Below are positions 1-34,753 of a stretch of 34,753 nt of DNA, piece by piece. The notes beneath the pieces are model-generated. The model was not told where the DNA came from. It made no database searches and saw only the letters and a list, made by a program, of their open reading frames with translations. The stretch spans positions 1 through 34,753 of the forward strand of contig JAIRPE010000010.1 of the NCBI GenBank assembly GCA_031257175.1, in the 5' to 3' direction. Source of the DNA: Eubacteriales Family XIII. Incertae Sedis bacterium. Its GTDB lineage: Bacteria; Bacillota; Clostridia; Peptostreptococcales; Anaerovoracaceae. The position numbers and the translations under genes are program-made. Positions within the stretch are counted from its first letter, which is position 1, and each line of letters opens with the position of its first letter.

Positions 1-57
1 GAATTAAAGGGATGTAGGGCGAAGCGGCCCAAAGCGGCGCCTTCCGGCGGAGCAGTA

Positions 58-158
58 ATACTTGTCCTTTTTTAAATTCCTCCCAAATTATTGGGCGGAC
101 GTCGGAAGATAGTATCTACCAATCCGCTTCAAGACAAGATTTTAAATGCGGGTTAGTG
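58..158 (+). repeat. Dispersed intergenic element, copy 1
   Basis: One of four full copies of a roughly 100-bp intergenic repeat; the others are at 19071-19172, 23769-23877 and 27626-27727. It opens with an ATACTTGTCC block and a T-run, then a CCCAA-ATTA-TTGGG inverted repeat, the shared block GACGTCGGAAGATAGTA, and a stem of AATCCGC (121-127) with GCGGGTT (148-154), where one pair is G-U compatible. Its right end runs straight into the AAGGAGG ribosome binding site of the adaptor gene, so it would form that gene's 5' untranslated region. It has no coding capacity. Confidence 0.85.
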
Positions 159-172
159 TAAGGAGGGAACAT

Positions 173-2467
173 ATGGCTTCAAGAGCGAAAAAGGGTTCCG
201 GCAAGAAAAAACTGGCGATAACCTTGGCTGCGGCGCTGGTCTTGGCGGCCGGGGGGGCCTACTTGGCGAAGGGCTTCCTCTTCAAGGAGGTTTCGGCGCA
301 GAATTACACGGAATACACCGTGGCCAGAGGCGACCTGCGCGTCTCGCTCAGCGGTTCGGGGAGCATACAGCCCAACGCCCAGTACGACGTGGTCTCCATG
401 ATCGGCGGCGACGTCATAGAGGACTATTTCGTGGAGGGGGACCAGGTGGAGAAGGGCGACCTGCTTTACGTTTTCGACTCCTCGGAAATAGAAAACACCG
501 TGGAAAGAGCCAACCTGTCCCTGGAGAAATCCCAGCTGAGCTACGGCAGGACGCAGGAATCCTATGAGGCGCTGACCGTGACCGCTCCTGAGGACGGCAG
601 GGTGGCGGAGATATACGTCAAGGAGGGCGACAACGTGTCCAACGGGGGCAAGGTGGCCAAGCTCATTGACGACGCCAGTTTCAAGGCCAGGGTGCCCTTC
701 AGCGTCCCTGATGCCGCCTCGCTCTATTTGGGGCAGGGCGTCGAGGTCGTCATAGAGAACACCTTCGAGGTTTTGCCCGGCGTGATAACGAAGATTTATG
801 ATTCCAGCCGCGTCATAGACGGCTACATCGACGTGACCGACGTGGAGGTGCAGGTCAGGAACCCGGGGGCGCTGACGGCGGGCACGTATGTCAGCGTCAG
901 GGCCGACGGGGTAGCTTGCGTGGAAGGCGGCAGCCTGGAGGGCGGCGCCGAAAAGACGGTGCTGGCCAAGGCCAGCGGCCTTGTGGAGGAGGTCGGCGTG
1001 GTGGTGGGCGAGTACGTCAAAAGCGGCGCCCTGCTGGCGAGCCTGTCCAGCGACTCGGCGAAAAACAGCCTCCAGGACAGCCAGATTTCCTTGAAGGAGG
1101 CCCAGCTTTCCTGGGCCAGCACTGAGAAACAGTTAAGCGACTACAGAGTGACCGCGCCCATCTCAGGCTCAGTCATATCCAAGAGCGTGAAAGCGGGCGA
1201 CACGCTGGAGAACAACACCAAGTCGGTCATGGCGGTAATCGCCGACATGTCCGTCATGAGCTTCACCATAAACGTGGACGAGCTGGACATATCGAAGGTC
1301 TCCAAAGGGCAACAGGCCCAAATCACCGTGGACGCCCTGTCGGGGCAAAGCTTCACCGGCACGGTGGACAATGTGGGGATATTGGGTTCCTCCAGCAACG
1401 GCGTGACCACTTACCCCGTCAAGATAGTGTTCGACGATTCTGAAGGGCTGTGGCCGGGGATGAACGCCACGGCTGACATCGTGGTGGATTCGGCCAGCGA
1501 CGTGCTTATGATACCCGTCTCGGCGGTTAGCAGAGGCAACATGGTTCTGGTCAAAGGCGCGGCTGAGGCCGGCGCCGCCTCGTCCCCTCCTTCGGGTTCC
1601 GTTTCCCAAAGCGGCGGCGGGACGGAAGGCGCGGGCCTCGGCGCGGGCGCTTCAGGCGCGGCGGGGGACAGCGTGACCCAGGCCGGCCAAAACGGCGGGT
1701 TCAGGGGCGAGCCGCCTGAGGGCGGATGGCCTAACGCTTCCCCCGGCGCCTTCGCGGGCGGGCCGCCTGCGGGGGATCGGCCTAACGTTTCCCCCGGCGC
1801 CATGGGCGACGGCTCCGAGGATTGGGGCGGTCGCAGAGGCGGGGGCCGTTTGGCCTCCGGCGCGGCCATAAGCCCAGGCGCCTTCGGCGAGATGACCGAG
1901 GAGGAACGGGCCGCCCGCAGGGCCGCCAGGTTCGGGGCCGGCGGCGACGGGGCTCCCCAAGGCCAGGGCCGTCCGACTGGCGGCGCCGACTCGGCCCCCA
2001 CGGCCTCCGCGGCGGGCTTGGGCGCCCCCCCGACGGCGGCGGACAGGGTCTCCTCCGTGAGCGTGTCGGGTTCGGGCGCGGCAGACGCGGCGGGCGGAAC
2101 CTCGACCGCAGGGTCTGCAGGCCAAAGCCCCACGACCCAGGCGGCAGGCTCGGGCGCCTCGAGCGCGGCGCGGGTCGGGGCTTCCATGCCCCAGGCCCCT
2201 GAGAACAGCCATTACGCCTATGTGGAGCTGGGCCTCAACAATGAGAGTTACATAGAGGTGAAAAGCGGGCTAAGCGAGGGCGACGTGATTCTCATACAGG
2301 TCACGTCCCAGAACGCCCTCACCCAAAACCCGATGATGATGATGGGCGCCCCCATGGGCGGCGGCATGGGCGGCAATGTGGTCATGCGCCAGCCCGGCCA
2401 AGGCGGCGCCCCGACAGGCGGCCAAGGCGCGGGGCAGACGGGCCGCACGGCCACCAGGAGCAATTAG
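173..2467 (+). CDS. MacA/YknX-like efflux adaptor with long disordered linker
   Basis: Membrane-anchored periplasmic-adaptor-type subunit (HlyD/MacA family) expected to work with the ABC ATPase and permease that follow. ATG at 173 is preferred over an upstream in-frame ATG at 146 because AAGGAGG sits just before it; this gives 764 residues. Residues about 12-38 form one basic-flanked membrane segment. The lipoyl/helical-hairpin module appears twice (about 45-170 and 260-350), followed by beta-barrel sequence to about 460. Residues about 463-677 are then almost only Gly, Ala, Pro and Ser with Arg-rich patches, including three SPGA(F/M) motifs. The family-typical segment with GLSEGDVI returns after this, and the C-terminus is Met/Gly-rich. 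MacA proteins are usually under 450 residues, so the linker explains the excess length. The exported substrate is unknown. Confidence 0.88.
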   Translation: MASRAKKGSGKKKLAITLAAALVLAAGGAYLAKGFLFKEVSAQNYTEYTVARGDLRVSLSGSGSIQPNAQYDVVSMIGGDVIEDYFVEGDQVEKGDLLYVFDSSEIENTVERANLSLEKSQLSYGRTQESYEALTVTAPEDGRVAEIYVKEGDNVSNGGKVAKLIDDASFKARVPFSVPDAASLYLGQGVEVVIENTFEVLPGVITKIYDSSRVIDGYIDVTDVEVQVRNPGALTAGTYVSVRADGVACVEGGSLEGGAEKTVLAKASGLVEEVGVVVGEYVKSGALLASLSSDSAKNSLQDSQISLKEAQLSWASTEKQLSDYRVTAPISGSVISKSVKAGDTLENNTKSVMAVIADMSVMSFTINVDELDISKVSKGQQAQITVDALSGQSFTGTVDNVGILGSSSNGVTTYPVKIVFDDSEGLWPGMNATADIVVDSASDVLMIPVSAVSRGNMVLVKGAAEAGAASSPPSGSVSQSGGGTEGAGLGAGASGAAGDSVTQAGQNGGFRGEPPEGGWPNASPGAFAGGPPAGDRPNVSPGAMGDGSEDWGGRRGGGRLASGAAISPGAFGEMTEEERAARRAARFGAGGDGAPQGQGRPTGGADSAPTASAAGLGAPPTAADRVSSVSVSGSGAADAAGGTSTAGSAGQSPTTQAAGSGASSAARVGASMPQAPENSHYAYVELGLNNESYIEVKSGLSEGDVILIQVTSQNALTQNPMMMMGAPMGGGMGGNVVMRQPGQGGAPTGGQGAGQTGRTATRSN

Positions 2468-2477
2468 GGAGGGGCCC

Positions 2478-3158
2478 ATGATACAGTTAATCGACATATA
2501 CAAGATATACCCCATGGGAGACGAGGAAGTCCACGCCCTGGACGGCATAAGCCTAGACATAAAAGAAAGGGAGTTCGTGGCCATAATAGGCCAGTCAGGC
2601 TCGGGCAAGTCCACCTGCATGAACATTATCGGCTGTCTGGACGTGCCCACCAGCGGCTCCTACCTGCTGAACGGGCAGGACGTCAGCGCCATGAGCGACG
2701 ACCAGCAGGCCCATTTCCGCAACAAGACCGTCGGCTTTGTTTTCCAGCAGTACAACCTCATACAAAAGCTCACGGCCTATGAGAACGTGGAGCTGCCGCT
2801 GATTTACAGAGGCGTCCACGAAAGGGACAGGCGCGAGGTGGTCATGGAGGCTTTGGAAAAAGTGGGGATCGCCGACAAGCACAAGAACCTCCCCAACCAG
2901 CTTTCAGGCGGGCAGCAGCAGCGTGTATCCATAGCCAGGGCATTGGCGGGCAAGCCCTCCCTGATTCTGGCCGACGAGCCCACGGGCGCGCTGGACTCCA
3001 GGACAGGGGCGGAAATGCTGGACTTCCTCCAGCAGCTGAACGGCGAGGGGCACACCCTGGTGCTGATCACCCACGACATGAACGTGGCGAGCCGCGCCAA
3101 GCGGGTGGTGAGCCTCTCGGACGGGAGGATAGTCGAGGACAAGGAGGTGCGCCATTGA
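2478..3158 (+). CDS. MacB/LolD-type ABC transporter ATP-binding protein
   Basis: ATPase subunit of a MacB/YknY-type exporter, 226 residues, normal for the family. ATG at 2478 follows GGGAGGGG closely and makes the protein begin MIQLIDIYKIYP, as in relatives; a longer reading frame from 2376 overlaps the adaptor gene and is not needed. Visible motifs in order are Walker A GQSGSGKST, Q-loop FVFQQYNL, the unusually Gln-rich signature LSGGQQQRVSIARAL, Walker B LILADEPTGALD and H-loop THD. It starts 10 bp after the adaptor stop and overlaps the permease start by 4 bp, so the three genes are one translationally coupled unit. Families with this motif set use the mechanotransmission mode of MacB; that this one does is inference. 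Confidence 0.95.
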   Translation: MIQLIDIYKIYPMGDEEVHALDGISLDIKEREFVAIIGQSGSGKSTCMNIIGCLDVPTSGSYLLNGQDVSAMSDDQQAHFRNKTVGFVFQQYNLIQKLTAYENVELPLIYRGVHERDRREVVMEALEKVGIADKHKNLPNQLSGGQQQRVSIARALAGKPSLILADEPTGALDSRTGAEMLDFLQQLNGEGHTLVLITHDMNVASRAKRVVSLSDGRIVEDKEVRH

Positions 3159-4330
3159 ACGTCAAGCAATCCCTGCTCATGGCCTTGAAGAGCATGAAAA
3201 CCAGCAAAATGCGCTCCTTCCTCACAATGCTGGGCATTGTCATCGGCGTGGCCTCGGTCATCATATTGATAAGCATCATGAACGGGCTGTCGGATCAGAT
3301 AACGTCGAACCTGAAGAACGCGGGCACGGACAACATCACCGTCAACGTGTTCGGCAGGGGCGGCAACCGTAGCTTCCAGTACGACGACATGGAGCGGGTG
3401 GTGGCCGAGAACCCCACGTTCTTCACCTCGTTCAGCCCCAACGTGAACGCCTCCGTGACCGTCAAGAACGGCACGAAGTCCGTTTCGACCAGCGTTCGGG
3501 GGACTAACGAGTATTACCAGGACATACAAAGCGTGGAGGTTGAGGCGGGGCGGTTCCTGGAATTCGTGGACGTGGAGCGGCTACAGAAGGTTTGCGTCAT
3601 AGGCAGCTACATCGCCGAGGAGCTTTTCGACGGCAGCGTCTACGAGGATTCCACCGTCAAAATCAACGGCTCCACATACGCGGTGGTGGGCGTCCTCAAG
3701 GAGACGGCCAAGAGCGAGGAGGCGTCGGCGGACGACATCGTCTACATACCCTACTCCACGGCCACCCGCCTGTCGGGGAATTCCAACATCGGCAACTGGG
3801 TGGTCAAGGCCGCCGACGTGAGCAACATCGACGCGGCCATAACCGAGCTGCGCGACAAGCTGTACCTGGTCTACGGCGACAGCAGCTCCTACCGCGTCTC
3901 CAGCATGTCCCAGCTGATAGAGACTCTGAACGAGATCACCTCGTCCATTTCCATGGTGCTGGTGGGCATAGCGGGCATATCGCTGGTGGTGGGCGGCATA
4001 GGCATCATGAACATCATGCTGGTCTCCGTGACCGAGCGCACCAGGGAGATAGGCATACGGAAGGCCCTGGGGGCGCGGCGGCGCGCCATACTCAGCCAGT
4101 TCATCATAGAGGCGGCCACGACCAGCGCGGCCGGCGGGATTATCGGCATCATCCTGGGGATCGTCTTGGCGCTGGTGGCGGGCTCCCTGCTGGACATGGC
4201 GGTCAAGCCGTCCATAAACGCGGTGCTGATAGCCTTTGGCGTGTCCGTGGCCATAGGCATGGTGTTCGGGTACTTCCCCGCAGGCAAGGCGGCGAAACTG
4301 CACCCCATCGACGCGTTGCGGTACGAATAG
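3155..4330 (+). CDS. MacB/FtsX-type ABC transporter permease
   Basis: Membrane subunit of the exporter, 391 residues. It appears to start with TTG at 3155, seven bases after AAGGAGG, overlapping the ATPase stop by four bases (TTGA). The topology is that of MacB/YknZ: a first membrane helix at about 25-45, a large extracytoplasmic domain at about 45-270, then three helices near the C-terminus. The cytoplasmic loop carries the conserved RTREIGIRKALGARR motif, which couples to the ATPase, and the protein ends in LHPIDALRYE, typical of the family. Adaptor, ATPase and permease together make a complete YknXYZ-like exporter, usually linked to peptides, antibiotics or lipids; the cargo here cannot be told from sequence. 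Confidence 0.94.
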   Translation: MNVKQSLLMALKSMKTSKMRSFLTMLGIVIGVASVIILISIMNGLSDQITSNLKNAGTDNITVNVFGRGGNRSFQYDDMERVVAENPTFFTSFSPNVNASVTVKNGTKSVSTSVRGTNEYYQDIQSVEVEAGRFLEFVDVERLQKVCVIGSYIAEELFDGSVYEDSTVKINGSTYAVVGVLKETAKSEEASADDIVYIPYSTATRLSGNSNIGNWVVKAADVSNIDAAITELRDKLYLVYGDSSSYRVSSMSQLIETLNEITSSISMVLVGIAGISLVVGGIGIMNIMLVSVTERTREIGIRKALGARRRAILSQFIIEAATTSAAGGIIGIILGIVLALVAGSLLDMAVKPSINAVLIAFGVSVAIGMVFGYFPAGKAAKLHPIDALRYE

Positions 4331-4380
4331 GAAAACCCCCTTCCCCTCCCTCAGGGCGCGGGCGGACGGGCGCTGGTGTT

Positions 4381-4412
4381 ATTGCGGAATGTGAAGCGGC
4401 GCGAGCCGCAAT
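4381..4412 (+). other. Inverted repeat just upstream of the SLH gene
   Basis: ATTGCGG (4381-4387) is exactly complementary to CCGCAAT (4406-4412), with an 18-nt loop. The right arm ends next to the GGAGG ribosome binding site of the SLH gene. It could be a hairpin in the leader or an operator; its function is not shown. Confidence 0.4.
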
Positions 4413-4422
4413 GGAGGCGACA

Positions 4423-6327
4423 ATGAAGAAAATAAGCAGAAAATGCCTTTGCGCGCTGATGGCGGCCTTTATGGCGGCCTCGTGGGGGGTTGCCCCAGGC
4501 GGTGGCGCGGCGGCCTTCGCCGCAGACGAGGACACGGCTCTGAGCGTTTTGAGCGCCATAGGCGTGGTAAGCCCCGACAGCGCGGGAAGCTACAATCTAA
4601 CCAGGCAACTGACCAGGGCGGAATTCGCGAAGATGATAATCACGGCGTCGTCCTATAAGGACTCCGTCACGGCGTCGTCCTCGTCGCTGTTCAAGGACGT
4701 GGCGGCGGGCAATTGGGCGGCGGGCTACGTGAAGCTGGCGGTGACGGCCGGCCTGCTGTCAGGCTACAGTGACGGGACTTTCAGGCCCAACGAGCCCGTT
4801 AAGACGGAGCAGGCCGTGAACGCCGCGCTTAAACTGCTGGGCTACGTCACGTCTGATTTCAGAGGGGCCTTCCCCGACGCCCAGATGAATATCTTCAAGG
4901 GCAGCGCGCTGTCCCAGGGCATGAGCGCCGCCGTGGGCGCGCCCCTCAGCAGGGGGGAGGCCGTGAAGCTCATCTACAACATGCTCAACACGAAACTCAA
5001 GGACGGCTCCAAAAAATACGCCGAGTCGTTGAATTACAAGCTGAACGCCGCCGGGGAAATAGATTACGCCGCGCTGCTGACCAGCAACATGAACGGGCCG
5101 TACACGGTGAAGAACGGCTCCTGGGCGTCCGACAACGGCCTTTCCGGCCTGACCTACGCGGTTTACAAAAATGGCAAGCCCGCCACCCCGTCCGACATAA
5201 AAACCTATGACGTGCTTTACTACAACAACGGTAAGTCCATCGTCTGGGTTTACGACAAAAAAGTGACGGGCGTGTTCGAGCGGGCGAACCCCAGCCAGAA
5301 CGACGTGACCTCCGTGGTGGTGTCGGGCACGGAGTACAAGCTCGAGTCCTCCAACGCCTTCACCGCGCTGTCCTCGTCGGGCAGCCTGCGGGTGGGGAAC
5401 ACCATCACCCTTCTGATGGGCAAGGACGGCGGCGTGGCTGACGCGGTAGCCAGCGCCTCCATCACCGAGGCCACGACGCTGTACGTCACCGAGGTGGGGA
5501 CGAAGGCGTACACCAACGCCAACGACCAGACCTACAACGCGGCTTACATCAAAGGAGTCACCGTGGCCGGGGACGTGGCGGAGTTCCCTGTGTCCCAGAC
5601 TTGGATAAAGAAGGGCGAAGTGGTTAAGGTTGACTATGCGGGCGGCGCGGCGAACGTCTCCAGAGTGGGGGGCGGCGCGCTTAACGGCAAGGTGGACGCG
5701 GCGCTGTACAAGCTGGGCACTTCCCAGATGGCCGCCGACGTGAGGATAATGGACACCTTCAACGGCGCGTACGCGGCGATTTCCCCCCAGAGGCTGGACG
5801 GGGTGACTATCAACTCCGACAAGGTGCTGTATTACGCGGCCTCGGGTGGCCAGGTGACGGCCATCATCCTCGACAACGTCACCGCTGATTTGGCGGCCTA
5901 CGGCATCCTGACGGTTTCCAACGTGAACAACTCCAGCGGGAGCGCCAGCATCAGCGGCAGCTACTCCTGGATTCGGGACGGGCTCACCAAGACCTTCAGC
6001 ACCCAGGGCAGCGCTTTCTCGACGCCCCTTGGCCCGGTGAAGGCGGAGCTTTCCGGGGAGACTCCCGAGACGCTCAGATCCCTGAGGAACCTGAGCGGAA
6101 AGGCCAAGAGCCTGGACGCCTCATGGCTGACGACCACGGGGACGATAGAGAAGTGGCCCGTCTCCCCCAAGGTGGGCGTGTACTCTAACCCGCTGTCGGG
6201 GCAGTACGCCCAAGTGACGCTCACGGACGCCATAAGCGCGATGAGCGGCGGCAAAACGGTGGATTTTTTCTACGACGACGAGCCTGGGAGCGGGGGGCAG
6301 ATACGGATTATTATTATTAGGGGGTGA
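4423..6327 (+). CDS. S-layer homology domain surface protein
   Basis: Secreted cell-surface protein of 634 residues. ATG at 4423 is preceded by GGAGG and opens a clear signal peptide (basic MKKISRK, hydrophobic core, Ala-rich cleavage site near AFA-AD, residue about 34). Three SLH modules follow: a divergent one at about 38-80 (LTRAEFAKMI), a good one at about 85-140 with FKDV, W and GLLSGYSDGTFRPNEPV, and a partial one at about 145-200 (FPDA, LSRGEAVKLIYNML). SLH modules bind pyruvylated wall polymers or, in diderms, outer-membrane-linked polysaccharide. Residues about 205-634 are Ser/Thr/Val/Gly-rich and look beta-stranded, but I recognise no domain there. The gene lies 92 bp after the permease, so it may belong to the exporter unit. 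Confidence 0.9.
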   Translation: MKKISRKCLCALMAAFMAASWGVAPGGGAAAFAADEDTALSVLSAIGVVSPDSAGSYNLTRQLTRAEFAKMIITASSYKDSVTASSSSLFKDVAAGNWAAGYVKLAVTAGLLSGYSDGTFRPNEPVKTEQAVNAALKLLGYVTSDFRGAFPDAQMNIFKGSALSQGMSAAVGAPLSRGEAVKLIYNMLNTKLKDGSKKYAESLNYKLNAAGEIDYAALLTSNMNGPYTVKNGSWASDNGLSGLTYAVYKNGKPATPSDIKTYDVLYYNNGKSIVWVYDKKVTGVFERANPSQNDVTSVVVSGTEYKLESSNAFTALSSSGSLRVGNTITLLMGKDGGVADAVASASITEATTLYVTEVGTKAYTNANDQTYNAAYIKGVTVAGDVAEFPVSQTWIKKGEVVKVDYAGGAANVSRVGGGALNGKVDAALYKLGTSQMAADVRIMDTFNGAYAAISPQRLDGVTINSDKVLYYAASGGQVTAIILDNVTADLAAYGILTVSNVNNSSGSASISGSYSWIRDGLTKTFSTQGSAFSTPLGPVKAELSGETPETLRSLRNLSGKAKSLDASWLTTTGTIEKWPVSPKVGVYSNPLSGQYAQVTLTDAISAMSGGKTVDFFYDDEPGSGGQIRIIIIRG

Positions 6328-6357
6328 GGGTCCCGGGGTTGCCCCAGGATCGCGCGT

Positions 6358-6388
6358 GAAGCCTGCCTGAATGTTCCGGGCGGGCTTC
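6358..6388. terminator. Candidate terminator hairpin between convergent genes
   Basis: GAAGCCTGCC (6358-6367) pairs with GGCGGGCTTC (6379-6388) over ten base pairs, one of them G-U. A smaller CCCGGGG/CCCC stem precedes it at about 6332-6347. It lies in the 64-bp gap between the SLH gene (plus) and the flippase gene (minus), where a shared terminator is expected. There is no long T-run on either side, so its efficiency is uncertain. Confidence 0.5.
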
Positions 6389-6391
6389 AGA

Positions 6392-8089
6392 TCACAGCAG
6401 GCGTAGCGTCTTTAGAACTTTCACCAACCGCTTGCCCTTTGGCAGGGATTCTATTTCCTCGGCCAGTATGGCTTGGAATTTCAAGATCAACACGCAATAA
6501 GCCGCAGCGCCGCCGCAGACCCCCAACAAGGTCGCAAACCCGTCTCCGACGATCCTTTGGCACGAAAGATATATCACCGCCGCAAGAAAACTCATAATCG
6601 CGCCGGAAAGCACGGGCTTTAAGACTGACAGCATTAGATCGAATTTGATGTTTGCCGTCTTGATCACGAAAAACAGATTCATAATTCCTATGAGCGCGAA
6701 CCCTGCAAAGCTGCCTATGGTGGCGCCGTTGATATTCAGCGTCGGCATGGCGGTCAGCACATAAGTAAGAACGGATTTCAATATGAAGCCGGCCAAAAGG
6801 GAGACGACGGGCAATGAGGCCTTCCCGAGGCCCTGAAGTATGCCGGCCATCGTCTGCGCCACGCATAGGAATATAACCCCGCCCGCCAATATCATCAAAT
6901 ACGAAGCCGCATTTCCGGCTTCTTCCCTGAAGGAAGGATAAATCAGACGAAGTATGGGCGCGGCAAGGGTCATCAGCCCGAAACTGCACGGCACGCCAAT
7001 GATTATTGCGGTTCTAAATCCCATAGATATGTTTTTCTTGAGGAATTCCGTGTCTCCGACGCTATTTGCCGCCGCCACGGCCGGTATCAGGCTTAGGCCG
7101 ATGCTAAGGGCCAGCGCCATGGGGATATTAATTATGGGTGAGGCGAAACCGGACATGAGACCATAAATCGTTTCCGCGTCAATAACGGAGAATCCCGAAT
7201 CTATCAGACGAACCCTGCAGAGCAACATATCCGCCACATTCATGATTGGCAATATGGAGATGCCTATCGTTGTCGGGAAAGTGAGGACAGCAAGATCTTT
7301 CAATATTTTGAAAGAAGGTTCTTTGAAGGGGCCGCTCGGGGAGGTCTGGACTGAGGCGCCGCTCCGTTCTTTGATAAATTCGATATTTTCGCGTGTTGTC
7401 ACACCGTTCCTAGTCCCGTTCGGCATTTGCGCGCCGGATAGAGGCTTACGACCTGTCTCGTACGTCATGTAGACGAACGCCAGCACGGACAAGCCAATAA
7501 CGGGGCCGATGCTGGCTGCGGCGCAAGCTCCGGCTGCAGCTAGTTCCAAACTGCTTGAGACCAAAATCCCGGCAAGGCCCAATCCGACGGCCACGCGAAC
7601 AAACTGCTCGGCGAGTTGGGAGACGGCGGTGGGGCGCATTTCCTGTTTGCCTTGGAAATATCCTCTAAAAACCGCCATAATTGGGACAAAAAACAAGGCG
7701 GGGGAAATAGCCAACAACGAGTAATATGAACCTTCGGATCGGACTAGCACGGATAAAGGCTTCGCTGTCAGAGCCACCGTCGCGGAAGCGATGACGCCGA
7801 AGAACAACATTACGGCAAACGAGAGTTTGAACACCCGTCGCGCCTCATGCTCGTATCCGTTCGCTATTCTTTCGGATATCATCTTCGATATGGCGGCAGG
7901 CGCCCCATTGGTGGAAAATACCAACAGAAAGATGTAGACGGGGTAAGCGGTTTGGAAATAACCCATGCCTACTTCGCCGATAATATTAGCGAGGGGTATT
8001 CTAAAGATCGCTCCCAGAACCTGCACCATGAGGCCTGCTGCACCCAACACGGCCGCGCCGGACAGGAAACTCTTCTTTTTATCGTTCAT
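6392..8089 (-). CDS. SpoVB/MurJ-like polysaccharide flippase (MOP superfamily)
   Basis: Polytopic membrane protein of the SpoVB/YtgP branch of the MATE/MurJ (MOP) superfamily, which flips lipid-linked cell-wall or polysaccharide precursors. Starting from MNDKKKS at 8089 it has 565 residues. The N-terminal GAAVLGAAGLMVQVLGAIFR and the GYFQTAYPVY and FRGYFQGKQEM segments are typical, and about 14 hydrophobic segments can be counted. A hydrophilic loop near residues 225-280 separates the two halves, as in relatives. The reading frame extends to a TTG at 8122 without a ribosome binding site; the ATG at 8089 abuts GAAAGG, also not ideal, so the start is uncertain. It lies 64 bp downstream of gpmI on the same strand and is probably cotranscribed. 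Whether it acts in sporulation cannot be said. Confidence 0.88.
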   Translation of the reverse strand: MNDKKKSFLSGAAVLGAAGLMVQVLGAIFRIPLANIIGEVGMGYFQTAYPVYIFLLVFSTNGAPAAISKMISERIANGYEHEARRVFKLSFAVMLFFGVIASATVALTAKPLSVLVRSEGSYYSLLAISPALFFVPIMAVFRGYFQGKQEMRPTAVSQLAEQFVRVAVGLGLAGILVSSSLELAAAGACAAASIGPVIGLSVLAFVYMTYETGRKPLSGAQMPNGTRNGVTTRENIEFIKERSGASVQTSPSGPFKEPSFKILKDLAVLTFPTTIGISILPIMNVADMLLCRVRLIDSGFSVIDAETIYGLMSGFASPIINIPMALALSIGLSLIPAVAAANSVGDTEFLKKNISMGFRTAIIIGVPCSFGLMTLAAPILRLIYPSFREEAGNAASYLMILAGGVIFLCVAQTMAGILQGLGKASLPVVSLLAGFILKSVLTYVLTAMPTLNINGATIGSFAGFALIGIMNLFFVIKTANIKFDLMLSVLKPVLSGAIMSFLAAVIYLSCQRIVGDGFATLLGVCGGAAAYCVLILKFQAILAEEIESLPKGKRLVKVLKTLRLL

Positions 8090-8153
8090 CCTTTCGTTTC
8101 CCACGAATCTGTCAAAAAACAACTGAAAACATCGATGAGGCTATGCGACAGGC

Positions 8154-9704
8154 TCACCTCATCAACAAGCTGCGACCAGTCATTTCCGTCGGTTGCTCCA
8201 ATCCCATTAAATCCAGCAACGTCGGCGCGATGTCACACAAACTGCCGCCATCCGTCAATTGCGGCGCGTCAGCTCTTATGCACGATAGAGGGACGGGATT
8301 GGTCGTGTGAGCCGTCATTGGCCCTCCGGATTCGTCGAGCATCTGATCCGAGTTGCCATGATCGGCGCTCAGCAACACCTGTCCGCCGTTAGCAAGAACC
8401 GCGTCAACCACTTTGCCGACGCAGACGTCCACAGCCTCAATAGCTTTGACCGCCGCCTCCATGACGCCGGTGTGGCCAACCATGTCCGGATTGGCGAAGT
8501 TCAAGACTATAAGATCGTACTTGCCGCTTTCAATCCGTTTGACTGTTTCATCGGCCACCAAGTACGCACTCATTTCAGGCTGCAGATCGTAAGTCGCCAC
8601 CTTGGGCGAGGGGATAAGGGCACGTTCCTCGCCGGGATAGGGCGTTTCCATCCCGCCGTTGAAAAAGAACGTCACGTGCGCGTATTTTTCCGTTTCCGCG
8701 ATTCTTAGTTGCGTATACCCCAAACGGGACATATACTCACCCAAAGTGTTGCCGAGATGTTCCGGCGGGAACGCCACAAATACGTTGGGCATGGTCGCGT
8801 CATAGCTTGTCATTGTTACATAACACAGATTTTCATATCGCTTCGTCCTCTCGAATCCGTTGAAATCAGGATCTACGAAGCAACGAGTGATCTCCCTTGC
8901 TCTGTCCGGGCGAAAGTTGAAAAACACGACAGAGTCGCCGTCGTTCACGACGACAGGCTGATTTTGGCCGTCGCTCGTTCCGGTTATGCTTCGAGGCATG
9001 ACGAACTCGTCATTTTCCTGTTTTTCGTAAGCGTCAAGGATGGCTGCGGCTGACGTGGCCGCCGACGCGCCGACGCCTAGCGTCATGGCGTCATACGATT
9101 TTTGCACCCGCTCCCAGCGCGTATCCCTGTCCATGGCATAGTACCTGCCGGCTATAGTGGCGATACGACCGACGCCTATCTTTTTAATTTCATCCTCTAA
9201 CTCAGCCAAATACAGATAGGAAGACCTGGGCGGCACGTCGCGCCCGTCCAAAAAGCAATGCACGTATACCCTGTCAAGGTTGTTCTGTCTGGCCATTTCA
9301 AGTAACGCGTAAAGATGCGTGTTGTGGCTATGAACTCCGCCGTCGGACAGCAGACCCATCAAATGCAACGCTCTGCCCGCCCCTTTGGCGTTGTCGTAGG
9401 CTTTGCGCAACGAGGGATTGTCAAAGAAGTCTCCGTCGCGTATCGATTTGGATATGCGCGTGTATTCCTGATATACGATGCGCCCGGCGCCTATATTAAG
9501 GTGGCCGACCTCGGAGTTGCCCATCTGCCCCTCGGGCAAACCCACGTGTTCGCCGCTGGCTTGTATGGTTGTCGTGGGATAGGCGCTAAAGATTTTGTCC
9601 AGATGGGGCTTTCGCGCCGCAGCGATAGCGTTGCCCCGCTTATCGGCGCGAACCCCGAACCCGTCCAAAATTATCAGCATAGTTGGTCTTTTCCCAATAC
9701 TCAT
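8154..9704 (-). CDS. gpmI: 2,3-bisphosphoglycerate-independent phosphoglycerate mutase
   Basis: Interconverts 3- and 2-phosphoglycerate in glycolysis and gluconeogenesis, using Mn and a phosphoserine intermediate; cytoplasmic. The protein is 516 residues, the usual length (about 510). The metal-binding LIILDGFG motif (Asp14) and the catalytic serine in MGNSEVGHLNIGAGR (Ser64) are intact. HSHNTHLYAL, FLDGRD, NFRPDRARE, NPDMVGHTG and LLSADHGNSDQM complete the alkaline-phosphatase-superfamily metal sites. There is no strong ribosome binding site in front of ATG 9704, although homologues begin at this point. Other gap, tpi and pgk genes are not in the window. The flippase gene follows on the same strand. 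Confidence 0.97.
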   Translation of the reverse strand: MSIGKRPTMLIILDGFGVRADKRGNAIAAARKPHLDKIFSAYPTTTIQASGEHVGLPEGQMGNSEVGHLNIGAGRIVYQEYTRISKSIRDGDFFDNPSLRKAYDNAKGAGRALHLMGLLSDGGVHSHNTHLYALLEMARQNNLDRVYVHCFLDGRDVPPRSSYLYLAELEDEIKKIGVGRIATIAGRYYAMDRDTRWERVQKSYDAMTLGVGASAATSAAAILDAYEKQENDEFVMPRSITGTSDGQNQPVVVNDGDSVVFFNFRPDRAREITRCFVDPDFNGFERTKRYENLCYVTMTSYDATMPNVFVAFPPEHLGNTLGEYMSRLGYTQLRIAETEKYAHVTFFFNGGMETPYPGEERALIPSPKVATYDLQPEMSAYLVADETVKRIESGKYDLIVLNFANPDMVGHTGVMEAAVKAIEAVDVCVGKVVDAVLANGGQVLLSADHGNSDQMLDESGGPMTAHTTNPVPLSCIRADAPQLTDGGSLCDIAPTLLDLMGLEQPTEMTGRSLLMR

Positions 9705-9759
9705 ATTTCACGTAGCGGTCGCAATGGCCGCGCTCCTTTCAGGTTCCTCACACTCAATG

Positions 9760-9768
9760 ATTATATCA
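9760..9768 (-). promoter_or_regulatory. Extended -10 promoter for gpmI
   Basis: On the minus strand TGA-TATAAT gives a perfect -10 hexamer with the extended TG element, 56 bp upstream of the gpmI start. No convincing -35 sits 16-18 bp further up, which extended -10 promoters can do without. Confidence 0.55.
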
Positions 9769-9809
9769 CAACGCAAAGAGTTATGATATAGTGTAGGGCA
9801 ATTCCCCCA

Positions 9810-10562
9810 TCACCCCAACCCCCTGCGCCGCATATCCTGCTCGGCCAGCAAGTACGCGAAAGCGTGGCGGCCCCCAGTGACCTCCTTGAGCCTGAGAAGC
9901 AGATCATTGGCCGCGCCCACGTCACCGTTCAAATACAAATAATTCGAGAGACAATAAGTCTCAGTGATGTAATAAAGAGGCGCGCGCTCGTCGCCGCCCG
10001 ACAGCATCCCCTCGTCGATGAAGCCCTCAGGCGTGGCCAGCCCCTTGTAGAGAAGGACTATCTTCTTGTACGACGGCGCCATCGCGGGCGCGGGGGCGTT
10101 CTCGTCCACCTTGCCCAGAACCGCCGCCGCCTCGTCCTTTCGGCCGGCGCGCATGTTGATGAGCCACAGCCAGGCCGTTATCGGCCAGAGCATTTCAGGC
10201 TCGCTTTCCTCGGCTATGGGCAGACAGCGCCCCATCGCTTCGGCGGCGCGGGCGTAATCCTCCAGCAGGCAGCAGGCCACCCCTTGGTAATACCAGTTGT
10301 CAAAGCTGTTCGGCTCCAGCGCGGCCGCCGCCGCCGTGTCCGCGAGCGCCTCCGCGTAACGGCGCAACGAGATGTGCCGCCTCCCGCGGGCCAGCAACAG
10401 CGCGTGGCTCATGGGCGCGTGGGAGAGGCCCATGGAAAACGCCTCCACCGCCTCATAACGCTGCCCCGATTCCGCAAGCTCCAGCCCCAGCTCCAGCCAA
10501 AGCTCCGCGTTTTCGGGGTTTCGGCCCAGTTGTTCCCTCAATGCCGTCAACGTTTTTTCCAT
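9810..10562 (-). CDS. Tetratricopeptide repeat (TPR) protein
   Basis: Soluble 250-residue helical-repeat protein with no signal peptide. ATG at 10562 follows AAAGGA at a good distance. At least three TPR units can be read in the first 125 residues: one with NAELWLELGLELAESGQRYEA, a second around HALLLARGRRHISLRRYAEA, and a third with NSFDNWYYQGVACCLLEDY. Each shows the Trp/Leu-Gly-Tyr-Ala spacing of TPRs. The C-terminal half (YKKIVLLYKGL, YYITETYCLSNYLYLNGDV) is helical and may hold degenerate repeats. TPR proteins are scaffolds for protein contacts; a specific partner cannot be named. It follows the last ABC ATPase of the peptide-uptake locus by 73 bp on the same strand and could be its final gene. 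Confidence 0.8.
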   Translation of the reverse strand: MEKTLTALREQLGRNPENAELWLELGLELAESGQRYEAVEAFSMGLSHAPMSHALLLARGRRHISLRRYAEALADTAAAAALEPNSFDNWYYQGVACCLLEDYARAAEAMGRCLPIAEESEPEMLWPITAWLWLINMRAGRKDEAAAVLGKVDENAPAPAMAPSYKKIVLLYKGLATPEGFIDEGMLSGGDERAPLYYITETYCLSNYLYLNGDVGAANDLLLRLKEVTGGRHAFAYLLAEQDMRRRGLG

Positions 10563-10635
10563 CTGTTCGTCCTTTCTTCGTCATAGCCGACGCCTGTGCG
10601 TCGCCGTCGGCGCGGCGCGCCCGCCGTCCGTCCGA

Positions 10636-11577
10636 TTACAAAAAATGGCAGGAGGCCGAATGCCCCGCCCCCACCTCACGCAGGGCCGGCGCCTCCTCGT
10701 GGCAACGTCCCGCCGCATAGGCGCAACGGGGCGCGAAAGGGCAACCGCCGGCCGACGAGGCGGTAGAGGCCGCTTCGCCGGGCAGTAAGGGAGGCTCCCC
10801 CCTGTCCTCCGGGTCAAGGCTGGGAATAGCCTGCAACAGGGCCTTCGTGTACGGGTGGCGGCTGTCCTGAAACACGTCGCCGCTCGACCCGAACTCCACC
10901 AGACGGCCCAAATACATCACGCCCACCTTGTCGCACAGATACTCTATCACGCTCAAATCGTGGGAAATGAACAAATACGTCAGCCCCAGGCCCTGCCGCA
11001 GGTCGATGAGCAGGTTCAATATCTGCGACTGTATTGACACGTCCAGCGCGGAGACGGCCTCATCCAATATGACCAGCTTGGGGTTGAGGGCCAGGGCGCG
11101 GGCTATGCCCACCCTCTGCCGCTGGCCGCCCGAGAATTCGTGAGGGTAGCGCTTGGCGTAGCGGGCGTCCAGCCCCACCAGCTCCAGCAGCTCCATCACC
11201 CGCCGCTCCCGCTCCTTCCGCGTCCCCAAGCCGTATATGTCCAAAGGCTCCACAAGGGTTCTGAAAACAGTCCTGCGAGGGTTCAGGGAGGCGTATGGGT
11301 CCTGAAAAACCATCTGCGCCTGCCTGAGAAAGTCCCTGCGGCCCTTCTTGGAAAGGCGCGTCACGTCCCGCCCTTCCATCAAAATACGCCCGTCGGTGGG
11401 ACGGCACAGATGCATCACCGTCCTGGCCACAGTGGACTTCCCGCAGCCGCTCTCGCCCACCAGCCCGAAGCTTTCGCCGCCCTCCAGGGAAAAACTCACC
11501 CCGTCCACCGCCTTGACGGTCTTTTTAGACCCTGGGACAGGGAAATATTTTTTAAGCCCGTCAATCTCCAGAAGCAA
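10636..11577 (-). CDS. Oligopeptide ABC transporter ATPase (OppF/DppF family)
   Basis: Second ATPase of the peptide importer, 313 residues. It seems to start with TTG at 11577 behind a G-rich ribosome binding site, overlapping the OppD-like gene by 17 bp, which implies coupled translation. Motifs: Walker A GESGCGKST, Q-loop MVFQDPYASLNP, signature FSGGQRQRVGIARAL, Walker B LVILDEAVSALD (Ala-Val in place of the common Pro-Thr) and the H-loop ISHD. The C-terminal oligopeptide-transporter domain ends in a Cys cluster (GGCPFAPRC...C); related Dpp/Opp ATPases bind an iron-sulfur cluster there. Substrate specificity cannot be read from the ATPase. Confidence 0.93.
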   Translation of the reverse strand: MLLEIDGLKKYFPVPGSKKTVKAVDGVSFSLEGGESFGLVGESGCGKSTVARTVMHLCRPTDGRILMEGRDVTRLSKKGRRDFLRQAQMVFQDPYASLNPRRTVFRTLVEPLDIYGLGTRKERERRVMELLELVGLDARYAKRYPHEFSGGQRQRVGIARALALNPKLVILDEAVSALDVSIQSQILNLLIDLRQGLGLTYLFISHDLSVIEYLCDKVGVMYLGRLVEFGSSGDVFQDSRHPYTKALLQAIPSLDPEDRGEPPLLPGEAASTASSAGGCPFAPRCAYAAGRCHEEAPALREVGAGHSASCHFL

Positions 11578-12592
11578 AGCCCGCCCCCCCTTCCTTCAGG
11601 CAACGGCTGGCGCGCCCCTCGGACAGAGCCGCCAGCTCGGGCTCGCGCTCCAGGCAGCCCTCGTCCGCCTCCCTGCAGCGCGGGGCGAAGCGGCAGCCCG
11701 GCAGCTCGTCCCCCGGGTGGGGGACGGAGCCCTCGATGTAGTTCAGCCTATGGCCGCCCATGCCGATGCGCGGTATGCACTCGAAAAGATGGCGGGTGTA
11801 AGGATGGCGAGGGTGGCGGTAAAGCTCCGCCGCAGGAGCCACCTCCACCAATTGGCCCGCGTACATGACCATCACCCTTTGGCAAACCCTGGCGATAACG
11901 CCTAAATTATGGCTTATGAGAATCACCGCCATGCCGTCCTCCTCGGCCAGCCGTCCGATAAGCCGCAGAATTTGGGCCTGCACGGTCACGTCCAGCGCGG
12001 TGGTGGGCTCGTCGGCTATGAGCAGACGCGGCTTCAGCGCTATGGCCATGACTATCATCACCCGCTGGCGCATCCCCCCTGACAGCTGATGCGGGTAAGA
12101 AGCCATGATTTCGGGGGCGCGAGGCACGCCCACCCGTTCCAGCAGGTCAATGGCCCTTTCACGCCGCTCCTTTTTCCCCATGGACGTGTGGTTGCGGAAA
12201 ACCTCCTCGATCTGATTTCCTATGGTGTAGACGGGGTTCAAGGACGTCATGGGTTCTTGGAAAATCATGGAAATATCCCGCCCGCGCAGTTTGCTCATCG
12301 CCCGACGGCGCAAACGTGACAGATCGCGCCCGTCCATTAAGACCTCGCCGCCGTCAATCCTGCTGTTGTGGGGGGGAAGCAGGCCCATAAGCGCGAAGGA
12401 CAGCACGCTCTTGCCGCTGCCTGACTCGCCCACAAGGCCGACCGTCTCCCCCTTGCCTATCTCAAAGGACACGTCGCGCACGGGTCTGACGAGGCCGCCC
12501 TCCGACCGAAACGAGACGCTAAGGCCGTTCACCTGCAGGAGCGGCGCCGCTCCGCCGTTATTCAGATTGTCCACGGACGTGGGTAGGGTCAC
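11561..12592 (-). CDS. Oligopeptide ABC transporter ATPase (OppD/DppD family)
   Basis: First ATPase of the peptide importer, 343 residues. GTG at 12592 is chosen because GGAGG lies eight bases upstream; the longer reading frame to 12709 would run into the preceding gene. Motifs: Walker [11 protein letters not shown]-loop [12 protein letters not shown], signature [15 protein letters not shown], Walker [13 protein letters not shown] and H-loop ISHN. The C-terminal domain has GCRFAPRC and further cysteines, the cluster seen in DppD-type ATPases. It starts 23 bp after the DUF885-like gene and overlaps the OppF-like gene, so the DUF885 hydrolase is embedded in the transporter operon. Confidence 0.94.
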
Positions 12593-12615
12593 GGTCTTTA
12601 CCTCCAAAATTAACG

Positions 12616-13809
12616 TCAGCGGAATTTCCGCAATGAATTGGCGCTGTGCATGTGGCCATATAAGTAACTTATGAAATCGGGCGCGCGCTCCCGCGCCAGG
12701 CCTCGCCAAACAGCGGCCACTGCCTCGTTCCCGCGCCAGTAGGCCGGCAGGAAGGGCTTGCGCAGCGGGTAGCTCATCAGGCGCAGGCGGGCCTCAGCCC
12801 AAGCCTCCCCCGCGAAGGCCGTTTCCATCATGTAGGCCGCCGTCTCGCCGCCGCTTCGCCCCTCGCCGTGGAGAAGATATGAGGCGGTCAGGGCGGCCTT
12901 GGCCTTTATCCCGTTGTAGACGGCGTTGATTCTGTCGTCCGCGCCGCCGTCCATGCCAATGAAAGACATGGCGTTGTCCGCCAACCCCTCGAACACGGGG
13001 CTGCTGGCGGTGCAGACCACCACCAGGGCCGCGTCCAGGGGCACGAGCCCTTGCGCCAGCAGGGTTTTGCGCGTCTGCAGGTGCGCCATGTGCCCTGGGA
13101 AGGTCTCGTGGCAAATCAAGGCTTTCAGCTCCTCGTAAGTGAAATCCAGGTCGCCGTTGATGTAGACGCTATGCTTGTCGAAGTCGCAATACCCTTGGTA
13201 AGAGACCCCGCGCGCCAGCTCCACGCGGACGTTTATCGGCTCTATGGCCGAAAGGCCCAGCTCCAGGGAGCGGTCCCGCGTCTCGGAAACCAGCCTTTCC
13301 AGCGTCCCGAGCATCTCGTCGGGCGCCACCAGCCGTTCCTTCCGCCAGGCGTCGAAGCGCTCGCGCAGATCCCCCCGATACCCCTTCTCCCCGAGCAATT
13401 CCCCCAGCAGCCTTTTGTCCGCCGCTATCTCCCCGTCGGTGACGGGCGTAGGGTCAACCCGCAGCAAATCGGCCACCCGTTGGACGTATGGCTCGTCATT
13501 GCCGCCCAGCGCCCAGTCGCCCAGTCGGGCCACGGAGAGTATCTGCTCCAGCATGTAGCACTTGCGCGTCTCGTTGCCTATGCCCGTGTAGCCCTCGTAT
13601 ATTTCGAGAAGCAGGGCGCGCAGCTCCCGCCAAGTCCCCCCCGCGCGGTCATGCTTTATGGGCACGAGCGGGGCAGGGGAGAACAGCTCCCCCGCGATGG
13701 GGTCGTCCGACGGGGCTAGGCGCTCGGCGTAAATCTCGTTCATGGAAAGAACCACGTCCACGAAACGTTTGGCCAAGGCGAAATCCTTATCGCAATATGG
13801 GTAATCCAT
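12616..13809 (-). CDS. DUF885-like zinc metallohydrolase, putative peptidase
   Basis: Probable metallopeptidase of 397 residues without a signal peptide, so cytoplasmic. The motif HETFPGH (residues 234-240) matches the HExxPGH signature of the DUF885 family, a gluzincin-like group related to carboxypeptidase Taq and M3 peptidases. A second glutamate in PVFEGLADNA (Glu274) is placed as the third metal ligand would be. DUF885 proteins are usually 500 residues or more; this one is short at the N-terminus, yet ATG 13809 has AAAGGAAA upstream and no sign of a break. Lying between permease and ATPase genes, it probably cleaves the imported peptides. The family call is by motif; an M32-type enzyme is the main alternative. 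Confidence 0.72.
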   Translation of the reverse strand: MDYPYCDKDFALAKRFVDVVLSMNEIYAERLAPSDDPIAGELFSPAPLVPIKHDRAGGTWRELRALLLEIYEGYTGIGNETRKCYMLEQILSVARLGDWALGGNDEPYVQRVADLLRVDPTPVTDGEIAADKRLLGELLGEKGYRGDLRERFDAWRKERLVAPDEMLGTLERLVSETRDRSLELGLSAIEPINVRVELARGVSYQGYCDFDKHSVYINGDLDFTYEELKALICHETFPGHMAHLQTRKTLLAQGLVPLDAALVVVCTASSPVFEGLADNAMSFIGMDGGADDRINAVYNGIKAKAALTASYLLHGEGRSGGETAAYMMETAFAGEAWAEARLRLMSYPLRKPFLPAYWRGNEAVAAVWRGLARERAPDFISYLYGHMHSANSLRKFR

Positions 13810-13941
13810 GACGCCGTTTCCTTTACAATTACAATTTCCTTAACGACCGCAATAGCAATAATCCCCGCCGCGCCGGCCCTCGCGCCCCGCCGCCCGTGCG
13901 CCCAATGCCGCGGCGAACGCCTCGCAGGCTGGCTGGCGGGC

Positions 13942-14898
13942 CTAAAAACGGCCGTTCAGCTTGGGGTCGGTCACGTCGCGTATGCCGTTGCCCAACAGGT
14001 TGAAGCCCAGCACGGTGAGCATTATCGCGAGCCCGGGGAATATGGAGAGGTGGGGCGCGTCCCGCAGGAACTTCAGCCCGAAAGCCATGGTGTTGCCCCA
14101 GCTGGCCTCGGGCGCCTGCACGCCCAGCCCCAGAAAACTCAAGGTGGACTCGCTGATAATGGCGGTGCCCAGTCCCAGCGTTGCCATGACGATAATGGGC
14201 GCGAGGGCGTTGGGCAGTATGTGAAGGAATATAATCCGCATGTCGCCGGCCCCCGTGGTGCGGGCCGCCAGGATATATTCCTCCTCCTTTATGGCCAGCA
14301 CGCTGGAACGCACGGTCCGCGCGTAGGTCGTCCAGTAAATCAGCCCCAAGGCCAGCATGACGTTCCTCGGGCTGGGGCCCAGCGCCGCCACCAGGGCGAT
14401 GGCCAGCAGAATGACGGGGAAGGCCAGGAACACGTCCACCAGCCCCATGATGAGCCTGTCCGCCCAGCCGCCGTAATATCCCGCCAACAGGCCGAGCAGC
14501 ACGCCCAGCGCCGCCGCGAAGCCCACGGCTATGACGCCCACCTGCAACGAGACTATGGAGCCGTAGATAATGCGGCTGAGTAAATCGCGGCCATATTGGT
14601 CGGTGCCCAGGAGATGCTCGGCGCTGGGGGGGCTAAGTCTGTTGCCCATCTGCATCTCGTAGGGGTTGTAAGGGGCGAGACGAGGGGCCAGCAGGGCGGC
14701 CAGCACCACTATGAGGATGAGCGTCCCGCCGATGACAGCCGACTTGCTTCTCAGCATGCGGCGCAGGAAAACCTTGGCGCGGCGCAAAAAGCCCCCCATG
14801 GAGGGGGAATCGCCGAGCCTCTTTTGTTTCCCGTCGCCCGGGCCTGTCGGCAGGCTTGCCCCGCCGCCCGTCTCGCGCCTGTTCTCAGCCGCTTCCAT
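13942..14898 (-). CDS. Oligopeptide ABC transporter permease (OppC/DppC family)
   Basis: Inner permease subunit, 318 residues, ATG at 14898 behind GGAGGACG. A charged N-terminal tail of about 45 residues precedes the first helix. The conserved NPYEMQMGNRLSPPSAEHLLGTDQYGRDLLSRIIYGS block after that helix is diagnostic of OppC/DppC. The EAA loop reads AARTTGAGDMRIIFLHILPNALAPIIV, and the C-terminus NLLGNGIRDVTDPKLNGRF is also typical. It forms the membrane channel with the OppB-like subunit encoded 19 bp upstream. The DUF885 gene follows after a 132-bp gap in which I see no further gene. Confidence 0.95.
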   Translation of the reverse strand: MEAAENRRETGGGASLPTGPGDGKQKRLGDSPSMGGFLRRAKVFLRRMLRSKSAVIGGTLILIVVLAALLAPRLAPYNPYEMQMGNRLSPPSAEHLLGTDQYGRDLLSRIIYGSIVSLQVGVIAVGFAAALGVLLGLLAGYYGGWADRLIMGLVDVFLAFPVILLAIALVAALGPSPRNVMLALGLIYWTTYARTVRSSVLAIKEEEYILAARTTGAGDMRIIFLHILPNALAPIIVMATLGLGTAIISESTLSFLGLGVQAPEASWGNTMAFGLKFLRDAPHLSIFPGLAIMLTVLGFNLLGNGIRDVTDPKLNGRF

Positions 14899-14917
14899 AT
14901 GGCGTCCTCCTGTACTC

Positions 14918-15898
14918 CTATGCCCTGAGTTTTGGGTTTATAACCGCGTAGAGCAGATCCACCAGCAGATTCAGCGTGGCGAAGGCGACCGCCACGCATA
15001 TCACGCCGCCCTGCACCAGGGGGAAATCCCGCTGGAAAATGGCGGTGACTATCACGCGCCCTATGCCGGGCCAGGCGAACACCGTCTCCGTCACTATGGC
15101 CCCGCCCAGCAACGAGCCGAACTGCAGGCCCACCGTAGTCACCACGGGGAGCAGGGCGTTGCGGAACGCGTGCTTCAGCACGACCTTGCCCTCCCTCGTG
15201 CCCTTGGCGCGGGCCGTGCGCACGTAATCGCTGTCCAGCACCTCCAGCATGGTGGAACGTATCATGCGGGATATGAGCGCGGCGCCCATGACCCCCAGCG
15301 AGACGGCGGGCAACAGCAACCTGCGCAGGCTGTCCAGCAGGGGCGCGGCGGAACCCGTAGCGAACAAGGCTCCCACGGCCTCAGCCAGCGGCTCGCCGCG
15401 CCCGAAGGAGGGGAGCCATTGAAGCTTCAGGGAGAAGGCGAGTATGAGCAGCAGCCCTATCCAGAACACGGGCATGGACGTGCCAAGCTGGGCGAAGAAC
15501 ATGCTCACGTAGTCCGCCCAGGAATTCTGCTTGACCGCCGAAAGCACGCCCAGAGGCACGGCCACGACCAAAGAGACGATGATGGCCGCCACCGCCAGTT
15601 CCAAGGTGGCGGGGAAACTGGAGCCTATAATCTCCATGACGGGCTTGTGCTGGACGATGGACTCTCCGAAATTAAGCGTGAATATGTCCCGCAGATACAG
15701 CGCCAGCTGGACGAGGTAACTCTTGTCCAGCCCCAGCCGCGCCCGCGTCCGCGCCAATTCCTCAGGGGTGGCGTCAGTCCCCAGCAACGCCAGCGCGGGG
15801 TCGCCGGGAATCAGGCGTATCAGGAAAAACACGATTATCGTGATTCCCAGAACCACAGGGATTATTTGAAGAATTCTTTTAAAGATGTACTTTGCCAC
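14918..15898 (-). CDS. Oligopeptide ABC transporter permease (OppB/DppB family)
   Basis: Channel-forming permease subunit, 326 residues, with six predicted membrane helices. It begins with GTG at 15898, seven bases after GGGAG. The N-terminal MAKYIFKRILQIIPVVLGITIIVFFLIRLIPGDPA is the standard OppB/DppB opening, with the PGDPA motif intact. The EAA loop reads ARAKGTREGKVVLKHAFRNALLPVVT. It is separated from the binding-protein gene by 108 bp holding a strong hairpin, a common arrangement where the binding protein is made in excess over the membrane subunits. Confidence 0.95.
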   Translation of the reverse strand: MAKYIFKRILQIIPVVLGITIIVFFLIRLIPGDPALALLGTDATPEELARTRARLGLDKSYLVQLALYLRDIFTLNFGESIVQHKPVMEIIGSSFPATLELAVAAIIVSLVVAVPLGVLSAVKQNSWADYVSMFFAQLGTSMPVFWIGLLLILAFSLKLQWLPSFGRGEPLAEAVGALFATGSAAPLLDSLRRLLLPAVSLGVMGAALISRMIRSTMLEVLDSDYVRTARAKGTREGKVVLKHAFRNALLPVVTTVGLQFGSLLGGAIVTETVFAWPGIGRVIVTAIFQRDFPLVQGGVICVAVAFATLNLLVDLLYAVINPKLRA

Positions 15899-15926
15899 AA
15901 TAAGGCTCCCTGTTCAAATGTTGCCC

Positions 15927-15966
15927 GACCGGCGGTCAAGGCGCGAGACGCGTCCGACCGCCGGTC
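15927..15966 (-). promoter_or_regulatory. Strong intercistronic hairpin between binding-protein and permease genes
   Basis: GACCGGCGGTC (15927-15937) and GACCGCCGGTC (15956-15966) are exact reverse complements, an 11-bp GC-rich stem. The 18-nt loop contains its own CGCG-rich complementarity. There is no T-run, so it is more likely a 3'-end-protecting or partial-attenuation structure than a full terminator. It would uncouple the level of the binding protein from the permeases. Confidence 0.6.
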
Positions 15967-16006
15967 AAGCCGATAAGGGGCGCCCGCGCCGTCGCCCCGT
16001 TTGTCC

Positions 16007-17578
16007 CTAATCTTGAACCGTGGCGTTGCGCAGGCTCCTCCAGTATCCGGCGGGATGGGGCGTGAACCCTTCCATCTTCGCGCTGTGGATGGCCACGTAG
16101 CCTTGGTACACCATAACGTCGTGCATGACCTCGTCATTGTTTATCTGCGCGGCCTTCTGGTAAAGCTTCGCCCGTTCGGACTGGTCGGAAATCTTCCTGG
16201 CCTGCTCCACCAGGGAGTCGAACTCGGCGCTGGAATAGCCGCCCCAGTTGGAGGGGCTGGTGGAACGCAGGTAGGTGAAAAGGTACTTGTCAGGGTCTAT
16301 CATGTTCATCATGCCGAACACGGCTATCTCGTAGTTGCCCTTCGACACGTCGTCGATGAAACTGGGCCATTCGCCTATCTTCACCTGGGCGTCGACGCCC
16401 GCGCTCGTGAAGGTGTTCTGCATGTACTCCGCCATCTGCATTTTCAGGTCGTCCTGGGTGTACGTGTATATAGTGACCGTCAATTTATTGCCGTCCTTGT
16501 CCAGAATGCCGTCGCCGTCGCTGTCCTCCCAGCCGGCCTCTTTGAACAGCGCCTTGGCCTTCTCGGGGTCGTAGGGGAAGCCCGTGACGCTGTCCGACCA
16601 AGCCCATGAGGTGGGCAGCAGCACCGACACGCCAGGCCGCTCTATGCCCTGGCACAGTTCCTGAGCCATGGTTTCCTTGTCAATCAGGTGGGCCAGCGCC
16701 ATTCGGACGCGCTTGTCCTTGAGCAGTTCGACATTGTGGTTGAAAGCCGCTTGATGTATGCCCAGGCCGCTCATGGTATCGACCACGAAGCGCGGGTCCT
16801 GCTGGAGCCGCTGTATGTCCTGGGGGGTGAGGGGGGTATGCACCAAATCCACGTCCCCCGCCTCCAGCGCGGCCACGCGGGTGGCGTTCTCAGGCACGAT
16901 ATGGAAAACCAGGTTTTGGGTCTTGGCCTTCTCCCCCCAATAGTCGGGGTTGGCCTCCATCGTCAGCTTGCTGTTTCGGCTCCATTCTTTGAAAACGTAA
17001 GGGCCGGTGCCGATGGGATGCTCGGAGAAGCCCTCCATGTCGTCCGCCTCGGCGGGCACGATGGGCAGGGTCATGTTATACACCAAAAGCGGGGCGTAAG
17101 GCTCGCTTAAGATGAACTTGACCGTATAGGGGTCCTCCACGACCACCTCGGATATGGACGCGTAGTTAGCCGCGTACACCGCGCCGAACTCAGGGTCGCG
17201 GATAGTGTCGAAGGTGTGCTTCACGTCCTCAGCGTCGAAATCGCTGCCGTCGTGGAATTTCACGCCCTGGCGCAGCTTGAATATCCAGGTCAGCTCGTCG
17301 GGGTTCTCCCAACTCTCGGCCAGGCAGGGGATCGGCTCAAGCTGCTCGTTTACCTCCACCAGGCTGTCGCATACCTGCTCGAACACCCTCGTGGCCGAGA
17401 TGTCCCGCGCCAGGCGCGGGTCCAGCGTCTCGGGCTCCACGTCCAAGCCGATGTTCAGGGTGTCCTTATAACTCCCGCTTTGGGCGGGGGAGGACGGGGA
17501 AGGTTTCTCTCCGCAGCCCGCCATAGAGAATGCCAACAGGCCTGCCAGCGCGTAGCCGGCGAATCGTTTTGCGTTCAT
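16007..17578 (-). CDS. Peptide ABC transporter substrate-binding lipoprotein (family 5)
   Basis: Extracytoplasmic solute-binding lipoprotein, 523 residues, SBP family 5 (OppA/DppA type). The start MNAKRFAGYALAG at 17578 lies eight bases after GGAGG; in-frame upstream ATGs are less well placed. A lipobox LAFSMAGC puts the lipid-modified Cys at residue 22, followed by a Ser/Pro-rich linker. Family hallmarks include the opening LNIGLDVEPETLDPRLARD, the PxxxEWSRNSKLTMEANPDYWGE segment and LVHTPLTPQDIQRLQ. It delivers peptides or similar ligands to the permease pair. As the first transporter gene it sits behind a near-perfect sigma-A promoter of its own, separate from the amidohydrolase gene upstream, which has its own terminator. 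Confidence 0.94.
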   Translation of the reverse strand: MNAKRFAGYALAGLLAFSMAGCGEKPSPSSPAQSGSYKDTLNIGLDVEPETLDPRLARDISATRVFEQVCDSLVEVNEQLEPIPCLAESWENPDELTWIFKLRQGVKFHDGSDFDAEDVKHTFDTIRDPEFGAVYAANYASISEVVVEDPYTVKFILSEPYAPLLVYNMTLPIVPAEADDMEGFSEHPIGTGPYVFKEWSRNSKLTMEANPDYWGEKAKTQNLVFHIVPENATRVAALEAGDVDLVHTPLTPQDIQRLQQDPRFVVDTMSGLGIHQAAFNHNVELLKDKRVRMALAHLIDKETMAQELCQGIERPGVSVLLPTSWAWSDSVTGFPYDPEKAKALFKEAGWEDSDGDGILDKDGNKLTVTIYTYTQDDLKMQMAEYMQNTFTSAGVDAQVKIGEWPSFIDDVSKGNYEIAVFGMMNMIDPDKYLFTYLRSTSPSNWGGYSSAEFDSLVEQARKISDQSERAKLYQKAAQINNDEVMHDVMVYQGYVAIHSAKMEGFTPHPAGYWRSLRNATVQD

Positions 17579-17724
17579 AATCATTGCCTCCATAAGAATA
17601 AAATGCTCCAAAACACTTTTCGCCATCGCCGTCGGGACATATATCCGCACGACCGACGCCTAACGACGCCAGCCCTAATATTTCAAGCGAGAGGAAAGCG
17701 CGAGGAAAATTAATCACAATTTTA

Positions 17725-17752
17725 ATTATACAGCGCCGTAATCGTTTGTCAA
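17725..17752 (-). promoter_or_regulatory. Consensus sigma-A promoter of the opp-like operon
   Basis: On the minus strand a perfect TTGACA (17747-17752) and a perfect TATAAT (17725-17730) are separated by 16 bp. This lies about 150 bp upstream of the binding-protein start, leaving a leader of roughly 140 nt. Confidence 0.88.
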
Positions 17753-17765
17753 ATGAAAAATCTAG

Positions 17766-17793
17766 AAAAAAAGGATTTTCAAAACAAATCCTT
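17766..17793 (-). terminator. Intrinsic terminator after amidohydrolase 1
   Basis: On the minus strand AAGGATTT pairs exactly with AAATCCTT across a 7-nt loop and is followed by a run of T (opposite 17766-17770). It lies just downstream of the amidohydrolase stop at 17863 and just upstream of the promoter for the transporter operon, so it separates the two transcription units. Confidence 0.85.
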
Positions 17794-17862
17794 GCTATTT
17801 GGCGCCGTTTTGGACGGGCGGGCGATAAAGCGGCCAACGGCGCCGCCCGTCCGTAGCCTTCT

Positions 17863-19041
17863 TCACATGGCGGGGACGCGCCTGCCTCCAATATAGACCG
17901 CTTTGGGCGCGCGGAGGTTGCCCAAATCCTCCAGCGGGCTTTTCTCCAAAGCGATGAAATCCGCGTGCCTTCCCGGCGCGATGGAGCCTATCCTGTCCTC
18001 CATGCGGCAGGAACGCGCCCCTTCGACGGTGATAATCCTAAGAGCCTGCTCGCGGCTCGCGCCGCAACGCTCGAGGCAGGCCGCCTCGAACCAGAGCGCG
18101 CCGTGAACCCCGTCCGTACCCGCGCACAGCTTCACGCCGCTCTCCAGCAACTTTGCCACCACCTGGTCATAGGTGTGCTTGACGGACTCGAGGCGGGCCT
18201 GCTTCACGGGGTCCAGGCCGCGCAGGCCGTCGGGATGGGCCATGGGGCTGAACGTGGCAGTGACCCAGACGCCCAGCTTCGCCATGCGCTCAATCTGCGC
18301 GTCCGTGGCCATGGTGGCGTGTTCCAGGGAACGAACCCCCACGTCCATGCAGAGGTCTATGCCGGGGCCGCCGTGGACGTGGGCGGCCACGTACTTGCCC
18401 AGCATCTCCGCCTCCTCCACGGCCACGCGCAGTTCCTCCCGCGTGCTGGTGCAGAACCCCAGCCCCACCTGCCCCGTCACCACGCCCCCGCTGCCGAAAA
18501 CCTTCAGCAGGTCTGCGCCCTTGGCCAGATTGACGCGGGCGTTCTTGCGCATCCCCTCCACGCCGTCGGACACGGTCTGCCCCGTCTGCCCGTGCCCGTG
18601 GGTGGGGCTGAGGAAGGCTCCGCAGGGGCTGATGCGCGGCCCCACCACATAGCCTTCGTCGATAGCCCGCTTAAGCTCGAAGTCGAGGAAGTCGTCCTCG
18701 CCCATGGAGCGGGCCGCCGTCTCCCCCGCGTCCACATGCTGGCGGAGATAGAGAATGGCCTTGGCCACCTTGCGCGGCGGCGTCTGCTTGAGCTGCTCCA
18801 TCACCGTCAAGGGGTCTGTTCGATCCCCGTGGCTTATGGAAAAATGCTGATGCGCATCAATAAGGCCGGGCATGACGAAACAATCGCCGTAATCCAGCGT
18901 CTCGCCCAGCCCGTCCATGCCGTCGGCCTCGCCGGGCCTGCCGACCGCGCCTATCCTGCCGTTCTCTATGGTGAACCACCCGCGCTCAATAACCGCCCCG
19001 TCGGCGGTGAATAGCGTTCCTGTCTTTACCAGGGTCCTCAT
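17863..19041 (-). CDS. Metal-dependent amidohydrolase, imidazolonepropionase/prolidase-like, paralogue 1
   Basis: Cytoplasmic amidohydrolase-superfamily enzyme, 392 residues, ATG 19041 behind GGGAGG. All binuclear metal ligands are present: HQH (His64, His66), a lysine positioned for carbamylation (Lys180 in DLLKVFGSGG), His221/His223 in AAHVHGG, His241 in SLEHAT and Asp310 in AGTDGVHG. The sequence type matches the imidazolonepropionase-like/Xaa-Pro dipeptidase-like group, whose characterised members hydrolyse dipeptides or N-acyl amino acids. A true hut imidazolonepropionase is unlikely because no other hut gene is near. It is clearly paralogous to the gene at 19525-20700, with matching ligand spacing to within one residue. 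Its position next to a peptide importer suggests a role in breaking down imported peptides. Confidence 0.85.
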   Translation of the reverse strand: MRTLVKTGTLFTADGAVIERGWFTIENGRIGAVGRPGEADGMDGLGETLDYGDCFVMPGLIDAHQHFSISHGDRTDPLTVMEQLKQTPPRKVAKAILYLRQHVDAGETAARSMGEDDFLDFELKRAIDEGYVVGPRISPCGAFLSPTHGHGQTGQTVSDGVEGMRKNARVNLAKGADLLKVFGSGGVVTGQVGLGFCTSTREELRVAVEEAEMLGKYVAAHVHGGPGIDLCMDVGVRSLEHATMATDAQIERMAKLGVWVTATFSPMAHPDGLRGLDPVKQARLESVKHTYDQVVAKLLESGVKLCAGTDGVHGALWFEAACLERCGASREQALRIITVEGARSCRMEDRIGSIAPGRHADFIALEKSPLEDLGNLRAPKAVYIGGRRVPAM

Positions 19042-19070
19042 GCGGAACCTCCCGTTCTTATCTTATTCTT

Positions 19071-19172
19071 ATACTTATGCTTATTTTAAACTCCGCCCAA
19101 AATTATTGGGAGGGCGTCGGAAGACGACATTCGCCAATCCGCTCCAAGGTGACGTTTTGAACGCGGATTAGT
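19071..19172 (+). repeat. Dispersed intergenic element, copy 2
   Basis: Full copy of the roughly 100-bp repeat, in the same orientation as the copies at 58-158 and 27626-27727. It has ATACTTAT, the CGCCC...GGGCG and CCCAA...TTGGG inverted repeats, the GGCGTCGGAAGA block, and an exact AATCCGC (19136-19142)/GCGGATT (19163-19169) stem. Read on the minus strand it lies in the 5' leader of amidohydrolase 1, next to its ribosome binding site. Its right edge abuts the second repeat family at 19173. Confidence 0.87.
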
Positions 19173-19469
19173 ATTATTGCTCCACCGACTAAATGTTGCG
19201 CTGAAACCACTTCGGCGAGGATTTTTTCTGTCGGGCAAGGCGGCGGGTTCCGTTGATACTGGGAGTATCAGCGGGTTCCGCCAACGCGAGGCCATGCCTC
19301 GCTCCTACGCTCACTTCGTTCGCTTCGCTGTCCGTTTTTCCTGCCGCGCTGAAGCGCGGGGAAAAAAGGCAACGCAGTCCGACGGAAAAAAGACCGACGA
19401 ATGCGCAATGTTTAGTTGGCGGAGCAATATTCTCCACCGACTGAATGTTGCGCTGAAACCACTTCGGCG
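19173..19469. mobile_element. MITE-like element with inverted ends and a third end copy
   Basis: A 38-bp sequence at 19180-19217 recurs in direct orientation at 19432-19469 with 37 of 38 bases identical. The first part of it (TATTGCTCC...TTGCGC) also recurs inverted at 19403-19429 with about four differences in 27. The result is a unit of roughly 257 bp bounded by inverted ends, with a solitary third end attached. The interior has several hairpins: TGATAC-TGGGA-GTATCA, GCGAGGC/GCCTCGC, and a long one at 19335-19366 (TTTTTCC..CCGCGCT-GA-AGCGCGG-GGAAAAA). No transposase or believable gene is present. It separates the two amidohydrolase paralogues. Confidence 0.7.
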
Positions 19470-19524
19470 CGGCCTTGGGCGGCTTTCGGGGCCATCGCCC
19501 CCACGCGCCCCCATGAGGCGTCCC

Positions 19525-20700
19525 TCACTTCATCCGTCGGCCGCCGACGTAAGTGGCCGCCACTGCCCCTAGATTTTCTAAATTTTCCAGCGGGTCATCC
19601 TCAAGGGCTATGAAATCCGCGTATTTGCCGACTTCCAGAGTCCCCAATTTGTCCTCCACGCGGCAAGCCTTCGCCCCCTCGGCGGTAACAAAGCGGACGG
19701 CCTGCATAGGGCTGGCGCCGCATTTGCCTATATTCACCGCCTCGAAAGCTATGGCGCCATGCACCCCGTCGGTGCCGAAACTCATGGGCACGCCCGCCCG
19801 CAACAGCTTCCCGTACACGTCGAGAATCCGCTCCTGCACCTGCCGCAGGCGCTCCTGCTTGTCAGGAGGCAAAAGCCGCAGTGACTGGGGGTGCATGGCC
19901 GGGCTGAACGTGCCGGTCACCCAGGCGCCGGCCTCGGCTATGGCTTCGATCTGGCTGTCGCTGGCCAGGCAGGCGTGCTCGATGGAGCGCACCCCTCCCC
20001 GCAGGCAGAGGTCCAGACCGGGCCCGCCGTGGATATGGGCGGCCACGTACTTGCCCAGCATTCCGGCCTCAGCCACGGCGACGCTGATTTCCTCCAGATT
20101 GTAAGTGTGACGGCGCAGTTCCGCCTCGCTGCTGACGACGCCCCCGCCGACGAATATCTTTATGAAGTCCGCGCCCATGGCCAGATTCCTCCTGACCGCC
20201 CGCCGCACCTCCTCCGCCCCGTCAGCCGCCGAAAGGCCGATTTGCCCTTGGCCGTGGGAGGCGGTGATGACGTTGCCCGAGCAAATGACGCGCGGCCCCG
20301 CCATATAGCCTTCCTCAGTGGCGCGGCGCAGCTCCATGTCGATGAAATGCTCTTCCCCCATCGAACGTAGCGTGGTGACCCCCGCGTCCAGATGCTGGCG
20401 CATGTACAGCGCGGCCTTGGCTATTTTGCGTTGCGGCGGCTCGCCCATCTGCTTCGTCACGGGCATGGGGTCAATAGAGTCGGTGTGCGAAAGCCCCAAA
20501 TGGACGTGGGAGTCCACCATGCCGGGCATGACGCAGAACCCGGACAGGTCAATGACCGCCCCAATCCCGTCCATGCCCTCAAAATCATCCTGCCTCCCCA
20601 CATGGGTTATCACCCCGTCCTCGAAGGCGAAACAACCGCCCTCCGTGGGCCTGTCGCCCGCGCAGTCCAGCAGGCGCCTAGTCTTTACCAGCGTTTTCAT
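19525..20700 (-). CDS. Metal-dependent amidohydrolase, imidazolonepropionase/prolidase-like, paralogue 2
   Basis: Amidohydrolase-superfamily enzyme, 391 residues. ATG 20700 (MKTLVKTRRLLD) is supported by AAAGGA and by the matching start of its paralogue; the frame extends to 20748 without need. Metal ligands are His65/His67 (SHVHLG), Lys181 (DFIKIFVGGG), His222/His224 (AAHIHGG), His242 (SIEHAC) and Asp311 (FGTDGVHG). Segments such as AEMLGKYVAAH(V/I)HGGPG in both proteins show a gene duplication. As for paralogue 1, the likely substrates are dipeptides or N-acylated amino acids, inferred from family and from the importer downstream. It is the first gene of the minus-strand cluster and has a good promoter at 20849-20877. 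Confidence 0.85.
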   Translation of the reverse strand: MKTLVKTRRLLDCAGDRPTEGGCFAFEDGVITHVGRQDDFEGMDGIGAVIDLSGFCVMPGMVDSHVHLGLSHTDSIDPMPVTKQMGEPPQRKIAKAALYMRQHLDAGVTTLRSMGEEHFIDMELRRATEEGYMAGPRVICSGNVITASHGQGQIGLSAADGAEEVRRAVRRNLAMGADFIKIFVGGGVVSSEAELRRHTYNLEEISVAVAEAGMLGKYVAAHIHGGPGLDLCLRGGVRSIEHACLASDSQIEAIAEAGAWVTGTFSPAMHPQSLRLLPPDKQERLRQVQERILDVYGKLLRAGVPMSFGTDGVHGAIAFEAVNIGKCGASPMQAVRFVTAEGAKACRVEDKLGTLEVGKYADFIALEDDPLENLENLGAVAATYVGGRRMK

Positions 20701-20848
20701 CCTGATTCCTTTCAAGTCCCCAGGCCGCGCCCCCGCGGAGCCCCGCAAGGCCGCCCAACCCCCGCCCGCCCCACGACGGCAGGCGGAAGGCAGGCGGCAG
20801 GCACGGAAGCGACAGCCATTTCATGACAATAGTATTTCCTTAGACAAT

Positions 20849-20877
20849 ATTGTATCGCATATTCGTTATTTTGTAAA
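20849..20877 (-). promoter_or_regulatory. Sigma-A promoter of amidohydrolase 2
   Basis: On the minus strand TTTACA (20872-20877) and TACAAT (20849-20854) are spaced by 17 bp, each one base from consensus. The predicted leader before the start at 20700 is about 140 nt. Confidence 0.75.
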
Positions 20878-20929
20878 CAGTTTTGCAACGACGACCAGAA
20901 ACCGTCTAGCGTTGGTCATGCCGTCCCCA

Positions 20930-21072
20930 TACAAATTTCGCCCAAACGTATTGGACGTACGGCAATAGAGGCCATAGCCATAGACATTACCACGGGGTAA
21001 AACCGTCAGGCTAATTGAATGGAGCGTGCTGGTTACGCCACAGGTAGGCATTTAAATGCGGATCAACACTAA
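20930..21072 (+). repeat. Degenerate copy of the dispersed intergenic element
   Basis: The left part (about 20936-20968) matches the element's CGCCCAAA...TATTGGACG...TAG block. The right end (about 21050-21071) matches its TTTAAATGCGGAT...CACTA tail, closest to copy 1. The middle is longer than in full copies and lacks the AATCCGC arm; the tail instead contains the palindrome GCATTTAAATGC. It looks like a decayed or rearranged copy. Confidence 0.45.
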
Positions 21073-21145
21073 ATGAAATGCAGGCCGCGCCGGAACGGGA
21101 ATATCTCGAGTCGCCTCGTCCAAATCATTATATCTCACATCCCTC

Positions 21146-21175
21146 TTGATATATTCAACGTTGTAGCAGTATAAT
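21146..21175 (+). promoter_or_regulatory. Promoter of tRNA-Ser
   Basis: TTGATA (21146-21151) and a perfect TATAAT (21170-21175) are spaced by 18 bp. The predicted start lies about 45 bp upstream of the mature tRNA 5' end. Confidence 0.65.
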
Positions 21176-21224
21176 AATAACTGGAAATCTCTGTTGCGGA
21201 AACAGAAGAATGCAGGACTTGTAC

Positions 21225-21313
21225 GGAGAGGTAGCGAAGCGGTCATAACGCGGCGGTCTTGAAAACCGTTTGGGGGCAACCCCGCGTGGGTTCGAATCCC
21301 ACCCTCTCCGCCA
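21225..21313 (+). tRNA. tRNA-Ser (anticodon UGA)
   Basis: Acceptor arm GGAGAGG (21225-21231) pairs with CCTCTCC (21303-21309), followed by discriminator G and an encoded CCA (21311-21313). The D arm is AGCGAAGCGGTCATAACGC-like. The anticodon stem GCGGT/ACCGT closes the loop CTTGAAA, anticodon TGA. A long variable arm (GGGGGCAACCCC) marks it as a class II tRNA and fits serine. The T arm has the GGTTCGAATCC core. The gene is complete. Confidence 0.97.
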
Positions 21314-21588
21314 AGCTTATTGGTGAGCTCGAGGCGTTCGTATCAGAAGAGCGAGGCGGGGCGGCGCATTTTGAACAGCTTGCCCCGCCAATATCATAGA
21401 ATCGCCTTACATTAAAAGACAGACAGAGGCGGGCGTGTTGAAGACCTGACGTCTCGAGGCGTGAGCGGACGGGACGGCGGCGTACGCGGCGTGATAGCAA
21501 CGAGGCCTGCGCGGACATACGCGCGTTTTCGCCCAAGAGCGGGTTTTTCATGGAATTATGGAAAATAATGGAAACAATATCTAATGCC
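21314..21588. other. Noncoding region downstream of tRNA-Ser
   Basis: No gene is supported here. GGCGGGGC (21355-21362) is exactly complementary to GCCCCGCC (21382-21389) across 19 nt and could end the tRNA transcript, though no T-run follows. The rest is GC-rich and then AT-rich up to the rplM promoter. Confidence 0.5.
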
Positions 21589-21617
21589 TTGACTTTTCCC
21601 GAATTACGCATTACAAT
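21589..21617 (+). promoter_or_regulatory. Sigma-A promoter of rplM-rpsI
   Basis: TTGACT (21589-21594) and TACAAT (21612-21617) are spaced by exactly 17 bp, each one mismatch from consensus. This leaves a leader of about 175 nt before rplM. Confidence 0.85.
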
Positions 21618-21643
21618 ATATTCTGTGTCTCTGTATTAGACTT

Positions 21644-21687
21644 CGACAGGCTATAACAGCGGCTTTTAAGCCGTAGCTTTGCTGTCG
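21644..21687 (+). promoter_or_regulatory. Structured leader of rplM (candidate L13-type autoregulatory leader)
   Basis: CGACAG (21644-21649) pairs with CTGTCG (21682-21687), enclosing a GCTA/AGC helix and an exact hairpin CGGCTT-TT-AAGCCG (21660-21673). It sits about 20 nt after the predicted transcription start and 110 nt before the rplM start codon. Bacillota rplM-rpsI operons often carry a leader through which L13 represses its own synthesis. The match to that class is by position and shape only. Confidence 0.6.
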
Positions 21688-21797
21688 GGGGGACGGGGCG
21701 CGGGCACGGGCTGGGAGTTGCCGGCCGCGGCCAAACGTTATTACAGCGCCGAAAACGATAGGTGATTATCCGAGTAGGCAGGAAGAGGTAAAATTTT

Positions 21798-22241
21798 ATG
21801 AAGTCTTATGTAGCCAAGCCTCATGAGATTCAGAGGAAGTGGTACGTCATGGACGCGGAGGGTCAGACCCTGGGACGCCTGGCCAGCGAGGCCGCTTCTA
21901 TTCTCAGAGGCAAGAAAAAACCCATCTTCACCCCATTTATCGACACAGGCGACTACGTCATCGTCGTCAACGCCGAAAAAGTGGAGGTTACTGGAAAAAA
22001 GAGGAAAGAAAAGATTTACAGACGGTATACGGGCTATCCGGGCGGCTTGAGGGAGATCACATTTGACAAACTCATCGCGAAAAAGCCAGAAGAGATCATC
22101 AGGCACGCGATAAAAGGCATGATGCCCAACGGCAAGCTGGGCAGGGCTATGTTCAAGAAGCTCAAGGTATATGCGGGGCCGGAACACAAGCACGTCGCGC
22201 AGAAGCCGGAAGCGTGGAATTTCCAGGCGAGGGAGGAGTAG
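21798..22241 (+). CDS. rplM: 50S ribosomal protein L13
   Basis: Ribosomal protein uL13, which binds 23S rRNA early in 50S assembly. It is 147 residues, the usual length (142-150), with ATG at 21798 behind GAAGAGG. The opening [38 protein letters not shown] is typical of the family. The central [14 protein letters not shown], with the [25 protein letters not shown] block, is highly conserved. It is the first gene of the standard rplM-rpsI operon; rpsI begins 3 bp after its stop. Confidence 0.98.
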
Positions 22242-22244
22242 ACT

Positions 22245-22640
22245 ATGGCAAAGATGCAGTATGCGGGAACAGGAAGAAGAAAGTCCTCCGTGGCCAGAGT
22301 CAGGCTGATACCCGGCAAAGGGAATATCACGGTGAACAAAAAAACGCTGGATGAGTATTTCGGCATGGAGATACTAAAGCGAGAGGTCAAAAGACCGTTG
22401 GACATAACGGGTTCTGAGGGCAAGTATGACGTGGTCGCCACCGTGAGAGGCGGAGGGTTCACGGGCCAGGCCGGCGCCTTGCGCCATGGCATTTCCAGAG
22501 CCCTGTGCGTGGCTGATCGGGAGACGTTCAGGCCGACGCTCAAGGCGGCAGGTTTCTTGACCAGAGACCCCAGGATGAAAGAAAGAAAAAAATATGGCTT
22601 GAAGAAGGCCAGAAGAGCTTCTCAGTTCTCAAAGCGTTAA
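22245..22640 (+). CDS. rpsI: 30S ribosomal protein S9
   Basis: Ribosomal protein uS9, whose basic C-terminal tail reaches the P-site tRNA on the 30S subunit. It is 131 residues with the complete tail [25 protein letters not shown] ending in the conserved Lys-Arg. The N-terminal [19 protein letters not shown] is also typical. ATG 22245 follows GGGAGGAG, which lies inside the end of rplM, so translation of the pair is probably coupled. A strong intrinsic terminator lies 140 bp downstream. Confidence 0.98.
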
Positions 22641-22779
22641 TCGAAAATCAAAGCGCGAGGGCCCGGACTGGTTTGTGCGACCGCGCCGGAAGGAACTATT
22701 GGGGCGCGGGGCCTGCAAGATTTGGCGAAATTTCTGTTACGAGCGATATTTTTTGCGGGATGACGGACGGAAAAGTCGG

Positions 22780-22813
22780 ACGGGATGCGGTTGTAAGACC
22801 GCGTCCCGTTTTT
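22780..22813 (+). terminator. Intrinsic terminator of rplM-rpsI
   Basis: ACGGGATGCGG (22780-22790) pairs with CCGCGTCCCGT (22799-22809) over eleven positions with one mismatched or wobble pair and an 8-nt loop. TTTTT follows. It separates the ribosomal operon from the flagellar operon. Confidence 0.9.
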
Positions 22814-22847
22814 CGCGTTCGCCCCAAAAAAAATTTCCCCACCCCCC

Positions 22848-22874
22848 TAAAGTTCCCCAGACCCCTGCCGATAA
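22848..22874 (+). promoter_or_regulatory. Perfect-consensus sigma-28 (SigD/FliA) flagellar promoter
   Basis: TAAA (22848-22851), a 15-bp spacer, then GCCGATAA (22867-22874) reproduces the sigma-28 consensus without a mismatch. It lies about 65 bp upstream of flgM, whose product inhibits that same sigma factor, so the operon is predicted to be under class III flagellar control with feedback. Confidence 0.9.
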
Positions 22875-22938
22875 ACTAACCATAGAAACTGCGCGAGATA
22901 CACGCCAAAAGAAAAAATCGCGCTAGGAAAGGATGCCG

Positions 22939-23265
22939 GTGCATAAAATGAACATACCTAACATAACAAAAACCAAAACCTTGGGGCTGCAGTCCACGCA
23001 GGAGACAGCCTCCCAGAACGCCCCAAAGGAAATAAAAGGCGAAGAGACGGGCAAAAGCGCGAAAGCCAGAGTTGACAGCGCGGAAATCTCCGCGGGCCGC
23101 GCCGACCTGTTCGGCGACAAACGCCTTTCCGCCTTCAAATCCGCCCTGCTTTACGACCTGTCCTCAGAAACCGTGAGCCGACGGGCCGAAGAGCTGAAGA
23201 AGCAAGTTGAGAGCGGCGAGTACCACGTGCCGACGGATATACTGGCGGAGGCGCTTTATGAATGA
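22939..23265 (+). CDS. flgM: Anti-sigma-28 factor FlgM
   Basis: Negative regulator that binds flagellar sigma-28 until the hook is complete. The C-terminal half, VDSAEISAGRADLFGDKR...LKKQVESGEYHVPTDILAEAL, is the recognisable FlgM domain, including the GEYHVPTDILAEAL helix that contacts sigma. The start is uncertain. AGGAAAGG at 22925-22932 directly abuts an ATG at 22933 but is ideally spaced (6 nt) for the in-frame GTG at 22939, which I prefer; ATG 22948 is a third option. From 22939 it has 108 residues, about normal. It heads a cluster with flgN, flgK and flgL and overlaps flgN by 8 bp. Confidence 0.9.
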   Translation: MHKMNIPNITKTKTLGLQSTQETASQNAPKEIKGEETGKSAKARVDSAEISAGRADLFGDKRLSAFKSALLYDLSSETVSRRAEELKKQVESGEYHVPTDILAEALYE

Positions 23266-23737
23266 GACTAGAGCGGTTGACTGCTTTTACGATTACCTTT
23301 TAGGCATACTGAAGATCTACGCGGACTTGGCGCCCGTGCTGATGGACGAGGTGGAGCGGATAAAAAACGACGACATGCCCGGCCTGGACGAGTCCCTGAG
23401 GCTCCAGCAGGCCATGCTTCTCAAGACCAGGGACTTTGAGGCCAAGGTCGCGGGCTACCAGAAGGAGCTGGGCATATCGGCCGCCAATCTCTCCACGGCC
23501 GTGGTGCAGCTGCCCGAGGACGAGCGCTTCAGGTTTTACTCCCTCCTGGGCGAGTTCGACCAAATCATGGAGCAGGTGCGCTTCTACAGGGACAGTTGCC
23601 GCGAGCTTCTGCAGACGAAACTCTACCAGATGGAAAAACAGGCGCAGGACTCGGGATTGGCCCAAGGCGCCACCTACGACGAATTCGCGGAAAGCGTGAG
23701 CGGCTCCTACGCGAAGGTGTTCGAGACGAGGATATAA
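23258..23737 (+). CDS. flgN: Flagellar export chaperone FlgN
   Basis: Cytoplasmic chaperone that delivers the hook-filament junction proteins FlgK and FlgL to the export apparatus. ATG 23258 overlaps the end of flgM by 8 bp; a longer frame from 23207 lies inside flgM and is not needed. The 159-residue protein is almost wholly helical with charged heptads (LAPVLMDEVERIKNDDMPGLDESLRLQQAMLLKTRDFEAKVAG), as FlgN proteins are. Sequence conservation in this family is weak, so the call rests largely on size, helical character and the invariant position between flgM and flgK. Confidence 0.85.
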   Translation: MNETRAVDCFYDYLLGILKIYADLAPVLMDEVERIKNDDMPGLDESLRLQQAMLLKTRDFEAKVAGYQKELGISAANLSTAVVQLPEDERFRFYSLLGEFDQIMEQVRFYRDSCRELLQTKLYQMEKQAQDSGLAQGATYDEFAESVSGSYAKVFETRI

Positions 23738-23768
23738 AGAAATTTAAGAAAATTAAGCAAATATAAGG

Positions 23769-23877
23769 CATACAACACCAATCCGCGTTTTAAGCGTCAC
23801 CTCGAAGCGGATTGGCAGATACTGTCTCCCGACGTCCGTCCGATGGTTTTGGGCGGAATTAAAAAAGGATAAGTATA
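23769..23877 (-). repeat. Dispersed intergenic element, copy 3 (inverted)
   Basis: Full copy in the opposite orientation, filling the flgN-flgK gap. Its stem is the best of the family: CCAATCCGC (23778-23786) and GCGGATTGG (23807-23815) pair over nine bases. The GACGTCGGGAGACAGTATC block and the T-run next to ACTTATCC are all recognisable on the minus strand. TATAAGG occurs on both sides (23762-23768 and 23874-23880), a possible 7-bp target duplication. The right-hand TATAAGG also contributes to the flgK ribosome binding site. Confidence 0.87.
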
Positions 23878-23889
23878 AGGAGCTTAGGC

Positions 23890-25491
23890 ATGAGACCTAC
23901 GTTTTTGGCGTTCCAGACCGCCCACAGGGCCATAGCCACCAGCCAGATACTGCTGGACACGACAGGCAACAACATCGCCAACGTGAACACGGACGGCTAC
24001 ACGCGGCAGCGCGTTGATATCGCCGCCATGTCCAACGGGGGCTACATACAGCGCTACAAGCCCCAGGACGTCACCGCGGGCGGCGGCGTGGAGGCCAAAC
24101 GCGTCAGCCAGATAAGGGACCAATTCCTGGACGCCAGGTACAGACTCCAAAACCAGGCGGACGCGAAGTACCAGGCGGTGCTGTCGGGCTTCAAAGACCT
24201 GGAGAACGTGCTGGACGAGACCATGTACGAGGGCATAATGAACGAGGTCGCCACCTTCAAGAACGCCCTCGGCCCCATGCTGGAAAACCCCTTCAGCAGC
24301 GACATGGCCATGGTGGTGCGGAACTCGGCCCAGAAAATCACCTCCATACTCAACACCTACTCCACCCACATCGATAACGTGCGCAACCAGCAGATATTCG
24401 ACGTGCAGAGCGTGTACGTGGACACCCAGTTCAATTCCGTGGTGAAAAACATCGCCGCCCTGAACAAGCAGATTAACGAAGAGGCCGCCCACGGCAACAC
24501 GCCCAACGAGCTGTACGACGAGCGCAACCTGCTCTTTGACCAGCTTTCCTCCCTCGTCAACACGAAGATAACCATCACCCCCAAGCGCCTGTCCTCCACT
24601 TTGTCCGTGGAACACGTGCAGATACAGATGGTGGACGACAAGACGGGCAAGACCATAGACCTGGTGGACGACGAGACCTTCAACACCCTTTCCGCCATCA
24701 CCAACGCCGACGGCACCCTGCGGCTGGAAGTGAACTCGGCCTTCGGCAACGTGGGGCTGAAGGACATAACCGCCTACGTGACGGGCGGCACGCTGGGCGG
24801 CTCGCTGGACGTCATAAACGGCAAGGGCGCGGAGTTCGGCTCCTACATGTCGGGCGACAATCTGTTCAGGGGCACGCTCTACTACCAGGGGATGCTGGAC
24901 ACCTTCGCGGCCAATTTCGCCAGGGTCATGAACGATATCAACAGATACAACCCCAACGGCGTCCAACCCAGCGACCCCACGGCGCCGCAGCTGCCTGTGA
25001 ACCAGCCGCGTGACCTGTTCACCACCATCGACGCCAGCGCGGTCATAACGGCGAGGAACATCAAGGTCTCCGTGGAATGGATGGACGATCCCCTTTACCT
25101 GACCGTCACCCAGCCCGGCGACAAATCCGAGGGCGAGAACATCGGCCGCATGATGGTGGCCATAACGAACCCCCAGACGGGCTTCTACAAGCAGGGCAAC
25201 ACCGCCCAGGTGAGCGTTTTCAACAATGGCACCTTTGAAGAATTCCTGACCGGCATGAGCGCCACCCTGGGCCTGGACGTATCCCTTTACACGAATTACT
25301 CCAAAACCTCCACCTACGTGATGGGCACCCTGTTCGAGGCTCGCGAGTCCGTGTCGGGCGTGTCCCTGGAAGAAGAAGGCACTTACCTGATGGCCTACCA
25401 GAAGTCCTACAACGCGGCGGTCAGGTATTTCACCGTGCTGGACGAGGCGGTTGACACCATCATCAATAAAATGGGATTGGTAGGCAGATAG
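23890..25491 (+). CDS. flgK: Flagellar hook-associated protein 1 (FlgK)
   Basis: First hook-filament junction protein, exported through the flagellar type III apparatus and assembled on the hook tip. It has 533 residues, within the Bacillota range. The N-terminal rod/hook signature LDTTGNNIANVNTDGYTRQRVD is clear, and the C-terminal coiled coil VSGVSLEEEGTYLMAYQKSYNAAVRYFTVLDEAVDTIINKMG matches the conserved FlgK/FlgE end. There is no signal peptide, as expected for this route. ATG 23890 follows AAGGAG by seven bases. flgL follows after 104 bp of GC-rich, gene-free DNA. Confidence 0.97.
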   Translation: MRPTFLAFQTAHRAIATSQILLDTTGNNIANVNTDGYTRQRVDIAAMSNGGYIQRYKPQDVTAGGGVEAKRVSQIRDQFLDARYRLQNQADAKYQAVLSGFKDLENVLDETMYEGIMNEVATFKNALGPMLENPFSSDMAMVVRNSAQKITSILNTYSTHIDNVRNQQIFDVQSVYVDTQFNSVVKNIAALNKQINEEAAHGNTPNELYDERNLLFDQLSSLVNTKITITPKRLSSTLSVEHVQIQMVDDKTGKTIDLVDDETFNTLSAITNADGTLRLEVNSAFGNVGLKDITAYVTGGTLGGSLDVINGKGAEFGSYMSGDNLFRGTLYYQGMLDTFAANFARVMNDINRYNPNGVQPSDPTAPQLPVNQPRDLFTTIDASAVITARNIKVSVEWMDDPLYLTVTQPGDKSEGENIGRMMVAITNPQTGFYKQGNTAQVSVFNNGTFEEFLTGMSATLGLDVSLYTNYSKTSTYVMGTLFEARESVSGVSLEEEGTYLMAYQKSYNAAVRYFTVLDEAVDTIINKMGLVGR

Positions 25492-25595
25492 CCGCGCCGC
25501 GCCAAAGGCGGCCGACGGCGGGGGGCGGGCCCCCCCGCGAAGGGCGGGAGATGAACGGGGAGCCTGCGGCGGCCTGAGCCGCGAGGGAGGACGAG

Positions 25596-26711
25596 ATGAG
25601 AATCACCAACAGAGTCGTGACAGAAAAATACCTGCGATCCATAAACGACATAACCACGCGGCTTGACTACCTGAACAACCAGGCGGTCAGGGAGCGCAGC
25701 TTCATGAAAGTCTCCGAGAACACCCCGGCGGCCGTGAAAGCTTTCCAGATAAGGAAAGACCTCATACGCGTCGATGGCTACAAAAACAGCGTCAGCCACG
25801 CCCAGAGCATGCTGACCAACGCGGAGACCAGCATCACGAACATCCAGTCGCTGGTTCAGGACGCGAAGGACAAGATACTCTACGGCATGAACGGCACCCA
25901 GAGCGTGGACGAACGGCGGATCGTCGCCCAGCAACTGCGCAACTACCAGCAGGAGATGCTGCAGCAGCTGAACTCCAACGCCACGGATTTGTACTACTTC
26001 GGCGGCAACAGCGTTGACGCGGAGCCTTTCAAGCTGGATACCGACGGCAAGCTCATGTACAGGTACAAGGACGGCGCGGACTTCAAATGGATAAGGGTGG
26101 AGAACTTGCACACCTCGCCCGATCCCAGCGCCGGCCCCACGGACCCCAGCTACGAATTGTACAAGGACTTGCAGAGCGCGGGGCTTTTCGTGGACATAGG
26201 CATGGGCATAAGGTCCGAGAACGTGCCGCCCTCCCCGGCAGGCGCCCCCTACGTGGACAGAAACTCCGTGTTCACCTACACCCTGACGGGGCTTTCCGTG
26301 ACGGGAGCGGGCATGGTGGAAATGAGCGACGGCACCAAGGTGTCCAACAACATATATGACATATTGGGCGCCGTGGCGGACGCCTTCGAGGACAGCTTCG
26401 TGAACAAAACAGGCCAGCAGGAGGACTACACCCACGACAGAGTGGACGAATTGTACGGGCTCCTGCGGAAATGCGAGATAGGCGTGCAATTCTCCATCAC
26501 GGAGGTTGGCACGAAAACCCAGTACCTGAGGTTCATCAATCAAAGCCTGGCCAACAGGGAGCTTGACGACAAAACGCGCCAGCAGGGCGTGGAGGGCGCG
26601 GATTTGGCGGAGGTGATAATTTATTACACAGCCCAGGAAGTGACCTACTCGGCGGCTCTGCAGATGGGCACCAAGGTCATCCCCATGTCCATCTTCAACT
26701 ACATGAGCTAA
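25596..26711 (+). CDS. flgL: Flagellar hook-associated protein 3 (FlgL)
   Basis: Second hook-filament junction protein, homologous to the ends of flagellin. ATG 25596 is five bases after GGAGG. The N-terminal MRITNRVVTEKYLRSINDITTRLDYLNNQ and its coiled coil, plus the C-terminal helix ELDDKTRQQGVEGADLAEVIIYYTAQEVTYSAALQMGTKVIPMSIFNYM, identify it. The C-terminal Y-rich TYSAALQ segment is typical of FlgL rather than flagellin. At 371 residues it is longer than the roughly 300 of Bacillus FlgL; the excess lies in the central surface-exposed domain (about 130-290). Confidence 0.95.
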   Translation: MRITNRVVTEKYLRSINDITTRLDYLNNQAVRERSFMKVSENTPAAVKAFQIRKDLIRVDGYKNSVSHAQSMLTNAETSITNIQSLVQDAKDKILYGMNGTQSVDERRIVAQQLRNYQQEMLQQLNSNATDLYYFGGNSVDAEPFKLDTDGKLMYRYKDGADFKWIRVENLHTSPDPSAGPTDPSYELYKDLQSAGLFVDIGMGIRSENVPPSPAGAPYVDRNSVFTYTLTGLSVTGAGMVEMSDGTKVSNNIYDILGAVADAFEDSFVNKTGQQEDYTHDRVDELYGLLRKCEIGVQFSITEVGTKTQYLRFINQSLANRELDDKTRQQGVEGADLAEVIIYYTAQEVTYSAALQMGTKVIPMSIFNYMS

Positions 26712-26719
26712 AGGACGCG

Positions 26720-26761
26720 GCTTCCCGGCCCTTTTGGCGAGACCTGGGACGGCGGGGAAGC
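26720..26761 (+). terminator. Weak candidate terminator hairpin after flgL
   Basis: GCTTCCC (26720-26726) pairs with GGGAAGC (26755-26761) just after the flgL stop. The loop is large and no T-run follows, so this is only a possible 3'-end structure. Confidence 0.3.
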
Positions 26762-26812
26762 ATGGGTGGGGCCGCGGGAGCGGCAATTGAGACGGAACCC
26801 TGCGGCGGCGCG

Positions 26813-26841
26813 TTGCCTGAATTCGCGCCGCGTGATATAAT
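26813..26841 (+). promoter_or_regulatory. Sigma-A promoter of DUF6470-fliW-csrA
   Basis: TTGCCT (26813-26818) and a perfect TATAAT (26836-26841) are spaced by 17 bp, with a TGA extended -10. It gives the fliW-csrA end of the cluster a housekeeping promoter separate from the sigma-28 promoter at flgM. Confidence 0.78.
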
Positions 26842-26847
26842 GATATT

Positions 26848-27013
26848 GCAATATGTTGCTCTAAAGCCACTTACTGGGATTCGGGCCGCTCTCAGGGCCA
26901 GTTTCCCTTGTCGGCGTTGGGCAGGCCACAGGGGAACGGGATTCGCCCGACTAGGGCGCGCCCCCCTGGAGGAATGTTGCAAGCGTTTCCTTGAGGAAGG
27001 AGGGAACCTACCT
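26848..27013 (+). other. Long leader of the DUF6470 gene
   Basis: About 165 nt of untranslated RNA is predicted between the promoter and the start at 27014. It holds a sequence near 26852-26875 resembling the ends of the 19173-19469 element, two GGGATTCG boxes, and several GC-rich stems. I do not recognise a riboswitch class. Confidence 0.4.
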
Positions 27014-27613
27014 ATGAAACCGCTTATATCGATAGAGACCGTGCCGATCTCCATTGAGTACACCACCGTCAAAGCCGAGACGAGGCCGCGCCCCCAGGCG
27101 GGCGGCGACGCGGGCTCGGCGAAGCTGAACATCGCCAAGGGAGCCAAGCAGCTGACCATAAGCAGCGCCCCCATCAATATCCAGCTTCAGGACAAATTCG
27201 AGAATGTCGGCGACAGCATGGCCTACACGGCCACGGCTGAGTACTCCAAGGACGGCGTGCTCAGCATGAACGTGCGGATACAGGGCGACGCGGGCGCGGA
27301 CGGGGGATTGCGCTTCAAGGCCGCGGGGCAGGGCATCAACCGCATGGCTGACGCGTTGCCCAAATCCTCGGGCGCGGAGGCCCCGTTCTCCGAAATGAGG
27401 ATTAATTTTGACATGGGCGGCATCTCCCAGGCGCCGGAAATCCATTCCAGCGACGTGGAGGCCAGCTTCATGCCGCCTGACATACAGGTGGACATAAAGG
27501 AGTATCCCAGGGTCATCATTAAATACGTGGGCGGGCCCATATACTTCCCGCGCAGCTCCAACCCGAACTACGAGCCCCCCGCCAGCGAGGCGACCTTCAA
27601 GGCCGAAGCCTGA
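27014..27613 (+). CDS. DUF6470 family protein (YviE-like, flagellar-cluster)
   Basis: Protein of 199 residues whose position between flgL and fliW, and opening MKPLISIETVPISIEYTTVKAE, match the DUF6470/YviE family found in Bacillota flagellar clusters. ATG 27014 has AAGGAGGG nine bases upstream; a frame open from 26762 has no such support. The C-terminal DVEASFMPPDIQVDIKEYPRVIIKYVGGPIYFPRSSNP is compatible with the beta-rich family fold. No signal peptide, membrane helix or catalytic motif is visible. The molecular role of the family is, as far as I know, not established. Confidence 0.78.
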   Translation: MKPLISIETVPISIEYTTVKAETRPRPQAGGDAGSAKLNIAKGAKQLTISSAPINIQLQDKFENVGDSMAYTATAEYSKDGVLSMNVRIQGDAGADGGLRFKAAGQGINRMADALPKSSGAEAPFSEMRINFDMGGISQAPEIHSSDVEASFMPPDIQVDIKEYPRVIIKYVGGPIYFPRSSNPNYEPPASEATFKAEA

Positions 27614-27625
27614 GGCAGGGGTTCT

Positions 27626-27727
27626 ATACTTATCTTCTTTATGAGTCCCGCCCAAAATCATTGGGAGGGCGTCGGAAGATAGTAGCTGCTGATCCGCGTA
27701 AAGGTAACGTTTAATCGCGGATTAGCG
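27626..27727 (+). repeat. Dispersed intergenic element, copy 4
   Basis: Full copy in the DUF6470-fliW gap. It has ATACTTATC, the GCCC...GGGC and CCCAAAATCATTGGG inverted repeat, the GGCGTCGGAAGATAGTA block and the stem GATCCGC (27691-27697)/GCGGATT (27717-27723), where one pair is G-U compatible. A separate GC palindrome, GGGGCCGGCCCC, follows at 27750-27761. Confidence 0.86.
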
Positions 27728-27850
27728 CGCGGGCGGGCGGCGGCCTCGCGGGGCCGGCCCCGACGGCAAGGGTTCCTGACATTGGTAATCGGCCGCAGGC
27801 CGAGGGCCGTGGGAGGGTATGGGTTATTGGTATGGATAAAAGAGGTGATT

Positions 27851-28387
27851 ATGGAAATTAACACTAGAGATTTTGGCGTCATCAACATCAACGAGGACTC
27901 CGTCTACTCCTTCCCGCAAGGCGTCTACGGATTTGAGGACGTGGATTCCTTCGCGGTTTTCATGAACGAGGAGGCCGGGGTCTCCTTCGTGTACCTTCAG
28001 GCGGTCAAATCCCCGAACCCTTGTTTCCTGGTGTTCTCCCCCTGGGACATGGCGCGCGGCTACCGCCCCGAGGTCTCCGAGGACGACCTGTCCCTGCTGG
28101 GGGTGGAGTCCGAGAAGGACTTGATTTTCCTCACTATCGCCACGGTGCCCCCCAAGGACGTCCGCCAATTGTCCATCAACGTCAAAAGCCCCATAGTCCT
28201 AAACCCGCTCAACATGGTGGGACGCCAGGTGATACTGCTGAACGAGGACTACCCCGTCAGATACAAGCCCTTCCTGGACGTCAGCCTCTCCGACCCGGCG
28301 GCCGAACCCGCCGCCGCGCCGCTGAAGCCCCCGGGCGCGACGCCCTTCCCAAAGCCCCCGCGGCCCTCTTCGGGAAAGGGGGTCTGA
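27851..28387 (+). CDS. fliW: Flagellar assembly factor FliW
   Basis: Small cytoplasmic protein that binds flagellin and antagonises CsrA, tying flagellin translation to export. ATG 27851 follows AGAGGTG; a frame open from 27782 is less likely. It has 178 residues. The core is typical: the opening MEINTRDFGVININEDSVYSFPQGVYGFED, the SPNPCFLVFSPW segment, and PLNMVGRQVILLNEDYPVRYKPFL near the end. The last 30 residues are Pro/Ala-rich and not usual for FliW, which tends to end near 145-155. csrA begins 6 bp after the stop, as in most Bacillota. Confidence 0.95.
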   Translation: MEINTRDFGVININEDSVYSFPQGVYGFEDVDSFAVFMNEEAGVSFVYLQAVKSPNPCFLVFSPWDMARGYRPEVSEDDLSLLGVESEKDLIFLTIATVPPKDVRQLSINVKSPIVLNPLNMVGRQVILLNEDYPVRYKPFLDVSLSDPAAEPAAAPLKPPGATPFPKPPRPSSGKGV

Positions 28388-28393
28388 CCCGCC

Positions 28394-28636
28394 ATGCTGG
28401 TGATAAGCAGAAAACCTGGCGAAGAGCTTAAGATAGGCGACTCTGTCCGCGTGTCGGTCATTTCCGTGAACGGGGACAAAGTGACCATCGGCATAGACGC
28501 CCCCAGGGACATCCCGGTGCTTAGGGGCGAGCTGGTGGACACGATAGAAAGCAACCAAGAATCCTCCGCCCAGCTCCCAGGCGCGGAAGCCAGGCTCGGC
28601 CTGGCGGCCCTGCTGAAGGAGAGCGACGGGGAGTGA
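28394..28636 (+). CDS. csrA: Carbon storage regulator / translational repressor CsrA
   Basis: RNA-binding homodimer that represses translation, classically of flagellin mRNA at GGA motifs, and is inhibited by FliW. It has 80 residues. The MLVISRKPGEELKIGDSVRVSVISVNGDKVTIGIDAPRDIPVLRGEL core contains the first RNA-binding strand (Leu4-like position, Arg6) and the second around Arg44. The usual VHREE is VLRGE, so His43 and Glu45 are replaced while Arg44 and Glu46 remain. A C-terminal extension of about 20 residues is present, the region that contacts FliW in Bacillus. It is the last gene of the flagellar block. Confidence 0.95.
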   Translation: MLVISRKPGEELKIGDSVRVSVISVNGDKVTIGIDAPRDIPVLRGELVDTIESNQESSAQLPGAEARLGLAALLKESDGE

Positions 28637-28683
28637 GGGCCGGCGGTTGGGGGGCGACGCCAACTGTTGTGTGGCGAAATCTC

Positions 28684-28712
28684 TTGATTTTTCCGTTTGA
28701 TGACTATAAAAT
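28684..28712 (+). promoter_or_regulatory. Promoter of pyrC-pyrK-pyrD
   Basis: TTGATT (28684-28689) and TAAAAT (28707-28712) are spaced by 17 bp. The leader to the pyrC start is about 70 nt, and I see no PyrR attenuator-type hairpins in it. Confidence 0.65.
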
Positions 28713-28790
28713 AAAACAGAAGGGCGGCTTTTGCCCCGTTACGCACAGGGCGTTCGGGTTCGGGCATGGCGCCATATGAGAGGCGGCCAC

Positions 28791-30071
28791 GTGATTCTGA
28801 TCAAAAACGGCAGGGTTATCGATCCTGCCTCCGGGACTGACAGCGTGAGCGATGTCGTGATCGACGGGGGGGTCGTCGGGCGCATCGGCGCGTTCGAATA
28901 TGATTTGGCCGCATTCAGCTCCGTCATCGATGCGGAAGGCATGATTGTCGCGCCAGGGCTGGTCGATGTCCATGTCCATTTCCGTGAGCCGGGTTTCACT
29001 CACAAAGAAGATGTGTTCAGTGGCGCCGCCGCCGCTGCAGCCGGGGGCTATACTACCGTTGTCTGCATGGCCAACACGTCGCCGGCAATAGATAACCCTG
29101 ACGTCCTTTCTCAGGCGCTGGCCACGGCCGCTTCAGCCAAGATACATGTCAAAGTGCTGGCGGCTGTAAGCGAGGGCCTTTCAGGGAAACGTCTCACGGA
29201 TATGGAGCTTTTGTATTCTAAGGGCGCGGTCGGATTCAGCGACGACGGTCACGCGATAATGGATTCGAATTTGCTGTTGAACGCTTTAAGCGAAGCGAAG
29301 AAGCTGGGCGCCGTGGTGAGTTTGCACGAGGAGGATCCCGCCCTGATCGCGGTTCCTGGGATAAACGCCGGAGCGGTCGCGCGGCGACTGTCGCTGAAGG
29401 GCGCGCCTGGCGTGGCAGAAAGCTCGCTGGTGGCCAGAGACTGCATGATTGCCCTGGACACAGGCGCCAAAACCCATTTTCAGCATTTAAGCTGCGCCGA
29501 ATCCTTGGCGGCAGTCAAAATGGCGAAGCTGATGGGCGCCAGGGTTTCGGCGGAAGTTACTCCCTCGCACTTTTCGCTCACGGAAAATGCGGTAATAGAT
29601 ACGGGGACGTTGGCTAAGGTTAATCCGCCGCTCAGAAGCGAAGAAGACAGGCTCGCGCTGATAGACGGGCTGAGGGAGGGCATTATCGATGTTATAGCCA
29701 CGGACCACGCCCCCCACAGCATGGGTGAGAAAAGGATGCCGTTTTCTGAAGCGCCTAGCGGCATTATAGGTCTAGAGACCGCGCTGTCGCTGGGGGTCAC
29801 GTACTTAGTCCGGTCGGGGGCGCTGTCTTTTGCCGAACTTATCGAAAAGATGGCATTAGCGCCTGCCAGACTGTATGGTTTTGACGCCGGCAGGCTTGCC
29901 GAGGGGAAACCCGCTGACATTGTGGTATTCGACGGGAACGAGAACAGGCGGGTGAGCGGCTTCTTGTCGAAGTCGTCGAACTCGCCATTTTTGGGGAAAC
30001 ACTTATGGGGCGCCGTGAAATATACCTTCTGCGGCGGCAGGCTGGTATATCAGGAAGGCCAGGGCAACTGA
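28791..30071 (+). CDS. pyrC: Dihydroorotase
   Basis: Third step of pyrimidine synthesis: reversible cyclisation of N-carbamoyl-aspartate to dihydroorotate. GTG 28791 is preferred (AGAGG upstream; protein begins MILIKNGRVIDPASG like its homologues), giving 426 residues, the size of Bacillus PyrC; an ATG at 28776 adds five residues. Metal site motifs are GLVDVHVHFREPGFTHKED (His61, His63), FSDDGH, the SHFSLTE histidine and ATDHAPHS. The type is the Gram-positive dihydroorotase family rather than E. coli-type. pyrK and pyrD follow, so three steps of the pathway are regulated together here. Confidence 0.96.
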   Translation: MILIKNGRVIDPASGTDSVSDVVIDGGVVGRIGAFEYDLAAFSSVIDAEGMIVAPGLVDVHVHFREPGFTHKEDVFSGAAAAAAGGYTTVVCMANTSPAIDNPDVLSQALATAASAKIHVKVLAAVSEGLSGKRLTDMELLYSKGAVGFSDDGHAIMDSNLLLNALSEAKKLGAVVSLHEEDPALIAVPGINAGAVARRLSLKGAPGVAESSLVARDCMIALDTGAKTHFQHLSCAESLAAVKMAKLMGARVSAEVTPSHFSLTENAVIDTGTLAKVNPPLRSEEDRLALIDGLREGIIDVIATDHAPHSMGEKRMPFSEAPSGIIGLETALSLGVTYLVRSGALSFAELIEKMALAPARLYGFDAGRLAEGKPADIVVFDGNENRRVSGFLSKSSNSPFLGKHLWGAVKYTFCGGRLVYQEGQGN

Positions 30072-30116
30072 CGCGGTAACTCGCCTTCGCCTCATCATGA
30101 CGGAGAAAGGCTGATC

Positions 30117-30863
30117 ATGGCAAAAGTAATCTCAAACAAAGAACTGGAAGGCGCATTTTTCTTGCTGAAAGTCGAGTTTGAAAACGACGCGCGCCCAGGG
30201 CAGTTTTTTATGTTGCGCGCTTGGGACAAGTATCCGCTGCTGTCAAGACCCATAAGCGTCTTTGACTCGGATGGCGCGACATTGGCGTTTCTGTGCCGGA
30301 AGGTGGGAGTAGGCACGGAGATTTTGGCGCGGCTGAGAGAAGGGGACGAGCTTTCGCTGATTGGGCCGCTGGGTTCGAGCTTTCCCGATTTTGAGGGCAA
30401 GCTCGCGTTGGTGGGCGGAGGCGCAGGCGTCGCGCCCATGTATTTTGCGGCCAAACACTGCAAACGGTCAGGAAAGGCGAGCGTCGATATCTTCCTGGGC
30501 TTTAGCGAGCAGGCCATACTGGAGGACAGCTTCGTTGCCGTGTCCGATAGTTTGGTTGTCGATGTGGGCGGCTTTATAACCGATAAGGTGGACGTGTCCG
30601 TATATGACCGGATACTGGCCTGCGGCCCCGAAATAATGATGAAGACGCTGTATGAGAAGTGCTTGGCGGCGGATAAAAGCGATGCGCTGTGGGTGTCGAT
30701 GGAAAGCAGGATGGCTTGCGGGATAGGGGCTTGCCTAGTCTGCAGCTGTCCTACCGCCGAAGGCAATAAAAAGATATGCAAAGACGGTCCGGTTTTGCCG
30801 GGAGAGCTGGTTTTTTCCCGCAGGGACATGGAAGCGAACGCGTTCGACGCGAGGGGCTGTTGA
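30117..30863 (+). CDS. pyrK: Dihydroorotate dehydrogenase electron transfer subunit
   Basis: FAD and [2Fe-2S] subunit that passes electrons from the PyrD FMN to NAD. It has 248 residues, ATG 30117 behind GGAGAAAGG. The ferredoxin-reductase-like FAD site RPISVFD and the NAD-site GGGAGVAPMYF are visible. The C-terminal Cys motif MACGIGACLVCSCP...KKICKDGPV (about 199-228) supplies the cluster ligands. It is followed by pyrD at 1 bp. Presence of PyrK defines the class IB, NAD-linked enzyme common in Bacillota. Confidence 0.96.
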   Translation: MAKVISNKELEGAFFLLKVEFENDARPGQFFMLRAWDKYPLLSRPISVFDSDGATLAFLCRKVGVGTEILARLREGDELSLIGPLGSSFPDFEGKLALVGGGAGVAPMYFAAKHCKRSGKASVDIFLGFSEQAILEDSFVAVSDSLVVDVGGFITDKVDVSVYDRILACGPEIMMKTLYEKCLAADKSDALWVSMESRMACGIGACLVCSCPTAEGNKKICKDGPVLPGELVFSRRDMEANAFDARGC

Positions 30864-30864
30864 T

Positions 30865-31770
30865 ATGAGCGATATTTTGAAGACGGAATTCGCCGGGGCT
30901 ATTTTTAAAAACCCTGTGGTTTTGGCGTCGGGAACTTGCGGGTTCGGCGCGGAGTTCAACGAGAGCTTTGACATTAGCCTGCTGGGCGGCATCTGCGCCA
31001 AAGGGCTTACGTTGTTGCCTCGCGAGGGCAACCGCGGCATTCGGGCATGGGAGACGGCAAGCGGTTTACTGAACAGCGTAGGGCTTGAGAACCCAGGCGT
31101 CGAAGCGTTTGTCCGAAATGAGCTGGCATGGCTTAGAACAGTTGACGTAAACGTTATCGTCAATCTAGGGGGGCATTCTGTGGACGATTACGTCAGGGGG
31201 GCGGAAGCGCTCAACTCCGCGGATTTTGATCTGTTGGAATTGAACATATCATGCCCTAATGTCAAAGAGGGTGGCATGAATTTCGGCGTCAAAACGGAAG
31301 TGGCGCGAAAAGTTGTTAGAGAAGTCCGCAGTGTCTGTCGCCATCCGATGGTCGTGAAACTGTCGCCGAACGCGGAGGACGTGGTTTCAGTCGCGGTTGC
31401 CTGTGAGGATGAAGGGGCGGACGGGGTCTCGCTAGTCAATACTTTTCTTGGCATGGCCATAGATATCGATGCCAGAAAGCCCGTGTTCAACAATGTTTAC
31501 GCCGGCTTATCAGGCCCCGCGATCAAGCCCGTCGCTTTGCGCATGGTGCATCAGGCGGCGAAGGCGCTGAGCATACCTGTCATGGGAATCGGCGGCATTA
31601 CAACGTGGAAGGACGCGTTGGAGTTCATAATGGCGGGCGCCTCCGTAATCCAGGTAGGGACGGCGAATTTCATCAGACCATCCATAGCGCTCGATATAAT
31701 CAAGGGGATGGAGACGTGGCTGGGAAATAATGGGGTGAGGCGCGTGGCGGATATACGGGGAATCGTCTGA
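30865..31770 (+). CDS. pyrD: Dihydroorotate dehydrogenase class IB catalytic subunit
   Basis: Oxidises dihydroorotate to orotate with FMN; works as a PyrD2-PyrK2 complex. The protein has 301 residues with the typical NPVVLASGTCGFG start. ELNISCPNVKEGG holds the catalytic cysteine that replaces the serine of class II enzymes. MVVKLSPN, VNTFLGMAIDIDARKPVF, GLSGPAIKPVALRMV and MGIGGITTWKDALEFIMAGASVIQVGTANF line the FMN and phosphate sites. Start ATG 30865 has GAGGGG just upstream, within the end of pyrK. Confidence 0.97.
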   Translation: MSDILKTEFAGAIFKNPVVLASGTCGFGAEFNESFDISLLGGICAKGLTLLPREGNRGIRAWETASGLLNSVGLENPGVEAFVRNELAWLRTVDVNVIVNLGGHSVDDYVRGAEALNSADFDLLELNISCPNVKEGGMNFGVKTEVARKVVREVRSVCRHPMVVKLSPNAEDVVSVAVACEDEGADGVSLVNTFLGMAIDIDARKPVFNNVYAGLSGPAIKPVALRMVHQAAKALSIPVMGIGGITTWKDALEFIMAGASVIQVGTANFIRPSIALDIIKGMETWLGNNGVRRVADIRGIV

Positions 31771-31804
31771 ATTGCGTAAAATTATATGAATCATTAAACG
31801 AGGC

Positions 31805-31833
31805 TTGCAAGTGCCGCTGACCCGTGCTATAAT
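31805..31833 (+). promoter_or_regulatory. Sigma-A promoter of rpmB
   Basis: TTGCAA (31805-31810) and a perfect TATAAT (31828-31833) are spaced by exactly 17 bp, 35 bp after the pyrD stop. This separates rpmB-asp23-recG from the pyr genes. Confidence 0.85.
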
Positions 31834-31839
31834 ACTTTG

Positions 31840-32019
31840 GTGTGGTCGGGTTTTCGGCCATGTAGGTTTTGCATGTACTGAAAGGATTTGGCTTCGCGGG
31901 TTGCGGCAGTTTGCCGCTAGGTGGGCCAGAAGGCGTTGCCCCCGGGCGGCGATTCAAAAGTCAGGCTGGAATTCAAGCCGGAAGCAACATAGATTGTTTA
32001 GAAAGGGATGTGTGGCAAA
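31840..32019 (+). promoter_or_regulatory. Long structured leader of rpmB
   Basis: About 180 nt lie between the promoter and rpmB. It contains an exact hairpin GCGGCA-GTT-TGCCGC (31903-31917), flanked by TGGC/GCCA complementarity, and GC-rich stretches near 31930-31965. The length suggests leader control, perhaps ribosomal-protein autoregulation, but I cannot assign a known class. Confidence 0.45.
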
Positions 32020-32211
32020 ATGTCAAGGAAATGCTCGGTCTGCGGAAAAGGACAAGTTTCAGGAAATAACGTTTCCCATTCCAACAGACACACCAGAAGA
32101 AAATGGAACGCTAACATACAGACAGTAAGGGTGAATGAGAACGGCGCCGTGAAGAGAGTCAATGTATGCACCAGGTGCCTTCGCTCCGGCAAAGTCAGCC
32201 GTGCCGTGTGA
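32020..32211 (+). CDS. rpmB: 50S ribosomal protein L28
   Basis: Ribosomal protein bL28, 63 residues. ATG 32020 is chosen because it gives the standard [29 protein letters not shown]; an in-frame ATG at 32008 would overlap the probable ribosome binding site GAAAGGGA. Two Cys pairs (CSVC near the start, CTRC near the end) make this the zinc-ribbon (C+) form of L28. rpmB beside asp23/yloU is the usual Bacillota order. Confidence 0.97.
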
Positions 32212-32235
32212 TAGACGTCGTTTTATTCACTCGAG

Positions 32236-32619
32236 ATGTTTCGCGCGCTCCGAACCGAATACGGGCTAATAACCCTTGACAGAGATGTTATAGGGCATAT
32301 CGTTAGAAGCGAGGTCGCCGCGACCGATGGCAAGGTGCTGCTTTCCACGCCGAAAGGGAAGTTGTGGAAGCAGTCCGCCATAAGGGGCGACTCCGCTGGT
32401 TTTTTGGAGTGCGCGGGCGACGACGTGACCTTGGATATACGCGTGTTCGTCGTGATCAAGCTAGGCGGCAGCATAAACGAGGCGTTAGAGGATTTAATCA
32501 GCAACATTTATCGCAGAATAGAGGAGTTGCTCGGCGTTAAGACGGACAGCATAACGATAGCGGTAAAAGGCATGATTTCGAAAAACATCTCGAAACGGGA
32601 TTTTGAGGTCAAGCGGTGA
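32236..32619 (+). CDS. Asp23/Gls24 (YloU) family protein
   Basis: Small 127-residue protein of the Asp23/Gls24 family, which includes the envelope-associated Asp23 of Staphylococcus and YloU of Bacillus. RTEYGLITLDRDVIGHIVRSEVAATDG and the closing LGVKTDSITIAVKGM are characteristic. No membrane segment is present; known members attach through a partner. The ribosome binding site is poor, so coupling to rpmB, 24 bp upstream, is possible. It overlaps recG by four bases. In most Bacillota the fatty-acid kinase gene fakA (yloV) follows this gene; here it does not. Confidence 0.9.
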   Translation: MFRALRTEYGLITLDRDVIGHIVRSEVAATDGKVLLSTPKGKLWKQSAIRGDSAGFLECAGDDVTLDIRVFVVIKLGGSINEALEDLISNIYRRIEELLGVKTDSITIAVKGMISKNISKRDFEVKR

Positions 32620-34682
32620 GGCTGGCGCTTGACGCGCCTGTGACGGTCGTCAGCGGTATAGGCGCGGTCAAAAAGAAGGCGCTGGAAAAAATGCGAGTGT
32701 TTACCGTGGGCGATCTCGTTTCGCACTTTCCGAGGGATTACGAGGACAGACGGCGCATTACCAAAATCGCTGAGGCGGTTCCGAATTCCGCCGTTCAAAT
32801 CAGGGGAGTGGTTTCCTCCGTGACGGGCAGACCGTTCGGCCGTCGGGAGGGGAGAGCGGTAGCCCCGCTTAGGTTGTCGGTAGAGGACGACAGCGGTTCG
32901 ATAGAGGTTGTTTTCTTTAATCTGTTTTGTCGGTCGAACACCTTTTCGCCAGGAGAAGAATACGTTTTTTACGGCAGGACGCAGTCTTATGGTTCTAGAG
33001 TTCAGATCCTTAATCCGGAATACAGCAGGCCGGGCGAAGGCGCGGTCGGCAGAATATTGCCGATATATCCGCTGACCGACGGTATTTCGCAGAAGGATAT
33101 GCGGAAATGGATTGGGAGCCTTCTGTTTTCCGAAGAATGTGCCGCGCCGCTTATCGAAGAACATTTACCGGAGCAGACCATAAATCGAAACAAGTTGCGT
33201 GACATAGGGCACGCGTTCAGAAACCTGCATTTCCCCACAGATGAGAGGATGTTTCGAGAAGCCAGGTATAGACTGGTGTTTGACGAGCTTTTGACGTTGC
33301 AGGCCGGCTTGCTGTTGTTGAAAAATTCCAGACGCGAGCTTAAAGGTGTCGCGTTTAACGCTGACGTGGACATGTCCACATTCTTGACGGCGCTTCCCTA
33401 CGAGCTGACTCGTGCGCAAAAGCGGGTTTGGACGGAGGTTTCCGCAGACATGGAGTCGTCTCGCGCCATGAACAGACTATTGCAGGGGGACGTTGGCTCA
33501 GGGAAGACGATAATAGCTGCGGCGGCCATGTACAAGGCCGCGCGGAGCGGATACCAATCGGTCATTATGGCGCCGACGGAAACGTTGGCAAAACAGCATT
33601 ACCACGAACTGAGAGGGTTATTCGAGGGCCTGGGTATCGAAACGGGGCTTCTCTCGGGGGGGATTCGCGGGACGGAAAGAGCTGCCCTGTTGGAACGGCT
33701 GGAAAATGGGCTTATGCAAGTGGCGGTGGGCACGCACGCGCTGATACAGCCTGACGTCAAATATCATCGCTTAGGTTTGGCTGTCACGGACGAGCAACAT
33801 AGATTTGGAGTGGAGCAACGCGTAGAACTGACGCGTAAAGGCGAAAATCCCGACATACTTGTCATGACCGCCACTCCCATACCCAGAACATTGGCGTTCA
33901 CCTTGTATGGGGATATGGACATTTCCATAATTGATGAGAAACCGCCCGGCAGACAGGCTGTCCTCACTCGCCATATCGATTCCCGTTACAGAAGCAGGGC
34001 ATATGAGTTCGTCAAAAAAGAAGCGCGCGGAGGGCGGCAAATATATGTCGTCGCCCCGACCATAGAAGCGACGGAAGAATCAGAGATAAAGTCCGCGAAG
34101 AGCGTCTTTGCGGAAATAGACGCCCTTTTCGACGGTTTGAAAATTGCTTTATTGCACGGCAAGATGAAACCTGCTGAAAAGGAAAGTATAATGGATGATT
34201 TTTACGCTCGAAAGATCGACGTTCTCGTCTCTACAGTTCTGATAGAGGTAGGGATAAACGTTCCTAACGCCAGCGTGATGCTCATAGAGAACGCTGAACG
34301 CTTCGGATTGGCCCAGTTGCATCAGTTAAGAGGACGTGTCGGGCGCGGGACGGAACAGTCGTATTGCGTGTTGATCACGGACGGAAAATCCGAGGAGATC
34401 AAGGAACGGATGGACGTGATGGTCTCGACCGAGGACGGGTTTAAGATAGCTGAAAAAGATCTGGAACTCAGAGGCCCAGGTGAATTTTTCGGCGTGCGGC
34501 AACATGGGGTGCCGCCGCTTAAGATCGCGAGCTTCATCAAACATCTCAAGGTTCTGGAGGCGGTGAGGGAGGAAGCGGCAAAACTATTGGAAGACGACCC
34601 GCAATTGGTTAAAATTCAGAACAGGGCGTTTCGCGAGAGAATAGAAAGTTTTTTTGCCGACGGGGGGGAGGTGGCTCTTTAA
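32616..34682 (+). CDS. recG: ATP-dependent DNA helicase RecG
   Basis: Superfamily 2 helicase that remodels stalled forks and Holliday junctions. It is 688 residues, the normal length. The GTG start at 32616 overlaps the asp23 stop by four bases and has GAGGT six bases upstream. The N-terminal wedge/OB domain (about 1-150) includes GIGAVKKKALEKMRVFTVGDLVSHFPRDYEDRR. Helicase motifs are intact: QGDVGSGKT (about 291), DEQHRFGVEQR (about 391), MTATPIPRT, LHGKMKPAEKE, STVLIEVGINVPNA and QLRGRVGRG. The C-terminal DLELRGPGEFFGVRQHG is the RecG-specific segment. The gene is complete and ends 71 bp before the window edge. Confidence 0.98.
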   Translation: MRLALDAPVTVVSGIGAVKKKALEKMRVFTVGDLVSHFPRDYEDRRRITKIAEAVPNSAVQIRGVVSSVTGRPFGRREGRAVAPLRLSVEDDSGSIEVVFFNLFCRSNTFSPGEEYVFYGRTQSYGSRVQILNPEYSRPGEGAVGRILPIYPLTDGISQKDMRKWIGSLLFSEECAAPLIEEHLPEQTINRNKLRDIGHAFRNLHFPTDERMFREARYRLVFDELLTLQAGLLLLKNSRRELKGVAFNADVDMSTFLTALPYELTRAQKRVWTEVSADMESSRAMNRLLQGDVGSGKTIIAAAAMYKAARSGYQSVIMAPTETLAKQHYHELRGLFEGLGIETGLLSGGIRGTERAALLERLENGLMQVAVGTHALIQPDVKYHRLGLAVTDEQHRFGVEQRVELTRKGENPDILVMTATPIPRTLAFTLYGDMDISIIDEKPPGRQAVLTRHIDSRYRSRAYEFVKKEARGGRQIYVVAPTIEATEESEIKSAKSVFAEIDALFDGLKIALLHGKMKPAEKESIMDDFYARKIDVLVSTVLIEVGINVPNASVMLIENAERFGLAQLHQLRGRVGRGTEQSYCVLITDGKSEEIKERMDVMVSTEDGFKIAEKDLELRGPGEFFGVRQHGVPPLKIASFIKHLKVLEAVREEAAKLLEDDPQLVKIQNRAFRERIESFFADGGEVAL

Positions 34683-34753
34683 AAGGCTTGAAAAAATCAC
34701 GCCCTACGGCGCCGCTCTTAGTCGTGTTGTCATATCATCCAGTCCCAAAACCC

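Follow-up and report, generated by a model that had tools for sequence, protein, structure and literature searches.

A Family of Two-Hairpin Intergenic Repeats with MITE-like Features in a Family XIII Incertae Sedis Genome and Scattered Other Bacillota

Copies of the Repeat in the Window and Their Anatomy

The window, the whole 34,753-nucleotide stretch of DNA analyzed here, contains four copies of a two-hairpin repeat, designated W1 to W4. As judged by matches of the encoded proteins, the right end of W1 lies ~12 bp upstream of the ATG (173) of an HlyD-type gene, W2 is located between two paralogous amidohydrolase genes (17863-19041 and 19525-20748), the left end of W3 adjoins the Shine-Dalgarno sequence of flgK, and W4 occupies the gap separating fliW from a gene that ends at 27613. 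An earlier sequence-only reading had described four copies of ~100 bp; all of them are present, and with their flanking triplets they are a few bases wider than it noted (Table 1). A second repeat family abuts W2 (window 19177-19480, ATTGCTCCACCGACTAAATGTTGCGCTGAAACCACTTCGGCGAGGATTTTTT); further copies of this family lie at 19432 (95%) and in L096 at 1328-1582 (93%, 257 bp). A terminator-like stem is part of this second repeat, which also adjoins several other copies of the two-hairpin element.

Table 1. Positions of the window copies, the W2 hairpins and the lone right-end pieces
Feature	Position	Strand	Ends or pairing	Basis
Copy W1	56..161	+	TAA-TACTTGTCC...GGGTTAGTG-TAA	sequence; model hit 57-161, 109.8 bits
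Copy W2	19069..19176	+	TTA-TACTTATGC...GCGGATTAGTA-TTA	sequence; model hit 19070-19176, 111 bits
W2 hairpin A, inner stem	19093..19113	+	CCGCCC (19093-19098) with GGGAGG (19108-19113)	sequence, consensus pairing
W2 hairpin B	19135..19171	+	CAATCCGC (19135-19142) with GCGGATTAG (19163-19171)	sequence, consensus pairing
Copy W3, inverted	23773..23878	-	triplets TTA/TTG	sequence; model hit 107.4 bits
Copy W4	27624..27730	+	triplets CTA/CGC, right end decayed	sequence; model hit 103.1 bits
Lone tandem right-end pieces	L067 119-152; L154 2005; L163 3013-3043; L216 3788-3850			

The boundaries of the element could be mapped and were sharp in the aligned copies (TNA-TACTTATCC ... GGATTRGYA-TNA), with a length of ~106 bp in the source genome. 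In the consensus, TNA-TACTTATCC is followed by a T-rich stretch, CCGCCC-loop-GGGCGG, (G/A)CGTC and GGAAGATAGTA, and the right part consists of hairpin B, formed by TGCCAATCCGC...GCGGATTGGCA or TACTAATCC...GGATTAGTA, and then TNA. The first inverted repeat of the sequence-only reading is present but was drawn too short, as the left end TACTTATCC also pairs, imperfectly, with GGAAGATAGTA directly 5' of hairpin B, an outer pairing of hairpin A that is clear in other genera. The second stem, said to be paired in every copy, was indeed paired in nearly all of them, including both T-G cases; in W2, a single C-A mismatch lies close to the bottom of the stem. The terminal inverted repeats, TACTTATCC and TACTAATCC, match at 8/9 positions, and those elsewhere are shorter (TACT, or TATACT in the carrier genome G216).

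Copy Number and Context in the Source Genome

The source genome is a 2.04-Mb draft that is 88% complete, and multi-copy insertion sequences (IS) may be lost from such drafts. A blastn search with W2 as the query gave 51 matches in it, the best one other than W2 itself having E=5e-27, so that the similarity greatly exceeds what chance would give. A covariance model, R1, was built from an alignment (A2) of 28 source-genome copies and gave at least 150 matches at E<=2e-8 in the whole source genome and 162 hits in 540 kb around the copies. Since the weakest of the 162 hits are antisense or tandem echoes, we give the family size as at least ~145 copies. The genome-wide model search proposed by the sequence-only reading extended the family far beyond the four copies of the window. 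Some source-genome copies are arranged head to tail with a period of ~104 and one TTA common to neighbors, and some are followed by at least one 17-bp piece of the right end. Tandem right-end pieces of 14-17 bp (GCGGATTRGYATTAANT) without the remainder of the element were also observed in two genomes (Table 1).

The intergenic location and the use of both orientations, as first read from the window, were borne out: only 8 of 137 well-scoring copies overlapped a gene predicted by a home-made gene caller, although coding regions make up 83% of the sequence. Where the neighboring genes of the source genome are co-directional, the left end was nearer to the downstream start codon in 58 cases and the right end in 24 (p=0.0002). 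No such bias was observed in G216 (10 vs 13). The bias in the source genome could mean a host-side role or a regulatory side effect.

Patchy Relatives in Other Bacillota

Carriers amounted to 8 of 198 genomes and 5 of 92 genera in a family sample and to 3 of 398 genomes in a phylum sample. The relatives are patchily distributed in other Bacillota, and a 23-base pattern searched against public genomes named Clostridiales Family XIII MAGs, Syntrophomonadaceae (MAGs), Peptococcaceae, Clostridiaceae AS10tlH2TH_150, an uncultured Desulfotomaculum and the isolate Desulforamulus aeronauticus DSM 10349, some further matches to this pattern being chance ones without the element structure. Copy numbers estimated with a cross-genus covariance model, R2, were at least 149 in G216, 44 in G217, 34 in G215 and fewer in the others. 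No carrier was found among the plasmid and phage sequences searched; the 23-mer matched two viral contigs, of which L245 lacked the element structure, and viral carriers were rejected. In D. aeronauticus, a copy (L199 1315-1422) fills the gap between proA-like and proC-like genes, as read from their translations.

Covariation of the Two Hairpins

Covariation was examined in 26 sequences from about ten carriers. Paired cells amounted to 91.8%, as compared with 82.6% in shuffled alignments, a percentage that is partly by construction because the structure was drawn from the same 26 sequences. The stronger point is the number of two-sided compensatory changes, 71 against 20.5 in the shuffles, which answers the covariation test that the sequence-only reading had suggested. 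The covariation score was likewise 0.322 vs 0.153 in the shuffled set, and the signal was lost when the partners were slid by 1-3 columns. Full copies were mostly 105-108 bp long while the stem sequences changed, those of G217 being near 130 bp. The two-hairpin fold is thus kept across genera by compensatory change despite sequence divergence.

A constraint acting on RNA from one strand would favor G-T departures from Watson-Crick pairing. Among 150 source-genome copies, 199 G-T and 171 A-C departures were counted, and with the variable position in hairpin A left out there was no G-T excess. The near equality of the two classes argues against a strand-specific RNA.

Insertion and Target Duplication

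The triplets bordering the element on the left (T.72, T.62, A.82) and on the right (T.71, T.61, A.76) were near-identical in composition. The middle base of the left and right triplets was identical in 37 of 57 copies, against 26.8 expected (p=0.0005, permutation), and this association marks TNA as a target duplication of 3 bp. Copies with TGA/TGA and TCA/TCA were found in G195, and TCA/TCA also in G024. In G217, the outer triplets were identical in 9/19 elements of the A-B type, TGA/TGA among them, some of the others being bounded at an inner hairpin by the search pattern. The duplicated target is TNA in the source genome and most relatives, and TA in one genome.

Insertion was further examined at individual sites. 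G216 contains ~40 near-identical copies in unrelated flanks, and a filled and an empty site could be paired there: L284 (filled) and L303 (empty) were 94% identical over 126 columns crossing the junction, with a single TA in L303 and two in L284. In G217, a 240-bp composite copy at L304, flanked by TCA/TCA, interrupts the frame of an IS1595-type transposase; the frame is continuous once the element and one TCA are omitted, and a match to Pfam PF12760 (Zn_ribbon_IS1595) spans the junction of the flanks so joined.

A Probable Non-Autonomous Element and Its Possible Mobilizer

Taken together, these data very probably identify the family as a non-autonomous, MITE-like mobile element. Having no transposase of its own, it would be moved in trans. 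Insertion occurs at TNA or TA and duplicates this target, and the copies are dispersed mostly between genes. The hairpins would be kept for a DNA-level role in mobilization, or restored by conversion between arms, rather than for one strand-specific RNA. The sequence-only reading had favored a MITE- or REP-type element over a strand-specific riboswitch; its MITE branch is supported by the sharp boundaries, the target duplication, the filled and empty pair and the intragenic insertion, while its REP branch was not supported, as discussed below. Three observations count against the MITE-like reading: no autonomous partner with the same ends was found, the target duplication differs between carriers (TNA vs TA), and the copies of the source genome show an orientation bias.

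A transposase with matching ends, which the sequence-only reading had proposed to look for, was searched for and not found. The source genome gave no match to PF01797 (Y1), PF01609 (DDE_Tnp_1), PF13358 (DDE_3) or PF13340 (DUF4096), an absence that is weak evidence because the draft is 88% complete, and none of the four families was found in all carriers tested. No autonomous IS with matching ends was detected in these incomplete drafts by family searches, self-comparison or an end-pair scan of the other carriers. Self-BLAST of the 540 kb of source-genome loci gave only tandem repeats, the two-hairpin family and a second short repeat; apart from the tandem arrays, the dispersed repeats did not exceed ~260 bp. 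Long elements with TACTATT ends were considered as partners and rejected; the pattern gave four candidates, and the one examined (L339) contained only sugar-nucleotide genes.

It is improbable that the family represents a structured RNA leader or some other domesticated regulatory sequence maintained for the sake of its transcript. Such a role would agree with the covarying hairpins, the intergenic position and the orientation bias in the co-directional gaps of the source genome, but the bias is absent from G216, both orientations are used, the neighbors are unrelated genes, and one copy is inserted within a transposase gene. The departures from pairing show no preference for G-T, and Rfam gave no match at gathering or relaxed thresholds. 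By sequence, no T-run follows either stem on either strand; a terminator role was rejected on this ground, the sole terminator-like site near W2 lying in the second repeat. The near-equal G-T and A-C counts and the near-identical, recent copies in unrelated flanks support the sequence-only reading in setting a strand-specific riboswitch aside.

Mobilization as a REP/BIME-type palindrome by a RAYT, or as an IS200/IS605 derivative by a Y1 transposase, is highly improbable. Paired hairpins and same-orientation tandem arrays are shared with such repeats, the (G/A)CGTC behind hairpin A in source-genome copies resembles the tag of CGTC-tagged repeats (PMC3733652), and 8 of 12 other carriers contain Y1 genes. 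This tag, however, is confined to the source genome and not conserved in other genera, and Y1_Tnp was not found in the source genome, G089, G119, G024 or G215. The units are moreover ~100 bp long, with hairpins that reach the ends. A site-dependent target duplication is not expected of Y1 enzymes, and the duplication observed here varies with the site. A REPtron was suggested by the end of a Y1 gene lying ~190 bp away from the partial copy in L303 and by a degenerate Y1 near a copy in L304. This idea was dropped because L303 also contains the empty site of a repeat and the copy in L304 has inserted into an IS1595-type gene.

A refinement of the MITE-like reading, which does not exclude it, is that of an IS5- or IS630-type MITE with a master IS that the assemblies lack; we consider this rather unlikely. 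IS1031/ISL2-like IS5 groups and IS630 typically duplicate TNA or TA, and the duplications of the present family fit this. There is also a precedent in RUP, which is an IS630 case (PMC2229807). On the other hand, DUF4096 was found in none of the 13 carriers tested, DDE_3 in only 2 of 9 (with no PF13358 in the source genome or G216), DDE_Tnp_1 was not found in the source genome (G000), G024, G069 or G089, and the element ends matched no IS here.

Comparison with Known Repeats

The literature searched on Clostridia, Synergistetes and Desulfotomaculum, which included few subscription papers, held nothing relevant on this repeat; together with the Rfam result, this agrees with the initial remark that it was not recognized as a named family. 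The two-hairpin element works like a MITE, and by analogy its nearest known kinds appear to be RUP (size, TA ends, insertion in IS genes), CIR (two arms) and bcr1 (mobile, with no known transposase). RUP, the repeat unit of pneumococcus, is ~107 bp long, intergenic and present in ~100 copies, with ~9-bp terminal repeats, TA at its ends and insertions into IS genes (PMC2229807), and by description the two-hairpin family resembles it in all these respects, including copy number. RUP is, however, tied to IS630-Spn1 by shared ends, whereas no IS with the same ends was found for the two-hairpin family, which further differs in its mostly TNA duplication and in two covarying hairpins used as modules. 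CIR elements of Caulobacter and Brucella are intergenic and consist of a pair of long inverted repeats that give two arms connected by a linker (PMC2229807), a two-arm fold that by description is also seen here; they carry a GANTC methylation motif and have no established target duplication, in contrast to the target duplication and modular recombination of the two-hairpin family. The bcr1 repeat of the Bacillus cereus group is a high-copy, non-coding mobile repeat with no known transposase (PMC6542083), but it is associated with TTTAT repeats and with one species group, whereas the present family has TNA/TA and a patchy distribution over several families. GTAG/CGTC-tagged REPs and BIMEs are palindromic units in pairs and tandem clusters (PMC3733652), as are the units described here; REPs are 20-40 bp long and tagged, while in the two-hairpin family the tag is not conserved and RAYT/Y1 genes are missing in several carriers. 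The features of IS200/IS605 derivatives, a Y1 transposase and no target duplication, do not apply to it either.

Hairpins as Modules

Five hairpin units in 12 arrangements were distinguished in G217. The most frequent arrangements were A1.B (15), B alone (7), A2.C (6) and A1 alone (4), with chains of three or four being rarer, and some of the "alone" counts may reflect contig ends or diverged partners. Three of the single A1 units had TTA on both sides. Nearly every unit starts with TACT and ends with AGTA, as does the whole element. Because each hairpin has these ends, a transposase might pair the outer ends of a single hairpin or of two or more neighboring ones, which would explain the single-hairpin, recombined and tandem forms. 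We tentatively propose, as one possibility, that each hairpin is a self-contained end pair and that a transposase of an unrecognized kind moves runs of one to four; if so, elements would evolve by hairpin swapping with the pairing kept.

Bacterial MITEs are usually viewed as passive deletion derivatives with ends matching an IS. The family described here keeps its fold by compensatory change, recombines its units and spreads across unrelated anaerobes, and it has been amplified past 140 copies without a visible transposase. It accounts for many structured intergenic stretches of carrier genomes that would otherwise be puzzling, and it offers a tractable case for asking why mobile repeats keep DNA hairpins and what moves them, one carrier being the isolate D. 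aeronauticus DSM 10349.

Two further variants were observed. In a subfamily, the left end is swapped for another hairpin, AACATTTgaagcgcgg...CTTAAAATGTT (L074 13203, L093 2066, L112 2001), and copies in Gx485_bin113 (L202 2500-2715, L214 2278-2440) contain short nested inserts within the hairpins (CCCCTTTGGGGCACAAGAT, CTCGTGACC...).
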